Part shown: piece by piece, positions 1 through 64,000 of the stretch
Numbering within the stretch: position 1 is the first letter of the stretch
Layout of the letters: each line of letters starts with the position of its first letter
Assembly: GCF_000317435.1 (NCBI RefSeq)
Contig: NC_019751.1
Location: forward strand, 6,696,001 to 6,760,000
Origin: Calothrix sp. PCC 6303
Lineage (GTDB): Bacteria; Cyanobacteriota; Cyanobacteriia; Cyanobacteriales; Nostocaceae
Direction: 5' to 3'
Length of the DNA stretch: 64,000 bases
Notes under the pieces: generated by a model
The model's database searches: none
What the model saw: the letters and a program-made list of their open reading frames with translations, nothing else
What the model was told of the DNA's origin: nothing
Translations under genes and position numbers: made by a program

Positions 1-3000
1 AAGTGGTATCAATTCCAACTTGTTGACTCTACCCAGGGCATCGGCAACTGGACGCACACCAATCATCCACATGATTTGTGCTAGGGATTCCCCGTAGGTT
101 TTGATGTTATCTGTTCCCCACAGGACGCAGGCGATGGTTTCGGGATACTCGCCGTTGTTTTCGCTCATATTCCGCGCCAGGAGCCTGTCAACAACGATTT
201 TCGCTGATTGAACTGCGGCTTGGGTGGGGATTGATTGGGGATCTAAAGCATGGATATTTTTACCTGTGGGCAATACATCTGGGTTACGGATGGGGTCGCC
301 ACCGGGACCAGGTAAAATGTATTCACCTTCTAAACCTTTGAGTAAACCTGCCAGTTCTTTGTCTGCACAAATTTGTTCGAGGCAGAATTCTAAATACTGG
401 AATAGTTTCTTTAAAGGATCGGTATCAACGTTGGTGTAACCTGCTTTGTGCAGTGCTTCTACCCAAGGTTCTTTTTTACCCATGTTGAAGAAATTCAACT
501 TGGAAATTAGGGAAACTCTGCCTTCAGCATCGGTTTGGGCTTGTACCAATGAGCCTACTGCTTCCCGAATTGTCAAGGTCATGTGTTGCAGCAATTCAAC
601 ATCTTTGAGAATACCGCGATCGCTATTTTTATATATCTCTTCTAAATCGCGGTATAAGCTGTTGGCGATGATTCGCGGTAAACCCAAGATATCATCTTCT
701 TCCCGATCTAAGCTGGCGATATTTACCAAGGTGGCAACCGCTTCTTCGGCTGTGGGTGGTTTGCCAATGATGTGTAAACCACATGGTAACAACCGGGATT
801 CGATTTCCATCAGTTTGCGGTAAACGATACCGACGATATTATCCCGTTCTTCCTGGGACATATCTTTCGCGTCTGTTTCCGGCAAATTAATATCTTGATC
901 AAGGTTCACTATCCGGGCTTGATCCATAATGGTGTTGACAATGGGGATACCACGTCCACCATCTTTCAGGGTTTGGTAGGAAGCAATTAACTCGCTGAGT
1001 TCCTTTAAACCTTTGTATAGTCCGGCGTTTTCCGCTGGGGGAGTGAGGTAGGAAATTGTTTCCGCATAACCCCGGCGCTTGGCAATTGTGGCTTCGCTGG
1101 GGTTATTAGCTGCGTAATAATACAGATTTGGAATGTTGCCAATTAAATTATCTGGGTAACAATCACCCGACATTCCCATCTGTTTACCTGGCATGAATTC
1201 CAAAGATCCATGGGTACCAAAGTGGAGAACTGCATCTGCACCCCAAACTTTTTCTAAGTAGGTGTAATATGCTGCGAAACCGTGGTGGGGACTGGCTGAA
1301 CGGGAGAACAACAACCGCATGGGGTCGCCTTCATAACCAAATGTAGGCTGTACCCCAATAAACACATTACCAAAGTGCTTACCGTAGATGAGTAAGTTTT
1401 GCCCATCGCTGTTGAGGTGTCCTGGAGGTGCGCCCCAGTTTTCTTCCAAACGCTGGGAATATGGTGTTAATTCCTCATATTCGGGAACCGACATTCGATA
1501 AGCTACATTTAACTCTGGGCTGCTGTACTGTGCTTGTGCGTCGTGAATCACAGCTTCCATCAAAGCTTTTGAGTCTTCCGGCAAATCTTGGACATCGTAG
1601 CCGTTATCCCGTAAACCCTTGAGGGCTTCAAAGATAGAGCCAAATACATCCAAATATGCCGCAGTTCCCACATTTCCCTTATCGGGAGGGAAACTAAAAA
1701 CAGTAATTGCCACCTTTTTATGTAGCTTGGGCTTGCGGCGGAGATTCGCCCATCTTAACGCCCGTTTCGCCACAACTTCCACTCGATCCTGAAGTGCGAT
1801 CGCTTTTCCGGTTGCGCCGTCTCTTCCTGACATAATTATCGGTTCAATCGCCCCATCTAACTCAGGAATGGCGATTTGTAGCGCTACTTGAATTGGGTGC
1901 AAACCTAAATCGCTATCTAACCACTCTTCAGTAGTTTGGAATACCAAAGGTAATACCACCATATACGGACGATTCAACCGCTTTAACGAGTCAATCGCCT
2001 TTGGATGGTCTTGTCTAGCTGGTCCACCCACCAAAGCAAAACCTGTTAAAGATATTACCGCGTCTACTTGAGTTTGTTGCGTAGTTGGTTCGTAGAAGTA
2101 GGCATCAACAGGTTTAGAAAAGTCCAAACCACCAGCAAAAACCGGAAGTACCCTGGCACCTAGTGCTTCTAGTTCCTGCACCATCGCTACATAATGCGCG
2201 TCATCCCCTGTAACCAGGTGAGTCCGCTGCAATACTAAACCAACACAAGGGGCAAGGGGGTCTTTCAAATCTTCTGAAATATCCTTGCGACTACCATACC
2301 AATTCAAGTATTCCCGTACATCCTCGAACATGTTTGGTGCGAGGGGATGCCATATACCCATATCTGGGTAAGTAACAGGTTGTTCGTATTGTAGAGCACC
2401 TGCATTTCTCGCTTCGGCTTCAGGATTATCTTTAAAAACATATTTATCAGCCAGCATCAAAAGGAAATTTTCCAGGTTTTCTGGAGAACCACCCAACCAA
2501 TACTGAAAACTCAGCATAAAGTTACGTGCATCCTGTGCTTTTTCCATCGGCAGATATTTCAAAACATTGGGAAGCGTCCGTAACAACTTCAACATCCCAT
2601 CTTGGAAACCAGCGCCAGATTTTTCCTTGCGTTTCCGCATAAATTGGGCGATAACGCTTTTCGATTGTCCCAGCTGCGCTAAAGAAAAGCTACCCATTTT
2701 ATTGAGTCGCATAACTTCCGGCATCGATGGAAATACTACCGCAACATCCAAACGTTCCCGAATGGGTGTCACAGCATCCACAACCTTCTGGGCTAAATCT
2801 TCAATGAAAATAAGTGATGCTATAAAAACATTGGCAGTCTCTAGATCCCGCTTAAACTCCGCGTAATTTTCCGCGTCACGGAGTTCCTCAATCAAGTACC
2901 CGCTAATCTCAATTGCCACATCGGGATTGTTAGCGTTAATCTCCCGAACAGCTTGTGACAAAGCACTTTGGTACTGGGACTCTAGCACGACATAGACCAC

Positions 3001-3072
3001 CTTAATGAAGTTACGCCCATTGAGGTTGTCCGGCGCAATGTGCCTAATGGTGGACTTGACGTGAGTGAACAT
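1..3072 (-). CDS. chlH: Magnesium chelatase subunit H, C-terminus cut by window edge
   Basis: This gene encodes the large porphyrin-binding subunit of Mg-chelatase, which with ChlI and ChlD inserts Mg2+ into protoporphyrin IX at the first committed step of chlorophyll synthesis. The minus-strand frame is open for 1024 codons from the window edge to an ATG at 3072, starting [12 protein letters not shown]. The reading includes characteristic ChlH stretches such as [15 protein letters not shown] and [20 protein letters not shown]. The family is usually about 1,300 residues, so roughly the last 300 lie outside the window. The start is supported by an AGGAG ribosome-binding site about 10 bases upstream. 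It is monocistronic at its 5' end, with a 550-base AT-rich leader or promoter region. Assignment is from recognised family sequence and is firm. Confidence 0.96.
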
Positions 3073-3622
3073 GCTTTCTCAACTCCTATTAGATGCTTGT
3101 TCTTGAAGTGGAACTCCAACAGGCATAAAACCGCAGTTTGGACTTCCTTAGAATTTTGGCAAAATAATTACTTATGAGTTTTTTTTATCAGAAATCCTTG
3201 CTCAGTGGCGATTTTATGGCTCATCTGACACAATTCGATATAAAAACTGATATATATTTTTACAAAAAGTTACCAATTATGGAAGTGTTTGCTTAAATAT
3301 ATGTAAATATTTCGTTACACAAGGATTATATAGCTTGTTAAGTATGTTTTGTTAAGTGTAAATATATTAGCCTTGTCAGGGGTTGGGTAATTTCGTGCTA
3401 GCGATCGCATTAGAGAACTGCACAAAAAAAGATGATCCAATATTGTGGAATAGGCATCTTGCCTGCTACTAATACAACAGCAGGCAAGATGCCTCCACCA
3501 CAAGAAATTTTGGGATATTTTTTATTTGGAAGTCTCTTAGAGATATACCGTAAATTCTTTCTCAGGGGATGATTTTAGAGACGTTCTACCGAAACATCTC
3601 TATGAAAATACACGCTGCTGTA
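3073..3622. other. Intergenic region between chlH and the Rpn nuclease gene
   Basis: This AT-rich, gene-free stretch holds the chlH promoter and leader near 3073-3300 and one long perfect inverted repeat (3443-3503, listed separately). I see no convincing coding region; the short minus-strand open frame at 3315-3503 runs across the inverted repeat and looks accidental. Confidence 0.6.
3443..3503. repeat. MITE/REP-like inverted repeat
   Basis: The left arm (3444-3467) and right arm (3479-3502) are complementary apart from a 3-base block. The inner 15 bases (GGCATCTTGCCTGCT, 3453-3467) pair perfectly with 3479-3493 around an 11-base loop. The outer ends read TTGTGG, a terminus also seen at the repeat at 43631-43738 and, on one side, at 7185-7277. 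I interpret it as a member of a small dispersed non-autonomous repeat family. Confidence 0.75.
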
Positions 3623-4429
3623 TCACTCAGCTTGATTATTGGAAGCTTTAGCCTGCAATTGTTGAACTTGCTCAATAGTCAAACCAGTTACATCAACAAT
3701 TACTTCAATGTCGATACCTTTATGAATCATTTTTATTGCTATTTCTTGAGCTTTTTGTTCAATTCCTTGTTCAATTCCTTGTTCAAGTCCTTTTGCTTGA
3801 CCTTCTTGCAGAATATCTTGATAAATCACTGATTCCCGCATAATATCACTCCGCAGAATTTTTTTAATTAGGTCTTTATTTAATACTAGCCCAGCTAATA
3901 CCGCTGTTGATGCAGCAACGTTACTTCGGATTTTAGTGTCTTGGATTGCTTCAATTATTTGGGCAACTTGTTCTAAAGTTTGGGTTTTGTCTTCGGTTTG
4001 ACTCAAAGTTGCAAATGGGAGTAAACCGGGAAACTTGAGAAATACCTCGGTTGGTTGTTCCCAAAGTCGGATGACTTCAAATCGATGAAAGCTATTTTCC
4101 AGAACAAATTCTGTTTGATAAACTAAGTCAGAATCGCTGGGTTTGAGATAAATTACAACTTGACTTACTCGCTTATGGGGAAATCTTCGATACACCCGCA
4201 AGCGATAATCAATCATTCTAAAGGGAATCTCGGCTTTCGGTAAAGTTTGAAATTCCAGATGCAGAACAAGTTGATCCGATTGTAATAAAATTAAGGCATC
4301 CGCTCGGATAGGCTCGAGGGATAACTCTGATGGACTAAGTTCGGTGAGAGTGACTGGTTCACCCAGTAACCATGATGCAAAGTCTGCTGAAAATGACTCT
4401 GCGAGAAATTTGCAAACGTTATCAAACAT
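3623..4429 (-). CDS. Rpn family recombination-promoting nuclease / putative transposase-like protein
   Basis: This is a PD-(D/E)xK-superfamily protein of the Rpn (transposase_31-like, PDDEXK_2) group common in cyanobacteria. Numbering from the TTG at 4435, the candidate catalytic residues are D46 in IRADALIL and E61 and Q63 in LHLEFQT. The C-terminal half is helical and contains a short duplicated GIEQ repeat encoded by a near-perfect DNA repeat around 3755-3790, then a hydrophobic tail. I chose the ATG at 4429 (MFDNVCKFLAE) over the TTG two codons upstream because family members usually begin there. Rpn proteins cleave DNA and can stimulate RecA-independent recombination. The length (268 aa) is typical and the gene looks intact. 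Its cellular role is not known. Confidence 0.85.
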   Translation of the reverse strand: MFDNVCKFLAESFSADFASWLLGEPVTLTELSPSELSLEPIRADALILLQSDQLVLHLEFQTLPKAEIPFRMIDYRLRVYRRFPHKRVSQVVIYLKPSDSDLVYQTEFVLENSFHRFEVIRLWEQPTEVFLKFPGLLPFATLSQTEDKTQTLEQVAQIIEAIQDTKIRSNVAASTAVLAGLVLNKDLIKKILRSDIMRESVIYQDILQEGQAKGLEQGIEQGIEQKAQEIAIKMIHKGIDIEVIVDVTGLTIEQVQQLQAKASNNQAE

Positions 4430-4495
4430 AGGCAATTAATCAGTTGTCAGTTGATAGTGCGATCGCGTCTTTGATATTTTCCTATGTTCTGGTTG

Positions 4496-6871
4496 CTAAA
4501 AGATATCTTTACGCTTTTGTAAATACAAGGTGACTCCCAAATATATCGCTATGTGGAGACATAAAATTTGCCAATTTAAGGTTAAATTTCCCCAAGTTGC
4601 ATCATAAACTGCTGTGGGTTCAAATGGTCGAGCAATTGAACTTCCATCGGGTAATTTAGCTGCTTCTGGAACCATACCATTCACATTTACTAATGTTCCA
4701 TAAGCCCCTATTGACCAGCGACTAAGCATAAACCAAGATATTTTACTGGCGATTCCTTCCATTTTAAATAACACCCCAGAAAAGATAATTTGGGGAATTA
4801 GCAATAGTGGTAAAGCGCTATTTGCTTGATTGCCATTTTTAACAATTGCTGACACCATTAAACCCAAATTCATACTGGCAAAAAGTGTTAAAAATGTTGT
4901 AATTACTAGTCCTAATTGCCAGGAAATTAAGTTTGATTCTGGAGATTTGAAAAACAATAAAATTATGAGAGAAATTAAGATAGTTTGGAGAAATGCTAAC
5001 CCACCAAGAATTACTAATTTGGAGCCAAGATAAGCGAGTAAGCTTAAATTTACTAATCTTTCTCGAATATAAATTGCAGCTTCTTTAATAACTTCTTGGA
5101 GTGAAGTGGAAAGCCCTACCCAAAGTGATGCACAGGTAAATACAAATAGTACCCTTAATGCTAAAGGTGCTTGAGTTGGATCTAATGGTTCGGGAATCAC
5201 AAAGGGAATTTTGTCTTTGAGGGCAACATTAATTAGACTAATACCAATTGGTGCAGTTAAAAGTGCCAATGCTAGGTTGATGCGATCGCGCTTTTGAATC
5301 TGGAAGTATCGCTGTGTTAAAATACTTAGCTGCTTGGCAAAAAAGGTACTTTTACCTTCTTGGTTGCCAACGTTGAATTGGGATGATTGATTGCCGATGC
5401 TTAAATGGTTGGTAACGTAGCGACGGTAATCGTTTGAGTGGACAAAGTTATTTGCTTGATCAACTACATTATCAGGTTTATCTAGTAAATTATAGATATC
5501 AGCAAAGTCTTCTTTGACACTAAAATAGGCTAAACAGTCATCTGGTGAGCCAAAATAACATAACCTACCACCAAGCCCTAAAAACACCACGCGATCGCAT
5601 AACTTGATATTAGCGGTGGCATGGGTGACTAAAATAACTGTTCTTCCTTGGTTAGATAGTTTCCGCAATAGCTGCATCATCTTTTTATCTAAACCAGGAT
5701 CTAAACCTGAAGTTGGTTCATCGAGGAAAAATAACTTCGGATCAGCTAACAACTCTACTCCAATACTCACCCGTTTTCTTTGTCCCCCACTCAATTCACT
5801 GATTAATGCACTCCGACGGTGGGACATTTCCACATCTTGGAGGGTTTTTTCTACCACCGAATTGATGTCAGTATCTGGGGGTAAGCGTAATTTTGCTGCG
5901 TAAGTTAATACCTCTGCTACCGTCAAATCACGGTGAATAATGTCATCTTGGGGAACATAACCAATTTGGGTTCTGTAGAGGTTAAAATTCTTCCGCAAAT
6001 CTCCCCCATTCAAATAGACTACCCCCTCTGTTGGTTGTTCCAAGCCTAAAAGAGTCCGCATCAAGGTTGATTTTCCAGCACCACTTCCCCCCACCAAAGC
6101 TACAAATTGACCAGGTTCAATCCCAAATGAAATGTCATCTAGCCTGATTTTGCCATTTGTCTTCAGTAGTAACTTATTTGCATCCAGCCGGATTTGATTA
6201 CCTTCATCGATAACCCGTAAATCGTCACCACGAACCACCAACGTGTGAGTACCAATTTGTACAGTTGCACCTTCCCGCAACACGGTAGAACCATTGATTT
6301 TCTGCCCGTTGACAAAAACCCCGTTTGTACTGTGATCTTGAAGTACGTAGCGTCCTTGGGCATCAGAATTAATTGTGGCATGACGGCGGGAAACTATGGA
6401 AGAGTCTAAACTCAGAGTTGCACCGCTATCTCTTCCTAGCGACACAGCACCATTTTTGAGGGAAATAGATTTTGGAGTATTGGTGTTAATCGATACTTGG
6501 TCTGCGGGGTTATAGTACTTTAACTCAATGAGGTTGTTGGGATTTTGACCGATTTTAATTTCGCTACCATTTCTCAGGAGAAACCCAATTTCTGGAGTAA
6601 TCCGGGTATGGTTGGCATAAATTCCATTTGTACTGGGTTCTTTGCCATTACCATCATAAATCCGGTAATTATCACCCTCATAACGTAATATGGCTTGGCA
6701 ACGTCCCATCACCTGCCAATCTTCAGGAACATTCAGATCAGCGATCGCGCGATCGCGTCCCATGATATGCTGCGGTTTACTCAGTTGAAACTGTAAAGTT
6801 TTTCCTTGGGAATTCAATTCAATGTAAATTTTTTCACCGGGATTAATTGTATTAGCCGCTGAGTTAAACAT
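4496..6871 (-). CDS. FHA-domain ABC transporter, ATPase fused to ABC2-type permease
   Basis: This 791-residue polypeptide has two N-terminal forkhead-associated (phosphothreonine-binding) domains, an ABC ATPase and a membrane permease, in the order seen in ABCG-like half transporters. FHA1 spans about 20-115 (GRDR at 38, STNGIYAN at 80). FHA2 spans about 135-215 (GRD at 146, SRRHA at 161, STNGVFVNG at 181). The ATPase has Walker A GGSGAGKST at 261-269, the signature LSGGQ at 360-364, Walker B LFFLDE at 380-385 and a switch His at 417. Hydrophobic segments from about 535 to 780 form the permease. All catalytic motifs are intact. FHA1 lacks a clear SRRHA-type motif, so FHA2 is the better candidate phosphopeptide binder. 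Substrate is unknown. Regulation by a Ser/Thr kinase is inferred from the FHA domains. Confidence 0.93.
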   Translation of the reverse strand: MFNSAANTINPGEKIYIELNSQGKTLQFQLSKPQHIMGRDRAIADLNVPEDWQVMGRCQAILRYEGDNYRIYDGNGKEPSTNGIYANHTRITPEIGFLLRNGSEIKIGQNPNNLIELKYYNPADQVSINTNTPKSISLKNGAVSLGRDSGATLSLDSSIVSRRHATINSDAQGRYVLQDHSTNGVFVNGQKINGSTVLREGATVQIGTHTLVVRGDDLRVIDEGNQIRLDANKLLLKTNGKIRLDDISFGIEPGQFVALVGGSGAGKSTLMRTLLGLEQPTEGVVYLNGGDLRKNFNLYRTQIGYVPQDDIIHRDLTVAEVLTYAAKLRLPPDTDINSVVEKTLQDVEMSHRRSALISELSGGQRKRVSIGVELLADPKLFFLDEPTSGLDPGLDKKMMQLLRKLSNQGRTVILVTHATANIKLCDRVVFLGLGGRLCYFGSPDDCLAYFSVKEDFADIYNLLDKPDNVVDQANNFVHSNDYRRYVTNHLSIGNQSSQFNVGNQEGKSTFFAKQLSILTQRYFQIQKRDRINLALALLTAPIGISLINVALKDKIPFVIPEPLDPTQAPLALRVLFVFTCASLWVGLSTSLQEVIKEAAIYIRERLVNLSLLAYLGSKLVILGGLAFLQTILISLIILLFFKSPESNLISWQLGLVITTFLTLFASMNLGLMVSAIVKNGNQANSALPLLLIPQIIFSGVLFKMEGIASKISWFMLSRWSIGAYGTLVNVNGMVPEAAKLPDGSSIARPFEPTAVYDATWGNLTLNWQILCLHIAIYLGVTLYLQKRKDIF

Positions 6872-7413
6872 AATAGTTTTCGATATTTATTCTTGCAGTA
6901 GAGACTTATAGCGATTCTGAACATAACATTAAGTTTTGAATTCAAGCATATACAGTCATATATAGCCAAAAGAAACTATTCAGTTGAAATGTCAAAAAGT
7001 TCCTTAGTATTAAGGGTATATTGAAATGGCGTTACTGAAAACTGGATATTATACTTAAGCGTTTAACTAGTTACTTGTACTTATAAATGAGTATTTTAAA
7101 ATACTAAAATTTTTTGGAAAGATACTAACACAACAGAACGCAACTTGCTGGTAAGCTTTCAAGCGTCTAATTTGTATATCTAAAGCGGGCAATACTTCGG
7201 CGTGAGCGCTACTTTACCTCCGGTACACTTCGTTCCGAGAGGCTTAGGAACCATCGAACGCTGCCCGCACCACAAAGATTATAATTTTTGATATTTATTT
7301 GATATTTATAGGATTTAGCTGCGTAGCAGCTTAACTAAATTAAACCTAATTTGAAGTTTTTCAAAATCGTTGCGGATTCGATAAATTGGGTTTCTCAAAT
7401 CCGCAAGAAGTTT
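6872..7413. other. Intergenic region downstream of leuA
   Basis: This region is AT-rich with no credible gene. It contains the promoter or leader of the FHA-ABC transporter at its left and one dispersed repeat copy (7185-7277) at its centre. Confidence 0.55.
7185..7277. repeat. Dispersed repeat, copy A (shared with 43631-43738)
   Basis: The element is bounded by GCGGGCA (7185-7191) and TGCCCGC (7262-7268). It shares with 43680-43738 a nearly identical core that runs from TTACCTCCGGTACACTTCG through GGAACCATCGAACGCTGCCC and ends in CACAA. The conserved core and terminal inverted repeats suggest a non-coding mobile repeat. Confidence 0.8.
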
Positions 7414-9084
7414 TTAAATTAAACAGTTGAGGATAGCCAGGAAGGAAGCAGTAACGATGTTAGAGTGGATGCCAACTCCATAGTTTATATTTGTCGAGGA
7501 ATTAGTTGTGATTTCCAGGAAAGCTACTGCTTGGGAATTGCTACCGCTAACAGGCAAATTACAAACATCCTGTAAGCTTCGTTCTTCGTAATTAACTACC
7601 TGAATTTCTCGATTACAACTATCATTTAAGCCGTTTATAAAGGCATCAATTGGTCCGTTACCAACACCATGAATGGTAATTTCTTCCCCGTACATTTGTA
7701 ATTGTGCCACTAATACCTGTTGATTAGTATCAGTTTCGTTGATTTGGTGAGAAATGTATCTCCATGATGTCCCGGTTTGGATATATTCACTCTCAAATAA
7801 TTTCCACAAATCACTTGAAGAAATTTCTTTTCCATGTATTTCTACAAATTTTTGTACAACTCGACTAAATTGAATTTGCCAATTTCGCGGTAAAATCAAA
7901 CCATAATCCCGTTCCAGCAAAAACGCTAATCCTCCTTTACCAGATTGGCTATTTACCCTCACAATCGACTCATAATTTGACCCCACATCAACAGGATCAA
8001 GTGGTAAATAGGGAATTTCCCAGATATCTCCTGGTTTTTGCACAGCAAAGCCTTTTTTAATGGCATCTTGATGAGAACCGGAGAATGCCGTAAATACCAA
8101 ATCACCAGCGTAGGGATGTCGTGGATGGATAGGTAACTGGGTACAACTGGTGGCAATTTCTGCCACTTCAGCCAAATTGGAAAAATCTAAACCAGGGTGA
8201 ATTCCTTGGGTGTACAAATTCAAAGCTAAAGTTACCAAATCAACATTTCCAGTTCTTTCTCCATTCCCAAACAAACAACCCTCTACCCTCTCTGCACCTG
8301 CCATTTGGGCAAGTTCGGCAGCAGCAACAGCACAACCTCTATCGTTGTGAGTGTGGACACAGAGAATTACGTGATCCCGCTGTTTGATATGACGATGCAT
8401 CCACTCCACCTGATCTGCGAAAATATTGGGAGTTGCCATCTCCACAGTTGCTGGGAGATTAATAATCACCTTTTGTTGCGCTGTAGGTTGCCATACATCT
8501 ATAATGCGATCGCATATCTCTTTGGCAAACTCCAATTCTGTACCCGTGAAGGTTTCTGGGGAATATTGAAATTGCCACTTGGTTTCCGGTTGGTTTGCGG
8601 CTAATTCGGTAATTAACTTCGCGGCATCAACTGCCAGTTTAATTGTATTTTCCCGGTCTAAACCAAAAACTACACGCCGAAATACAGGTGAAGTTGCATT
8701 ATACAAATGAACAATTGCTTTTTTAACTCCCCGTAAAGCTTCAAATGTGCGACGAATTAACTCTTCCCTTGCAGGTGTTAATACTTGAATTTTCACATCA
8801 TCGGGAATTAAATTATTTTCAATCAAATATCTAACAAAATCGAAATCAGTTTGTGAAGCGGATGGAAAAGCAACTTCGATCTCTTTAAATCCAATCTTAA
8901 CCAATAAGCTAAACAGCTTTAATTTCTGCTGAATATTCATCGGTTCAATTAACGCTTGATTTCCATCCCTTAAATCGGTACTCAACCAAATTGGAGGATG
9001 TGTAATAGTAGTATTTATCCAGGTTCTATCAGTTAAGTTAACTGGATTAAATGAACGGTATTTAGTCGCAGGATGAGTCAACAT
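7414..9084 (-). CDS. leuA: 2-isopropylmalate synthase (~560-aa actinobacterial/yeast-like class)
   Basis: The enzyme condenses acetyl-CoA with 2-oxoisovalerate, the first dedicated step of leucine synthesis. Visible motifs are STDLRDGNQAL at 35-45 (the HMGL-like metal/acetyl-CoA site), HTHND at 244-248 (metal ligands) and GNGERTGN at 273-280. The C-terminal ~130 residues form the LeuA allosteric domain that normally gives leucine feedback inhibition. The sequence around RSFNPVNLTDRTW and WLSTDLRDGNQAL resembles the longer Corynebacterium-type LeuA rather than the shorter E. coli type. The start ATG at 9084 lies inside the last codons of an upstream leucine-rich ORF (9078-9242), and it has only a weak purine-rich stretch upstream, so translational coupling is likely. 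The gene appears intact. Confidence 0.95.
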   Translation of the reverse strand: MLTHPATKYRSFNPVNLTDRTWINTTITHPPIWLSTDLRDGNQALIEPMNIQQKLKLFSLLVKIGFKEIEVAFPSASQTDFDFVRYLIENNLIPDDVKIQVLTPAREELIRRTFEALRGVKKAIVHLYNATSPVFRRVVFGLDRENTIKLAVDAAKLITELAANQPETKWQFQYSPETFTGTELEFAKEICDRIIDVWQPTAQQKVIINLPATVEMATPNIFADQVEWMHRHIKQRDHVILCVHTHNDRGCAVAAAELAQMAGAERVEGCLFGNGERTGNVDLVTLALNLYTQGIHPGLDFSNLAEVAEIATSCTQLPIHPRHPYAGDLVFTAFSGSHQDAIKKGFAVQKPGDIWEIPYLPLDPVDVGSNYESIVRVNSQSGKGGLAFLLERDYGLILPRNWQIQFSRVVQKFVEIHGKEISSSDLWKLFESEYIQTGTSWRYISHQINETDTNQQVLVAQLQMYGEEITIHGVGNGPIDAFINGLNDSCNREIQVVNYEERSLQDVCNLPVSGSNSQAVAFLEITTNSSTNINYGVGIHSNIVTASFLAILNCLI

Positions 9085-9242
9085 ATTCGTTTATACTTTC
9101 TTTTTTGATGATGGTAAATAGAAGACGTGGCGAAATATTGAAAAGAGTAAATCGGGTTGTCAAATTGCCACAAAGACCGCACATGACAACCCATAATTAG
9201 TCGTAGTAATACTTCAAATTTTAGGTTTAGATATAGTTGCAT
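9078..9242 (-). CDS. Leucine-rich leader peptide ORF upstream of leuA (candidate)
   Basis: The 54-codon ORF starts at an ATG (9242-9240) preceded by GGAG at a 6-base spacing. It begins MQLYLNLKFEVLLRLIMG: six of the first 15 codons are Leu, five of them CTA and one TTA. The stop TGA (9080-9078) overlaps the leuA start, within ATGTTGA. Clustered rare Leu codons with a good ribosome-binding site just before a leucine biosynthetic gene are the hallmark of leuL-type leader peptides in other bacteria. In this case the ORF continues through the hairpin at 9154-9192 to the start of leuA, which suggests control of leuA translation by coupling as much as transcription attenuation. The function is inferred; the ORF and codon pattern are seen directly. 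Confidence 0.6.
   Translation of the reverse strand: MQLYLNLKFEVLLRLIMGCHVRSLWQFDNPIYSFQYFATSSIYHHQKRKYKRIC
9154..9192 (-). promoter_or_regulatory. leuA: Hairpin in the leuA leader
   Basis: In the leuA mRNA, GGGTTGTCA (9192-9184) pairs perfectly with TGACAACCC (9162-9154) around a 21-base loop. It lies immediately after the leucine-codon cluster of the leader ORF and about 70 bases before the leuA start. A ribosome stalled on the Leu codons would reach or mask the 5' arm. The downstream sequence is only moderately U-rich, so a classical terminator is not evident. Confidence 0.5.
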
Positions 9243-10771
9243 AAAATTCTCCAAGCTAGTTATAAGTAATAGCAATCAAAAAAATCACATACAGCAGATT
9301 TTAGGTAAATCAATCAACCCGTGGAGACGGGATGTATCGCGTCTTTCTTTATATCTCGCTGCTAAATTTTACCCTCTCAGTTTTTTAGTTTTTTCGAGTC
9401 AGTTCGTTAACTTAAAATATTGAATCTAAAAACAAGAAATTACATTAGGGTGAATAGATGAACGAGCCTAAAAAATTTTACTAACCTGCACTACGCACGA
9501 TAGCACCCTATCTATGTATATAGGTTCTTTAGCTCTAGCACTACCAGAATTTGACAATTAAAGCCTTTAAACTCATATTTAATAGCGAAAATTATAAGCC
9601 AATCAAATATTTGTTCAACTCTAATTAATCACTATTCAATTGGAAAAAACTTAATTAACCCGCAAATTTACAAGCATAGTAGTTGTACCGAACCTAGTAA
9701 TAGGCTGGAAACTACTTGTAGAGATAGCTGCTTAGTAAACATGACTTTAGTGATTAATAACATAGCTAATATACTAAACACAAAATTAGTTATTTTGTCA
9801 AGTAAATTTTTATATACAACTAAAAAGGTAGGGGGATAAATCCGACACTGCCTCAAAATTAACTATTCGACTCAAAATGCTTGGTAAGGACATAGCTTGC
9901 TTCTCTGCCTCAGAGTACGCTTAACGAACTTTGAGGGTTTAAGTCCCCTGCCTCTACAGTCAGTCCGTTTTGTGACGGGGATTTTACCCTGACACAAAAC
10001 TTACTTGCGACTTGTTTTAATTAAACCCCTAACCTATGTCGTATTCTTTTAACGCTGCGCTACGCCTTTCTTGGATGCCCGAAAGGGCTATACAGCTGAC
10101 CCTACGTAATTAGACAAAGTGGTAAAATTTTTGATACAACAGTTTTGTAACCTTTAACACATTAAATTGAGTCAAAACCCTATCATAATCAGCAGCGGGA
10201 AACATTCTTTTAACGAAGCCAAATTCTCACCAAGCATATTAAGCTTCAGTCCCTTGACTGTAGCAATTTGTCAATACCTTTTTAGAGGAGAAATCGACCA
10301 TTTATAGAATAGAAGTAGTATTTGCTACATTGAATGATGGTATTAGTTGGAGCAAAATATTTAGTTGATGACTTAAAAATCTTTTTGATTCCTCAATAAA
10401 TATGCTAGTTGATGTACTGATTAAATTCACTTTATGAGTTACAAACATCAGTAGGCATAAAAAAAACTATACAGAAAAAGATATTAAATACGTATAATCA
10501 CTGAATATATTTTTGACTTAGGTGGTGATAACTTTAAAAAAAAAATCTCCAAAAATCGGCAACGAATGTTACAGTAGAGCGATTTACTTTGAGAAATTAA
10601 CTTAGTTTGGCGGACAATAGAAACAAAATATTATCAATCCAGGATCTGTGGGGAAAAATGCATAATAGAAAATGTGAATTGAGGAGAGCGAATTTAATAT
10701 ACTAACGGAAACTAAATCTTTTAAATATCTTATACACCTCAGTCCGACTAAGCTAATCGAGTAAATTTAGA
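9243..10771. other. Long gene-poor region with repeat remnants
   Basis: About 1.5 kb of AT-rich DNA has no convincing gene. Visible items are a short hairpin AGACG...CGTCT at 9325-9344 followed by a T-rich stretch; an inverted repeat GTTTTGTG...CACAAAAC near 9967-10000 next to GGGTTTAAGTCCCCTGCCT (similar to 42229-42248); a GCCCGAAAGGGC hairpin motif at about 10078-10089 that recurs in the array at 55.8-56.06 kb; and the presumed promoter region of the following regulator gene. These look like decayed dispersed repeats. Confidence 0.5.
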
Positions 10772-12607
10772 ATGAGAGAAATAAGAATCAAGAATCATAA
10801 AAAAGATATTTTAATCATTGATGATACAGCAGATAATTTGCGAGTGTTATCATCAATTTTGATTAGGGAAGGATACACGGTTCGCAAAGCCTTGAACTGG
10901 CAAATGGCGATGACTGCTTGTCATGCAGTGGTACCTGACCTGATTTTATTGGATATCATGATGCCAGAAATAGACGGTTATCAGGTTTGTCAACGTCTCA
11001 AGGCTTGGAATTTAACTGCTGATATCCCGGTAATTTTCGTCAGTGCTTTAGATGATGTTTTCGATAAAGTAAGGGCATTTCAAGCTGGTGGGGTCGATTA
11101 CATCACCAAGCCGTTTGAATTTGAAGAGGTATTGGTACGGGTACAAAATCATTTGGCTTTACGGGATGCCAAAATCGAAATTTTGAATCTCAATAGCCGA
11201 TTAGAGCAACGAGTTCAAAGAAGAACCAAGGAGTTAGAAGATGCAATGCAAAAACTCCAGGCAGAGATAAATTCGCGGCAAGAATTACAGACTAAGCTAT
11301 TAAATATTGTTTTACATGATTCTTTAACTGGTTTACCAAATCGAGTTTTATTTCTGCGGAAACTGGAATCTGCCCTTAATAGGACTAAGCAGGACGATAA
11401 CTACCAATTTGCAGTCTTATTTCTAGATTGCGATCGCTTTAAAGTTGTAAACGACTCCCTGGGTCATTTTGTCGGTGATGAATTACTCATTGCCATTGCT
11501 CGTCGCATTCAAGCGACTTTAAGTCCTTTTGATACATTTGCTCGGTTTGGTGGTGACGAGTTTGCAGTTTTACTGGAAAATGTCACTGATTTAGGCATGG
11601 TTAAAGATTTAGCAGAGAAAATTATCCAAGAATTATCTTTACCTTTTAAGCTTTCACGCTATGAAGTTTTCATGGATGCTAGTATCGGCATTAATTGGGG
11701 CGATCGCAACTATGAAAAGCCAGAGTTTATCATGCGTGATGCTGATACAGCAATGTATCGCGCTAAAGCCTCAGGTCGCGCTCGATACCATATTTTTGAC
11801 CCGGTGATGCACAGTCAAGCCATCAAATTATTAGAGTTAGAAAATGACTTGCGTCGCGCAGTGGAACGTCAAGAATTTATAATTTACTATCAACCACTAG
11901 TTTCACTACCAACAGGTAGAATTAGCGGATTTGAAGCCTTGATACGTTGGCAGCATCCGCAACATGGCTTAATTTTACCCACCGAATTTATTCCTGCTGC
12001 CGAAGAAATGGGTTTGATTTATCCACTGACAACTTGGCTGTTGAAATCTGTTTGTAAACAATTGCGTATATGGGAAAGCTGTCCAGTACGTAGTGAATCT
12101 CTAACAATTAGCATCAATCTTTCGGCTCGACTATTTTCCAATCCTAACTTTTTAAGCGAAGTAGATGCAGTTATTCACGAATCTCAAGTAAATCCTGCCA
12201 ACATAGAATTAGAGATTACCGAAAGTGTAATTATGGAGAACAGTGAGGCAGTTAGAAACGTTCTTTATCAACTCAAACAGCGTGAGTTCCGATTAGTAAT
12301 TGATGACTTTGGCACAGGTTATTCTTCACTTAGCTATTTACATAGTTTTCCTCTGAATGCAATCAAAATTGATAAATCTTTTGTCAGGAGAATGCAGGAA
12401 AACAAAGAAAATATGGGTTTAGTGCCAGCCATGATTGGTATTGCCCACTCCATGGGGATGAAAGCCATCGCCGAAGGAATTGAAACTCCTGAACAATTAA
12501 TTCAGTTGCGAAGCTTAAACTGTGATTTAGGTCAAGGATATCTCTTCTCACCGGCAGTAGAAGCAACTCGTGTGATCGACTTATTGACCGCAAACCCGCA
12601 ATGGTAA
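10772..12607 (+). CDS. Response regulator with GGDEF and EAL domains (c-di-GMP signalling)
   Basis: This is a 611-aa hybrid regulator. The receiver domain (about 12-128) has D17/D18, phospho-acceptor D61 in LILLDIMMPEIDG and K113 in TKPF. A coiled-coil linker (about 135-178) follows, then a diguanylate cyclase domain with an intact GGDEF at 260-264, and a phosphodiesterase domain with EAL at 388-390 plus downstream ELEITES, DDFGTGYSSL and IKIDKSF motifs. Both catalytic signatures are intact, so it may make, degrade or switch between the two. The allosteric RxxD I-site expected five residues before GGDEF reads SPFD, so product inhibition at that site is probably absent. The cognate kinase is not adjacent. 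Confidence 0.95.
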   Translation: MREIRIKNHKKDILIIDDTADNLRVLSSILIREGYTVRKALNWQMAMTACHAVVPDLILLDIMMPEIDGYQVCQRLKAWNLTADIPVIFVSALDDVFDKVRAFQAGGVDYITKPFEFEEVLVRVQNHLALRDAKIEILNLNSRLEQRVQRRTKELEDAMQKLQAEINSRQELQTKLLNIVLHDSLTGLPNRVLFLRKLESALNRTKQDDNYQFAVLFLDCDRFKVVNDSLGHFVGDELLIAIARRIQATLSPFDTFARFGGDEFAVLLENVTDLGMVKDLAEKIIQELSLPFKLSRYEVFMDASIGINWGDRNYEKPEFIMRDADTAMYRAKASGRARYHIFDPVMHSQAIKLLELENDLRRAVERQEFIIYYQPLVSLPTGRISGFEALIRWQHPQHGLILPTEFIPAAEEMGLIYPLTTWLLKSVCKQLRIWESCPVRSESLTISINLSARLFSNPNFLSEVDAVIHESQVNPANIELEITESVIMENSEAVRNVLYQLKQREFRLVIDDFGTGYSSLSYLHSFPLNAIKIDKSFVRRMQENKENMGLVPAMIGIAHSMGMKAIAEGIETPEQLIQLRSLNCDLGQGYLFSPAVEATRVIDLLTANPQW

Positions 12608-12766
12608 AATTTGCATATCAGTGTACAAAATTTGGCTTTGTTCCCTATCGGATCACCACCACGAATTGTTTTCAGTGGAATCAAATTTGATCTGATTTGT
12701 AACAAAGATTAAATATTTTCTTGATTAGACGCGACTATTTTCAGTCACTAGTAGCATAATAGAAAT

Positions 12767-13927
12767 GTGGCTGATATGTTTAACCCCTTGCGCTCACTTG
12801 AGGAAGGTCATTGGTTCAAGCTCATTTGCGGAGCCAGTTTCCAACATCTACCTGCTGTTAAAAGTCTGACACTTGCCTACACTTTGGCAGGGGCAGATTG
12901 TATTGATGTAGCAGCAGACCCCGCTGCGATCGCATCCGCTCAGGAAGCCTTGAAAATAGCCGCAAACTTAGCCGACGCTGCCCATGCACGCGGCTTTAAA
13001 CTCTATAAAAGTCCACCTTTTCTAATGGTCAGCCTTAATGATGGCGAAGACCCACACTTTCGGAAAGCAGAATTTAACATCAACCAATGTCCAACCAATT
13101 GCCACCGACCTTGTGAAAAAATTTGCCCAGCCCAAGCCATTGTTTTTCAACAAAAACAAGATGACTTCTCCGGTGTCACCTCAGAAAAGTGCTACGGTTG
13201 CGGACGTTGTATTCCCATTTGCCCCTATGGTATAATTTATGCTAGGTCATATGTATCAACGCCCGGAGCAATTGCACCATTGGTTTTGTCAGCTGGAGTC
13301 GATGCAGTAGAAATTCATACAAAAGTAGGTCGATTGACAGAATTTCGACGACTGTGGCAAGCAATATTGCCCCATGTTGAGCATCTAAAGTTGATAGCTA
13401 TTAGTTGTCCTGGAGACGATAATGTAATTGAATATTTGTCATCTTTGTCAGACCTGATTCATCCACTTAAATGTGCATTGGTGTGGCAAACTGATGGTCG
13501 TCCCATGAGTGGTGATATTGGGGATGGTACAACCCTAGCAGCAGTAAAGTTAGGGCAAAAAGTTTTGGCGGCACAACTACCTGGATATGTGCAATTGGCA
13601 GGAGGTACAAATGATTACACTGTTGCTAAACTAAAATCAATGGGGATGTTGAAGAGTAAAGAATCTCAAGTGCTAAGTCCTAAGTATGAATTCACCACTA
13701 AGAACTTAACACCACAGACACATAACTCAAAAATATCCGGCATTGCCTATGGCAGTTATGCCAGGGTGTTACTGTCGTCAATTATCGAAAAATTAGAAGT
13801 AACGGAGGTAAACCAAGGTAGTGTAAAACCAACTGTTAGTCTAGAAGCAGACCCGGAATTACTTTGGCAAGCAGTAGAACTTGCCCAGTCTCTCACTTCC
13901 CAACTCAAATTACAGCAAACGTGCTAA
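12767..13927 (+). CDS. ldpA: Light-dependent period protein, Fe-S (circadian input)
   Basis: LdpA is a cyanobacterial iron-sulfur protein that senses redox state and tunes circadian period by affecting CikA and KaiA levels (known from Synechococcus). Two cluster-binding motifs are visible: C108-x3-C112-x3-C116-x3-C120 and C142-x2-C145-x2-C148-x3-C152-P. The N-terminus reads MADMFNPLRSLEEGHWFKLICGASFQHLP, which matches the family. Translation is taken from GTG at 12767; an ATG three codons later is the alternative. The C-terminal 200 residues form a TIM-barrel-like region. It precedes the Ycf45-like ATPase gene by about 90 bases on the same strand. Confidence 0.92.
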   Translation: MADMFNPLRSLEEGHWFKLICGASFQHLPAVKSLTLAYTLAGADCIDVAADPAAIASAQEALKIAANLADAAHARGFKLYKSPPFLMVSLNDGEDPHFRKAEFNINQCPTNCHRPCEKICPAQAIVFQQKQDDFSGVTSEKCYGCGRCIPICPYGIIYARSYVSTPGAIAPLVLSAGVDAVEIHTKVGRLTEFRRLWQAILPHVEHLKLIAISCPGDDNVIEYLSSLSDLIHPLKCALVWQTDGRPMSGDIGDGTTLAAVKLGQKVLAAQLPGYVQLAGGTNDYTVAKLKSMGMLKSKESQVLSPKYEFTTKNLTPQTHNSKISGIAYGSYARVLLSSIIEKLEVTEVNQGSVKPTVSLEADPELLWQAVELAQSLTSQLKLQQTC

Positions 13928-14018
13928 CTCCGCATATTTTTGGATAACTTGCTTGAACCAGTAAAACTGATTCGTCAAATATCCACCCACTATCTCTCCA
14001 AACGTCACCACAAAAAGC

Positions 14019-15785
14019 ATGACGATGACAGACGATCTCCAGAAATTATTAGATGTTTTGCCCCAAGACCTGCGACAGGCTCTAGAAAATCATCCCCAAC
14101 GAGATAGTTTAGTAGAAGTGGTCTTAGATTTAGGTCGTCGTCCAGAAGCCCGATTTCCTGGTAGCGCCGAATATTTAAGCGAACAACCCATCACCCAGCA
14201 ACAAATTGACGAATGCGTCTCTAGGGTAGGAATCTTTGGTGGAGATAACCGTGCCGGGATTGAGCAAACCCTGCACAGAATTAGTGCTATTCGTAACCGT
14301 ACAGGAAAGATTATCGGCTTAACCTGTCGCGTTGGTCGAGCGATTTTCGGTACCATTGGCATGATTCGGGATTTAGTGGAAACAGGTAAATCAATTCTCA
14401 TGTTAGGTCGTCCTGGGGTGGGTAAAACCACAGCCTTACGGGAAATTGCCCGCGTCTTAGCTGATGAATTGAATAAGCGTGTGGTAATTATAGATACCTC
14501 CAACGAAATTGCTGGTGACGGTGATGTGCCACACCCAGCAATTGGTAAAGCCCGGAGAATGCAAGTATCCCGTCCAGAAGAACAACACCAAGTGATGATT
14601 GAGGCAGTGGAAAACCACATGCCAGAGGTAATCGTCATTGATGAAATTGGGACGGAACTAGAAGCCTTAGCAGCCCGGACAATTGCCGAGCGAGGTGTAC
14701 AATTAGTGGGCACAGCACATGGAAATCAGATTGAAAATTTGATTAAAAACCCGACCCTCTCAGATTTAGTGGGTGGAATCCAAGCTGTAACATTGGGAGA
14801 TGATGAAGCCAGACGGCGAGGTAGCCAAAAGACAGTTTTGGAACGCAAGGCACTACCAACCTTTGAAATTGCTGTAGAGATGCATGAAAGACAACGGTGG
14901 GTTGTCCACGAAAGCGTCGCGGATACAGTAGATATGTTGTTGCGGGGTCGTCAACCCAGTCCCCAAACCCGGACAGTGGATGAGAATGGGAAAGTTGCGA
15001 TTGCCCGTCATCTCACCGCTGTAAACGGTGGTAACGCAGGTAGTGGCAGTATGGTCAGCATGACAAATGTAGAAGAAGCATTTGCCCCTCCACGTCCCAG
15101 TAACGGCTGGCGAACATCAGGAAAAATGGTGCCACTACAGCCAGTGGGCGCTAGACTCAATGGTCATGGAAATGGAACTTCAGGACGTAGTGAATTTGAC
15201 CGCCTACTAGATGAATCATGGGGTTTGGATGATTTTGAACTGGAACTCAACCCTCGTCAAGCAGGACCAAATGGTGAAGATTTACCGTTACATGTGTATC
15301 CCTATGGGGTGAGTCGTAGCCAACTCGAACAGGTGATTAGTGTCCTGAATTTGCCCATAGCTTTAACCAAAGAACTAGATAATGCCGACTCTATTTTAGC
15401 ATTGCGATCGCATGTTAAAAATCACGCCAAACTACGGCAACTTGCAAAGTCACGTCATCTGCCTTTGCACATGATCAAATCCAGCACCATTCCCCAAATC
15501 ACCCGTGGTTTGCGACGAATGTTAAATATGGATGACCCGGAATTTGGCGATGAGCGTGAACTACAACTAATGCTACATAATGGCACCGATGATGAAGTTG
15601 ATGCCCTAGAAGAGGCAAGACTAGCTGTAGAGCAAATTGTCATCCCCAAAGGACAACCAGTGGAATTACTACCTCGTTCTGCCCAAGTGCGAAAAATGCA
15701 ACACGAGTTAGTGGAACATTACCGCCTCAAATCTGACAGCTTTGGTGAAGAACCTAACCGTCGCTTAAGGATTTATCCGGCATAA
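14019..15785 (+). CDS. Ycf45-like AAA ATPase with C-terminal R3H-type nucleic-acid-binding region
   Basis: The 588-residue P-loop ATPase is related to plastid Ycf45 and to SpoIIIAA. Walker A GRPGVGKTT is at 130-138, the Walker B-like segment VIVIDEIGTELE is near 207-218, and GTAHGN follows as the sensor region. The N-terminal 100 residues resemble the SpoIIIAA-type domain. The final ~180 residues (HVYPYGVSRSQLEQVI onward) include the region annotated as R3H in homologues. The likely role is nucleic-acid-dependent ATPase; no function is established for the cyanobacterial protein. The ORF begins with two close ATGs (14019 and 14025), and the first is used. A strong hairpin follows at 15817-15840. 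Confidence 0.88.
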   Translation: MTMTDDLQKLLDVLPQDLRQALENHPQRDSLVEVVLDLGRRPEARFPGSAEYLSEQPITQQQIDECVSRVGIFGGDNRAGIEQTLHRISAIRNRTGKIIGLTCRVGRAIFGTIGMIRDLVETGKSILMLGRPGVGKTTALREIARVLADELNKRVVIIDTSNEIAGDGDVPHPAIGKARRMQVSRPEEQHQVMIEAVENHMPEVIVIDEIGTELEALAARTIAERGVQLVGTAHGNQIENLIKNPTLSDLVGGIQAVTLGDDEARRRGSQKTVLERKALPTFEIAVEMHERQRWVVHESVADTVDMLLRGRQPSPQTRTVDENGKVAIARHLTAVNGGNAGSGSMVSMTNVEEAFAPPRPSNGWRTSGKMVPLQPVGARLNGHGNGTSGRSEFDRLLDESWGLDDFELELNPRQAGPNGEDLPLHVYPYGVSRSQLEQVISVLNLPIALTKELDNADSILALRSHVKNHAKLRQLAKSRHLPLHMIKSSTIPQITRGLRRMLNMDDPEFGDERELQLMLHNGTDDEVDALEEARLAVEQIVIPKGQPVELLPRSAQVRKMQHELVEHYRLKSDSFGEEPNRRLRIYPA

Positions 15786-15816
15786 TTTCTTTCATTTAAT
15801 CCACAGGTTTATAGAG

Positions 15817-15840
15817 CCCCGACTTTTAAATAAGTCGGGG
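15817..15840 (+). terminator. Rho-independent-like terminator hairpin
   Basis: The 9-bp perfect stem CCCCGACTT/AAGTCGGGG has a 6-base loop and lies 32 bases after the Ycf45-like stop codon. The 3' tail (ATCTTAATAG) is only weakly T-rich. Confidence 0.7.
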
Positions 15841-15925
15841 ATCTTAATAGCATCTTCTGCGACTTTGAGAATCAAACTTTATACTAGAGGAAGTCACAAA
15901 TTACTTTCAATAGGAGACCAAAGCA

Positions 15926-17233
15926 ATGGCTCCCAATCCTGCCATTATGCAAGCAGTGGAAAAGCTGGGATATCGCGTCACTATTGGTGATGTGGCAACC
16001 CAAGCGGGGTTAAATGTCGAACTAGCAAGTCAGGGTTTATTGGCTTTAGCTGCGGATGCTGGGGGAAATATGCAGGTATCCAACTCTGGTGATGTTGTTT
16101 ACCTTTTTCCTAAGAATTTCCGCGATGTTTTACGGAACAAATACTTTCAAATCAAGCTACAGGAATGGTGGCAGAAAATTTGGGGTGTTTTATTTTACTT
16201 AATTAGGTTATCGTTTGGCATATTTCTCATCGCATCAATGGTTCTGATTTCCATCACCTTGATTGCCATCAGTATCGCTGCAACCTTTAGTAACGATAAT
16301 GATAATGGTGGTTCTGGAGGTGGAGGAAACTGGGGCAATTTCTTCTTTTTTCCCGATTTTTGGTGGTACACCAGCCCAAATTATGGAAATGACTACGAAA
16401 AACGTCAGCGGGAGAAAAAAGAACTCAATTTTTTTGAAGCTGTTTTCTCATTCTTATTCGGGGATGGAAATCCTAACGCTAGGTTAGAGGAAAAACGCTG
16501 GAAACAAATTGGTGCTGTAATTCGCAGCAATCGCGGTGCTGTGATAGCTGAACAAATTTCCCCATATTTAGATAATATCGGTGAGACTTATCAGCAAGAA
16601 TATGAAGATTATATGCTGCCTGTACTAATTCGATTTGATGGTAAACCGGAAGTTAGTCCCGAAGGACAGTTAGTTTATTATTTTCCCAAGTTACAAGTGG
16701 GTGCTGTAAAAAGACAACAGCAAAGATTTTCGACATTTTTAGAAGAAATTCCCTTCAAATTTAGTAATGCAACTTCTGGTCAACTGTTTCTCAGTGCAGG
16801 CTTAGGTATACTCAACCTAGGTGGTGCTTTGGTGTTGGGTAGTTTGCTTAAAGGTGGTGCTTTGGCAGCGCAATTAGGTGGATTGGTGGCATTTGTCCAG
16901 AGTATTTACTGGGTATTATTATTTTATGGTGTTGGCTTTATCAGTGTGCCTTTGATGCGGTATTTTTGGATCAAGTGGCGTAATACTAAGATAGCGAAAC
17001 GAAACCGCGATCGCATCTCCCGTGCAAAGCTATTAGCTACTGCAAATCCAGATTTAGAAGCCAAAATTGCCTACGCTAGCCAATTCGCATCAGAAACTAT
17101 CATCACTAGAAAAGATTTAGCATATTCCACTGAAACTGACTTACTAGATCAAGAATTTAAGAGCTTAGAACCAGGAGATGACGATTTTGATAATAATGAA
17201 GAGAATAACTTAGATAATTACAGCAGATTTTAG
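15926..17233 (+). CDS. Conserved cyanobacterial membrane protein of unknown function
   Basis: This 435-residue protein has no enzymatic motif that I recognise. The N-terminal ~75 residues (AVEKLGYRVTIGDVATQAGLNVELASQGLLALA) look like a small winged-helix-type fold. A hydrophobic segment follows at about 88-120. A Gly/Asn/aromatic-rich loop (GGSGGGGNWGNFFFFPDFWWY) leads into a soluble middle portion, two or three more hydrophobic segments sit at about 285-350, and the tail is acidic. An AGGAG-type site (TAGGAGACC) lies about 12 bases upstream of the ATG. Similar proteins are widespread in cyanobacteria and plastid-bearing eukaryotes, from family memory. The product probably sits in the thylakoid or plasma membrane. 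Confidence 0.75.
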   Translation: MAPNPAIMQAVEKLGYRVTIGDVATQAGLNVELASQGLLALAADAGGNMQVSNSGDVVYLFPKNFRDVLRNKYFQIKLQEWWQKIWGVLFYLIRLSFGIFLIASMVLISITLIAISIAATFSNDNDNGGSGGGGNWGNFFFFPDFWWYTSPNYGNDYEKRQREKKELNFFEAVFSFLFGDGNPNARLEEKRWKQIGAVIRSNRGAVIAEQISPYLDNIGETYQQEYEDYMLPVLIRFDGKPEVSPEGQLVYYFPKLQVGAVKRQQQRFSTFLEEIPFKFSNATSGQLFLSAGLGILNLGGALVLGSLLKGGALAAQLGGLVAFVQSIYWVLLFYGVGFISVPLMRYFWIKWRNTKIAKRNRDRISRAKLLATANPDLEAKIAYASQFASETIITRKDLAYSTETDLLDQEFKSLEPGDDDFDNNEENNLDNYSRF

Positions 17234-17553
17234 ATTAATAAGTTACCCAAATAAAATCTCAGACACTGTAGAAGTAAGATATTATACCTGGACGTAGTTC
17301 GACTGCAACCTCTAAGCTGCGCTCAGTGTGTAGCTTAGAAAAATCAACTTCAAGAAAATGTATTTGTTTTTCTTCAAGCCTTCTGATATTTTCTTTTCTA
17401 CAGTGATTTTTTTGGTCAGAGCGATCGCGTGATGTAACGCTCTAGATTTTTCAATATTTTTACTAAAACTTTTTGATAAACTCCTTAAATTTCACGCTGA
17501 ATCTGAGTATATCATTTGGCTCTTTAGTTTCTTTTGGTAGAGTCGTAAAAAAA
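17234..17553. other. Intergenic gap at the left border of the RT/SLATT island
   Basis: There is no gene. An 8-bp inverted repeat TCTAAGCT/AGCTTAGA (17311-17318 and 17332-17339) lies 78 bases after the upstream stop codon and may terminate it. One HIP1-type site is at about 17422. Confidence 0.5.
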
Positions 17554-18174
17554 TTAACAAGATGAATATAATAAAAATAAAATTGGAGGTATTCCTAAGA
17601 CAAAAATATATAACCAGTAATCTTTAATAATCAGCTTCATTCTTATATAAAATCCAGCAAGCCTACTTATGTTAAAGTCTTTTCTGTTTTGTGCTTTGAA
17701 AAAATCATAGTCTTCTGGTTCATGATTTTCAGAACACTTTTCGATTAAATGCTCGTATTGAAGTGACATATCGCCCAATTTTTGAAGAAAATCTGCATCC
17801 CCTGATTTACTGATGATCAAGTACTCAAGTTCTCTTTGCAAGTTTGATATCTCTACTGCATTTTTATGTAGTTTTTCTGCTTTAAGCTGATAATTTTTTG
17901 CCCCTTCTAACAAACTAATAGCTAACGTAAATACAGATAAAATCAAAGAAATAGCATTGTATATCTCATTTATTTTCTGGCATTGAGGATTTCTCACAAT
18001 ACCTTGAATAACTGGAATTGCTATACCATATACAGATAGTATTGAAATACTGTTAAGTGAAAATTGGTACTTATTGTTTAGTCTTCGCGCTGCATTGAAA
18101 CGAGAACCTTTAGTTATCCAAATTCTTCTGCTTAATGATTCAGCGTATTCTTTTGAGTCGCTATTACTGTTCAT
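17554..18174 (-). CDS. SLATT-domain membrane protein, putative effector of an RT defence system
   Basis: This 206-aa protein has an N-terminal amphipathic stretch (SLSRRIWITKGSRFNAARRLN), two adjacent transmembrane helices at about 38-60 and 70-90, a helical cytosolic region and a C-terminal hydrophobic helix at about 183-203. The layout and the IW-x2-R-x3-RL pattern resemble the SLATT_5 family (SMODS/SLOG-associating 2TM effectors). These are predicted to be pore-forming effectors in nucleotide- or nucleic-acid-triggered defence and are reported next to reverse transcriptases. It lies 237 bases downstream of the RT gene on the same strand. Base composition is AT-rich like the RT and unlike the flanking core genes. 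The assignment is by pattern memory, not by a search. Confidence 0.72.
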   Translation of the reverse strand: MNSNSDSKEYAESLSRRIWITKGSRFNAARRLNNKYQFSLNSISILSVYGIAIPVIQGIVRNPQCQKINEIYNAISLILSVFTLAISLLEGAKNYQLKAEKLHKNAVEISNLQRELEYLIISKSGDADFLQKLGDMSLQYEHLIEKCSENHEPEDYDFFKAQNRKDFNISRLAGFYIRMKLIIKDYWLYIFVLGIPPILFLLYSSC

Positions 18175-18219
18175 TTATCAGAGGTATATGCTATGCAGTT
18201 ATACAATAGAAATAGAAGC

Positions 18220-18411
18220 ATAGTTTGTAAATTCAAAGGCGAGCCTGCCTAGTGATGATAACAACGACAACCACTCCTAAAATAAGCTTTAGGAGGTCAA
18301 GCCCCAAAGGGAGTTTGATTACATGCGCCCCTGAACTATTATATCCAGGAGATCCTGCAATCATACGAATGCAGGAGACAGACTCGCTTGTAATGATTCT
18401 AACATCACTCA
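18220..18411 (-). ncRNA. Candidate structured RNA between RT and SLATT genes
   Basis: Reading 5' to 3' on the minus strand, this spacer has TCCTGCA/TGCAGGA (7-bp stem, 10-base loop, about 18350-18373), CTCCTAAA/TTTAGGAG (8-bp stem, 6-base loop, about 18275-18296) and weaker AGGC/GCCT and CCC/GGG pairings. Its base composition is visibly more GC-rich than the two genes around it. Several antiviral RT systems carry a template ncRNA beside the RT, so this is a plausible location. It competes with the small-ORF interpretation of the same DNA. Confidence 0.35.
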
Positions 18412-18412
18412 T
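18233..18412 (-). CDS. Small ORF (59 aa) coupled to the RT stop codon, single-pass membrane peptide
   Basis: The ATG (18412-18410) overlaps the RT stop codon as TGATG, a classic translational-coupling arrangement. The peptide starts MSDVRIITSESVSCIRM and ends in a hydrophobic segment (LDLLKLILGVVVVVIIT) followed by RQARL, so it would be a single-pass membrane peptide. I do not recognise the family. The overlap favours coding; the strong hairpins in the same DNA favour an RNA role. Both could be true. Confidence 0.4.
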   Translation of the reverse strand: MSDVRIITSESVSCIRMIAGSPGYNSSGAHVIKLPLGLDLLKLILGVVVVVIITRQARL

Positions 18413-19953
18413 CAATATAACCAACTATCATCTCTCTCTAACTCTGATAAATTTCTCTGCTTAATAGCCTCAAATAACTTTTCAATTTCTTCTCCTGAGT
18501 ATTCTTTCTCAGGCTCAAGATGCCCTCTTTGTCCAAGAAAATCGCTTTTTTGCTTGACTGTTTGGTAACTATTATAGTCATGTATATAACCACCTTCAGG
18601 ATTATACTTAGCCTCATAAAAAGCTCGTGAAATTTTTTTTAAGTTAGCGGGAGGAATTCTATCAAAATCTTCCAATCTCTTAAATAAGCCAGCAATTATA
18701 TTATCTATCTTGTAGAGTACAGACATGTCATTAATAGCACTAAAGTAAAAGATCCAACCATATTTTCGTTTTTCACTAATAGCACCGGTAATTTTTTCAT
18801 TTAAATTAACAACAAAATTTTCTTTTAACTTATCCACAGCATACTTCGACTGTAAATTTTTTGTTCGATTATGGATGTAACTGCTAAATTTAGCAGTTAT
18901 TGAATGAATAAACCTTTCTATTGTAGATAACCTAATTGTAACTGTAGGTAATTTAAAGCGATATCCAAGATATTCAAACTCTTCTTGACCGCTCTTTTTG
19001 TATGTTTTATTGAAGTTGCAATTAAGGTCGATATTTTTCAATTCACTTTTAAATAATATTTCTATTTTGTCAATTTTATCTTTTTCAGAGAAAATTAATA
19101 TGTCATCTACATATCGATAATAGACATTAACGCAATTATGATTTTTTATGAGATGATCAAAATCATACAAGTAAATATGTGCAAGAATATTTGATATGGA
19201 TAAACCTTGTGGTATACCTATACCTTTAGATTCCTTAACATATTCTTTTCTGTCTTTTCGGCTATAATTATTAGGAACAATAGGTGTTTCGATAGCTTTT
19301 TTAATTAATGATAATAGTTTATATGATTTTATTCGTTTTTTTAATTTTATGAATAACTTTTCTCTATTAATTGATCCATAAAAATTTTCTACGTCTGCGC
19401 GAAGTATACTAACTTCGGAAGGTGATCTACTAGAAACAAATTTTTTAATATCATAAATATAGGTATTAGCTAATTTACGTGGAACACAGTCTGGAAATAT
19501 TTGAAATAGAATTTCTTTTAATGCATATAAAACAATTCTATCACGCACTGTTGGAATTGCTAGGAGCCTTGGAGGCTTATCTCTTCCTTTAGATCGCAGT
19601 AATTCTAGATAGGGTGAAAATCTATATGTTCCATTCAAACACTTCTTCTTGATTACTTTAAACTGTGACTTACTTTGCTTTCTAAATTGAATACCGCTAA
19701 GTCGGTCAATACCTTTAGTTGTGCTCGATTCAAATTTGTCATCATAAATTTTCTTCAAAGATTTTATTTTGACAGAAGATTTTAGTAATTCATAAGGTGT
19801 TTGAGAGAAATGGGACGAACATAAGGAACTAGGATGAGAGACATTCTTGTCTTTCTCGACTTTTTCTGGCAAATCTAATGCCACTTGTATTTGGGATGTA
19901 TTGCTCATCTTAGAAAAAATAGATAACTTTGGGCTATCAACATATTTACCCAT
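18412..19953 (-). CDS. Reverse transcriptase, SLATT-associated (likely antiviral DRT/Abi-type)
   Basis: The 513-residue RT has recognisable palm motifs: RLLAIPTVRDRIVLYAL (129-145), motif A RADVENFYGSI with D187, GIPQGLSIS (246-254), catalytic YVDD (281-284) and EYLGYRF (327-333). No maturase X domain, HNH nuclease or CRISPR context is visible, so it is unlikely to be a mobile group II intron protein. No retron-type NAxxH element or msr/msd is obvious either. About 160 helical C-terminal residues follow the RT core. The neighbour encodes a SLATT protein, a pairing known for antiviral RTs. The gene is AT-rich and inserted between core cyanobacterial genes, which suggests horizontal acquisition. 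ATG at 19953 is used; an internal ATG 15 codons later is possible. Confidence 0.88.
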   Translation of the reverse strand: MGKYVDSPKLSIFSKMSNTSQIQVALDLPEKVEKDKNVSHPSSLCSSHFSQTPYELLKSSVKIKSLKKIYDDKFESSTTKGIDRLSGIQFRKQSKSQFKVIKKKCLNGTYRFSPYLELLRSKGRDKPPRLLAIPTVRDRIVLYALKEILFQIFPDCVPRKLANTYIYDIKKFVSSRSPSEVSILRADVENFYGSINREKLFIKLKKRIKSYKLLSLIKKAIETPIVPNNYSRKDRKEYVKESKGIGIPQGLSISNILAHIYLYDFDHLIKNHNCVNVYYRYVDDILIFSEKDKIDKIEILFKSELKNIDLNCNFNKTYKKSGQEEFEYLGYRFKLPTVTIRLSTIERFIHSITAKFSSYIHNRTKNLQSKYAVDKLKENFVVNLNEKITGAISEKRKYGWIFYFSAINDMSVLYKIDNIIAGLFKRLEDFDRIPPANLKKISRAFYEAKYNPEGGYIHDYNSYQTVKQKSDFLGQRGHLEPEKEYSGEEIEKLFEAIKQRNLSELERDDSWLY

Positions 19954-20034
19954 TTTAGCTACAGATCAGAGCATTATTAAGAACATCAGATTGATTTTTA
20001 AATCTTACCTTGAGAAGGGGATTATCGTTGTCAA

Positions 20035-20070
20035 TTTAAAATCACATAGTTAATTGCTGTCAACTTGACA
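20035..20070 (-). promoter_or_regulatory. Candidate RT promoter with palindromic operator
   Basis: On the minus strand, TTGACA (20063-20058) and TTTAAA (20040-20035) are separated by 17 bases, a good sigma-70-type spacing. The -35 element is half of the palindrome TGTCAACTTGACA (20058-20070), a possible operator. It would give a leader of roughly 75 bases before the RT start at 19953. Confidence 0.4.
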
Positions 20071-20319
20071 AAGATAGCGTTCAGTGTAAACAAAAGTTTT
20101 TCCACCCGATATAAATGTTACACTCACTCGACATCAATGCGAGTCCTTTTGCTCATAGCGATCGCGTGAGTCTAATATTGAAGTAAGTGAACGTTTACGA
20201 CAGTTATCCACTGTTCTAAAAAATACCCGAATCCCAAAAGCGCAGTCTTCTGGAGGAGAATCGCACTCTGTACTAATCGAAGCATAAAGTACCAATCTAA
20301 GCGCAGTTATCGTCCATGC

Positions 20320-20365
20320 GTGACGCTACAAATACTAATCTACGATCAGATTATCGTAGCGTCAC
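20320..20365 (-). terminator. 10-bp inverted repeat after the helicase gene
   Basis: GTGACGCTAC (20320-20329) pairs perfectly with GTAGCGTCAC (20356-20365), and a second short pairing AATC/GATT lies inside the loop. It is about 75 bases past the helicase stop and may end that transcript, although no T-run is seen. It may also be a dispersed repeat. Confidence 0.4.
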
Positions 20366-20438
20366 ACACCCTACAAGCTGGTATTTTATTTTCCCGGAAG
20401 CCCATAACTTCGCCATCAAAACTGATGGATTAAGTTAC

Positions 20439-23123
20439 TCACTCCATCACCTCATTAACTGGGAATCGATCAATTAACTGCATTGCCCGCCGAGCGTTAC
20501 GATAGAGGGCATCAGAAAGGTGTGGTACGTGGGGAATTTGAGATAGTAAATCAAGGGTACGGCGTAGAATTCGCACTACATCACCTTCATCTAAACTAGT
20601 ATGTTCACAAAGTTCTACCCATTCAACACCAAGCGCCCATTGTTCCACTAAAGAAATTATGTTGATATAACGGATTTCCAAACCGACGGGAAGGGCAACC
20701 CCGTGACGATATTGAACTTTAAGAACTGCTTTGCGGATTTTTTGCAGTCTTCCCCAAGCTTCGTCAACTTCGGCAGATAAATCAAAGCGCACAAAGCTAT
20801 CAGGACGAGGTGTTTCTGTCACCAGTGCAGCGACAATTGCCGCTAATTGCTGGGGGTCGAGGGCATCTACTTCGCCACTGGAAAGGGCTAAACCTAGCCA
20901 CAATTCATTTTCACCGCGAATGGCGGCGGCTATTTGTCCTTGTTGGGTGGGAATTAGGTTACTTAAACAGTCGAATTGCTGCAAAATGTCTATTAAATTG
21001 ACAAATTCTTCCCAGTGACGTTGGGATTGCTGTTGAACATGTGCTTCTAATTCTTCGATTTCTACTGTTAGTTCTACAACACGGTTACGACGTTTAAATA
21101 GTGAAGCTGCATTCCCACTTTGATAGAGGGGGTGTGCTTCGATTTGTGCCTGAATTGCGGTGACACGGCTGAGTTGTTCCCTGACTTCTGGTGCTAAGTA
21201 TGATAAACCTTCTGGTTCGGGAATCGATGATGCGATCGCATTCGTTTCCAAATTACCACGGCGTGAGTGTCCGGGTTTTATTTGCATCTCCGCAGGTGGC
21301 AGTAAGTTCTCTGGCACGTCAATTCTGGGAAACTCAGCATACAATTCCACCACGTCTCCGGTTGTTGCGACATACCAACGGTTGTCGCTTCCCAAACAAA
21401 TTAGGTAGGGTGCTTGTCCCGAACTGGCGGATTTGGTAATTAAAGCAGCGGTAACGGGTGTGGCAACGGGAATATTTTTACCTTTCAATCCTAAGATTGT
21501 TCCCGCCACAGCAAACCCCAACATCATCCCCAATTCTTCCTGTCTGGCTTCTACTGCTTGTTCTTGGAGTGTTTTTAACAGTTGTCGTTCAACTTTCAGC
21601 CTTTGCCGTAATTTCTCGTAAAGGGCAAGTTCATTTTCGTTCACAGCATCAATTTGGGCTTGGGTTTCACCCAGTTGACGCTGGAGTTCTGCTAAATACT
21701 CATACTGAGGTCTGAGGTGAAAATTGGCTAAATATTGTCCAAAACTGCGCTCAATTAGTTCCCTGGTTTGCTCTAAAGTGTGGGTTTGGAGCAAATTCAA
21801 CACCATGCCGTAGCTGGGTGTAAATTGACTAACTAAGGGATCTGGTTTGGATGTGGCTAAATAGGAGGCTTCCTTGGCACCTTCAAAGGGTGTTTGCAGG
21901 GTGACAACATAACCCCGGTCGTCCATTCCCCTACGTCCGGCACGTCCAGCCATTTGTAAAAATTCTGACGCATTGAGTAGGCGATGTCCGTTATCTGTAC
22001 GTTTAGAAAGGGTTGAAATTACAGTGGTTCTGGCGGGCATGTTGATTCCTGCTGCCAGGGTTTCAGTTGCAAAAACTACCTTAATTAAACCCTGCTGAAA
22101 CAGTTCCTCCACCAATACCTTCCACGCAGGTAAAATTCCCGCGTGGTGTGCTGCTATCCCTCGATACAGTGGACCTACATGTCCAGCGCGTCCAGCATCT
22201 GGATTTCGGGTCAAAAAGTCATCAATTTGCACCCGCAACTTATAGGCTTCATCAGGGTTAACCAGCCACATATCCCCTACATCCGCCACCGATTTATCGC
22301 AGCCACGGCGGCTGAAGATAAAGTAAATAGCTGGTAGCATATCTCGCTGTTGGAGATGGCTCAAGACATAATTAATACTGGGGGCTTCTGGTCTACCATT
22401 GCGACCTCGATCACCATCACCTTTGCGTTTTTTCCGTTGTGCTAGGCGGGGGTTGATGTGGGTTTTGGAGTCGTTGAGAAGGGGAAAAAGCCCCTTGGTG
22501 TTGCCGAAGTAAAATTCTAGAGGAACCGGACGAAAATCTGAATAAATGAGGTCAGTTGGTCCGTGAACCTGATTTAGCCAGTCGGTAAGTTGATCACTAT
22601 TATCGACGGTGGCTGAGAGGGCAACTAATTGGACTTCGTGGGGACAGTAGACAATAGATTCTTCCCAAACGGTACCGCGTTGGCGGTCATTCATGTAGTG
22701 ACATTCATCTAAGACTACAGCGTCAACATCTGTCAAAGAGATACCAACTTGACCGATGGGGGTGCCATAGAGCATGTTGCGAAAAATCTCAGTAGTCATC
22801 ACCAAAACTGAGGCATCGCGGTTGATGGAGGCATCACCTGTTAACAAACCAACGTTATCTTGTCCAAAAGTCTCGCGGAAATCACGGAGTTTTTGATTGG
22901 AGAGAGCTTTGAGTGGGGTGGTATAAAAGACCCGTTTCCCCCGTGATAGGGCACGATAGATGGCGTATTCGCCAATTAAAGTTTTACCCGAACCAGTGGG
23001 GGCACAAACAACGACAGAACTACCAGCATTGAGAGATGCGATCGCATCCAGTTGGAATTGGTCAAGTTCAAATGGAAATATATTTTTTGGGTCTACTCCG
23101 GAAGAAGGTGCAGGATAATTCAC
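20439..23123 (-). CDS. Ski2/Mtr4-like DExH-box RNA helicase (ISE2-related)
   Basis: The 894-residue superfamily 2 helicase has motif I APTGSGKT (41-48), motif II DECH (139-142), motif III SAT, motif VI QMAGRAGRRGM and a C-terminal DSHCT-like region (ending in a helical bundle with SLDEGDVVRILRRTLDLLSQI). It resembles cyanobacterial and chloroplast ISE2-type helicases implicated in RNA processing. GTG at 23123 is taken as start; the reading MNYPAPSSGVDPKNIFPFELDQFQ fits family N-termini. It is followed downstream by the RT island, so its 3' border marks the edge of the acquired segment. Confidence 0.93.
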   Translation of the reverse strand: MNYPAPSSGVDPKNIFPFELDQFQLDAIASLNAGSSVVVCAPTGSGKTLIGEYAIYRALSRGKRVFYTTPLKALSNQKLRDFRETFGQDNVGLLTGDASINRDASVLVMTTEIFRNMLYGTPIGQVGISLTDVDAVVLDECHYMNDRQRGTVWEESIVYCPHEVQLVALSATVDNSDQLTDWLNQVHGPTDLIYSDFRPVPLEFYFGNTKGLFPLLNDSKTHINPRLAQRKKRKGDGDRGRNGRPEAPSINYVLSHLQQRDMLPAIYFIFSRRGCDKSVADVGDMWLVNPDEAYKLRVQIDDFLTRNPDAGRAGHVGPLYRGIAAHHAGILPAWKVLVEELFQQGLIKVVFATETLAAGINMPARTTVISTLSKRTDNGHRLLNASEFLQMAGRAGRRGMDDRGYVVTLQTPFEGAKEASYLATSKPDPLVSQFTPSYGMVLNLLQTHTLEQTRELIERSFGQYLANFHLRPQYEYLAELQRQLGETQAQIDAVNENELALYEKLRQRLKVERQLLKTLQEQAVEARQEELGMMLGFAVAGTILGLKGKNIPVATPVTAALITKSASSGQAPYLICLGSDNRWYVATTGDVVELYAEFPRIDVPENLLPPAEMQIKPGHSRRGNLETNAIASSIPEPEGLSYLAPEVREQLSRVTAIQAQIEAHPLYQSGNAASLFKRRNRVVELTVEIEELEAHVQQQSQRHWEEFVNLIDILQQFDCLSNLIPTQQGQIAAAIRGENELWLGLALSSGEVDALDPQQLAAIVAALVTETPRPDSFVRFDLSAEVDEAWGRLQKIRKAVLKVQYRHGVALPVGLEIRYINIISLVEQWALGVEWVELCEHTSLDEGDVVRILRRTLDLLSQIPHVPHLSDALYRNARRAMQLIDRFPVNEVME

Positions 23124-23323
23124 TCAATATTAATTACAACCACGTTATATATATTATTCAAGTTCTATCAGGGATTCGCCTGCAATTCACCTAGACGCAA
23201 CAAATCAAAACTCTAACAGATGATGTTTGTTTCGCTGAAGATGTAAAAAGTAATTATATCTAACTGCGTGGGGATTTTTATCTTAAATATTTATTGACCA
23301 CAGTTGGCTGTTTAATTTTGACT

Positions 23324-24136
23324 TTACTTTCCCAGTTCTTGAGAACGGTTAGCGGCAGCTTTAACTGCTTGAATTAAAGCTGAACGAAAACCAGCTTTTT
23401 CTAATTCGCTGACTCCAGCAATGGTTGTTCCTCCAGGACTTGTCACCCGATCTTTCAACTCTGCTGGGTGTATTTTTGTTTCCTGTAACAACTTTGCTGT
23501 CCCGAAGACGGTTTGTAAAGCCAGTTGAGACGCTACCGCACGAGGCAATCCCACACTCACACCTCCATCTGCTAAAGCTTCCACCATCAACGCCACATAG
23601 GCTGGACCACTTCCAGATAAGCCAGTTACGGCATCCATCAAGGTTTCGGCTATCTCCACCACTTCTCCCACTGCGGAAAATAGCTGCCGTGCTGTTTCTC
23701 GGTGATTTGCTTCCACATGGCTACCTGGACAAATAGCAGTCATTCCCGCTCCAACGGTGGCAGGTGTATTTGGCATTGCCCTAACTACGGGGAAGTTGGG
23801 GAAAGCTGTTTCCAAGTGAGATAAAGACACTCCAGCCAAAATTGATACTAACAAGGGAAAACTACTAAATGGTAACAGGTGGGATATTTCCTGAGCTATG
23901 CCAGCAAATATTTGAGGTTTTATGGCTAAAAATATAACTTCTTCACTTGTCGAAAATACTTGGCAGTTATCACCAGTAACTCCAACGCCATATTTCTGGT
24001 TGAGAAAATCCTGACGAGAAGCAACAGGTTCACTCACAATGATTTCTGAAGGCTGGTATATCCCCAAATTAACGAGACGAGATAATAGCGCTTCCCCCAT
24101 TACCCCGCCACCAATTAAGCCAAATTTTACAGACAA
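23324..24136 (-). CDS. proC: Pyrroline-5-carboxylate reductase
   Basis: ProC catalyses the last step of proline synthesis, reducing 1-pyrroline-5-carboxylate with NAD(P)H. The Rossmann motif GLIGGGVMGEALL lies at the N-terminus, and the C-terminal signature ELKDRVTSPGGTTIAGVSELE is clear. I place the start at TTG 24136 (reading LSVKFGLIGGG, matching MSIKFG-type family N-termini). GAGG lies about 9 bases upstream; the longer frame begins five codons earlier, also at TTG. The length of 270 residues is typical. It follows sepF by 85 bases in the pipX-pipY-sepF-proC order that recurs in cyanobacteria. Confidence 0.95.
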   Translation of the reverse strand: MSVKFGLIGGGVMGEALLSRLVNLGIYQPSEIIVSEPVASRQDFLNQKYGVGVTGDNCQVFSTSEEVIFLAIKPQIFAGIAQEISHLLPFSSFPLLVSILAGVSLSHLETAFPNFPVVRAMPNTPATVGAGMTAICPGSHVEANHRETARQLFSAVGEVVEIAETLMDAVTGLSGSGPAYVALMVEALADGGVSVGLPRAVASQLALQTVFGTAKLLQETKIHPAELKDRVTSPGGTTIAGVSELEKAGFRSALIQAVKAAANRSQELGK

Positions 24137-24221
24137 TTTGGATTTCCTCAAATTAACACTACAAGCATGGGATTTGGAATTTTAGATGTAATCCCGGATC
24201 TAAAATCCCAAAGCACCACTT

Positions 24222-24827
24222 CTATTGTGCCATACGAGCGGCATCTGTTCCCCAAGCTGGATTTGGAACGGATGCGGAACGATTCCGGACTGGAGTTTGA
24301 GGTACAGGTACTTCATGAAGGACACCACCTTGGGTACTAACTTGGACACAACTGGGTGTGAATAAAAAGATACTTTCCCCAATTCGCTCTTGATGTCCAT
24401 CGAGAGCATAGGTTCCACCAGCAACAAAATCCACGGCTCTTTGTGCTTGATCTGGATCCATGATTGTCAAATTTAATACTACCGATTTGCGTTCGCGCAA
24501 TGCTTGAATTGCCTGGGGCATTTCTTCAAAGGTACGAGGTTCTAACACTAAAACTTCTGAAATTCCGTTAAGTGCTCCTGGCATACCGATCACATTACTC
24601 ATTGTTTTTGAACTTGTTGCGACATCAGTACTCATTGTAGTCATGGGTTCGCGCCAACGTCGATTCTGAGCAGCAGATTCTTGAGTTTGAGGTGCGGCAG
24701 CTGGGGGATTTTGCTCCGCATATGGAGCCTGATAAGTTTCCGGTTCTACTTCTTCGTAGTATTCTTCATATTCTACAGGTTCATTTAAACCAACAAAGTC
24801 TCGCAATTTAGAAAATATATTGTTCAT
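24222..24827 (-). CDS. sepF: Cell division protein SepF (Cdv2)
   Basis: SepF tethers and organises FtsZ at the septum. The N-terminal amphipathic membrane-targeting stretch [17 protein letters not shown] is followed by an acidic/Pro linker (about 19-95) and the SepF domain (about 100-180; [39 protein letters not shown]). The true start is ATG 24827, preceded by AGGAG; the open frame extends about 40 codons further upstream without conserved sequence. The Ser/Pro-rich tail ends [15 protein letters not shown]. It sits 406 bases after pipY with its own leader. Confidence 0.95.
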
Positions 24828-25233
24828 TTTTACACGCTCCTGGTGCTGATTACTGCGACTGAAACTGGCAAAGTGATTGGTTATTTCTCTTTGACCATGA
24901 AGACACACAAACAATTTAGGAATTCTATCGCTGTTTGTAGCATTTATCACGACTTTTTGTTAATTAACTAACTTTATTAGTCGTCAAGTGTTACATACAC
25001 GGAATTAATGAGTCAAAATTATATCCTAAGCAGTCTATTCGGCAAAGTTTTTTTCACCCAAATTTTATTTGGATGTACAAATGTAAATACTATATTTAAT
25101 GTGCTTTAGTGAACTGGGGTTAAATAATAATTTTCGGTATAAAGAAGTATCAGTATAAGTAAATATTGATAATTCAAAATAGTAGATGCCTATATCTGGC
25201 AGCAAAGTAGATGAAATAAATTCAATATATTTC
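24828..25233. other. Intergenic region between pipY and sepF
   Basis: About 400 AT-rich bases presumably contain the sepF promoter and leader. I see no coding region, RNA gene or clear hairpin; the short open frame at 25065-25250 has no supporting features. Confidence 0.5.
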
Positions 25234-25905
25234 TTAGCTTCTGCTACCAAATAGAATGGTTCCTAGCCTTACCATTGTTGCACCTGCATCAATTGCCAGG
25301 TGATAATCACCAGACATTCCCATTGATAATTCGGTCATGGGCATATTGATAAAATTGCGTAATTTAACCTCTTTGGCTAAATTTTTAGTAGCATTAAATA
25401 CATCTAATATTTGATTATCGTTTAATCCCAGAGGGGAAATTGTCATCAAACCTTGAAATTGTAAATTATTGCAATCATTGAGGGCAGGTAAGTCATTTAG
25501 AAGTTGGGATGGATTCCAGCCGAATTTAGTGGGATCTGGGAGAATTTTGACTTGAAGGCAGATTTGGGGACTTACTTTTAATTCGGCTGCGAGGGAGTTG
25601 AGACGTTGAGCGATCGCTAAACTGTCAACAGAGTGAATCCATTGAAATAATTGCAGGGCTTTTTTAGCCTTATTACTTTGAAGATTCCCAATCAGGTGCC
25701 AGGTAATATCAGGTAAATCCTCTAACTCTGCTTGTTTTAAGGCAGTTTCTTGGATCCGATTTTCACCAAAATCACGAATTCCTGCGGCATAAGCGATGCG
25801 AATTATCTCCGCAGGAACTGTTTTCGTGACAGCAATGAGACGGACAGATGATGGTAGCTGCGAGATTGTAGTAGAAATGCGTTCGCGTAACTGTTGACTT
25901 GTCAT
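25234..25905 (-). CDS. pipY: PLP-binding protein PipY (YggS/PLPBP family)
   Basis: This is a YggS-type pyridoxal-phosphate homeostasis protein. The PLP lysine is K28 in RLIAVTKT. Other family features are FGENRIQE, WHLIGNLQSNKAK, HSVDS and the C-terminal STAGAT-like phosphate-binding region read here as MTELSMGMSGDYHLAIDAGATMVRLGT(ILFG). The length (223 aa) is standard. In cyanobacteria pipX and pipY are co-transcribed, and PipY is linked functionally to the PipX/PII network. In this window the genes are 16 bases apart. Confidence 0.96.
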   Translation of the reverse strand: MTSQQLRERISTTISQLPSSVRLIAVTKTVPAEIIRIAYAAGIRDFGENRIQETALKQAELEDLPDITWHLIGNLQSNKAKKALQLFQWIHSVDSLAIAQRLNSLAAELKVSPQICLQVKILPDPTKFGWNPSQLLNDLPALNDCNNLQFQGLMTISPLGLNDNQILDVFNATKNLAKEVKLRNFINMPMTELSMGMSGDYHLAIDAGATMVRLGTILFGSRS

Positions 25906-25921
25906 CTAGCAAATACTGAAT

Positions 25922-26200
25922 TCATTGGAAAGTGCGTTGAAAAACACTCTGTAGCTGATCGTACTCTTGCGGGGGTCCACTGCGACGAAGGGTACGCATC
26001 CTATTTTCCAGCATCATCCTAGCTTCAGTACGTCCAATCGGCTGAAACTTCATGGCTTTAGCTTCGGTTGTTACTACAAAAAATAAGCGTTGAGCATAAA
26101 GTGTGGTGAATAGCTCTTGGTTTTCATCTACCATACTAATTCTGTAGAGCAAACCCCAAGTGGGATGGTTGATGTAAGTTTCTGGGCTTTCTGAATTCAT
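25922..26200 (-). CDS. pipX: PII-interacting protein X, NtcA co-activator
   Basis: PipX shuttles between PII (GlnB) and the nitrogen regulator NtcA, linking 2-oxoglutarate and energy status to nitrogen gene expression. The 92-aa sequence is characteristic: an N-terminal Tudor/KOW-like beta domain (YINHPTWGLLYRISMVDENQELFTTLYAQRLFFVV) and two C-terminal helices (RTEARMMLENRMRTLRRSG). It is the first gene of the pipX-pipY pair. I did not find a clear NtcA site (GTA-N8-TAC) upstream. Confidence 0.97.
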   Translation of the reverse strand: MNSESPETYINHPTWGLLYRISMVDENQELFTTLYAQRLFFVVTTEAKAMKFQPIGRTEARMMLENRMRTLRRSGPPQEYDQLQSVFQRTFQ

Positions 26201-26724
26201 TTATGGCTGAAGGTTCAATTACATGTATATCTGTTCGTGATCACTTTCCTCAATACAGACGATAGTGACCCACCTCAATGGAAGATTTGCTTAAAATACA
26301 AAAATCTGACTTTGTGCAAACTCGCATCCACCAATATCTACATTGGTCAGTTTCCAGAGAAGTGGGAATATGGTAGCGGTATTCGCCACGACTATCAAAG
26401 GCGGCAAAAGTTAAGAGATCGGAAAGCAAAATATCTTAACTTGCTTATCTGCTCCGCTTTGACATTACTGCCTTTCCCATCCTGCCATAATTGATGCGGT
26501 TTTGCTGTCTAAAATTTAGCTTTTTTTAACTAATGGTGAGGGAGATAGATTCGGGATTTAGAATTTAAGGGCTGGCATTTATATTGAAAACCCCGTAGAA
26601 TTCAATCTACGGGGCTTTGGAAGGCTTTTATTGTTGTATGTAGGTAACTGGCTGTAGAAACCTAGTATTCCTAGGTTCCTAGCAATCTCATATTTTTTTT
26701 TGTTGTCTGAAGTATCCCGCAGCA
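26201..26724. other. Intergenic region between pipX and the DUF1232 gene
   Basis: No supported gene is present; the plus-strand open frame at 26237-26494 lacks a ribosome-binding site and family resemblance. The region contains the pipX promoter at the left and a terminator hairpin at 26591-26614. Confidence 0.55.
26591..26614 (-). terminator. Terminator hairpin downstream of the DUF1232 gene
   Basis: The perfect 9-bp stem CCCCGTAGA/TCTACGGGG has a 6-base loop. On the minus strand it is followed by TTTT, consistent with ending the DUF1232 transcript 110 bases after its stop codon. Confidence 0.7.
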
Positions 26725-27024
26725 TCACTTAACAGGAACTGCATCAACATCAATTGTATTTGCTGGAGGGGCGGGGTTTTCTGTGGAAACTGTAGCTTGT
26801 CGTGCTTTGAAACCTTCGATTAGCATTTGAGATACTTCTGTTACTAACAATGTCAAAAGAAAAACATCATCTAGTTCACCCACAACAGGGAATAAGATAT
26901 CTGGAATTAAGTCGATTGGGCTAATAAAATATACCAGTGTTCCTAAGACAACCCACCAACGATATTTGGGATTACGAATTGTGCTGCGGTACCAGTTATA
27001 CACAGATTGAATTGAAAATTTCAT
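26725..27024 (-). CDS. YkvA-family (DUF1232) small membrane protein
   Basis: The 99-residue protein has the DUF1232 core (NPKYRWWVVLGTLVYFISPIDLIPDILFPVVGELDDVFLL), which forms a hydrophobic hairpin with the invariant SPIDLIPD motif. A short helical segment and a disordered Pro/Thr tail follow. GAGGAT lies about 7 bases before the ATG. Function is unknown; the family is common in bacteria and plastids. Confidence 0.9.
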   Translation of the reverse strand: MKFSIQSVYNWYRSTIRNPKYRWWVVLGTLVYFISPIDLIPDILFPVVGELDDVFLLTLLVTEVSQMLIEGFKARQATVSTENPAPPANTIDVDAVPVK

Positions 27025-27242
27025 GTTTTGATCCTCTAGTTGTCTTTAATTTTTGCAAATAATGTCCTAAACTTCCTGTGGGAATAACCGTCACATTTTA
27101 TCTGGTAGATGCTACAAGTGCTCTTCCGTAAAGCTTTAGCTTATTGATATTTATCATAAGTATGGAGTTTGTACATGTATCTTCAGAATTAGAATGGTTT
27201 GGAATATTTTGATTTAAAAATTAAGCGAGGAAAAAGATAACT

Positions 27243-28013
27243 GTGGAAATTATCAACGAATTAAGAAAAGGTGGACCAGCGATGTACCCGTTGCTGGCTT
27301 TATCTGTTTTGACTGTAAGTGTAGTTTTTGAACGTCTGTGGTTTTGGTTACGGATATTGAACCAGGAGAAGGAAATTGTTACCCGTATATTGAGTGCAGC
27401 TAGTGAAAATTGGGGTTTAGCGAGGGATATCGCCCAGAGAGCTACGGATCAACCTATTGGTAGATTTCTATACGCGCCCTTGAGTTTGCCCAAGGCAGAT
27501 GTGGAAACCTTTAAACTTGCCTTAGAATCAAGCGCCGAGGATGAACTATCGGGAATGCGTAAGGGAGAGAAGTTTTTGGAAGCTGCGATCGCACTCGCGC
27601 CCCTGCTAGGATTATTTGGTACTGTTTGGGGACTTTATCAATCTTTGCGATCGCTTCGCATTGATGATGTGGTGCAAAAATCGGCTGAGGTGACAACCGG
27701 AATTGGAGAATCGCTAATTAGTACTGCGGCTGGGATGGTAGTTGCTATTGTTAGCTTGGTTTTTTACCGCTTATTTCAAGCATTTATCGTCAACCAAGTA
27801 CGTATTTTCCGCAAGGCGGGGAATGAGTTAGAGTTAATTTATCGTGAGTCTCCAGAACGTTTTGCCAGCAGTTTGGCAACATCTACGGCAATTACGGTTG
27901 AATCTAACCCCAACAACTTTGGTTTTCCCCGTCGTCCAGCTAAAAATAGATTCAGTTCTGATTCCCCAACTGAAATCTCCGATGAAACTAAACCTTCACA
28001 ACCGGAAAATTAA
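27243..28013 (+). CDS. exbB: MotA/TolQ/ExbB proton channel family protein
   Basis: This is a membrane proton-channel subunit that works with an ExbD/TolR partner encoded 76 bases downstream. Three transmembrane segments are visible (about 13-35, about 108-135 and about 150-180), including the conserved regions LAPLLGLFGTVWGL and IGESLISTAAGMVVAI. The start is GTG at 27243 with AGGAAAAAG upstream. The Pro/Ser-rich tail is not conserved in the family. No TonB gene or receptor is adjacent, so it could power either TonB-type uptake or Tol-type envelope functions. Confidence 0.9.
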   Translation: MEIINELRKGGPAMYPLLALSVLTVSVVFERLWFWLRILNQEKEIVTRILSAASENWGLARDIAQRATDQPIGRFLYAPLSLPKADVETFKLALESSAEDELSGMRKGEKFLEAAIALAPLLGLFGTVWGLYQSLRSLRIDDVVQKSAEVTTGIGESLISTAAGMVVAIVSLVFYRLFQAFIVNQVRIFRKAGNELELIYRESPERFASSLATSTAITVESNPNNFGFPRRPAKNRFSSDSPTEISDETKPSQPEN

Positions 28014-28089
28014 AACCAGATTTTTAATTACTCCTCACGACATGATTTAGTTAATTAATTATTTGTCAATTAGACATATACTTGAACCG

Positions 28090-28773
28090 ATGAAAATTAG
28101 TTCCCAAACCACAAGTGAAGATGCACAAGTCCAAATTATCCCGTTAATTGACGTTATTTTTTGTATTTTGACGTTTTTTATCTTGGCTGCATTACAGTTT
28201 TCTCGCAAAGAGGCTATTAAAGCGATTAATTTGGATTTACCCAAAGCCTCCACAGCAACCACATCACCAGCACTGCCAGGAGATACGAATAAGACTGATC
28301 CGCAGCGTTTAATTATCCACATTGACCCCATTAATCAACTTTATGTGATTGAGCCACAGGGACAAAGATTAATTACTCGTGAACAACTGCCGGGAGTCTT
28401 GGGAAATTACCTTAAACAAAACCCCAGTGGTACTTTACTTCTAAATGCAGCCCGTTCAGCCCAGTACAATGATGTAATTGAAACGCTAAATGTACTGCGC
28501 CAGGTAGGAGGCGATCGCGTATCCTTGGGAGTTATCCAAAATGCATCTGTAACTGAAGAACCTACTACCACCACCGCACCACCCGCACCACTTTTCCCCG
28601 CAAGTCCTGGAAGCGCACCCCAACTAGGCAATCCCCAACCAGCTATCCCCAATTTTCCCCCGACTACAAATACACAACCGGGGCAAAATGTCAACCCACA
28701 ATATGTTCCTAATTCTGGAGTTGCTCCAGTTCAGCCAGGAGTTCCAGTTCCTTCTAGTCCAAGTAGCCCTTAG
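28090..28773 (+). CDS. exbD: ExbD/TolR-family biopolymer transport protein
   Basis: This is the partner of the preceding channel protein. It has a short cytosolic N-terminus, one transmembrane helix (VQIIPLIDVIFCILTFFIL) carrying the functional Asp in LIDVIF, and a periplasmic ExbD fold (LIIHIDPINQLYV, LLLNAARSAQYNDVIETLNVLRQVG). The last ~70 residues are an unusual Pro/Thr/Asn-rich extension that may span the peptidoglycan. I chose ATG 28090 (MKISSQTTSEDAQ) over a TTG nine codons upstream because it matches family N-termini. Confidence 0.9.
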   Translation: MKISSQTTSEDAQVQIIPLIDVIFCILTFFILAALQFSRKEAIKAINLDLPKASTATTSPALPGDTNKTDPQRLIIHIDPINQLYVIEPQGQRLITREQLPGVLGNYLKQNPSGTLLLNAARSAQYNDVIETLNVLRQVGGDRVSLGVIQNASVTEEPTTTTAPPAPLFPASPGSAPQLGNPQPAIPNFPPTTNTQPGQNVNPQYVPNSGVAPVQPGVPVPSSPSSP

Positions 28774-28786
28774 TGTTGACAGTTTA

Positions 28787-28839
28787 TAGCAGATTTCAGG
28801 TGAAGTGAAATACACTCAGATAATGCCTGAAATCTGCTA
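28787..28839. repeat. 14-bp inverted repeat after exbD
   Basis: TAGCAGATTTCAGG (28787-28800) pairs perfectly with CCTGAAATCTGCTA (28826-28839) across 25 bases. It lies 13 bases after the exbD stop and could act as a terminator or mRNA stabiliser, or be a small mobile repeat; there is no T-run. Confidence 0.65.
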
Positions 28840-28926
28840 CATATTGCCTAATTTCACCGTTCACAGCTAACTTTTATCTCTAAATTTAAATTTTATGATT
28901 GCTTCAACCAAATAATAGGTTGAACA

Positions 28927-29289
28927 ATGAATATCACATCAATTTTAGTTGCTTGGCTAGTCACCTCAGCCAGTTTTTTTGTTATTAGTAAACTACCAAT
29001 TGGAGTAGATATTGATAGCCCAGATAAAACATTTGTTTCGGCTGCTGTACTAGGTATCATATCAGCATTAGTTAGACCATTATTGAGCTTTATATTTCAA
29101 GTTCCCAATGCTTTAACATTTAATATTTTTCCCGCATTTTTCACATTTGCAATCTCAGCAATGTGCTTTGGACTTGCAGCTTCTTTTGTCCAGGGCTTTC
29201 GTCTGCGTTTTGGAGCCTGGAGTGCTATTTTAGGAGCATTTTCACTATCTGTTGTGACAAACCTAATTTATCAAATTATACCTTTCTAA
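28927..29289 (+). CDS. Phage_holin_4_2-like four-helix membrane protein
   Basis: This 120-residue, almost wholly hydrophobic protein has four predicted transmembrane helices and the family's LGIISALVRPLLSFI and LPIGVDID-like features. The name derives from a mycobacteriophage holin-like superfamily, but chromosomal cyanobacterial members are not phage genes as far as is known. Function is unknown. The gap that follows (29290-29505) is an A/T-rich run of near-repeats of the TTCTAATT type. Confidence 0.8.
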   Translation: MNITSILVAWLVTSASFFVISKLPIGVDIDSPDKTFVSAAVLGIISALVRPLLSFIFQVPNALTFNIFPAFFTFAISAMCFGLAASFVQGFRLRFGAWSAILGAFSLSVVTNLIYQIIPF

Positions 29290-29505
29290 AATCATTAACT
29301 AGAGTTTAGAGGAAGGAGGGAAAATACAGAATGTAGAAGATCAATAGGTTTTTCCTGCTAACTCATCAGAGCGTAATCTTGAACTCCAAATTTTGAATCT
29401 TGAGTTCTAATTTGTAATTCCGAGTTTTCTATTTTGAGTTATTAATTCTAAATTCTAAATTTCCCATTCCCTAAACTTGTCATCAGTTTTCAGTTATCTT
29501 AATTT

Positions 29506-30213
29506 TCACTGCTCACTGCTAGGAGTTGCGGCAACACTTGATTTTTGTTGAGCGCGTTGCTCGCGTTTTTTGCGATCTGCTGCTAGCATATCTGCCATCA
29601 CCACCATCGCTTGTGCCATTTTATCTAGATTGGAGCGATATAGATCTAAATCCTTGCTGAGTTTGTCCTCGGAGATATTTAAACCTTTGGCAATGCTAAC
29701 TAAGGCATCATTACGCTGCTTTTCATCCTTGACAGTTTCTGGACTAGCAGCTTCTAGGAGTGAGAACAAGCCAATAGCAAACAAGCGACTATACTTGAAT
29801 TTGGGATTGGATGCGATCGCGTCCAACTGATTTTGCAATTCACCTGCATTATCAAAGCGCTTTGCTCGACTCAAACAACTAATCAAATCACCGACAGACA
29901 TACTTGCTGCTACATCTTTTAAGCTGTGAGCTTCTTGCTTGATTTTTTGGGTATCAATTTCAACAGACTGACACAAAGCATGAAAAAGCTGCTCTTTATC
30001 TTTTTCTGGATCATAACCCTGCATGAACCGCTCGAATGCTGTGGCAACACCTAAAGCATAAATCGGATTGTAAGTAAAATCAGTATTTACAGAAAGCAGG
30101 TGCATTTCCACCATTAACTCTTCCACAACCCGGCGGTAAATGGTGTTGATGGGGCGAGTATGGATACTATAGAAAGTCTTTTTTGTATCGGAGACAGTAC
30201 GAACGTTATTCAC
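29506..30213 (-). CDS. thf1: Thylakoid formation protein Thf1/Psb29
   Basis: Psb29/Thf1 assists photosystem II biogenesis and repair and stabilises FtsH2/FtsH3 complexes in cyanobacteria. The 235-residue helical protein begins MNNVRTVSDTKKTFYSIHTRPINTIYRRVVEELMVEMHLL and contains the conserved FTYNPIYALGVATAFERFM segment. The C-terminus is a coiled, Lys/Arg/Gln-rich tail (RKKREQRAQQ). The length is typical and the gene stands alone, transcribed divergently from cpcT. Confidence 0.95.
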   Translation of the reverse strand: MNNVRTVSDTKKTFYSIHTRPINTIYRRVVEELMVEMHLLSVNTDFTYNPIYALGVATAFERFMQGYDPEKDKEQLFHALCQSVEIDTQKIKQEAHSLKDVAASMSVGDLISCLSRAKRFDNAGELQNQLDAIASNPKFKYSRLFAIGLFSLLEAASPETVKDEKQRNDALVSIAKGLNISEDKLSKDLDLYRSNLDKMAQAMVVMADMLAADRKKREQRAQQKSSVAATPSSEQ

Positions 30214-30453
30214 AAAGTTAATTATAGGGCGACGTATGTTTATTCTCTCGCTATTGAGGCGAGTTTGCCAAGTTACAGTAAATTGACATAGGCTGAGTAT
30301 TAGTTGCTATCGAAACCAATAATTACTTCTTATTGATTCAACTTGTAATAGGATAATTACAAATAGAACCAAAACAATCACTTAGGGCTTGATCCCCATA
30401 TCGAACACAACTACTCAGCAACAATAATACATCATAACGAATAATTAACTATT

Positions 30454-31056
30454 ATGAACTGCTCCTCCCAGTTGCTCACTCTCGGTAATTATCTAGCTGG
30501 CGAATTCGATAATAGCAAGCAATCCCTAGCTGAACCTGCTTGGTTTGTACATTTGCGTTTATGGCATATACCTGTACCATTATTTCCCGAAGATAGTATC
30601 ACTTTCTTTGCGGAACAGGCTAATATTGTTAACTTGGATCAACCCTATCGTCAGCGTATTATTCGTATCCGTCAGGTAGGTAATGTCGAATCTTCACTAC
30701 AAGTTCAGTATTATGCATTGAAAGACTATATTTCTTTAGTTGGTGCTGGAAAAGAGCCTGGTAGACTAAAAAATCTGACTCCAGATGATTTAGAAGATTT
30801 ACCAGGTTGTGTATTGGAAGTAGAAATTAAAGAAACATCACATCACTTACAGTTTATTGCCACACCAGTCGCAAATAGCATTTGCAGCTTTAGATACAAC
30901 GGTAATATAGTAAGGGTTTCACTCGGATTCGAGGTAACGCAAGAAGAGCTTAAGACCTACGACAAAGGTATAGATCCAGAAACTGGTAGAGCAACTTGGG
31001 GAGCAATTTTAGGACCATATCACTATCAAAAACGAAAGCAATCGTCCCTCTCTTAA
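30454..31056 (+). CDS. cpcT: CpcT/CpeT-type phycobiliprotein chromophore lyase
   Basis: T-type lyases attach phycocyanobilin to Cys-153 of the phycocyanin beta subunit. The 200-aa protein has the family's LGNYLAGEFDN start, WFVHLRLWHIPVPLF and SITFFAEQANIVNLDQPYRQR, and the C-terminal DPETGRATWGAILGPYHY. It could also be a paralogue with different specificity (CpeT-like). No SD sequence is obvious before the ATG. It is isolated from phycocyanin structural genes in this window. Confidence 0.9.
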   Translation: MNCSSQLLTLGNYLAGEFDNSKQSLAEPAWFVHLRLWHIPVPLFPEDSITFFAEQANIVNLDQPYRQRIIRIRQVGNVESSLQVQYYALKDYISLVGAGKEPGRLKNLTPDDLEDLPGCVLEVEIKETSHHLQFIATPVANSICSFRYNGNIVRVSLGFEVTQEELKTYDKGIDPETGRATWGAILGPYHYQKRKQSSLS

Positions 31057-31198
31057 AATTCCCTTAAAATTAATAACAAATTCAAGGTAGTGCAGCACTG
31101 ATAAAAATAGGGAACAGTGTGAATATAGGAAAAATTTAGCTCTTCAACACTTTGTCTATTCTGAGTTCCGAAACCATGCACTACTTGTAGTCAATCAA

Positions 31199-31570
31199 CT
31201 AACTAGCAATAATATTACGAGGTACACCTTCCAAAGCCTCTTCCTCAGTCTCGAAAATTTCAAAAACTGTGTCCATCATCGTGACTTCAAATACCAGCTT
31301 TGCTTCAGGATGGACATTACAAATACGAAAACTACCTTTAACCTTATCTGCATCTCGCATTCCGGCAACAAGAGAGGTTAAACCAGAACTATCAATAAAG
31401 TTAACCTGACTCAGATTAACCACAACATGATGACTAAGTTTAGAAATACATTCTTGTAATTTAAGACGAAATTGCCAAGCTGTAGTGATGTCCAGACGAC
31501 CAGTTGGTGTCAAAACAATCACAGTATTACCATCTTGGCTAGTATAAGATTTTTGCTCGATATGAATCAC
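31199..31570 (-). CDS. STAS-domain anti-sigma-factor antagonist
   Basis: This single STAS domain protein (about 123 aa) has the phospho-acceptor loop NFIDSSGLTSLVAGM. Such proteins regulate anti-sigma/switch kinases by partner binding controlled by Ser phosphorylation. I place the start at GTG 31570 (reading VIHIEQKSYTSQDGN) with GGGGAAG upstream; the frame also allows GTG at 31588. No kinase or phosphatase gene is adjacent. Confidence 0.88.
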   Translation of the reverse strand: MIHIEQKSYTSQDGNTVIVLTPTGRLDITTAWQFRLKLQECISKLSHHVVVNLSQVNFIDSSGLTSLVAGMRDADKVKGSFRICNVHPEAKLVFEVTMMDTVFEIFETEEEALEGVPRNIIAS

Positions 31571-32037
31571 TGATCTTCCCCTTGACACTCTTAACTAAAA
31601 TTAGATGCGGTTTCTAAGTAAAGCCCAGAATGGGTTAAGACCGCAAAGATTACTTTCCATAGCAACATTTATATCCTTTTATGACCCGAAACACCAGTAT
31701 AACAAAAGTAATATTTTTGCCACTATAAAATTTTCATTTTATCAAAGGTAAAGTGTATCACTTGGAGATAATTTGATTTTCAGAACCAAGAAATTTAGCA
31801 AAAACAGCTTAGTTAATCAAATATCTTACTGGCTTGTCGGATGCGTACCAGCATTGTAATACTAGAAAAATTCTCAAGAAAAATTCTCGCAGTGAAATCT
31901 GAAGATAAAGCTGTGTAGACTTTTGTTCCTTTATTCACGCTCTATCCGGTATATGAGTCAGTCACTAACCCTTTTAATATTTGGAGTTAGTGGTTGACTA
32001 GTGCATTTTTAACTGACCTTTTGGCAGTTTTCTATCG
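31571..32037. other. Intergenic region between the STAS gene and hemF
   Basis: About 470 bases are gene-free. AT-rich leader and promoter sequence for the STAS gene lies at the left; the rest shows no repeat, RNA or hairpin that I can support. Confidence 0.5.
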
Positions 32038-33075
32038 CTATTTATGCCAATTAGCCCAATCTTGGGGCTTGAGGAAGGTTTCGTATAATTCAGCTTCAGG
32101 AGTATTGGGTTCAGGTTTGTACCCATACTCCCAACGAACTAACGGTGGTAGGGACATGAGGATTGATTCGGTGCGTCCATTGGTTTGTAAACCAAAGATA
32201 GTACCTCTGTCAAAAACCAAGTTAAATTCTACATATCGACCCCGACGGTAAAGTTGAAAATCTCGCTCACGTTCACCGTACTCAGTTGATTGACGTTTTT
32301 CAACTATGGGAACATATGCAGGCAAGAAAGACTTACCACATTCTTGGGCAAATGCAAAGAGTTCTTCCCAAGTACGGGTTGGTGGCGTGCCAATTTGATT
32401 GTTATAAATTGCTGCTGAACTATCTATGTGGGGACCACGATACAAATCTCCGGTTCCGTCTTGATAATCAAAGAAAATACCGCCGATACCGCGTGTTTCG
32501 TCCCGATGCTTCAGATAAAAGTATTCGTCGCACCAACGCTTAAATATTGGGTAATATTCTGAGTGATGGCGATCGCAAGCTGTTTTAAAAGTTTGGTGGA
32601 AATGAGTTGCATCTTCGGCAAAAGGATAGTAGGGAGTTAAATCGGCACCACCACCAAACCACCATACAGGACCTGCTTCAAAGTAGCGATAATTGAGGTG
32701 AACTGTTGGGATATAAGGGTTACGGGGGTGGAGAACCAAAGAAGTTCCAGTTACATAAAAGTTATGTCCTTTAGCTTCGGGACGTTGGGTGAGGATTGAT
32801 GGAGGTAGTTCGTCACCCCAAACCTCGGAAAAGCCCACACCAGCTTTCTCGAAAATATTACCCTCTGACATAATACGCGATCGCCCACCGCCACCTTCTG
32901 CACGTTCCCAATGATCTTCTTTGAACTTAGCCTTGCCATCGACTTGTTCTAGCTTTTGGGTAATGTCATCTTGCAACTGACGCATAAACTGACTGACTCG
33001 TGTTTTCGCGTCAGATGGCGGTAGAGATCTGGTTGATTGCCCTTGTACAGCGGGAGAATGGGAGTTAGTCAGCAT
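32038..33075 (-). CDS. hemF: Oxygen-dependent coproporphyrinogen III oxidase
   Basis: HemF carries out oxidative decarboxylation of coproporphyrinogen III to protoporphyrinogen IX, feeding heme, chlorophyll and bilin synthesis. The 345-aa sequence shows the family core: [55 protein letters not shown] and [20 protein letters not shown]. The Ser/Pro-rich N-terminal ~25 residues are less conserved. Start ATG 33075 reads [14 protein letters not shown]. The metabolically related chlH lies elsewhere in the window. Confidence 0.97.
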
Positions 33076-33561
33076 AAATTTTGAAACCTAAAATTACAAT
33101 TTCCACCAATAAACTTTTTTTATCTAAAGTTTGGCAAAAGTTATGAGTCAGCCTGAGCGGCAACCTCTCAGCTTTCCCAGCGACTTTCATGTCGGCACCA
33201 GCGTTGACACACTAAAATTTGACACGATGATTTAACATCATCAAAATCATTGTCCCTCAAATTGTGTATGGACTTGTGTACGATTTATTTTTTTTAGACA
33301 AGTTTGTGTGAATATTTTTGTTATAAACACTGACTGGTGAGGAATGAGGAGAAATACTTCAGGTTTTGATTTCTACATAATGCTTAATAAAGCTCAATAT
33401 TTGTTCCTTAATTAATGATCATTCCGGCGAAAGTACTGGCTAAAAAGATAATTAGGAGCAATATATTTCGATTTTTACTTTAGGAAAATTTATATTTTTG
33501 CCTCCTGGTAAGATACGAATTGAATCCCAATGTGTGACTGTTCTTCCTTAAGGAGGAAGAT
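33076..33561. other. Intergenic region upstream of hemF
   Basis: This gap contains the hemF promoter. A small palindrome, GATGAT-N5-ATCATC, lies at about 33225-33241, near a TTTGACAC stretch that could be a promoter element. I see no gene until the small ORF at 33562. Confidence 0.5.
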
Positions 33562-33678
33562 ATGCCGATATCAACAAGCGTACTTATTAAAGTTGTTGTT
33601 AATTTTGCCAGTCCAGCACTCAGCCAAAATTTTCAAGTAAGCCGAATCAAACAAATGCTACTAGTAGGCGATGCGTGA
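33562..33678 (+). CDS. Small ORF (38 aa) with strong ribosome-binding site
   Basis: ATG at 33562 has an excellent SD (AAGGAGGAAGAT) and encodes MPISTSVLIKVVVNFASPAL then a short polar tail ending GDA. The SD lies within a hairpin: TCTTCCT pairs with AGGAAGA (33542-33559). The stop is about 76 bases before the next gene's preferred start. It may be a leader peptide or a real micro-protein; I do not recognise it. Confidence 0.4.
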   Translation: MPISTSVLIKVVVNFASPALSQNFQVSRIKQMLLVGDA

Positions 33679-33754
33679 AAAGTTGTGTATTGATCGTTGT
33701 TGATCCAGCCGAGGAGTGATCAGAAAGCCTGTAGCGATGAGGAGGGTTAGGAAA

Positions 33755-34279
33755 ATGCAGGGTTGGTGGTTAAAATTCATTCGCATTAAACGTCGTCGAT
33801 TTTGCGCCTCATTAGTGCGAACATATCGAGAAATTAGTCCGGCTTCTGTAGATGAACTTTGGCAAAAAGTAGTAGATTTAGCAGATGTGTCCTGGCACCC
33901 ACTTTTAAAAAGTACTAATGTTCCATACGGATTAGTACCTAAGCCAGGGTTAATCTTTCAGGCTGTAACTCGTTTATCACCAATTCCCATCCGTATCTTT
34001 GTTGAACGCGTTAACCCTAGGGAATTACTAAGTATTCGAGTTCTAGCAATTCCGGGTATCGAAGAACGTATTACATACCAAGTAGAATCCACAGTGTGTG
34101 GTACTTGTTTATCTTATTCAGTCACCCTACGAGGTTGGTTATCACCGTTGATTTGGTCATTTTCTCGTCCTTATGCCGATCGTGTGGCTCGTGCGCTGGT
34201 GGAATCGGCTGAAGAAGCTGCGTTGCAGGCAGTTTCAGGTCAGCGTAAATCTTTAAATGATAGTTGTTTTGATTTTTAG
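33755..34279 (+). CDS. SRPBCC-like (START/Bet v1 fold) protein
   Basis: A 174-aa protein follows a basic N-terminus (MQGWWLKFIRIKRRRF). The rest resembles polyketide-cyclase/SRPBCC proteins of cyanobacteria (REISPASVDELWQKVVDLADVSWHP, then beta strands, and a long C-terminal helix ADRVARALVESAEEAALQ). Such folds bind hydrophobic ligands; the ligand is unknown. I chose ATG 33755 because GGAGG lies about 9 bases upstream; GTG at 33716 is an alternative. The function call is moderate. Confidence 0.6.
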   Translation: MQGWWLKFIRIKRRRFCASLVRTYREISPASVDELWQKVVDLADVSWHPLLKSTNVPYGLVPKPGLIFQAVTRLSPIPIRIFVERVNPRELLSIRVLAIPGIEERITYQVESTVCGTCLSYSVTLRGWLSPLIWSFSRPYADRVARALVESAEEAALQAVSGQRKSLNDSCFDF

Positions 34280-34494
34280 CTGAAACAGCAGAACGACTAT
34301 ATTTAATTTTTTAATTTTGTGTAACCACCTAACTTTGGCAAAAATTCTGGAATACTTTCGCTTGACTTGGTAGCTAACTGTATTACTTAAAAATTTAGAT
34401 GCTTTAAACAGCTAATAAGCTCAGTATAAAAGTATTCCTTAAGAGTAGGGAAGATGTTTGAAGATATCACATACTATTGCCAAGGAGAATGCTC

Positions 34495-34788
34495 ATGACG
34501 GGTTTTTTGATATTATTTGCAGTTACGGTGGCGGTGTTACTGATTTTATTTGCTCCCAGGAGTTCCTCAAGAGGTCATAGAAGCAAATCCCAGAAGCGTT
34601 CTACTAAGAGACAGAACAATTTTTCTAGTACCGCTGGCTGGGAAGGTTTCAGTAACACCATTGATAGCGGTGGATATAGCAGTAGTTACGACGGTGGTGG
34701 ATACAGCAGTGGCTGTGACGGTGGCGGATATAGCAGCGGTTCTGACGGTGGTGGATATAGCAGTGGCTGCGACGGTGGTGGATATTAA
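34495..34788 (+). CDS. Small membrane-anchored Gly/Ser/Tyr-repeat protein
   Basis: The 97-residue protein has an N-terminal hydrophobic anchor (GFLILFAVTVAVLLILFAP), a basic Ser/Arg/Lys linker, and a C-terminal tail of about five repeats of the form GGYSS-x-x-DGG, with two copies carrying Cys. SD AAGGAG precedes ATG 34495 by 7 bases. A 14-codon ORF (34454-34498) overlaps this start as ATGA and may couple translation. The tail is encoded by near-identical tandem DNA repeats. Function is unknown; similar Gly/Tyr tails are seen in surface or stress proteins. Confidence 0.6.
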   Translation: MTGFLILFAVTVAVLLILFAPRSSSRGHRSKSQKRSTKRQNNFSSTAGWEGFSNTIDSGGYSSSYDGGGYSSGCDGGGYSSGSDGGGYSSGCDGGGY

Positions 34789-34848
34789 ATAAAGGCGATC
34801 GCCTGTTGATTTTATACCGGAAATCAAATTAAACTTCATTTTTAGGTA

Positions 34849-34885
34849 GACAGAGACCTCATCGTTTTACGGCGGGGTCTCTGTC
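34849..34885. terminator. Terminator-like hairpin
   Basis: GACAGAGACC (34849-34858) pairs perfectly with GGTCTCTGTC (34876-34885) across a 17-base loop containing a TTTT. It lies 60 bases after the Gly-repeat gene. Confidence 0.55.
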
Positions 34886-35019
34886 GCTTGGTGAAAGCGA
34901 TCGCATTGCTTCAACAATAAATCGTTATTTATTACTGTCCCGATGCCAGTTAAAATCCGAATTAGATAATAATTACTGTTTGTCTAAATTTGTTGCGGCA
35001 GTAGGGTGGAAAACACATA

Positions 35020-36090
35020 ATGAATAGTATCCTTAATTCTCAAGCAATTTTAGAAGTATTGCGACCAGTACAAGACCCAGAACTCCGCAAAAGTCTGGTG
35101 GAACTCAACATGATTCGCAATGTCACAGTTGAGGGTGGTAAGGTAAGTTTTACATTGGTACTTACAACACCTGCTTGTCCTCTGCGCGAATTTATTGTTG
35201 AAGACTGCCAAAAAGCAGTAAAAACCCTCCCAGGTGTTACGGATGTGGCTGTAGAAGTAACTGCGGAAACACCAAAACAAAAAGATTTGCCCAATCGCAA
35301 TAGCGTACCCGGTGTCAAAAACATTATTGCGGTATCTAGCGGAAAAGGTGGTGTTGGGAAAAGCACCATCGCGGTGAATGTGGCGGTAGCACTTGCACAA
35401 ACAGGTGCCAAAGTTGGCTTACTGGATGCGGATATTTACGGTCCTAATGACCCGACAATGTTAGGACTAAGTGACGCTGCAATTGTAGTGCGACCGCATG
35501 AAGGCAAGGACATACTAGAACCAGCCTTTAACCACGGAGTCAAGCTAGTTTCTATGGGGTTTTTAATTGACCGAGATCAACCTGTAATTTGGCGCGGACC
35601 AATGTTAAATGGGGTGATTCGTCAATTTCTTTACCAAGTAGAATGGGGAGAACTAGATTATTTAATTGTTGATATGCCTCCTGGTACAGGGGATGCCCAA
35701 TTAACCCTCACCCAAGCAGTACCGATGGCAGGTGCCGTAATTGTCACCACACCGCAAACAGTAGCCCTGTTGGATTCACGCAAAGGTTTAAAAATGTTCC
35801 AGCAGCTAAATGTTCCTGTTTTGGGAATCGTGGAAAACATGAGTTACTTTATCCCCCCCGATATGCCCGATAAAAAATATGACATATTTGGTTCTGGTGG
35901 AGGTTCCAAAACTGCGGCAGAACTGGGTGTACCATTACTTGGGTGTGTACCCCTAGAAATTTCTACCAGAATCGGTGGTGATACGGGTGTACCAATAGTG
36001 GTGGGAGAACCCGATTCAGCCAGTGCTTCTGCCTTGAGAGCGATCGCACTAGCCATCGCAGGTAAAGTATCGGTTGTAGCTTTATCCTAA
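35020..36090 (+). CDS. mrp: Mrp/NBP35-type P-loop Fe-S cluster carrier
   Basis: The 356-aa protein combines an N-terminal MIP18/DUF59 domain (about 8-82, with C53 and C63) and an Mrp ATPase domain with deviant Walker A SGKGGVGKST at 107-116, DADIYGPNDP and DMPPGTGDAQLTL. Members bind and transfer Fe-S clusters. The cluster-binding CxxC that most bacterial Mrp/ApbC proteins carry near the C-terminus (after ENMSYF) is absent; the segment reads IPPDMPDKKYDIFGSGGG. This may be usual for the cyanobacterial branch. A terminator hairpin follows at 36234. Confidence 0.92.
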   Translation: MNSILNSQAILEVLRPVQDPELRKSLVELNMIRNVTVEGGKVSFTLVLTTPACPLREFIVEDCQKAVKTLPGVTDVAVEVTAETPKQKDLPNRNSVPGVKNIIAVSSGKGGVGKSTIAVNVAVALAQTGAKVGLLDADIYGPNDPTMLGLSDAAIVVRPHEGKDILEPAFNHGVKLVSMGFLIDRDQPVIWRGPMLNGVIRQFLYQVEWGELDYLIVDMPPGTGDAQLTLTQAVPMAGAVIVTTPQTVALLDSRKGLKMFQQLNVPVLGIVENMSYFIPPDMPDKKYDIFGSGGGSKTAAELGVPLLGCVPLEISTRIGGDTGVPIVVGEPDSASASALRAIALAIAGKVSVVALS

Positions 36091-36233
36091 AAGTTTGATT
36101 TTTGTCTGGTTCCCAGTGCTTGAGCTGGGAATACAGACTTTATCAAGGGGCTAAATTTAAAACTATGTAGATGATGTTTAATAAGTAATATTTAATCGAG
36201 ATTTAGTAAAAACCTTCTCAGGGCTACATCCAC

Positions 36234-36260
36234 TGGAACAAACAAAATAGTATTGTTCCA
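36234..36260 (+). terminator. mrp: Rho-independent terminator after mrp
   Basis: TGGAACAA (36234-36241) pairs with TTGTTCCA (36253-36260) around an 11-base loop, followed by ATTTTATTG. It lies 144 bases after the mrp stop. Nothing else is visible in the 36091-36388 gap. Confidence 0.6.
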
Positions 36261-36388
36261 ATTTTATTGATTAAATTATTTTAAGTATATTTACTTGAAA
36301 TACGTATCCACAAAAACCACAGAGCGCAGTTGAGGCGCGCTATTTTATATTCATACATAAATAATAAAATCTAAAATCACACAGAATA

Positions 36389-37696
36389 ATGTTACTGAAA
36401 AAGTCTTCACGTAATTCTTCCCGCTGGCAATATTGGATCAAACCTTGGCAACAAGTCGATTGGCTATTATTTTTACTCGTCATTGGCATTAGCGTCTTCG
36501 GCGGTGTGATGATCCGTAGTACCGAATTAAACCAGAAACTCATCGATTGGCAATGGCACTGGCTTGTGACTGGGATCGGTTCTGCGATCGCACTATGCTT
36601 CTGTCGTATGCGTTATGAAAATTTACTCAAATTCCACTGGTTCACCTATGGTATTACCAACTTTAGCCTAGTTGCAGTTATGATTGCCGGAACTAGTGCT
36701 AAAGGTGCCCAACGCTGGATTAGTATTGCTGGTTTTAACGTCCAACCCTCGGAATTTGCTAAAGTTGGAATGATCATCACATTAGCGGCTTTACTTCACA
36801 AAAGTACCGCTTCAACCCTACCCGCAGTATTCCGCGCCCTAGCATTTACAGCAGTACCCTGGGCATTAGTATTTATACAGCCCGATTTGGCAACATCATT
36901 AGTCTTTGGTGCGATAGTCTTAGGAATGTTGTACTGGGCTAATGCGAATCCCGGTTGGTTAATCCTGATGATTTCCCCCATTATTGCCGCCATTTTATTT
37001 AGCATCAAATTACCCTTCAGCATAATCATTTCCGATGATTTGACCTTTGGTATCTTAGGAATTATTTGGGCTATTCTCATGGGCTTTGTTGGTTGGAAAA
37101 CATTGCCCTGGCGACGATTTGGTATCAGTGGTTTTGGTGCGTGGGGCTTAAATATGTTGGGTGGAGAATTAGGAATTCTAACTTGGAATCACGTTCTCAA
37201 ACCCTATCAAAAAGGGCGATTGACATCATTTTTGAATCCAGATAGTAACCTGCTTACCACCGGATATCACCAACATCAGTCACGCATTGCTATTGGTGCA
37301 GGTGAATGGTTCGGGTGGGGACTGAATAAAGGTCCCATGACTCAACTCAACTTTGTTCCAGAACAGCATACAGATTTCATTTTCTCCTCAATTGGCGAAG
37401 AATTTGGCTTTATTGGTTGTTTAATCGTACTATCTATCCTGGCTCTAATTTGTCTACGTTTGTTACATGTTGCCCAAACTGCCAAAGATAACTTTGGTTC
37501 ATTGTTAGCAATTGGTGTGTTGTCAATGATTGTTTTCCAAGTAATTGTGAACGTGGGAATGAACGTTGGTTTAGCACCAGTTGCAGGGATTCCCCTCCCA
37601 TGGATGAGTTATGGACGTTCAGCTATGCTAACCAATTTTATTTCCTTGGGAATCGTTGAGTCGGTAGCAAATTTTCGCCCCCGTTCTAGATATTGA
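36389..37696 (+). CDS. rodA: SEDS-family glycosyltransferase RodA
   Basis: RodA polymerises peptidoglycan glycan chains during cell elongation with a class B PBP such as PBP2 (mrdA, at 61.8-63.6 kb). The 435-aa protein has about ten transmembrane helices and the SEDS signatures GAQRWISIAGFNVQPSEFAK, IQPDLATSLV, and the C-terminal NVGMNVGLAPVAGIPLPWMSYG. The start at ATG 36389 reads MLLKKSSRNSSRWQ. The gene is monocistronic in appearance. Confidence 0.95.
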   Translation: MLLKKSSRNSSRWQYWIKPWQQVDWLLFLLVIGISVFGGVMIRSTELNQKLIDWQWHWLVTGIGSAIALCFCRMRYENLLKFHWFTYGITNFSLVAVMIAGTSAKGAQRWISIAGFNVQPSEFAKVGMIITLAALLHKSTASTLPAVFRALAFTAVPWALVFIQPDLATSLVFGAIVLGMLYWANANPGWLILMISPIIAAILFSIKLPFSIIISDDLTFGILGIIWAILMGFVGWKTLPWRRFGISGFGAWGLNMLGGELGILTWNHVLKPYQKGRLTSFLNPDSNLLTTGYHQHQSRIAIGAGEWFGWGLNKGPMTQLNFVPEQHTDFIFSSIGEEFGFIGCLIVLSILALICLRLLHVAQTAKDNFGSLLAIGVLSMIVFQVIVNVGMNVGLAPVAGIPLPWMSYGRSAMLTNFISLGIVESVANFRPRSRY

Positions 37697-37731
37697 GAAA
37701 TATCATCCAAAGCCCAAATTAAGCTGTAGGA

Positions 37732-37747
37732 GCGCAAAGCCTTGCGC
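37732..37747. repeat. GC-rich palindrome after rodA
   Basis: GCGCAA-AGCC-TTGCGC (37732-37747) lies 35 bases after the rodA stop, in the type of short dispersed hairpin common in these genomes. It may also terminate rodA. Confidence 0.5.
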
Positions 37748-37801
37748 CCTGAGGATGGGATAATTTTTGAATTGGAAATCTCGAAACTACCACACAATTT
37801 T

Positions 37802-37837
37802 CATCAGGTGCCTGATGGTAAACAGTTGTTTGCCATC
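37802..37837 (+). promoter_or_regulatory. ndhS: Two overlapping, mutually exclusive hairpins upstream of ndhS
   Basis: CATCAGG-TG-CCTGATG (37802-37817) and the 11-bp palindrome GATGGTAAACA-GT-TGTTTGCCATC (37814-37837, one G-T pair) share the bases GATG at 37814-37817, so only one can form at a time. They lie 66-102 bases before the ndhS start. They may be an RNA switch or tandem DNA operators. Confidence 0.4.
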
Positions 37838-37903
37838 GTAATTGGTAAAATTATTTTTAGAAATCACCTAAGCTAGATAAAGGAAACCTCAAGAGTAGTA
37901 ATC

Positions 37904-38101
37904 ATGATTTTGCCTGGAACAACTGTCCGCGTTAAGAACGTCGCAGATACCTACTATCGTTACGAAGGACTCGTTCAACGGGTGAGTGATGGCAGGGTTG
38001 CCGTGCTGTTTGAAGGTGGTAACTGGGATAAATTAATTACCTTCCGTTTATCCGAGTTAGAACTTGTAGAAACAACAGCAGGACGTAAAAAAGCTAAATA
38101 G
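37904..38101 (+). CDS. ndhS: NAD(P)H dehydrogenase (NDH-1) subunit S
   Basis: NdhS is the SH3-like peripheral subunit that helps dock ferredoxin on the photosynthetic NDH-1 complex for cyclic electron flow. The 65-residue sequence ([53 protein letters not shown]) is characteristic and ends in a Lys-rich tail. No other ndh gene is adjacent. Confidence 0.95.
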
Positions 38102-38573
38102 ATAGGAAACTACAAAGGGTTATTTATCTCTTTTAAGTTGTCAATTGTTAATGTAGAAGATTTTGTGGAGTTCAAACTCAACCAAACACCTTCAACAAGC
38201 AAATACTTCATGGCGATATAGCGAATTGTAGTAATCGGTTTGCAGGCAATAATACAAATAGCAAAAGCTAATGTAGTATCTGCCTGCAAGCTATTCCGTG
38301 AGGATTCGCTGGCAGTTTAGCAACTTGCAATTTCAGATTTAAGTCAGATTTAAGTAAGTAAACGGGAATAAATACAACCTATTCAAAACTATTTGGGAGA
38401 GAGCTACCTCAAATATTTGTGCTTATCCCTAGTCACTTGTAAGGGAGTAGTAAGGACTATCTAATGTCCGTTGCCTGATCATAACTATGTACTTTTAACG
38501 CCGACCCACCACCTACGTTACTTACCTTATGTATCTATGCTTATGTATCTATAATTTTTGATTTTTTACCAAT
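38102..38573. other. Intergenic region with a long hairpin
   Basis: No gene is present. TTGCAGGCA (38240-38248) pairs with TGCCTGCAA (38281-38289), and the interior contains further pairing including TAGC-AAAA-GCTA, so 38240-38289 folds almost entirely on itself. The remainder is the promoter region of the next gene and AT-rich DNA. Confidence 0.55.
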
Positions 38574-39230
38574 ATGCGCCTCCCACTGCCACAATTTGAT
38601 CGAAGCGATCGCCATCCTAATCATATCGGTGAAGTCATCGAAACTTCTACCCGTGAATTCTTGGCTCAGTGTTTAGAACCTGACGATTTGAGCTTTCCTT
38701 CAATGCCACCTTTTGGTAGTTGGATTGAAGCAAAGGACGAAGAATCCGGAAATAAGGTCTATGCTATAGTATATTATGCTACTACTTCTCCAATCGATTC
38801 AGTACATCGCGCTAGAGCTTTAGGATTGTCTTTAGAAGATTTGCGAGAGGAACAACCTCAAATATTTGCAATGCTTCAAACCGAATTTAGGGCAGCGATT
38901 GTCGGTTTTGAGTCGAGCGGAGACAATGAAAACTTTGGTAGTGGAATATATCAGTATCTACCCCCCAGACCCCCGCAAATTCACCAAGCAGTTTATCAGT
39001 GCGAACCAGAAGCAATTATCCGATTCACGGAAAAACTCGACTTTTTGCGGACATTACTAACAGTTAGTAACGCACCCGTGGAATCTTTGATTGCCGCAGC
39101 AATTCGTGAAGTATATCAATTGCGGAAAGCTGATCATGAATGGTTAGTACAAGCTGGACGTACTCTCAATGTCTTGCTTAAAGATGATTATGACCGTTTG
39201 CGGTTTATTTTGAGTCAAATTCATCCATAG
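38574..39230 (+). CDS. Cyanobacterial HAS-barrel-type conserved protein
   Basis: The 218-aa soluble protein begins MRLPLPQFDRSDRHPNHIGEVIETSTREFLAQCLEPDDLSFPSMPPFGSW, which matches a conserved cyanobacterial family containing the HAS-barrel (HerA-ATP synthase) domain. The first ~120 residues form the beta-barrel-like part; the rest is helical (FTEKLDFLRTLLTVSNAPVESLIAAAIREVYQLR). No HerA/NurA genes are adjacent, so any role in DNA resection is unproven. The gene looks intact. Confidence 0.6.
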   Translation: MRLPLPQFDRSDRHPNHIGEVIETSTREFLAQCLEPDDLSFPSMPPFGSWIEAKDEESGNKVYAIVYYATTSPIDSVHRARALGLSLEDLREEQPQIFAMLQTEFRAAIVGFESSGDNENFGSGIYQYLPPRPPQIHQAVYQCEPEAIIRFTEKLDFLRTLLTVSNAPVESLIAAAIREVYQLRKADHEWLVQAGRTLNVLLKDDYDRLRFILSQIHP

Positions 39231-39565
39231 AACCCAAAAATGGGAAAATGATTATTGTGATACAGCAGTAGACACATCATCGTGGCTTCTGGAGTACAAA
39301 CAATAAAAAGTATTAAATCAGTGAACAGTCAACAGTCAAAAGTTATCAAGGCTTATGGTGGGGGATTTAAACCCGCCACCAACGCCCACCACCTTCTTTG
39401 TGGGGGACTCTTATTCCCAACGATAAACACATCACTCTTGACTGATAACTGGTAACTGATAACTGATAACTGATTAAATCTTATTTAGCTTGTAGTTAAA
39501 GACTTCTGTTTATTTCCAGCATTCTACTGATTACATTTTTATCGTTATTCCTCTCAGTCCTACCC
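39231..39565. other. Intergenic low-complexity repeats
   Basis: No gene is present. It contains GTGAACAGTCAACAGTCAAAAG (39321 on) and tandem ACTGATAACTGGTAACTGATAACTG units (about 39440-39474), the low-complexity type common between genes in Nostocales. A near-palindrome, GGTGGGGGATTTAAACCCGCCACC, lies at about 39357-39380. Confidence 0.6.
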
Positions 39566-41707
39566 ATGGAACTAATTTTACAAGTTCTGGCGTTAGAACC
39601 TAGCTCTCAAGTTCTCAGCAAGGAACCCATTGTTCCATTTGCGATCTTGTCGGTGGTAATTCTAGCGGTACCGATCCTATTTGAACGCTTGAGAATCCCT
39701 AGATTTATTGGGTTATTGACTGCGGGAATTGTACTTGGTCCCCACGGTTGGAATTTACTGCAAGCTGACTTAAAAATTATTGAGCTAATGTCCAATATTG
39801 GCTTAGTTTACCTAATGTTTGTCGTCGGAATAGAGATTGACATTACCAAATTTCGTCAAACTAAAAATTTATCTTTGGGATTTGGTAGTTTTACATTTGC
39901 CATACCCCTATTTGTCGGGTTAGTGATTGGACGTTTTCTGAATTTAGAATGGAGTACAGCCATTCTCTTGGGTTCCCTACTGGCTTCTCAAACGCTGTTA
40001 GCATATCCGATTCTCAACCGTTTAGGAGTAGTGAACAATCAAGCAGTAAAAGTAGCAATTGGAGCAAATATTGTTACTGACATTAGTTCCTTATTTGTCT
40101 TTGCTATATGTATAGCCGCTTATACCCATCAACTGAATATTTTTTCATTGCTGACATTATTTGGTTGGTTAATTATCTACGGAACTACTATCTTAGTTGG
40201 CTTTGATTGGGCTGGAAAGGAGTTTTTTCGACGTAGCGGTGAAGACGAGAGCAACCAATTATTATTTATATTAGTAGTAATATTACTGGCAGAAGTAGGG
40301 ACACAAATACTGGGAATTCAAAAAATTATTGGAGCCTTCCTTGCGGGTTTAGTTGTTAATGAAACTTTGGGAGAAGGAGCCGTTAAAGAAAAAGTTATAT
40401 TTGTGGGAAGAATTCTATTTATACCAATTTTCTTTGTCCACTTAGGTTTAATACTTGATTTTCCTAGTTTTATTCAGAAATTTGATAATTTAAAACTGGT
40501 TTTAATAATTAGCCTAGGATTAATTATTAGTAAATTCGTTGCAGCATTTCTAGCCAAAATAATTTATCAGTATAATTGGCGAGAAACTATTACAATGTGG
40601 TCATTATCACTGCCTCAAGTTAGTGCCACAGTAGCAATTACATTTGTTGGTTATCAAGTTGGTTTACTATCATCAGAAGTCTTTCATAGCGTGATTGCAG
40701 TCATGGTGATGACATCTATTTTGGCACCTTTGATTACCAGTCAAGTTGCAGTGGGTTTAGTTATTCCAGCAAGCAAGTTACAGTCTCAGCCACATCCAGG
40801 ATATGCAACAGCAGCAGTCCGAGAGAGCAATTATCGAATTTTAGTACCAATTTCCAATCCCCAAACCCATCAAAATTTGATTGAGATGGCAGCCTTAGTG
40901 GCAAAACACAGAAATGGTAAGATTATACCTTTAGCGATCGCTACTGCGGCGGCGCATATGGATGCACCACATCTGGAAATTTCGTTACAGCGCAGTGAAA
41001 GATTATTGACTAAGGCTGCGGCATTATCACAGCTTTTGGAGGTAAAATCGGAGCCGTTATTACGAATTGATGATGCTTTTGCTCAAGGAATTTGTCACGC
41101 TGCTAGGGAACAGCAGGCAAATTTAATTATCATGGGGTGGGGAAAACGCACCGGAATTAGAGCGCGATTATTTGGAAATGTGATTGATAGTGTACTTTGG
41201 GCTTCACACTGCCCGGTAGCGGTGACACGCTTAGTGGAGTCACCGAGCAAAATTCAGCGAATTTTGGTACCAGTGGAAAATTTGACCTCTCCAACTTTAG
41301 AACCTGTTAAACTGGCTCAGATTTTGGCAGAAACAAACCAAGCCCAGGTTACTGTTTTAAATGTATGCGATCGCCGAACCAGTTCTAGCAAGATTGCAGC
41401 TACGCGATCGCATTTAACCTCAATCATATCAAAGTTGGCACTGACCAACCCTCCAGATATCCAAATTATTGCCCATGAAAATGCTTCCCAAGCAATTCTT
41501 CAAGCTGCAAGGTTGTATGATTTGGTGGTACTACCCTTTACCCGTAACCGCGCTATCTCGGATGGTTTGGGAATCAGTGATGTCACAACCCAGTTAGCCC
41601 GACAACTTACTTGCTCAATTATCATGCTGGGAGAGCCACAACGCCATCAAATTCCTTCACAATCTCCCGGAGTTGTCAGCACTACGGCAGTTATTGGTTA
41701 TCAGTAA
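39566..41707 (+). CDS. CPA2-family cation/H+ antiporter with C-terminal universal stress domains
   Basis: The 713-aa protein has an N-terminal antiporter domain of about 11-12 transmembrane helices (VPFAILSVVILAVPILFERLRIPRFIGLLTAGIVLGPHG) and two cytosolic UspA-like domains (about 425-560 and 565-700). The first USP has VPISNPQTHQ and the second has a typical ILVPVENLT start. The family exchanges Na+ or K+ for protons; the USP domains suggest regulation by nucleotide or stress. Charged residues within membrane segments are present, but the ion specificity cannot be read. A start ATG at 39566 is used. Confidence 0.9.
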   Translation: MELILQVLALEPSSQVLSKEPIVPFAILSVVILAVPILFERLRIPRFIGLLTAGIVLGPHGWNLLQADLKIIELMSNIGLVYLMFVVGIEIDITKFRQTKNLSLGFGSFTFAIPLFVGLVIGRFLNLEWSTAILLGSLLASQTLLAYPILNRLGVVNNQAVKVAIGANIVTDISSLFVFAICIAAYTHQLNIFSLLTLFGWLIIYGTTILVGFDWAGKEFFRRSGEDESNQLLFILVVILLAEVGTQILGIQKIIGAFLAGLVVNETLGEGAVKEKVIFVGRILFIPIFFVHLGLILDFPSFIQKFDNLKLVLIISLGLIISKFVAAFLAKIIYQYNWRETITMWSLSLPQVSATVAITFVGYQVGLLSSEVFHSVIAVMVMTSILAPLITSQVAVGLVIPASKLQSQPHPGYATAAVRESNYRILVPISNPQTHQNLIEMAALVAKHRNGKIIPLAIATAAAHMDAPHLEISLQRSERLLTKAAALSQLLEVKSEPLLRIDDAFAQGICHAAREQQANLIIMGWGKRTGIRARLFGNVIDSVLWASHCPVAVTRLVESPSKIQRILVPVENLTSPTLEPVKLAQILAETNQAQVTVLNVCDRRTSSSKIAATRSHLTSIISKLALTNPPDIQIIAHENASQAILQAARLYDLVVLPFTRNRAISDGLGISDVTTQLARQLTCSIIMLGEPQRHQIPSQSPGVVSTTAVIGYQ

Positions 41708-42593
41708 GTACGAATTTTGTCAAGATATTTAGAATTTAATCATCAGGAAAATTTAAATATAAATTACCTGAACTTTATCTAGTTAAAGACTTTATAAATT
41801 ATCACAATTTTTGAGGTCAAGGGTCAGTGATATTTGGTATTTTGCTAGTGATATTTCATTCAAAACAAAATTTCAAAACACAACTAAACCTCATCCATGA
41901 TGAAACCTGTAGTTGCTAACTATTCAAATGCGTCATTGTGACGTAAGCTAGACGCAAAGCGGCTTGTTGCAGACTAACATAAGCCCGTAGGGCTGGCTAC
42001 GCCTACTGAGGGTCTTTGTGAAAAACTACAGTTCTTAAAGTAGACGAGGTTGATATCAAATCAAATTTGTCTAAAATCCTACCATCTATGTAATTATTTA
42101 TGACGTGTCACAAAGACCTCAGCGTTTTTCGGTGAGGAACTTCATCTGACTTAGTGAAGTGGTGAGATTAATAGTCTTACCACTCCGTCAAAATTAATAA
42201 CATAAATAACTGTAAATTTTGCGGGTTTAAGCCTCTGCCTAACGACAGCAGATCGTTTTGGGTAGGGACGGTGGCTTTTTGTGGGAAACTTCCCCCACAG
42301 ATGCAACTTGTCTAAATCCCGGTTACAAAGGAGACTTATTGGTTGTTACTCATTACTTGTTTTTTAACTGCCTAAGTAGTATTTATTTTAGCATCTATGG
42401 TGACTAGCTATACTAGTAAAAAAAGTACAAAACCACAGTCATTACTCATAAGTCATCCTAGAGAAATGAGTAAGAACACCGTGTTTATGCTGTATTTTTA
42501 CGACATAGCTGGGTATTCTAAGGAAAAGCGATACTCCTTGGGATTTACTAAGCGATCGCGCTAGCTCGAACTTCTATACGCAGTAAGGAAATT
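41708..42593. other. Long intergenic region with repeat remnants
   Basis: 886 bases hold no gene. At 41938-42020 there is a REP-like stretch (CTAGACGCAAAGCGGCTTG, AAGCCCGTAGGGCTGGC). At 42229-42248 there is GGGTTTAAG-CCTCTGCCT, related to 9937-9956, and at 42281-42370 a block shared with 61691-61780. The last 150 bases are the uxs leader. Confidence 0.55.
42281..42370. repeat. 90-bp dispersed repeat, copy A
   Basis: This block aligns without gaps to 61691-61780: GGGAAACTTCCCCCACA, CTTGTCTAAATCCC, CTTATT, CTCAT/TCATCA and TTACTTGTTTTTAA are shared at matching offsets. It is non-coding. Confidence 0.7.
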
Positions 42594-43529
42594 ATGAGAA
42601 TTTTGGTGACGGGTGGAGCTGGTTTTCTGGGTTCCCATCTTATTGATCGATTGATGAATGCCGGACATGAAGTTATTTGCTTAGATAACTTTTATACAGG
42701 TAACAAGGAAAATATTATGAAGTGGCTAGGAAATCCCCACTTCGATTTGATCCGTCATGACATTACAGAACCAATTAGGTTAGAAGTAGATCAAATATAC
42801 CATTTGGCTTGTCCCGCATCCCCGGTACATTATCAGTACAACCCAGTAAAAACCGTGAAAACCAACGTCATGGGGACTATGAATATGCTGGGTTTGGCAA
42901 AGCGTGTCAAAGCCAGATTTTTCTTAGCTTCCACCAGCGAAGTTTACGGAGATCCTGACGTTCATCCCCAAAGCGAAGAATATCGGGGTAATGTCAATCC
43001 CATCGGTATACGCTCCTGTTATGACGAAGGAAAACGTATTGCAGAAACCTTAGCCTTCGATTATTACCGCCAAAATAAGGTAGATATTCGCGTAGTCCGA
43101 ATTTTCAATACCTACGGACCACGGATGTTAGAAAATGACGGTCGCGTAGTCAGTAATTTTATTGCCCAAGCATTACGTAAAAAACCTTTAACAGTTTACG
43201 GTGACGGTTCACAAACCCGGAGTTTCTGCTACGTTTCCGACTTAATTGAAGGCTTTATTCGCTTGATGAACAGTGACTATGTTGGTCCTGTCAACATTGG
43301 GAATCCTGGAGAATACACAATACTCCAACTAGCAGAAGCTGTCCGAGATTTGGTAAATCCAGGTTCAGATATCAACTTTGAACCTTTACCATCCGATGAT
43401 CCGCGTCGTCGTCGTCCCGATATCACCAAGGCAAAAACCTTGTTAGATTGGGAACCTACTGTTGCTCTCCAAGAAGGATTAAAACTGACAATAGAAGATT
43501 TCCGTTCTCGGATCGAAAATAGTCAGTAA
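42594..43529 (+). CDS. uxs: UDP-glucuronic acid decarboxylase (UDP-xylose synthase)
   Basis: An extended SDR, this enzyme converts UDP-glucuronate to UDP-xylose. The 311-aa protein has the NAD-binding motif GGAGFLGSH (7-15), the STSEVYGDP motif, catalytic YDEGK (Y143, K147), and substrate-binding segments such as [10 protein letters not shown] and [14 protein letters not shown]. Uxs and the ugd enzyme encoded 394 bases downstream act in sequence (UDP-Glc to UDP-GlcA to UDP-Xyl) to supply sugars for exopolysaccharide or glycosylation. Confidence 0.95.
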
Positions 43530-43923
43530 TTGATGGGAAGTAATGGCAATCACTTGGGTACACTAAAGCAAGCAAAAGGGCAACCAATCTAACTAAGGAA
43601 TACATATTAAATAAAATGCAAGTTTTGATTTTGTGGAGTAGGCAATCCTATCTCCATAACTAGGAGCGCTCAGTCCTTACCTCCGGTACACTTCGTTCCG
43701 ACAGGCTCAGGAACCATCGAACGCTGCCCATTCCACAAGATATGTATATTATTCAATTGTGAATCCTAAGAAGTTTGTCGAAATACCCTAACTCCAATCT
43801 CCTATTTTCAATCCATTAGATCCCAAGATCCTTAAATTGTCTGCGGGAATTCAACTCTATCCAAAATTTGGCGAGTGAAAAACCGTCTATTGAATACCAC
43901 CCCTAAACAGCGAGGAATAAAAC
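43530..43923. other. Intergenic region with dispersed repeat between uxs and ugd
   Basis: No gene is present. It is dominated by the repeat at 43631-43738 and the presumed ugd promoter. Confidence 0.55.
43631..43738. repeat. Dispersed repeat, copy B, with terminal inverted repeats
   Basis: TTGTGGA at the left and TCCACAA at the right flank a core matching 7185-7277. The outer arms read TTGTGGA-GTA-GGCA and TGCC-CAT-TCCACAA. The left end also resembles the repeat at 3443. It separates the two UDP-xylose genes. Confidence 0.8.
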
Positions 43924-45309
43924 ATGCGTGTTTGCGTTATTGGTACCGGTTATGTTGGCTTGGTGACAGGTGCTTGTTTAGCACATGTTGGACATGATGT
44001 AATTTGCATCGACAATAACGAAGAGAAAGTCAAGTTAATGAAATCTGGGCAATCACCCATTTTTGAACCAGGACTTTCAGAGATTATGCAGGCTGCGATT
44101 CAAAGTGGCAAAATCGAGTTTAGTAGTGATATTGCTGCGGGTGTTGCCCATGGTGAAATTTTATTTATTGCGGTAGGAACACCCCCACTACCAACTGGTG
44201 AAAGTGATACCCGTTATGTTGAAGCTGTAGCTCGCAGTATCGGTGCTAATTTAACAGGTGGTTACAAAGTCGTTGTAAATAAATCCACAGTTCCCATCGG
44301 TTCTGGTGACTGGGTACGGATGATTGTCCTAGATGGCATTGCTGAACGCCAAAAACAACTAGTTACAGCTGGAAGCGCACCCGCAGAACGTCTCCCAGAA
44401 AGTGCTGAGTTTGATGTGATTAGTAATCCTGAATTTTTACGTGAAGGTTCAGCAGTATACGACACATTTAATCCCGATCGCATAGTTTTAGGTGGTAATA
44501 GCAAGAAAGCGATCGCATTAATGGAGAAACTCTACTCTCCCATTGTTGAGCGGAAATTTGCGGAGAATCAATCTTTACCTCCAGTCCCAATATTATCCAC
44601 AGATCTTAGCTCTGCTGAGATGATTAAATATGCTGCTAACGCTTTCTTAGCCACTAAAATTAGCTTTATTAATGAAGTTGCCAACATATGCGATCGCGTT
44701 GGTGCTGATGTCACCCAAGTTGCCAAAGGTATCGGTTTAGACTCCCGCATTGGTAACAAATTCCTCAATGCTGGTATCGGTTGGGGTGGTTCCTGCTTCC
44801 CCAAAGACGTTTCAGCATTGGTTCATACCGCTGATGACTACGGTTATGAAGCCCAACTTCTCAAAGCTGCTGTTAGCGTTAATGAACGTCAACGCTTAAT
44901 TGCCCTAGAAAAACTCCAACAAGCACTAAAAATTCTCAAAGGAAAAACCGTTGGTTTACTTGGTTTAACCTTCAAGCCTGACACAGACGATTTACGCGAT
45001 GCTCCAGCCTTGAATCTGATTGAACAACTCAACCGTCTAGGTGCAAAAGTTAAAGCATACGATCCAATTATCTCCCAAACTGGTATGCGTCACGGACTTT
45101 CTGGTGTTTTGGTAGAAACTGATGCCGAAAGACTCGCTGATGGTTGCGATGCTTTGGTATTAGTCACAGAATGGGAGCAATTTAGCAACTTGGATTACGC
45201 CAAAATGGCAAAATTAATGAGTCACCCAGTAATGATTGATGGTCGTAACTTCCTCGATCCTGAAGTTATGACAAGAGCAGGTTTCCAATATATTGGGGTT
45301 GGCAGATAA
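43924..45309 (+). CDS. ugd: UDP-glucose 6-dehydrogenase
   Basis: This enzyme oxidises UDP-glucose to UDP-glucuronate with two NAD+. The 461-aa protein has the N-terminal GxGYVG motif (GTGYVGLVTGACLA), catalytic C291 in GIGWGGSCFPKD, K237 in EMIKYAANAFLATKISFINE, and a C-terminal UDP-binding domain (GLTFKPDTDDLRDAP). An A-rich GAGGAAT lies just before the ATG. It partners with uxs. A terminator follows at 45339. Confidence 0.96.
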   Translation: MRVCVIGTGYVGLVTGACLAHVGHDVICIDNNEEKVKLMKSGQSPIFEPGLSEIMQAAIQSGKIEFSSDIAAGVAHGEILFIAVGTPPLPTGESDTRYVEAVARSIGANLTGGYKVVVNKSTVPIGSGDWVRMIVLDGIAERQKQLVTAGSAPAERLPESAEFDVISNPEFLREGSAVYDTFNPDRIVLGGNSKKAIALMEKLYSPIVERKFAENQSLPPVPILSTDLSSAEMIKYAANAFLATKISFINEVANICDRVGADVTQVAKGIGLDSRIGNKFLNAGIGWGGSCFPKDVSALVHTADDYGYEAQLLKAAVSVNERQRLIALEKLQQALKILKGKTVGLLGLTFKPDTDDLRDAPALNLIEQLNRLGAKVKAYDPIISQTGMRHGLSGVLVETDAERLADGCDALVLVTEWEQFSNLDYAKMAKLMSHPVMIDGRNFLDPEVMTRAGFQYIGVGR

Positions 45310-45338
45310 ACTGATTTTTTCCCCACAAACTTCGTAGA

Positions 45339-45357
45339 GACGTAGCAGTGCTACGTC
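45339..45357 (+). terminator. ugd: Terminator after ugd
   Basis: GACGTAGC-AGT-GCTACGTC is a perfect 8-bp stem with a 3-base loop, followed by TTTATAATTT, 30 bases after the ugd stop. Confidence 0.75.
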
Positions 45358-45473
45358 TTTATAATTTATGTGAATTTATGTGTAATTATACTGATTGAAA
45401 AATCATTGCAACACATAGACAATCTGTAGCGGTTTAACAATGCTCATACGTGTAAACTTAACGCGAAACCCAG

Positions 45474-45506
45474 ATACCGACTAGGAATGAACTCCTCGGC
45501 GGGTAT
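45474..45506 (+). promoter_or_regulatory. apcF: Structured hairpin in the apcF upstream region
   Basis: ATACCG...CGG..GGTAT encloses AGGA-ATGAAC-TCCT, giving an extended hairpin with a bulge. The 45310-45888 gap holds the ugd terminator, this element and about 380 bases of apcF leader or promoter, with no other gene visible. Confidence 0.35.
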
Positions 45507-45888
45507 GGAAGCTAGCAAATAAGACATCTGTAGCTTAAATTGACACCAATGATAAATGGCAGGCTGGTTAATTGATGAGTAGATTGACCTTCTACCCTTA
45601 ACCACGGTAAAGATTAATAGTGAGTTCTTTTGTACTTCTAAATACAGAATTTTTTTCTAAAGCTTATATTAAGCTTTACCCGGCTATAACCATACAAATC
45701 ATCTCAGTGCATTTCACCGGAACCAACTTTGCCTTAAAATCCTTAGTAGACCAATGATTTTTTTGTGCCTAAAATTCACATTGGCTGGCACAAAAGCAGC
45801 ATAAAAACAGTTGCGGATGCATTTTTTGTATCAAAGCAGCTAAATGAATATCACATCATACAGATAGGAATGATTGGGAGATAAAGGA

Positions 45889-46398
45889 ATGCGCGATGCA
45901 ATCACAAGTTTAATTAAGAATTATGACGTTGCGGGGAAATATTTCGATCGCACTGCCATTGATAGCCTCAAATCCTATTTTGCTAGCGGTACTGAAAGGG
46001 TACAGGCAGCAGCGACAGTAAATGGGAGTGCTGCGGCAATTGTCAAGCAAGCTGGTTTAGCTTTATTTGATGAACTGCCTGAGTTGATTCGTCCAGGTGG
46101 TAATGCCTATACAACTCGTCGTTATGCGGCTTGTTTGCGGGATATGGATTATTATCTCCGTTATGCAACTTATGCATTGGTTGCCGGAAATATGGATGTA
46201 CTTAACGAGCGCGTGTTACAAGGTTTGCGGGAAACTTATAATTCTTTGGGTGTTCCCATCGGTCCTACGGTTCGCGGAATCCAAATTATGAAGGATATTG
46301 TCAAAGCGCAGGTTGCAGCTAGTGGTGTGGCTGATACTGGCTTTGTGGATGAGCCTTTTGATTATATTACTCGTGAGTTGAGCGAGACCGATATTTAG
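45889..46398 (+). CDS. apcF: Allophycocyanin beta-18 subunit
   Basis: ApcF is a minor core component of the phycobilisome that sits near the ApcE terminal emitter. The 169-aa globin-like protein has chromophore-binding C82 in YAACLRDMDYYLRYATYALVAGNMDVLNERVL and the conserved N72 region (RPGGNAYTTRRYA). It differs from ApcB (which begins MAQDAIT) and matches ApcF (MRDAITSLIKNYD). The start is ATG 45889; a longer TTG-initiated frame of five extra codons lacks support. AAAGGA lies just upstream. The tail GFVDEPFDYITRELSETDI extends past the usual core. Confidence 0.92.
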   Translation: MRDAITSLIKNYDVAGKYFDRTAIDSLKSYFASGTERVQAAATVNGSAAAIVKQAGLALFDELPELIRPGGNAYTTRRYAACLRDMDYYLRYATYALVAGNMDVLNERVLQGLRETYNSLGVPIGPTVRGIQIMKDIVKAQVAASGVADTGFVDEPFDYITRELSETDI

Positions 46399-46618
46399 AT
46401 ATTTGGTTAGCTGCACATAGTAAGTAGTTAAACAAAATTAATTACACAATATTAAGGCATGAAACCCTTATCCAGACTAAATACTTGTGTGTAAATAATT
46501 CTGCGCGATTACTTATGTCAGCTAATTGTGGGGGTACAGTGATGCTGTACCCTTTTTTATCTGGATTTGGTGTGAATATTACTTTAAGTTACTTAATGCT
46601 TTTCGCATTCCATCGCAA

Positions 46619-47449
46619 ATGGCTAAACAACGGCTTGACACTTTACTGGTAGAACTAAATCTTTGCCCTTCTCGGAGTTTGGCACAACGACTAATTCAAG
46701 CTGGGGAGGTGACGGTTGATGGTATGGTAGTGGATAAAGTTGGTACAGAAGTGAATGCGATCGCGCAAATCAAAATCAAGCAAAAATCCCGTTTTGTTTC
46801 TCGTGGTGGAGAGAAGCTAGCTAAGGCTTTGACGGTTTTTGATATTCATGTGGCAGGACGTATCTGTTTGGATGCAGGCATCTCCACTGGAGGATTTACA
46901 GATTGTTTGCTGCAAGCTGGTGCGAAGTTGGTTTACGGTGTCGATGTTGGTTATGGACAGGTTGATTGGAAGTTACGTAATGATGCGAGGGTGGTTCTAC
47001 GAGAACGGACTAATATCAGGCATTTGACAGCCGCAGATTTATATAATAATCAGCACTCGAATCCCGAAGAATACGCAGACTTAATTGTCGTAGATGTATC
47101 TTTTATTTCGGCTACCAAGATTCTTCCCGCTTTATGGCAACTTTCCCAAGCACCACGAGAAGCCCTGTTACTGGTGAAACCACAATTCGAGGTCGGTAAA
47201 GAACGTGTGGGAAAAAAGGGGGTTGTCCGCGACCCTAACGACCATGCAGAAGCGATTTTTCAAGTTTGGCAAACAGCAGAAAACTTAGGTTGGGGTTATC
47301 AAGGTTTAACTTGGTCGCCAATTACTGGTCCAGCGGGTAATATCGAATACTTACTATGGTTGAAGATGGAGAGTGTAATTCCATCTCCAGAGTTAGGGGA
47401 AATTAAAGAACTGACAAAATCTGCTGTCGCGGAAATTCGGAAACAGTGA
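46619..47449 (+). CDS. tlyA: TlyA-family rRNA (cytidine-2'-O)-methyltransferase
   Basis: The 276-aa protein has an N-terminal S4 RNA-binding domain (LDTLLVELNLCPSRSLAQRLIQAGEVTVDG) and an FtsJ-like methyltransferase domain (SRGGEKLAKAL, CLDAGISTGGFTDCLLQAGAKLVYGVDVGYGQ). It is related to TlyA enzymes that 2'-O-methylate rRNA. The start is ATG 46619 (MAKQRLDTLL); the open frame continues upstream without conserved sequence. It ends just before a tandem repeat and polA. Confidence 0.92.
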   Translation: MAKQRLDTLLVELNLCPSRSLAQRLIQAGEVTVDGMVVDKVGTEVNAIAQIKIKQKSRFVSRGGEKLAKALTVFDIHVAGRICLDAGISTGGFTDCLLQAGAKLVYGVDVGYGQVDWKLRNDARVVLRERTNIRHLTAADLYNNQHSNPEEYADLIVVDVSFISATKILPALWQLSQAPREALLLVKPQFEVGKERVGKKGVVRDPNDHAEAIFQVWQTAENLGWGYQGLTWSPITGPAGNIEYLLWLKMESVIPSPELGEIKELTKSAVAEIRKQ

Positions 47450-47455
47450 ATAGGT

Positions 47456-47492
47456 GACAGGGAACAGGGAACAGTGAACAGGGAACAGGTAA
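47456..47492. repeat. Tandem GGGAACAG repeat
   Basis: Near-identical GGGAACAGGGAACAG / TGAACAGGGAACAG units lie in the short gap between tlyA and polA, a common intergenic repeat type in this kind of genome. Confidence 0.7.
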
Positions 47493-47502
47493 CGGTTAAA
47501 AT

Positions 47503-50469
47503 ATGAACATATCCTTAACAACCAACGAAAATCATTTGACTTCTGATTCTCCTTCCTCACCCCAACCCACATTCATCTTAGTAGATGGACATTCCTTGGC
47601 ATTCCGTTCCTATTATGCCTTTGCAAAGGGAAGCGATCGCGGTTTGCGGACAAAGACGGGAATTCCGACGAGTATTTGTTTTGGCTTCATCAAATCTCTA
47701 CTAGAAGTCATAGCGACACATCAACCGACGAATATAGCGATCGCATTCGATCTCAGTTTACCAACTTTCCGCCATGAGGCTGCTGAAACTTACAAAGCTG
47801 ACCGTAAAGAGACACCTGAAGACTTTATTATTGACTTGGCAAATCTCCAAGAGTTATTAGCATCTCTAAATATCCAAATTATTACATCTCCTGGCTACGA
47901 GGCAGATGATGTTTTAGGGACTTTAGCTCAAAAAGCCGTAGCAAACCAGTATCAAGTTAAAATTCTCACAGGCGATCGGGATTTATTTCAACTCATAGAT
48001 ACAAATCAAAAAATTACTGTTCTTTATCTGAATAAAGAAGGACTGCGACGCAACGGAACTGGAGGAAATGAATTTAGTCCCGATGATGTCAAAGAAAGCA
48101 TGGGTATTTTACCCTCACAGGTAGTTGATTATAAAGCTCTTTGTGGTGATACTTCAGATAATATTCCAGGTGTTAAGGGAATTGGAGACAAAACAGCAGT
48201 TCAACTACTCAATACCTATGGTTCATTAGAAAATATTTATGCTTCTTTAAATGAAATTAAAGGTGCAACTCAAAAGAAATTGCAAGAAGGTAAGGAAGAT
48301 GCGGAAAAATCCCGTTATCTTGCACAAATAATTTTAGATGTACCTTTAGATATCGATTTGGAAAAAACGAAATTACAAGGTTTTGATCAAAGTCATTTGA
48401 TTCCCATTTTAGAAAAGCTAGAGTTAAACTCTTTTTTAGGGAAGATTAATCAGATTCAGCAACGATTTGGGGGTACAACTGCAAAAGCTGAAGAGGAAAA
48501 GCAACCTCAAAAAGATGTTATTTATAACGATAGTAATGACTTTGATTTGTGGTTTTGGAGTGCTGAAGAAACCGATAAAGCGAGAAATTCCATCATTGCA
48601 ACTCAAGCTTTAGTTAAACCTTGGATAGTTGATACAGAGGATCAATTATTAGAATTAGTTAAAATCCTCAAAAAACTAATAAATCGAGAAACACCAGTTG
48701 CTTGGGATACAGAAACCAGTGCTTTAGAACCTCGTGATGCTGAATTAGTTGGAGTCGGTTGTTGTTGGGGAAGCGAACCTAATCAAGTTGCATATATTCC
48801 TATTACCCACACGGCAGGTAATAACTTAGATAAAGAAGTTGTTCTAAATTTTCTCAAACCGATCCTCGAAAGTGAAAAATATCCCAAAACCTTTCAGAAT
48901 ACAAAATTTGACCGCTCAATATTTCGTTGTCAAGGAATTAACTTAGCTGGAGTCATATTTGACCCCATGCTGGTAAGTTATGTAATTAACCCTGATGCAA
49001 AACATAGTTTAAATGAAATTTCCAGCCGCTATTTGGATTTAACCCTAATTAGCTATCAAGACTTAGTTCCCAAAGGTAAAACCATAGGTGATGTTGATAT
49101 TGCCAAAGTTGGATACTATTGTTGCTTACAAGTTCATGCAACATACCAACTTGTAGGAAAATTAAAAGCTGAACTGGAAACACTTCCCCAACTGCAACAA
49201 CTATTAGAATCAATCGAGATTCCCCTAGAACCAGTTTTAGCGGAAATGGAACATCAAGGAATTAGGGTAAATTCTGCATATTTAGCAGAACTTTCTCAAC
49301 AACTAGAAACAGACTTAAAAAAACTAGAAATCCAAGCTTACGAAATTGCAGGGGAAGCATTTAATCTAGGTTCACCCAAACAACTTAGTCAAATTCTATT
49401 TGAAAAACTCGGTTTAAGTACTAAATACTCTCGAAAAATTCCTACAGGTTACTCTACAGATGCAGCAACATTAGAAAAGTTACGTGATGTTGATGAAAGT
49501 GGGTTAGTTGAGTTAATTACAGAAAATCGCACCCTAGCAAAACTAAAATCTACCTATGTTGATGCTTTACCATTATTAGTCCGTACAGATACACAACGAC
49601 TTCATACTGATTTTAACCAAACTGTCACATCTACCGGACGGTTATCTTCATCCAATCCTAACTTACAAAATATCCCCATTCGTACAGCCTTTAGTCGGCA
49701 AATTCGTAAAGCATTTATCCCAGAATCAGGATGGTTGATGGTAGCTGCTGACTACTCCCAAATCGAGTTAAGAATTCTCGCACATTTAAGCCAAGAACCC
49801 GTATTAGTAGAAGCTTATCAAAATAATCAAGATATTCATACAATTACCGCCAAATTAATCCTAGAAAAAGATGATGTCACAGCAGATGAAAGAAGAGTTG
49901 CCAAAACAATTAACTTTGGTGTGATTTATGGAATGGGTTCTTTAAGATTTTCCCGTTCAACAGGTATTGATAAAAATCTTGCTAATGAATTCATTAAGCG
50001 TTTTTACACCCGCTACCCCCAAATCTTTGTATATTTAGAAGGGGTAAAAAAACAAGCAATTTCCCAAGGTTACGTAGAAACAATTTGCGGTCGTCGTCGC
50101 TATTTAGAGTTTAATGGGAATAGCCTCTTAAGTCTCAAAGGTGTAAATCCTGATGAAATAGACTTGAGTAAATTAAAAAATTTGGGTCCCTACGATGCTG
50201 GATTATTACGTGCAGCAGCTAACGCACCAATTCAAGGTTCTAGTGCTGACATCATCAAAATTGCCATGATTGAAATGCACAAAGTTTTGAAAGATTATCA
50301 AGCACGGTTATTATTACAAGTCCATGATGAATTAGTATTTGAAGTTCCACCGGATGAATGGCAAGAATTGGAACCAAAAATCAAATTAGCAATGGAAAAT
50401 GCACTCAAACTAACAGTTCCATTACTAGTGGAAGTTCATGCTGGTGACAACTGGATGGAAACTAAGTAG
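47503..50469 (+). CDS. polA: DNA polymerase I
   Basis: The 988-aa Pol I has a 5'-3' exonuclease domain (about 20-310; FILVDGHSLAFRSYYAF, YKADRKETPEDF, GYEADDVLGTLA, GDTSDNIPGVKGIGDKT), a 3'-5' exonuclease domain (about 375-560; exo I DTET with D402 and E404, exo II FD470) and a polymerase domain (motif A VAADYSQIELRILAHLS, O-helix RRVAKTINFGVIYGMGS, motif C QVHDELVFEV). In the exo III region (GYYCCLQVHATYQL) the catalytic Asp position reads Gln543, so proofreading may be weak or lost. An alternative start with a shorter N-terminus is possible. Confidence 0.96.
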   Translation: MNISLTTNENHLTSDSPSSPQPTFILVDGHSLAFRSYYAFAKGSDRGLRTKTGIPTSICFGFIKSLLEVIATHQPTNIAIAFDLSLPTFRHEAAETYKADRKETPEDFIIDLANLQELLASLNIQIITSPGYEADDVLGTLAQKAVANQYQVKILTGDRDLFQLIDTNQKITVLYLNKEGLRRNGTGGNEFSPDDVKESMGILPSQVVDYKALCGDTSDNIPGVKGIGDKTAVQLLNTYGSLENIYASLNEIKGATQKKLQEGKEDAEKSRYLAQIILDVPLDIDLEKTKLQGFDQSHLIPILEKLELNSFLGKINQIQQRFGGTTAKAEEEKQPQKDVIYNDSNDFDLWFWSAEETDKARNSIIATQALVKPWIVDTEDQLLELVKILKKLINRETPVAWDTETSALEPRDAELVGVGCCWGSEPNQVAYIPITHTAGNNLDKEVVLNFLKPILESEKYPKTFQNTKFDRSIFRCQGINLAGVIFDPMLVSYVINPDAKHSLNEISSRYLDLTLISYQDLVPKGKTIGDVDIAKVGYYCCLQVHATYQLVGKLKAELETLPQLQQLLESIEIPLEPVLAEMEHQGIRVNSAYLAELSQQLETDLKKLEIQAYEIAGEAFNLGSPKQLSQILFEKLGLSTKYSRKIPTGYSTDAATLEKLRDVDESGLVELITENRTLAKLKSTYVDALPLLVRTDTQRLHTDFNQTVTSTGRLSSSNPNLQNIPIRTAFSRQIRKAFIPESGWLMVAADYSQIELRILAHLSQEPVLVEAYQNNQDIHTITAKLILEKDDVTADERRVAKTINFGVIYGMGSLRFSRSTGIDKNLANEFIKRFYTRYPQIFVYLEGVKKQAISQGYVETICGRRRYLEFNGNSLLSLKGVNPDEIDLSKLKNLGPYDAGLLRAAANAPIQGSSADIIKIAMIEMHKVLKDYQARLLLQVHDELVFEVPPDEWQELEPKIKLAMENALKLTVPLLVEVHAGDNWMETK

Positions 50470-50576
50470 GTTTAGGATTTTAACAACTTAAGTGGTTGGA
50501 TAGAATTAATTGTACAATGAATGTCATTACGAGCATAATGACTGTAAATATTTTTGTCCAGGTACTTAAATCAGAA

Positions 50577-50686
50577 TTAATACCAATTTTCAGAAAGAAT
50601 GAGACAGATGAGTGGGTGAGGCTTTTGCAGTGCTAAACCCCTACTGGTTGTCTATATGTTGCAATCATTTTTTGAATTGGTATAAT
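50577..50686. repeat. MITE-like inverted repeat after polA
   Basis: ATACCAATT (50580-50588) and AATTGGTAT (50675-50683) bound a ~105-base segment, with further imperfect match beyond (AATACCAATTTT vs rc of AAATTGGTATAAT). This is a common cyanobacterial repeat terminus. It lies 110 bases after polA in a 314-base gap that has no gene. Confidence 0.6.
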
Positions 50687-50783
50687 TTTTGAAATCTAGT
50701 CTAAAAAATGTAAAAAAAAATAGTTTAATATACTAAAAACTGGTATTTAATTAGTATTAAAATCTGAAATTAGGTAAATTTTT

Positions 50784-51308
50784 ATGAATAATGCCGTCAG
50801 AAAAACTTCACCAGCGCTATTTAGTCTCGGCTTATTTTGTTTCTTCCTACCATTTACCACAGTTTCTTGCCAAGAACAGCAGCTAACAACATTTAATGGA
50901 ATTGAATTAGCTGGGGGTAAGGAAGTTAGGACACCAAGTATATTAGGTTCACCATCAAAATCGGAAAAAATACCTGGTGAACCTTTAGCGGCACTGGCAA
51001 TTCTTTCAGGATTGGTGGGATTAGGAAGCAGCTTTATTAAAATTAAAAGAAGTGGTATTATCCCGACAGGTTCGGCAGCAGCAGGTTTTATTCTGTTATT
51101 AATGTTGAAAACAAAAATTGATGATACAGTTGCCAAGGAAGGGGCTGGTCTAATTTTAGTGAGCTATGGTTTAGGATTTTGGCTAGCTTTTATTATTTAT
51201 GTTTCGGCAATGTTAGTCAATATCTACGGTTTGATTATTGAAAAAAATGAAAGTGAAGCTATGAAGGCTGGGGAATCAAAGGTTACTTCAGATAGTGAAA
51301 ATTTTTAA
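50784..51308 (+). CDS. Unknown membrane protein with a Cys-containing N-terminal helix
   Basis: The 174-aa protein has a hydrophobic N-terminus with the TVSC motif (SLGLFCFFLPFTTVSCQEQQLT), similar to but not clearly a lipobox. Further hydrophobic segments lie at about 68-85, 92-108 and 122-148. Conserved features are absent in my memory of families, so no function is proposed. Its position between polA and nagZ gives no operon hint. Confidence 0.55.
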   Translation: MNNAVRKTSPALFSLGLFCFFLPFTTVSCQEQQLTTFNGIELAGGKEVRTPSILGSPSKSEKIPGEPLAALAILSGLVGLGSSFIKIKRSGIIPTGSAAAGFILLLMLKTKIDDTVAKEGAGLILVSYGLGFWLAFIIYVSAMLVNIYGLIIEKNESEAMKAGESKVTSDSENF

Positions 51309-51326
51309 AAACAATTGAATAGTAAG

Positions 51327-51398
51327 AGAGACGCGACACCCTACGACTACGGCTGTCGAGCGAAGCCGAGACACGCTCAGGGTAAATGTCTTGTCTCT
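51327..51398. repeat. Nested inverted repeat
   Basis: AGAGAC/GTCTCT (51327-51332 and 51393-51398) encloses ACCCT/AGGGT (51338-51342 and 51379-51383) and CGGCT/AGCCG in the centre. It lies between the two converging genes. Confidence 0.55.
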
Positions 51399-51417
51399 AT
51401 ATCGAACCTATAAAAGT

Positions 51418-52506
51418 CTAATTCATCATACAATCGATTGCTAATTCGGCATGAGCTAGTAGGGTATTTTTATCTAATAAACTGACAGAATATTGAGGTG
51501 TGATGGCAAGTAATTCATCAATTCTTTGTTTTGCACTAGAAATAACCGACTCATGCAAGCTACCGTTACTCAAAGAAGTTGCAAAATCAGATGCGATCGC
51601 ATAAACTCTTTCAACCGTAGAACTTGGTAAGTTGCGAGAAACAATAAATAGATCACACCCTGCATTTACAGATTGTGCAACTGTTCCTGGGTGGGTAAAT
51701 AAATCAGCAACAGCTTTCATATCCAAATCATCCGACACCACCACACCGGAAAAACCTAATTCCTGACGCAACATATCCTTTAAAACTAGTTTTGAAAGAG
51801 TCGCAGGTGCATTTGCATCGATTTTGGGAAACAAAATATGTGCTGTCATCACCAATGGGACACCCGCTGCAATCAATTTTTGGAAAGGAATCAATTCACG
51901 CGATCGCATTTCGGCTTTAGTGAGGTTTAATACTGGTAGCTCCAAATGCGAATCAGTACTAGTGTCCCCATGTCCAGGGAAATGCTTGGCACAACCAGTA
52001 ATTCCCGCTTCCCTAAGTCCTTGGAGGTACTCAACAGCATGGAGGGCAGCAGTATCTTCCGTAACACCAAAAGCCCTTGGTCCAATAATTGGGTTATTAG
52101 GGTTAGAAAAAATATCCGCCACTGGAGACCAAGATACATTAATTCCCAGGGATTTTAATTCTATTCCCGTCGCTTTCCCCACAGCAAATGATCTTTCCCC
52201 ATAAAATGCAGCATAGGGAAACCGAGTAATCGGTAAAGGAGAACGCACCACCCGACCCCCCTCATGGTCTATTGTGACAAACATGCGATCGCGTTCTGCA
52301 TACTGCCTAACTTGATTCGTTAAATCACCCAAACTTTCAACCCAAGCATCGTAAGGGACATCTTGACGAAAATTCGCCGCAAAAAATATCACCCCTACAG
52401 GATTTAAATCCCTGAGAAGCTTTTTGTCATCATCACTTAATTTTGTACCAGAAACACCCAAAATTAGATGATGACCAAATTTCCTTGTGTGTGCCAATGA
52501 AGTCAT
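51418..52506 (-). CDS. nagZ: Beta-N-acetylhexosaminidase (GH3), NagZ-type
   Basis: The GH3 enzyme is predicted to cleave GlcNAc from anhydro-muropeptides in peptidoglycan recycling. The 362-aa protein has the histidine-loop KHFPGHGDTSTDSH (174-187), VTIDHEGGRV (77-86) and the nucleophile in VVVSDDLDM (D259). No signal peptide is visible, suggesting a cytosolic enzyme. The start reads MTSLAHTRKFGHH. Confidence 0.93.
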   Translation of the reverse strand: MTSLAHTRKFGHHLILGVSGTKLSDDDKKLLRDLNPVGVIFFAANFRQDVPYDAWVESLGDLTNQVRQYAERDRMFVTIDHEGGRVVRSPLPITRFPYAAFYGERSFAVGKATGIELKSLGINVSWSPVADIFSNPNNPIIGPRAFGVTEDTAALHAVEYLQGLREAGITGCAKHFPGHGDTSTDSHLELPVLNLTKAEMRSRELIPFQKLIAAGVPLVMTAHILFPKIDANAPATLSKLVLKDMLRQELGFSGVVVSDDLDMKAVADLFTHPGTVAQSVNAGCDLFIVSRNLPSSTVERVYAIASDFATSLSNGSLHESVISSAKQRIDELLAITPQYSVSLLDKNTLLAHAELAIDCMMN

Positions 52507-52626
52507 AAAAATTAGCTGAAATTTAGCTTAATTCTCGGACAACAACGCCAAAATGTGAAATGTAACGTAATGCAACGTATAATAAGAACGGAAAACCCTT
52601 AATAAATATTAAAGAAAGTAAGATAA

Positions 52627-54985
<2,359 letters not shown>

Positions 54986-55185
54986 AAGTACTCTTTTTAG
55001 GGCAATTTACACTCCAAAAGAAACCGGGCTTTTCACAGCCCAAAATTTAGATTCATCAGATTTTTCTCGGCTTGATTCCCAAACCCGGTTTCCAATTATT
55101 TTCTTCCTTCCACTATCTCAGATTTTATTCATTTTGGGGGTTGACAAAGAAGTCAACATTAAGTACATTTATTATTTGTACGCCT

Positions 55186-55277
55186 GGAGCGGTGGCTGAG
55201 TGGTCTAAAGCGCCGGATTGCTAATCCGGTGTACGGCAGGTAACTCCGTACCGAGGGTTCGAATCCCTCCCTCTCCG
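55186..55277 (+). tRNA. trnS-GCU: tRNA-Ser (GCU anticodon)
   Basis: A 92-base class II tRNA has a long variable arm. The anticodon loop is TTGCTAA (GCT), the D-arm region is GGCTGAGTGG and the T-arm is GAGGG-TTCGAAT-CCCTC; the discriminator base is G and no CCA is encoded. The acceptor stem shows a C-T mismatch at positions 5:68 (5' GGAGCGG vs 3' CCTCTCC). Confidence 0.95.
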
Positions 55278-55318
55278 TTTTAGGATACTTCCTAGACCTT
55301 TGTGAGGTTGTGAATCAC

Positions 55319-55740
55319 TTATTCCCATGATGGAAACTTCCCCTGTGAAGCCAAATTTTGAATTAGCTGATTTAACAAATCCATAAAGCTTTTTTTGATG
55401 CCTGTCCAATCAATATTTTCTTCAACGAAAATATCGTAAAGGAAAGAAACTAAAAGAATTTCGCCTTTTGGTAATAATTTTCTTAAGCCATCCATAAATA
55501 GGAATATGAGGGTGAGTTTTAGCCAAATGAGCGCTAAAGAGTGTGGCTCTCCCTTAGTTCCTTCTGGATAGATAATTAAAATATCACCCTGAGATAGAGC
55601 TTCTGAGCAACTGAGTAATGGGTTTTCGCGGTGACTTAAATTGTGACGTTTAAGACTAATAATATTGAGAATATTTAGGGAAAACCAGGCTAGAAGAGAA
55701 TTCTTGAGAAAATAATCCTCAGCTACCACAGATCGCAATT
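55319..55740 (-). pseudogene. Decayed PlsC-type acyltransferase
   Basis: The C-terminal part reads like lysophospholipid acyltransferases (FLKNSLLAWFSLNILNIISLKRHN, DILIIYPEGTKGEPHS, LPKGEILLVSFLYDIFVEENIDWTG). The N-terminal HxxxxD catalytic box is missing, replaced upstream of about 55740 by hairpin-repeat DNA, and a ~15-residue segment after GEPHS appears lost. The frame stays open to 55909 only because it runs through the repeat region. It is probably non-functional. Confidence 0.75.
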
Positions 55741-55789
55741 TTTGTCGCAAAAAAGTATCGAAATCAGAGCAAAGTATTCCAAGTAAAAA

Positions 55790-56060
55790 AATCCTCAATC
55801 GTCGTTGCGTAGCTTGCGAACCTAAGGTTAGAGGAACGAAGTTGCTTGCATCCTGCAGGGTAGCAATCCCGTAATATCCAAGTTCTTGCGTATAGCCTAC
55901 GGCATTCAAGAAAGGCGAAGCCGCCCTGAAAGGGCTAGGGCTTATGCTTCATTCCGCTACCCTACGGGAACGCTTACCGTAGGATGCCCGCAGGGCTATA
56001 GAGCGTTTCTTGTATGCCCAAAGGGCTTTACGCTCCATACTACGAAACGGAGAAGCAAAC
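55790..56060. repeat. REP-like hairpin array abutting the acyltransferase pseudogene
   Basis: Multiple short GC-rich palindromes of the GCCC-N3-GGGC type occur (GCCCTGAAAGGGC, GCCCGCAGGGC, GCCCAAAGGGC), along with CCCTACGGG and GTAGCTTGCGAAC. The segment TTTCTTG-ATGCCC-AAAGGGCT-TAC also matches 10069-10093. The array probably replaced the 5' end of the acyltransferase gene. Confidence 0.7.
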
Positions 56061-56173
56061 TACGCAATGACACATGAGTGTTAGTTGTTTTGAGCGTCTA
56101 GGGGGATATTTGACTATCCCTTTTAAGCAAGTCTTAAAGAATCTGCCTTTCTTGAGAGGGCAGAGTGTCAATA

Positions 56174-56572
56174 CTACTTATCTTCTTCAGCTAACACAAT
56201 TACAGGTAGAGAAAGACTAGAATTTATTTCTAAATTAATCGATGCAATTGCATCTGAAGAAGTTTGTTGTAATTCCTTTAACAACGCAACACTCTGATCC
56301 AGTAGTTTATCAACATCAATCCCACCAAAAACAGATGGGTAACGGCGGAGACGATTACTACCTTCACCAAGGAGAATCATCGCACCGCGTAAATTTTTGT
56401 TCCCCAAGTGATACAGGGCTACAGCAATCTGTAAAATGCCCTGATAAAAGCTTTTTTCTGGCTCTGTTGAGTCAATCCACAGAGCCTCTAGGGTGTCATG
56501 GCAGGCATAAAACTGTCTTGTGTTGAACTGTTCTATGCCTAGCCAATATTCCTCTGGCATTTCTGCACTCAT
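56174..56572 (-). CDS. DUF309 domain protein
   Basis: The 132-residue helical protein has the DUF309 core motif (FNTRQFYACHDTLEALW, then QGILQIAVALYHLGNKNLRGA). Its function is unknown. Its ATG overlaps the ftrC stop by 4 bases (ATGA), suggesting translational coupling with the thioredoxin-reductase catalytic subunit, although family members are not otherwise known to function with it. Confidence 0.88.
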   Translation of the reverse strand: MSAEMPEEYWLGIEQFNTRQFYACHDTLEALWIDSTEPEKSFYQGILQIAVALYHLGNKNLRGAMILLGEGSNRLRRYPSVFGGIDVDKLLDQSVALLKELQQTSSDAIASINLEINSSLSLPVIVLAEEDK

Positions 56573-56934
56573 CCCATAGTATCCCGGACTTCCTTAATGG
56601 TTTGGAGGGAGATTTCTTGGCTTTGTCCAGCAAATTCATTGTCGGAGGTGAGGAATAACATACAATGGCATTCCTTGCGCTCACGCATTGGTACACAGGG
56701 ACAGTTCCAAAATGCAGCTGAAACTTCGGCTTCTTTATCTTCGTAGTGGCGACAAGGACATAAAGGTGCTCCCAGTTCGTCTTTGTGTTTGGCAAGCCCT
56801 TCAATTACAACAGCAGTAACGGAAGGTTCGGAGCAAAAATAGGTACCTGTGCGCTTTGCGTATTGCTCGGAAAAATGCCGCATCGCTTCAAGATTTTTGT
56901 CGGTGGACTGTGTGCTAACCTCTGGTGAGAGCAT
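56569..56934 (-). CDS. ftrC: Ferredoxin-thioredoxin reductase catalytic subunit
   Basis: FtrC reduces thioredoxins with ferredoxin electrons to control carbon fixation and other light-regulated enzymes. The 121-aa protein carries the characteristic cysteine set: C34 (YFCSEP), C59 and C61 (APLCPCRHY), C78 and C80 (FWNCPCVPM), C89 and C91 (KECHCMLF), for the 4Fe-4S cluster and redox-active disulfide. The start at ATG 56934 reads MLSPEVSTQSTDKNLEAMRHF. Confidence 0.96.
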   Translation of the reverse strand: MLSPEVSTQSTDKNLEAMRHFSEQYAKRTGTYFCSEPSVTAVVIEGLAKHKDELGAPLCPCRHYEDKEAEVSAAFWNCPCVPMRERKECHCMLFLTSDNEFAGQSQEISLQTIKEVRDTMG

Positions 56935-57028
56935 AGGATCGGTATCTCGTAAGTTTCAATGTTTCTTTGCATTGTACCGCAGCCTACAGATGCAAGTACT
57001 GGGGAAAGTTCCCCATATATTTTAAATA

Positions 57029-57093
57029 AGGGGCAGGGGAAGCTGGGGAAGCTGGGGAGGTAGGGGAGGCAGGGGAAGCTGGGGAGGCAGGAA
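57029..57093. repeat. G-rich tandem repeat with G-quadruplex potential
   Basis: Units of the form GGGGAAGCT / GGGGAGGTA / GGGGAGGCA occur in tandem (57030-57092), giving more than four GGGG runs with short loops on the plus strand. It lies between pilT and ftrC, about 60 bases past the pilT stop. GGGGAA-AG-TTCCCC is just upstream at 57001-57014. Confidence 0.75.
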
Positions 57094-57153
57094 GTATAAG
57101 GAACGATTTAAGACTCGACTTCTCAACTACTAGCGGTTAGCGAATAAACCGCT

Positions 57154-58377
57154 TTATCTGGGATTGTAATTAAAATTATAATCTTCCAGAGGGTCGCGCC
57201 TGGTGGATTGGCTGGGGTTAAATCCGTTATTTCTGGCTCTTCTACGTAAATCTCCCACATCTGGAGAAGCATTTACAGCTTCTTCAATGCTAATTTGTCC
57301 AGTGAGCATCAATTCACACAGGGCTTGGTTCATGACTTGCATTCCATCAAAAGTCGATGTTTCCATCAATTCATAAGCTTCACTGTCTTCACCTTTAAGC
57401 AGACAATCCTGCATGGTTGGGGTGTTGAGTAAAATTTCTAAGGCAACAGTACGGGTGCCGTTGACAGTGGGTAGTAATTGTTGAGCAATAACTGCCACTA
57501 GACAATCGACGATTTGGACACGTATAGCAGCTTGCTCATCGGGGTGATAGATATTTAGTAGGCGGTTCACAACAGCGATCGCATTTTTGGTGTGAAGCGT
57601 ACCAATTACCAGGTGTCCCGTTTGTGCTGCTTTTAGTGCCGTTTCCACCGTAGTGCGATCACGCATTTCCCCAATTAAGATCACATCTGGATCTTCTCGC
57701 AAAACTGACCGCAAAGCATCATGAAATTCGTGGGTGTGTAAACCTACTTCCCGCTGACTAATGAGGGATTTTTGGGAAGTGTGAACATATTCAATCGGAT
57801 CTTCGATAGTCACAATATGTTTTTGGGCTGTTTCGTTGAGGAAACGAATCATTGCCGCCATAGTTGTGGATTTTCCCGAACCTGTGGGACCTGTCACCAA
57901 AACTAAGCCTTGTTTTTTGGTAATAATATCTTTAAGTACTGCTGGCAATCGTAAACTGTCGATGGAAGGAACGTCCAAGGTAATCAACCGCAGCACCATC
58001 GCTCCACCAGTCAAGGTTTGAAAACAATTCACCCGACATCGCAAAAGTTGCGGGTAAAAAATTCCCGTATCCAGTTCTTTGGTTTCAGCATATCGCTGTT
58101 GTTGGGAAGGGGTCAAAATTTCCGCTAGAAAGCCTTCAAAATGCTGGGGGGTAATTATTTCCCCTTTGCTATAAATCACCATTTGTCCGCGAACCCGTAG
58201 CCGTGGCACCTCACTGACTCGAATATGAATATCTGAAGCTTGTTGAGCATAAGCATCCCGAACAATTTGTTCGATAGTCATTATTTTTGGCAGCAACCTT
58301 GGAATTGGCGGCTGATTTGGGGTGGGAAAGTTAGAGACTTTTGGTGATTGAAAGGGTGACGCGGTTGATTCTTCCAT
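57154..58377 (-). CDS. pilT: Type IV pilus retraction ATPase (PilT family)
   Basis: PilT-family ATPases depolymerise type IV pili for twitching and phototaxis. The 407-aa protein has Walker A GPTGSGKS (163-170), the Asp-box IVTIEDPIEYVH (188-199), Walker B DVILIGEMRD (231-240) and the His-box TLHTKNA. A Pro-rich ~30-residue N-terminal extension and an Arg/Asn-rich tail flank the core. It may be a pilT paralogue (pilT2-like); no other pil genes are adjacent. Confidence 0.93.
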   Translation of the reverse strand: MEESTASPFQSPKVSNFPTPNQPPIPRLLPKIMTIEQIVRDAYAQQASDIHIRVSEVPRLRVRGQMVIYSKGEIITPQHFEGFLAEILTPSQQQRYAETKELDTGIFYPQLLRCRVNCFQTLTGGAMVLRLITLDVPSIDSLRLPAVLKDIITKKQGLVLVTGPTGSGKSTTMAAMIRFLNETAQKHIVTIEDPIEYVHTSQKSLISQREVGLHTHEFHDALRSVLREDPDVILIGEMRDRTTVETALKAAQTGHLVIGTLHTKNAIAVVNRLLNIYHPDEQAAIRVQIVDCLVAVIAQQLLPTVNGTRTVALEILLNTPTMQDCLLKGEDSEAYELMETSTFDGMQVMNQALCELMLTGQISIEEAVNASPDVGDLRRRARNNGFNPSQSTRRDPLEDYNFNYNPR

Positions 58378-58675
58378 TACTGCTTCCTCTTAGGCAGATC
58401 AGATTGGGTTGATGGTTACAGAAGATCAAGCAGCTTGCCTGTTTCTACTTTAGTTAACCGTGAACCTACTTAGATTAGCTAATGTACACCCATCTCAGTT
58501 AAAGTACACAGCTTTGCCTCTGGCTTCATAGTGATTTCATAAAAATCCTTAGCTAGTGTGAATTCTAGGTATTGATAGGTTAATTTGGAAAGCAAATTAG
58601 AAATTAATTATTAGTAGCTGGTGATGAGAACGTCACCAGATAATTGTTACAGTTGTGCAGGGAATTTTTCACACT

Positions 58676-59899
58676 ATGAAACTTATTAAACGTCTTGTTA
58701 ACTGGTTAGAAATTCGCGCATGTTTTCCTAGCTATGCGGGTTGGGTGTTAATTGCTATCTGTATTTGCTTTTTTGGAGCGGCAATTAATACGATGGCTGG
58801 ATGGTTGTATGCCATTAGTGGGATTAGTGTGGCATTACTAGTGATTTCGGCAATTTTACCACCGCGATCGCTGACTAATTTAAAGTTAAAACGTCGTGCG
58901 ATTCTACCAGTGACAGCCGGGGAAGATTTATTGGTGGAAATAGAAGTGAGTAATCCTGGTAAACAAGAGGTTAGCTTGCTACAAGTAACGGATATATTGC
59001 CCTTGGTTTTGGGTAAACAAGTGAAGACTGCAATTTATGCGATCGCATCCAACAACAATCACCATTGGCAATACTATTATCCCACCCAACGCCGAGGTAT
59101 TTACCGCTGGCAAACTGTCGAACTCCAAAGTGGCGCACCTCTAGGTTTATTTTGGTGCCGTCGTCCTCGTGAATGTCCCGCTACAGCCATAGTTTATCCA
59201 GAAGTCCTAAAGTTAACTAACTGTCCCCTAGTGGATGCCATGGGACGAGATGATAGCAAACAAAGCGACCCAAGCGGTAGCCCCTGGCAAGCTGCCACAG
59301 AGGGTCTTGTAAGGTCTTTGCGCCCCTATCGGATGGGAGATCCAATTAGGATGGTACATTGGCGTACAAGCGCCCGCTATGGCGAATTGCGTGTACGAGA
59401 ATTGGAAGCAGTGACGGGGGGAAAAGATGTCATTATCGCTTTAGATACTGCTGCCACCTGGGAAAGCGAGAATTTTGAGCAAGCTGTAACCGCTGCTGCA
59501 TCCCTATATTTTTATGCTCAACATCAGGCAATGAATGTTCGGTTATGGACTGCGGGGACTGGCATCGTGAAAAAGCAGGGGAGCAGGGAGCAGGGTGCAG
59601 GGGAGAACAATCAATTACAGGGCTACCCCCTTTCCTCTTCCAATGACACTGTACTCGAAATCCTCGCAGCGACTTATCCCCAAGAAGATGCTGTCACTAG
59701 GGAATTACCCCGTCACCCAATTATTTGGCTCACTCCCAACCCTTTAACATTAAAAAATCTTCCCAGTGGTAGCCGTTGGGTGCTGTGGCAAAATTCTACA
59801 ACAGCATCGCAAACAACTACAATTAACCGAGATTTTCCCGGCATGATTATTCAAGCTGATGAAGTTCTGCAACCTCAATTGCAAAAAACTATGATGTAG
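58676..59899 (+). CDS. DUF58 domain protein with captured repeat
   Basis: The N-terminal two transmembrane helices (about 22-65) are followed by a DUF58/vWA-like domain (RSLRPYRMGDPIRMVHWRTSARYGELRVRELE, then VIIALDTAATW). DUF58 proteins usually act with MoxR ATPases. A stretch encoded by GCAGGGGAGCAGGGAGCAGG (59575-59606), identical in style to the genome's intergenic repeats, inserts a Gly/Gln/Arg loop (KKQGSREQGAGENNQ, residues about 299-313). ATG 58676 is used; GTG 58655 also in frame. Confidence 0.85.
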   Translation: MKLIKRLVNWLEIRACFPSYAGWVLIAICICFFGAAINTMAGWLYAISGISVALLVISAILPPRSLTNLKLKRRAILPVTAGEDLLVEIEVSNPGKQEVSLLQVTDILPLVLGKQVKTAIYAIASNNNHHWQYYYPTQRRGIYRWQTVELQSGAPLGLFWCRRPRECPATAIVYPEVLKLTNCPLVDAMGRDDSKQSDPSGSPWQAATEGLVRSLRPYRMGDPIRMVHWRTSARYGELRVRELEAVTGGKDVIIALDTAATWESENFEQAVTAAASLYFYAQHQAMNVRLWTAGTGIVKKQGSREQGAGENNQLQGYPLSSSNDTVLEILAATYPQEDAVTRELPRHPIIWLTPNPLTLKNLPSGSRWVLWQNSTTASQTTTINRDFPGMIIQADEVLQPQLQKTMM

Positions 59900-60161
59900 T
59901 AGACTGTTAGCTTTGGAAACATCCCACTTTTTTAACCAATGCCCTGGAAGGGTATCGCTACACGGAGAAAGCCCAACTCCGTGGGCTAAACTCGTTCTTA
60001 GCGTGCGGTAGATGCGTAGCGTAGCGTGTCGTCTTACGACATAGCGGCTTCTCTTTGAGTGGCAGGGTTTCTTTGTATAGCCTGTGGGAATTTGAATTAA
60101 ATTATTTTCACGTAACCTGCGCTTGCCCTTAGAAGTTTACTTTTAAGTATTCCGACTATAA
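59900..60161. other. Intergenic region with REP-like DNA
   Basis: No gene is present. A GC-rich stretch (GATGCGTAGCGTAGCGTGTCGTCTTACGACATAGCGGCTTC, 60011-60051) contains GTCGTCTTACGAC and resembles the hairpin repeats elsewhere in the window. Confidence 0.5.
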
Positions 60162-60806
60162 TTATTTTTTATTTTTTGTCCGATTTGTGGCAATTTTAAG
60201 CTGAGATTTCCCCCTGCCCCCTGCTACCTGCTGCCTGCCTTTGACTTGACGACGGATTGCAGGTTTGCGCTTTTTACTTGTCTTTAATAATCCTTGAATA
60301 CCTTGTTTTTTGTAACGTTTATAGGCAGAACCAACAGAATCACTGACATAGTGGCTCATTGCCCCCAGTTCTAAACCAAGAAATAGCACCAGAAATTCCT
60401 GATTGTAGACAAGAAGGGAATGCATAATCTCTCCAGTTAGTTGTTGCCAGTTTAAAGCCATATTCCCCAGCTTTTCGACTACCACCAACAATATCAATGA
60501 CGGCAACAGCAAAATCATGACAAAGTACAGTACTCGTAATGTTGTCCCAATCACCGGACCATGGGATAAAAAAGAACGATGTCGCAAACTTTTTTGATAA
60601 GGCAACCAAATCCAACGTAACCAACCCCAGCGCTGATACTGTACCGAGTAAATATCTAAATCGGGACCAAACATCAACCCACCCAACATAAACCCACTGG
60701 CAAGTAATAAGGTGAGATTACCATTACGTGTATGCCAGAATGTCATCCCCACCACCATGGGTAAACCCCATATAGTTATGCGATCGTGCGTTCTTCCAGA
60801 GGGCAT
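60162..60806 (-). CDS. DUF2227 putative metal-binding membrane protein
   Basis: The 214-aa protein starts MPSGRTHDRITIWGLP, with His/Asp motifs (FGPDLDIYSVQYQRWG, RHRSFLSHGPVIGT) typical of DUF2227 proteins, and about four transmembrane segments. The start is ATG 60806; the longer frame upstream is unconserved. The C-terminal tail (about residues 187-200, GRQQVAGGRGK) is encoded by CAGGCAGCAGGTAGCAGGGGGCAGG on the minus strand, matching intergenic repeat style, so the tail seems to have been built from a repeat. Confidence 0.85.
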   Translation of the reverse strand: MPSGRTHDRITIWGLPMVVGMTFWHTRNGNLTLLLASGFMLGGLMFGPDLDIYSVQYQRWGWLRWIWLPYQKSLRHRSFLSHGPVIGTTLRVLYFVMILLLPSLILLVVVEKLGNMALNWQQLTGEIMHSLLVYNQEFLVLFLGLELGAMSHYVSDSVGSAYKRYKKQGIQGLLKTSKKRKPAIRRQVKGRQQVAGGRGKSQLKIATNRTKNKK

Positions 60807-60945
60807 ATTTGGGTACTTTGTCTTATTTTCTAAGCAAGTATAGTATTTTTCACAGCCCCATGCAGATCTTAATCTCAAAACTTTTTTCCAAAACACTAGC
60901 GCTATAGAAAAAAGTTTGCTATATTATATCTTGGCGAAACAAAAC

Positions 60946-61018
60946 GGACGGTTAGCTCAGTTGGTAGAGCTCCTGCCTTACAAGCAGGCTGTCACAGGTT
61001 CGAGTCCTGTACCGTCCA
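60946..61018 (+). tRNA. trnV-UAC: tRNA-Val (UAC anticodon)
   Basis: A 73-base cloverleaf has acceptor GGACGGT/ACCGTCC, anticodon stem-loop CCTGC-CTTACAA-GCAGG (TAC anticodon), T-arm ACAGG-TTCGAGT-CCTGT, and discriminator A. CCA is not encoded. Confidence 0.97.
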
Positions 61019-61112
61019 TCAAAATATTTATAGTTTTAGAGCGAACTCCTATAACTTTATAGATGTCATAGCTAGAAAGCTTCGTCTCACCCGATGATAA
61101 ACCATCATCAAA

Positions 61113-61136
61113 CGGTGAACGCGATCGCATTCACCG
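61113..61136 (-). terminator. Palindrome centred on HIP1
   Basis: CGGTGAA-C-GCGATCGC-A-TTCACCG has 7-bp arms around a HIP1 site. It lies 28 bases after the stop of the next (minus-strand) gene and may act as its terminator, without a T-run. Confidence 0.4.
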
Positions 61137-61163
61137 CAAAACCGGGAAATAACTGACAACCAA

Positions 61164-61451
61164 TTACCTATCGCTTGGCGGTAAAATACTCAAATCCACT
61201 TCATTTTGGGAAAGAATATTAATTAAATTGGGGTCTTGAATCAAGCTAACCTCTTTTAAATCGGGGTCTTGCTTAACCTTGACAATCGCTGTCGTTCTAT
61301 CTGAGGTTAAACTAACTTTCTCCACTTTGCCGTTTTTTACTTCCTGAACAAACCTGCCATATTCCCAAGTTTCTCTTGGCATCACTGGCTTTTGAATACA
61401 CCCGCTTAAGGTCAGCAGAATAATAATTGTCAAAAGTCTCTGCATTATCAT
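61164..61451 (-). CDS. Small lipoprotein resembling an FtsH extracytoplasmic domain
   Basis: The 95-residue protein has a signal peptide with lipobox LSGC (RLLTIIILLTLSGC), then a domain that resembles the periplasmic/lumenal FtsH_ext region (YGRFVQEVKNGKVEKVSLTSDRTTAIVKV, ending LINILSQNEVDLSILP). There is no AAA or protease domain. It could be a standalone adaptor or competitor of FtsH on the membrane. The resemblance is read by eye. Confidence 0.65.
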   Translation of the reverse strand: MIMQRLLTIIILLTLSGCIQKPVMPRETWEYGRFVQEVKNGKVEKVSLTSDRTTAIVKVKQDPDLKEVSLIQDPNLINILSQNEVDLSILPPSDR

Positions 61452-61772
61452 ACGTCAAACATTTTTTAGTCCCAATTTTAAAAAACAATGCAAGTCCTAG
61501 ATAAACCCCACCCCCTAACTTTGGGGGTTTAAGTCTAGGCTGTTGAGTCTGTGGATTGTAGAGGTTATGAATTCATAAAAAATCTGTGGTGCAAAAGAAA
61601 ATGTCGGGTATGGGTATAGGTTGTTACTTCCAGAAGCCACAACAGGGTACTCCCCCTGCTAAAAGCCCCCTTCCCCTCTGCTTCTTCGGTGAGGGAAACT
61701 TCCCCCACAAACGTTCCTTGTCTAAATCCCCCTTATCAAACACCCTTATTACTCATCACTCGTTACTTGTTT
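61452..61772. other. Intergenic region with dispersed repeat
   Basis: No gene is present. It holds CACCCCCTAACTTTGGGGG (61508-61526), a TTTAAGTC-type motif, and most of repeat copy B at 61691-61780, which runs into the mrdA stop. Confidence 0.5.
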
Positions 61773-61780
61773 TTAATCTC
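61691..61780. repeat. 90-bp dispersed repeat, copy B
   Basis: Colinear with 42281-42370 (see that entry). Its right end covers the mrdA stop codon (TAA at 61775-61773), so part of the mrdA 3' end is repeat-derived. Confidence 0.7.
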
Positions 61781-63635
61781 CTGGAACTTTCTCCTTACTA
61801 ACTTCTCTTTCTGGTTTTGCATACTTACCAGGATACTTAGTCTGAAAATACTCTTCTAAAACTCGTAGTGTTAGGGGACCGCAAAAAGCACCACCACCCC
61901 CACCAGAGTTTTCCCCGAATGCCACCACAACGATTTCCGGCTTGTTATAGGGAGCATAGGCACCAAACCAAGTATGATTAGGGCGACCAGTACCAGCCTC
62001 AGCGGTACCACTCTTACCTGCTGTGGGGGGGATAGTTGGAAGATTTAACCGTTTACCTGTACCCTCAGTAATTACCTTTCGCAAGCCATCTTGAAGAATT
62101 CTTACAGTGGAAGGTTGCATCCCCACTGAAGTTCGCCAATTTTTTGATTCTTCATTATCTTTGAGTAGATGGGGTTTGACACGATAACCACCATTGGCAG
62201 GAACAGCAAACATAATGGCTACCTGTAGAGGGGAGGTTTGTAATGCCCCTTGTCCGATGGACATATTGATGGTGTCACCTACAGTCCAGGGGATTTTCAT
62301 CGCTTTTCGCTTCCAAGTGTCATCAGGAACTAAACCCTTGGACTCTTCCCAAAAGAATTCAATCCCAGTTTTTTCACCAAAACCATATTTCCTTGTCCAA
62401 TCAATTAGAGTTGGACCACCAATTCCCCTACCAATTTGATAAAAGAAAGTATCGCTACTATGTGCCATCGCACCGGGAAATCCTAAAGGACCAAATCCGG
62501 CATGATTCCATTCACCAAATGTGACACCACCCACTGTTAAAGATCCGTAGGTTGGTAATACAGTACTTGGATTATATTTACCAGACTCTAATCCAGCAGT
62601 GGTGGTGACGATTTTAAAGGTACTAGCAGGGGGAAAGACACTTAAAACTCTGTTAACAAGGGGGTGATTTTTGCCTTGTAAGGTTTCCCAGTCTTTTTGA
62701 GTCACCTTTTGTTTGGAGAAAATATTGGGATCAAAGCCAGGATTTGAAACCATCGCCAAAACCCCGCCATTATTCGGATCTATAGCAACTATTGCTCCCC
62801 GCTGACCTGTGGCGGCTAGAGCTTTTTGAGCCGCTAATTGTACATTCAAATCAATAGTTAAGCGTATATCTTTACCTGCTTTTGCGGGCTTATCACCTAA
62901 GATATTTTGGGGTCTTCCCCGACCATCAACTTGAACTTCTTGCCCACCCCATTCGCCTCGTAGCTCCTTTTCATAGGCTTTTTCGACCCCCATCTGACCA
63001 ATGACATCACCCAAGCGATAGCCTTCTTTTTCCCTTTCTTTTAATTGTTCAGGAGTCAATTCTCGTGTATAGCCAATGACATGCGCCATCGCTGTACCAT
63101 GGGGATAATATCGTACAGCTTCGGTATGTATTTCCACATTGGGAAGTTCGTCTTCATACTCCTTGAGTGCTGTGATTTGAGATTGATTGATGTCACGAGC
63201 AATACGTACCAACAAGGATGAGTTGGGGGAATTAGGAATTTGTCCAGCTTCCTCCAACTTCTGCTCTATTTCAGCCTGAGTCATATTCAGGATTTTGGAC
63301 AAACGGGGGGCAATCATTTCTGCCCATCGTTGTGGGTCTTTTTCATGTGCCATGGGCCACAAGTAGACAGAACGAGGATACCGTGTTGTGGCAATCAGCT
63401 TACCATTACGGTCAAAAATATTACCTCTTTCTGGTTGCTTGGGAATTACTCTGACTCGGTTAGCTTGGGCTTTAGAGCGGTATTTAGAGCCATCAATTAC
63501 TTGCAGGTAAGCAAGTCTTACTTCTATAGCGATGAAAGCAGCAAGGGTGAATAAGATAAAGAATAATGCTTGGTTTCCACGTCCGACGCTACGTGTTTCC
63601 TTGTTTTTGCTAAGTGGAGATTCTAACAAAGCCAT
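61773..63635 (-). CDS. mrdA: Penicillin-binding protein 2 (class B transpeptidase)
   Basis: PBP2 crosslinks peptidoglycan during elongation with RodA. The 620-aa protein has an N-terminal membrane anchor (about 22-45), a dimerisation domain, and a transpeptidase domain with S338-TFK-341, SSD (393-395) and KSGT (541-544). The GGQEVQVDGRGRP region and the GGVLAMVSNPGFDPN stretch are typical. The C-terminal tail is short and charged. Confidence 0.96.
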   Translation of the reverse strand: MALLESPLSKNKETRSVGRGNQALFFILFTLAAFIAIEVRLAYLQVIDGSKYRSKAQANRVRVIPKQPERGNIFDRNGKLIATTRYPRSVYLWPMAHEKDPQRWAEMIAPRLSKILNMTQAEIEQKLEEAGQIPNSPNSSLLVRIARDINQSQITALKEYEDELPNVEIHTEAVRYYPHGTAMAHVIGYTRELTPEQLKEREKEGYRLGDVIGQMGVEKAYEKELRGEWGGQEVQVDGRGRPQNILGDKPAKAGKDIRLTIDLNVQLAAQKALAATGQRGAIVAIDPNNGGVLAMVSNPGFDPNIFSKQKVTQKDWETLQGKNHPLVNRVLSVFPPASTFKIVTTTAGLESGKYNPSTVLPTYGSLTVGGVTFGEWNHAGFGPLGFPGAMAHSSDTFFYQIGRGIGGPTLIDWTRKYGFGEKTGIEFFWEESKGLVPDDTWKRKAMKIPWTVGDTINMSIGQGALQTSPLQVAIMFAVPANGGYRVKPHLLKDNEESKNWRTSVGMQPSTVRILQDGLRKVITEGTGKRLNLPTIPPTAGKSGTAEAGTGRPNHTWFGAYAPYNKPEIVVVAFGENSGGGGGAFCGPLTLRVLEEYFQTKYPGKYAKPEREVSKEKVPGD

Positions 63636-64000
63636 AAGAAAAATATGTATTTTAAATAATAACGTTGTCTTTATACAGTCTGGTAGGGCTTTAACCCGGT
63701 ATTTCAGTGAAAATTACCCTGATTTTTTTAAAGATAATCTAAGTAATTGATTTTGATGGATACAATTGACCAAGGTGTCTTTGAATTACTGTTTAAATCT
63801 GATCTATTTTGAGTGAGAATCGTAGTTTTTAAGTCAGGACTATGAGTCGGTGTAGCCAATCTTAGTGGCTGATGCTAGTCTGCCACAAGGCACTAGATGT
63901 TGAGCTTACGATGCTTCGGGAAGCCGCTGCGGGTCTATTCAATGACAAAACTTCACTTTTCATAATGAAGGAGGTTTAGGTAACTTGAATCACTTGGGTA
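63636..64000. other. Right-edge region upstream of mrdA
   Basis: No supported gene is present. It holds the mrdA promoter region and, near 63900-63945, a GC-rich REP-like stretch (ACGATGCTTCGGGAAGCCGCTGCGGG). Confidence 0.5.

Follow-up and report, generated by a model that had tools for sequence, protein, structure and literature searches.

A conserved leucine-rich leader with a predicted pseudoknot upstream of the accessory long-form leuA gene of the cyanobacterium Calothrix sp. PCC 6303

INTRODUCTION

Does a short leucine-rich reading frame that runs into a leuA gene of Calothrix sp. PCC 6303 control the expression of this gene, and by which device may it do so? The window, a stretch of 64,000 nucleotides of contig NC_019751.1, carries such an arrangement, and all features described here are located on its minus strand. 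The original prediction, made from the sequence alone, compared it with the leuL attenuators of enterobacteria and actinobacteria and suggested control by ribosome stalling and translational coupling. According to a survey published in 2016, reliable data on attenuation in cyanobacteria did not exist (PMC4833913). In the freely readable literature searched, no cyanobacterial leuA leader had been described. Some of the proteobacterial leaders treated below may already be listed in an attenuation survey by Lopatovskaya et al. from 2010.

RESULTS

The leuA gene and the reading frame in front of it

The gene at 7414..9084 encodes a 2-isopropylmalate synthase, as originally predicted, with the refinement that it is the long form of this enzyme (TIGR00970; 774 bits versus a cut-off of 697). 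Since the usual short-form leuA is also present in the genome, the long-form copy is an accessory one; in a sample of 391 genomes of the order, just 18 had the long form. Upstream of the canonical short leuA, no leucine leader was found in four genomes, and the short leuA of Calothrix sp. PCC 6303 has none. Elsewhere in the window, an open reading frame at 18412..19953 with the motif YVDDIL resembled a reverse transcriptase by eye.

The proximal leader, designated “leader 2,” comprises 54 codons (9242..9078), starting with MQLYLNLKFEVLLRLIMGC and ending with KRIC in front of the stop codon; its full translation is MQLYLNLKFEVLLRLIMGCHVRSLWQFDNPIYSFQYFATSSIYHHQKRKYKRIC. The Shine-Dalgarno site GGAG (9249..9252) is followed 6 nt further on by the ATG, and the spacing GGAG-N6-ATG is conserved in the alignment of relatives. 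Six leucine codons, five CTA and one TTA, are among the first 15 codons; CTA represents only 12% of the leucine codons in the genes of the window, and at least six leucine codons were found in 0.6% of the open stretches of an ATG plus 15 codons, counted in the window only. The “sensor” codons TTA CTA CGA CTA (9198..9209) encode Leu-Leu-Arg-Leu. At the other end, the stop codon TGA (9080-9078) overlaps the leuA start codon in ATGTTGA (9078..9084), and most relatives have (A/G)TGTTGA or TGTTAA at this position. Reading frame, ribosome site, number of leucine codons, and overlap were thus all found in the sequence as they had been described. The Shine-Dalgarno site of leuA itself is weak in the window and reads AAGGA in most relatives. 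The fold energy of the leader region alone is unremarkable (z of 0.05); the case for leader 2 is its conservation.

Conservation of leader 2

Upstream regions from 10 relatives, 80 loci of named genomes, and 11 further loci were compared. About 40 cyanobacterial loci, as well as Zoogloea, have leader 2 ahead of the long-form leuA, with the GGAG site, the codons CTRCGACTR, and the peptide “GCQ,” which is encoded by the 5′ arm of a stem described below, as the conserved parts. The core, consisting of the Leu-Arg-Leu codons and this stem, could be aligned nearly without gaps in 30 sequences, including those of Zoogloea and of a metagenome-assembled genome (MAG) of the Moraxellaceae. The four sensor codons specify leucine in 22 of 30, leucine in 28 of 30, arginine as CGA in 30 of 30, and leucine in 30 of 30 sequences, and synonymous leucine codons interchange. 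The pentamer CGACT inside the Leu-Arg-Leu codons was invariant in the 30 aligned loci, and it is the same from alphaproteobacteria to cyanobacteria (L148, L150, L167-L169, and L172, in addition to the window). Not merely arginine but the codon CGA itself is retained.

Downstream of the stem, the frame of leader 2 was open in 21 of 25 nonredundant loci, compared to 7.2 expected from shuffled sequences, and the other two frames in 16 and 8 loci. In most of these 25 loci, the stop codon overlaps the leuA start codon. This overlap is partly forced by the N terminus of LeuA, which is Met-Leu followed by a residue with a codon starting with A; the genuine argument for translation of leader 2 is its open frame. 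A programmed −1 frameshift fusing leader 2 to leuA was considered and rejected: there is no slippery heptamer at the Leu-Arg-Leu codons, and only 8 of 25 loci have an open leuA frame ahead of the leuA start codon.

A covariance model of leader 2, R1, was built without the actinobacterial and alphaproteobacterial loci described below. It matched the Calothrix genome exactly once, at leader 2 (E value of 7e-15), and 42 of the loci screened. Among 386 cyanobacterial genomes, matches were found in 4, each of them a carrier of long-form leuA, with one copy per genome and only in front of this gene. No family of Rfam 15, including the leader families, matched the leader region, and no relative was found among viral contigs.

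Three cyanobacterial groups possess a long-form leuA without leader 2. In the Phormidium-type loci L049, L130, and L133, the proximal leader is lost and a distal leader is kept. In a tree of LeuA proteins, those of cyanobacteria cluster in a single group whose sister is the beta- and gammaproteobacterial one. Leader 2 is present on both sides of the deepest split of the cyanobacterial group and also outside of it, which suggests a probable ancestral presence followed by several losses, such as those in Nodosilinea, Adonisia, and the Phormidium/L130 group. Taken together, leader 2 is almost certainly a functional and conserved leader element. The original prediction of a genuine leucine leader running into leuA in a cyanobacterium has held, since leucine codons, hairpin, and overlap are all kept in the aligned upstream regions of the relatives.

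The hairpin belongs to a predicted pseudoknot

The perfect 9-bp stem of the original prediction is present in the window, formed by the 5′ arm GGGTTGTCA (9184..9192) and the 3′ arm TGACAACCC (9154..9162). It begins 5 nt after the last leucine codon, a distance that is fixed among the relatives. Across the alignment, 94.5% of its cells were paired, more than in any of 500 shuffles or in any slid version, and four pairs had changed on both sides in a compensatory manner. The hairpin is thereby conserved, but it is only one part of the structure: a second helix had been overlooked, and the stem is helix 1 of a predicted H-type pseudoknot.

The last five loop bases before the 3′ arm, GTGGC (9167..9171), are complementary to a downstream GCCAC (9127..9131) in the window and in most loci. 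With the position of the loop strand fixed, it paired with the downstream 60 nt better than with shuffled sequences in 21 of 22 loci (Wilcoxon P value of 1.4e-6) and also better than another segment of the loop did (8e-5). Since the 3′ strand was placed by the MAFFT sequence alignment, the value of 89.1% paired cells in helix 2 refers to the MAFFT-placed columns, with the six unplaced loci being excluded from the count. Five cells had changed on both sides, compared to 0.7 in shuffles, and none of 500 shuffles reached the covariation score; three pairs had changed on both sides, as in GCAGC/GCTGC and TCGC/GCGA.

A distal leucine leader preceded by a conserved promoter pattern

A second leucine-rich reading frame, “leader 1,” which was absent from the original prediction, is located at 9742..9668 and encodes MFTKQLSLQVVSSLLLGSVQLLCL; it was matched by a second model, R2, in its own genome with an E value of 7e-8. 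Leader 1 sits 140 to 710 nt further upstream than leader 2 across the loci, has a consensus ending in SSLLLGLGLLLRLGRK, and is present in nearly all screened cyanobacterial long-form leuA loci. All 12 of the 12 tested genomes with a long-form leuA gave an R2 match in front of this gene (E values of 1e-8 or better), and genomes without this gene gave only weak matches (1e-3 or worse).

Just upstream of leader 1, a promoter pattern TTGAC(C)-N17/18-TANNAT was found in 27 of 33 loci, compared to 3.45 expected. The window has the −35-like hexamer TTGACA (9796..9801) at the conserved position, with a weak −10 site. A hairpin directly follows the leucine run in 28 of 33 loci, ranging from TGCGCC-GGCGCA through compensated variants to TGCCC-GGGCA, and 24 of 33 loci agreed with a stricter rule that asked for 5 bp or more, of which four or more were GC pairs. 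The U run begins several nucleotides past the stem, and the stop codon is downstream of the hairpin. As RNAalifold returned only three pairs on the leader 1 alignment, this hairpin was judged by direct inspection. It is absent from the window and the nearest clade, where it has been lost.

With promoter, leucine run, hairpin, and U-rich tail in most relatives, leader 1 is the part of the region that resembles a leuL attenuator, and transcription attenuation is the leading idea for its function. For leader 2, the same explanation would mean that stalling at the leucine codons shifts the RNA between an antiterminator and a terminator hairpin. The leucine codons do adjoin a hairpin, a distal leader with attenuator features is nearby, and an alternative stem formed by GGGTTGTCA and TGGCAACCT is 88.5% paired in the relatives. 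This stem showed no covariation beyond that of shuffled sequences and had little predicted weight, so it was rejected as a switch although it is conserved, and no terminator-like site (0) was present around or after leader 2 in the window. A leuL-type attenuation by leader 2 is consequently unlikely, and the likeness to the enterobacterial leuL proposed in the original prediction could not be sustained for this leader, which has neither a terminator-like site behind it nor an Rfam leader match.

Related leaders in other phyla

Long-form leuA genes on plasmids and chromids were used as a source of actinobacterial and alphaproteobacterial loci. A conserved “LEU element” of leuA has been reported from Actinobacteria only (Seliverstov et al. 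2005, PMC1262725), and recognizable LEU elements were present in Nocardia (MQRALLLGRRDGV), Nonomuraea (MLRGLLLSCRGGGL), Microbacterium (MQFGLLLLSCRDESSD), and Tsukamurella (MQWRALLLGCRGGV). Alphaproteobacterial leaders with the CGACT motif were found in Rhizobium (VALRLSRGRRA and stop), two Shinella, Ochrobactrum, Sphingomonas, and Tistrella, and R1 matched Cupriavidus (E value of 4e-6), Rhizobium (6e-4), and, weakly, Shinella (0.04). In 14 loci examined, the best stem started 10 to 17 nt after the start of the leucine motif, mostly 13 to 15 nt, and a possible second helix ended a few bases from the 3′ arm in most of them; these helices were selected as the best pairing in a search and are only suggestive. 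For the layout shared by Actinobacteria and proteobacteria, the stem begins 12 to 17 nt past the first base of the leucine motif. The actinobacterial parallel drawn by the original prediction is a close one: leucine run and pseudoknot form the architecture of the LEU element.

In Actinobacteria, Cupriavidus, and most alphaproteobacteria, the stop codon of the leader is located within the 5′ arm or shortly behind it; in Zoogloea and usually in cyanobacteria, the leader reads on to leuA. The leuA genes of Cupriavidus (L100, L105, L106, L109, L113, and L149) have a related short leader with the end LSLPIGCRA and stop inside a similar pseudoknot. In those from proteobacterial MAGs (L103 and L107-L114), CTGCGACTG precedes another type of stem and a possible pseudoknot, and some of these loci would permit pairing of the leucine codons with GCAGTCGC further downstream. 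A base stem between the leucine codons and the Shine-Dalgarno site of leuA was rejected as a general feature: the mean duplex energy was −9.4, compared to −9.7 for shuffled and −8.9 for swapped sequences, and such a stem was found only in Zoogloea (z of −4.2) and locus L126 (z of −2.1).

The discoverers of the LEU element proposed a protein binding site and a co-occurrence with an ML1624-like helicase (PMC1262725). If leader 2 were such a site, the leucine codons would be incidental, which would agree with the conserved pseudoknot and with the Streptomyces leuA leader, where, in the portion of PMC1262725 that cites earlier work, changes of leucine codons are said not to have acted as in classical attenuation. 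The identity of the leucine residues survives synonymous codon changes, and the spacing between leucine codons and stem varies little across three phyla; both would be expected for a ribosome and not for a protein ligand, making a protein site improbable here.

The leader product itself may alternatively arrest the ribosome as a peptide (LLRLxxGCQ) or serve as a small protein with its own function. The residues GCQ and LRL are highly conserved, and related peptides, LSLPIGCRA and LRLSRGRRA, each followed by stop, and LLLGCRGG, occur in other phyla. The GC[QR] residues are encoded by the 5′ arm of helix 1, so that pairing alone could preserve them, and the downstream peptide is poorly conserved and shortened in other phyla, which leaves very little probability for this explanation.

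DISCUSSION

The leading interpretation, which we hold to be somewhat probable, is that leader 2 senses leucine in cis for the accessory long-form leuA, in the form of a LEU-like, ribosome-sensing translational leader overlapping leuA. Ribosome stalling and translational coupling, as proposed in the original prediction, fit the anatomy of the leader, and leucine dependence and direction of control are inferred here. A ribosome decoding the last leucine codon would meet a structure located 5 nt downstream, and the predicted pseudoknot begins at just this distance. Ribosomes would translate leader 2 and, when leucyl-tRNA is scarce, wait on the leucine codons with their front edge on helix 1. A waiting ribosome would stay off the leuA start, leaving the ribosome site of leuA free for new initiation events. 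With plentiful leucine, the ribosomes would pass, unwind the pseudoknot, run over the leuA start, and terminate on it, resulting in less leuA initiation. This occlusion would have the expected sign, a leucine shortage raising leuA. Against this interpretation speak the weak Shine-Dalgarno site of leuA in the window, the three cyanobacterial groups whose long-form leuA has no leader 2, the partly forced overlap of stop and start, and the reported behavior of the leucine codon changes in Streptomyces. In most relatives, leader 1 at the promoter end may add a separate, probably transcriptional check, which appears to be worn down in the clade of the window.

Sequestration of the leuA ribosome site was rejected as an output, since its predicted accessibility did not change consistently between the free and the stalled states across the relatives. 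As there was also no terminator after leader 2, the output may run via ribosome traffic and not via a second hairpin, and traffic is what remains after the negative tests for terminator, accessibility, and base stem.

Ribosome traffic could also act in the opposite direction. In a termination-reinitiation coupling, leader 2 would serve as an antenna, the finishing ribosomes would restart at leuA, and pseudoknot and leucine codons would only tune the flow, so that a shortage of leucine would give less leuA. Reinitiation at leader genes has been proposed generally (PMC4833913), and the overlap of stop and start in most leader 2 loci would suit it. The sign, however, is wrong for a leucine-making enzyme, most relatives have a separate AAGGA ribosome site for leuA, and the alpha- and betaproteobacterial and actinobacterial leaders stop inside the pseudoknot, far from leuA. 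Coupling by reinitiation is therefore doubtful compared to occlusion of the leuA start.

The comparison provides strong evidence for leucine leader control in cyanobacteria and a link to the enigmatic actinobacterial LEU element, and it shows that in Cyanobacteria, Proteobacteria, and Actinobacteria alike, an architecture of leucine codons and a pseudoknot accompanies the long form of leuA. With the constant spacing between leucine codons and pseudoknot, the old question of a ribosome or a protein as the signal of LEU elements becomes directly testable. As a tentative extension, which we consider possible but would not yet favor, this may be a leucine sensor novel to cyanobacteria, with a pseudoknot at the ribosome entry, traffic over the leuA start as the output, a two-step gate together with the distal attenuator, and an ancient companionship with long-form leuA in three phyla.

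Among the known systems, the LEU element is similar in its place directly upstream of long-form leuA, in the leader reading frame with a leucine run, in the pseudoknot directly after this run at about equal leucine-to-stem spacing, and, in the four actinobacterial loci compared, in the second-helix strand just before the 3′ arm. It differs by a base stem between the leucine codons and the leuA Shine-Dalgarno site, which the cyanobacterial form does not have, and its leader stops inside the pseudoknot, whereas the cyanobacterial leader usually passes through and overlaps leuA. The cyanobacterial form also has LRL with the invariant CGACT and the second, distal leader. The leuL leader of enterobacteria likewise is leucine rich and ahead of leuA; leader 2 differs in having no terminator, no supported antiterminator, and no Rfam match. 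The tandem attenuators of Salmonella mgtCBR (PMC3641672) share the arrangement of two short reading frames in one long leader and differ in signals, genes, and mechanism, while both reading frames in the cyanobacterium are leucine rich and their control is putative.

What the first reader, a model, noticed from the sequence alone, without database searches (positions are those of the whole stretch)
18175..18412. RT-SLATT spacer: template RNA or membrane peptide?
The spacer starts a 59-aa ORF through a TGATG overlap with the RT stop, yet contains two strong hairpins (7- and 8-bp perfect stems) and differs in base composition from both neighbours. A dual coding/RNA element, or an ncRNA template in a non-canonical 3' position, would be unusual.
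Basis: partly seen in the sequence, partly recalled or inferred. Interest (0 to 1): 0.7.

Follow-up and report, generated by a model that had tools for sequence, protein, structure and literature searches.

The report
Template RNA of a DRT10 system
The gap between the reverse transcriptase and membrane-protein genes encodes a small folded RNA, not a protein: it is almost certainly the template RNA of DRT10, a published telomerase-like anti-phage system, here in a cyanobacterium and with its genes in a different order.

Summary
The minus-strand operon is RT (19953-18412), a 237-nt spacer, then a SLATT protein (18174-17554). The spacer has the reported TGATG overlap, a 59-aa ORF, 7- and 8-bp hairpins and higher GC.

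The RT is UG17 (456 bits) and its partner SLATT_5 (214 bits). UG17 plus SLATT is DRT10 (Tang et al. 2025, PMC12632851): an ncRNA upstream of SLATT templates tandem-repeat cDNA.

The spacer holds such an RNA (18390-18234). It has a central stem, four stem-loops and a template loop just after SL5 carrying an A-B-A' pattern (GUUGU-C-GUUGU). The fold has z -4.9. It is kept in three diverged relatives, with four compensatory pairs and 98% of cells paired.

The 59-aa ORF is broken in every relative. Its ATG also lies upstream of the predicted ncRNA promoter, so the membrane-peptide reading is rejected.

The RT ends in Tyr513, matching the C-terminal Ser/Tyr that primes synthesis in DRT10.

This clade has the order RT-ncRNA-SLATT; in seven other UG17 loci compared, SLATT precedes the RT. 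The ncRNA still precedes SLATT. It is a new member of a known system. Transcription, cDNA and defence were not tested.

The parts
18412..19953 (-). UG17-type (DRT10) reverse transcriptase, 513 aa, catalytic YVDD at residues 281-284, C-terminal residue Tyr513 (predicted priming residue)
   Evidence: PADLOC RT_UG17 456 bits, E 2e-137; Pfam RVT_1 72 bits; alignment of 13 RTs
18396..18404 (-). candidate extended -10 promoter element TGTTAGAAT of the ncRNA (relatives: TGTTACAAT, TGTTATAAT); predicted start about 18389
   Evidence: conserved in all four distinct loci; inferred from consensus, not listed by the sigma-70 scan
18234..18390 (-). DRT10 ncRNA (core, about 157 nt)
   Evidence: z -4.94; covariation; model R1
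18376..18387 (-). central stem, 5' arm
   Evidence: 12 pairs with 18250-18239, two with compensatory changes
18239..18250 (-). central stem, 3' arm
18328..18352 (-). stem-loop SL3
18297..18318 (-). stem-loop SL4
   Evidence: role from PMC12632851
18251..18273 (-). template loop; A-B-A' = GUUGU-C-GUUGU at 18271-18261, predicted cDNA repeat (GACAAC)n
   Evidence: pattern defined in PMC12632851
17554..18174 (-). SLATT_5 two-TM protein, 206 aa, predicted membrane effector
   Evidence: Pfam PF18160 214 bits; PADLOC RTasSLATT 153 bits
18233..18412 (-).
   Evidence: broken in L001-L004; no family match

Best explanation
The spacer encodes the ncRNA of a DRT10 (UG17 RT + SLATT) anti-phage system. Inferred working: a promoter overlapping the 3' end of the RT gene region starts the RNA at about 18389. 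The RNA folds into a central stem with four stem-loops and an open template loop directly 3' of SL5. The RT binds it, primes from its C-terminal Tyr513, and copies A-B (GUUGUC). It stops at SL5, the cDNA slips back onto A' (GUUGU), and copying repeats, giving single-stranded (GACAAC)n joined to the RT. By the published proposal, this cDNA controls the SLATT membrane protein, whose release during infection harms the cell. Shown here: family membership, RNA fold and its conservation, the terminal Tyr, the A-B-A' pattern, loss of the ORF in relatives. Inferred: transcription, cDNA synthesis, repeat sequence, effector control and defence.
For: RT_UG17 456 bits and RTasSLATT 153 bits; SLATT_5 214 bits. 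Published DRT10 anatomy: ncRNA upstream of SLATT, central stem with four stem-loops, template after SL5, A-B-A', C-terminal Ser/Tyr priming. Fold z -4.94. Four pairs with compensatory changes; 97.7% of cells paired against 33-50% when partners are slid. ncRNA 92.8% identical to L001 where RT DNA is 85.5%. RT ends in Tyr; other UG17 RTs aligned end in Ser or Tyr, L002 excepted. Independent Nitrospirae locus L005 matches the model upstream of its SLATT, 24 bits, E 2e-4. The same kind of fold lies upstream of SLATT in Pseudoalteromonas (z -6.3) and Pseudomonas (z -4.7) DRT10s.
Against: Only four distinct spacers, so covariation is modest (4 of 44 pairs). The window's A-B-A' alone is not beyond chance (p about 0.1) and L003's is weak. 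L001's predicted best fold pairs SL5 bases with the template loop. L002's RT reads five residues past the Tyr (SKNML), so its terminal priming residue is lost or moved. The Rhizobium fold is weak (z -1.65). No expression data.
Confidence: 0.93

Rival explanations
1. The spacer encodes a small membrane peptide translated by coupling to the RT stop through TGATG.
For: 59-aa frame with a hydrophobic stretch (LKLILGVVVVVII); a frame this long appears in only 63 of 5000 shuffles.
Against: Broken in all relatives by stops and by 1-nt and 10-nt indels; L001 lacks the ATG. No codon-like substitution pattern. No family match. The ATG precedes the predicted RNA start.
Confidence: 0.02
2. The spacer is both coding and template RNA in this strain only: a frame newly opened over a conserved ncRNA.
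For: Frame open only in the window; RNA conserved.
Against: A translating ribosome would have to unfold the RNA; no sign of selection on the frame.
Confidence: 0.03
3. The hairpins are cis-acting mRNA elements (terminator, attenuator or processing site between RT and SLATT) rather than a template RNA.
For: Intergenic position; one terminator-like call at 18309-18287 that crosses two of the stems.
Against: The stems are nested inside a long-range conserved central stem, which a terminator does not need; fold and place match the mapped DRT10 ncRNA.
Confidence: 0.03

Closest known systems
DRT10 (UG17 RT + SLATT + ncRNA; Eco1, Eco2, Eco3; Tang et al. 2025, PMC12632851)
   Same: UG17 RT with YVDD, SLATT partner, structured ncRNA directly upstream of SLATT, central stem with four stem-loops, template loop after SL5 with A-B-A', C-terminal Tyr as in Eco1 (Y444).
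   Different: Gene order RT-ncRNA-SLATT instead of SLATT before RT as in the other loci compared here; RT 513 aa against 456 for Eco3; ncRNA core about 157 nt against 137; predicted 6-nt repeat against 9 nt in Eco3; cyanobacterial host.
DRT9
   Same: RT-bound ncRNA of similar predicted structure (as stated in PMC12632851), protein-primed repetitive synthesis.
   Different: DRT9 copies a conserved poly-U tract to make poly-dA and primes from internal tyrosines; the RT here scores 46 bits for Drt9 against 456 for UG17.
Telomerase (TERT + telomerase RNA)
   Same: Template with aligning and templating segments and a boundary stem; repeat addition.
   Different: Telomerase extends DNA ends; DRT10 primes on its own protein. 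A parallel of mechanism drawn by PMC12632851, not tested here.

Membership tests
DRT10 | UG17-family reverse transcriptase with intact YVDD | tested here: met
   RT_UG17 456 bits, next best 131; YVDD at 281-284
DRT10 | Adjacent SLATT-domain gene | tested here: met
   SLATT_5 214 bits
DRT10 | Structured ncRNA directly upstream of SLATT: central stem with four stem-loops | tested here: met
   structure kept in four distinct loci (predicted, not probed)
DRT10 | Template loop downstream of SL5 with A-B-A' pattern | tested here: met
   GUUGU-C-GUUGU at 18271-18261; L001 has an 8-nt A (p 0.0004); the window alone p about 0.1
DRT10 | C-terminal Ser or Tyr as priming residue | tested here: met
   Window ends in Tyr513; priming itself not testable here
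DRT10 | ncRNA bound by the RT; RT-dependent tandem-repeat cDNA | not testable with these tools
   needs RIP-seq and DNA sequencing
DRT10 | Protection against phage requiring RT, ncRNA and SLATT | not testable with these tools
   needs plaque assays
DRT9 | RT of the Drt9 family with a conserved poly-U template | tested here: not met
   46 bits for Drt9; no poly-U tract in the loop
Small membrane protein gene | Reading frame conserved among relatives | tested here: not met
   broken in L001, L002, L003, L004

The most novel reading that the evidence does not exclude
A cyanobacterial DRT10 clade with permuted order (RT-ncRNA-SLATT), in which the ncRNA promoter lies at the end of the RT gene next to the codon of the priming Tyr. 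The template has changed between close relatives from a 9-nt repeat (AATGATAAC in L001) to a likely 6-nt repeat (GACAAC in the window) while the rest of the RNA is nearly unchanged. This would suggest that the SLATT effector does not read the repeat's sequence or length.
Probability: 0.4. Interest if true: 0.5.

Novelty: new member of a known kind. Interest (0 to 1): 0.42.

Why it matters
It extends a recently published telomerase-like defence RNA to a cyanobacterial clade with a rearranged operon. It gives a close pair of systems (window and L001) whose A-B templates differ by two bases, so whether the repeat sequence matters for SLATT control can be tested directly. It also shows that an intergenic ORF with a stop-start overlap can be a chance frame on a structured RNA.

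Tried and rejected
Rfam search of 17000-20500: nothing but chance hits. Viral contigs and phages: no relative of the RT. R1 model in 386 cyanobacterial genomes: only the own genome plus one weak hit (25 bits) with no RT or SLATT beside it, taken as chance. Structure prediction of the RT: mean pLDDT 43, unusable, so no fold search was made. RT remnants L063 and L064 hold no ncRNA or SLATT. My first count of substitutions in the ORF frame used a frame off by one; one search replaces it. SLATT_5 relatives in G173, G655 and G713 have no UG17 RT in the flank held.

Full report
OBSERVATION. On the minus strand the operon reads RT (19953-18412, 513 aa), a spacer (18411-18175), then a 206-aa protein (18174-17554). 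The RT stop TGA (18414-18412) shares its A with an ATG opening a 59-aa frame that ends at 18233. The 7-bp and 8-bp hairpins are at 18376-18353 and 18295-18274. GC is 0.47 in 18234-18390 against 0.30-0.31 in the two genes. All reported points hold.

WHAT THE GENES ARE. The RT matches PADLOC RT_UG17 with 456 bits (next 131), and the partner matches SLATT_5 with 214 bits and RTasSLATT with 153 bits. UG17 RTs are found with SLATT_5 in about 80% of cases (PMC8934634). UG17 + SLATT was shown in 2025 to be the phage defence system DRT10 (PMC12632851). There, RIP-seq maps an RT-bound ncRNA (137 nt in Eco3) upstream of SLATT, with a central stem and four smaller stem-loops. A template loop just after SL5 carries an A-B-A' pattern. 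The RT makes tandem-repeat single-stranded DNA, primed by its C-terminal Ser (S456, the last residue of 456) or Tyr (Eco1 Y444).

THE SPACER IS THAT RNA. The core 18390-18234 folds at -59.7 kcal/mol, z -4.94, none of 200 shuffles as good. The fold is a central stem (18387-18376 with 18250-18239), SL2, SL3, SL4, SL5 and a loop that is unpaired in the centroid; this matches the published description arm for arm. Loci L001-L004 (RT identity 79, 66, 61 and 61%) have the same RT-spacer-SLATT order. The spacers of L003 and L004 are identical over the ncRNA, so four distinct sequences are available. All share the consensus fold: 97.7% of cells paired against 33-50% with slid partners, and four pairs with changes on both sides (two in the central stem, two in SL2). 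Between window and L001 the ncRNA is 92.8% identical, the RT gene 85.5%, and the rest of the spacer about 86%. A model built from these finds, outside its own training set, the spot upstream of SLATT in a Nitrospirae DRT10 (L005, 24 bits, E 2e-4), though only the SL3 region aligns convincingly. Upstream of SLATT in the Pseudoalteromonas and Pseudomonas plasmid systems I find the same kind of architecture (z -6.3 and -4.7); Rhizobium is weaker.

TEMPLATE. The window loop has GUUGU-C-GUUGU (18271-18261), which predicts (GACAAC)n. L001 has GUUAUCAU-U-GUUAUCAU, which predicts a 9-nt repeat; L002 has UACG-A-UACG; L003 has only 3-nt candidates. Shuffles give p 0.0004 for L001, about 0.1 for the window and no significance for the other two, so the pattern is suggestive rather than proven here. 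A 9-nt register with a 3-nt A is possible in the window too. Two base changes (18268, 18265) separate the window's A-B segment from that of L001.

PRIMING. The window RT ends in ...DDSWLY, that is Tyr513. L001, L003 and L004 also end in Tyr, most distant UG17 RTs end exactly in Ser, and Pseudoalteromonas ends in Tyr. L002 reads on by five residues (FFYSKNML), which may make it defective or differently primed.

PROMOTER. A TGTTA(G/C/T)AAT extended -10 is kept in all four distinct loci (window 18404-18396) and would start the RNA at about 18389, the foot of the central stem. This is inferred from consensus: the hexamer-pair scan does not list it. If right, the ORF's ATG (18412) is not in the ncRNA.

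THE ORF. In L001 the ATG is absent and stops interrupt every frame; L002-L004 are likewise broken. Substitutions between window and L001 fall 2/7/5 at codon positions 1/2/3, while RT and SLATT show the expected third-position excess (116 of 223 and 35 of 50). Indels of 1 and 10 nt lie inside the frame. It is a chance frame.

GENE ORDER. In the two Nitrospirae loci and in the Pseudoalteromonas, Vibrio, Staphylococcus, Pseudomonas and Rhizobium plasmids, SLATT precedes the RT: seven loci. In the Rhodococcus plasmid no SLATT gene is listed. In the cyanobacterial clade the RT comes first. In both orders the RNA, where I could see one, lies directly upstream of SLATT. I could not see the paper's figures and its text does not discuss order, so I do not claim that nobody has seen the permuted form.

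CONTEXT AND SPREAD. The flanking genes (435-aa protein at 15926-17233, helicase at 20439-23123) are present in all 20 relatives searched, but at distant places or on different contigs there. The system is sparse: 5 of 217 genomes of the family hold a full-length RT match and two hold decayed N-terminal fragments.

VERDICT. The template-RNA reading is right and already explained by DRT10; the peptide reading is wrong. Expression, RT binding, cDNA and defence remain to be tested.

Noticed in passing
L063 (G014) about 2175-2744 and L064 (G569) about 284-845: Two decayed UG17 RT copies in related genomes, both keeping only residues about 45-233 with internal stops, without ncRNA or SLATT.
   Followed up: partly
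L002:2463-2481: The RT of Dolichospermum L002 has lost the stop after the terminal Tyr and reads five residues on (SKNML), which would hide the predicted priming residue.
   Followed up: no
L068, L070, L071, L073: SLATT_5 relatives in three other cyanobacteria (G173, G655, G713) without a UG17 RT in the flank held.
   Followed up: partly
window 15926-17233 and 20439-23123: The two conserved genes flanking the DRT10 cassette are far apart in other genomes of the family, so the cassette sits at a rearrangement or insertion junction.
   Followed up: partly
L058 (G524), RT region: The RT match in G524 (apparently the same locus as L001) is reported with one in-frame TAG, so that copy's start or integrity needs checking.
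   Followed up: no
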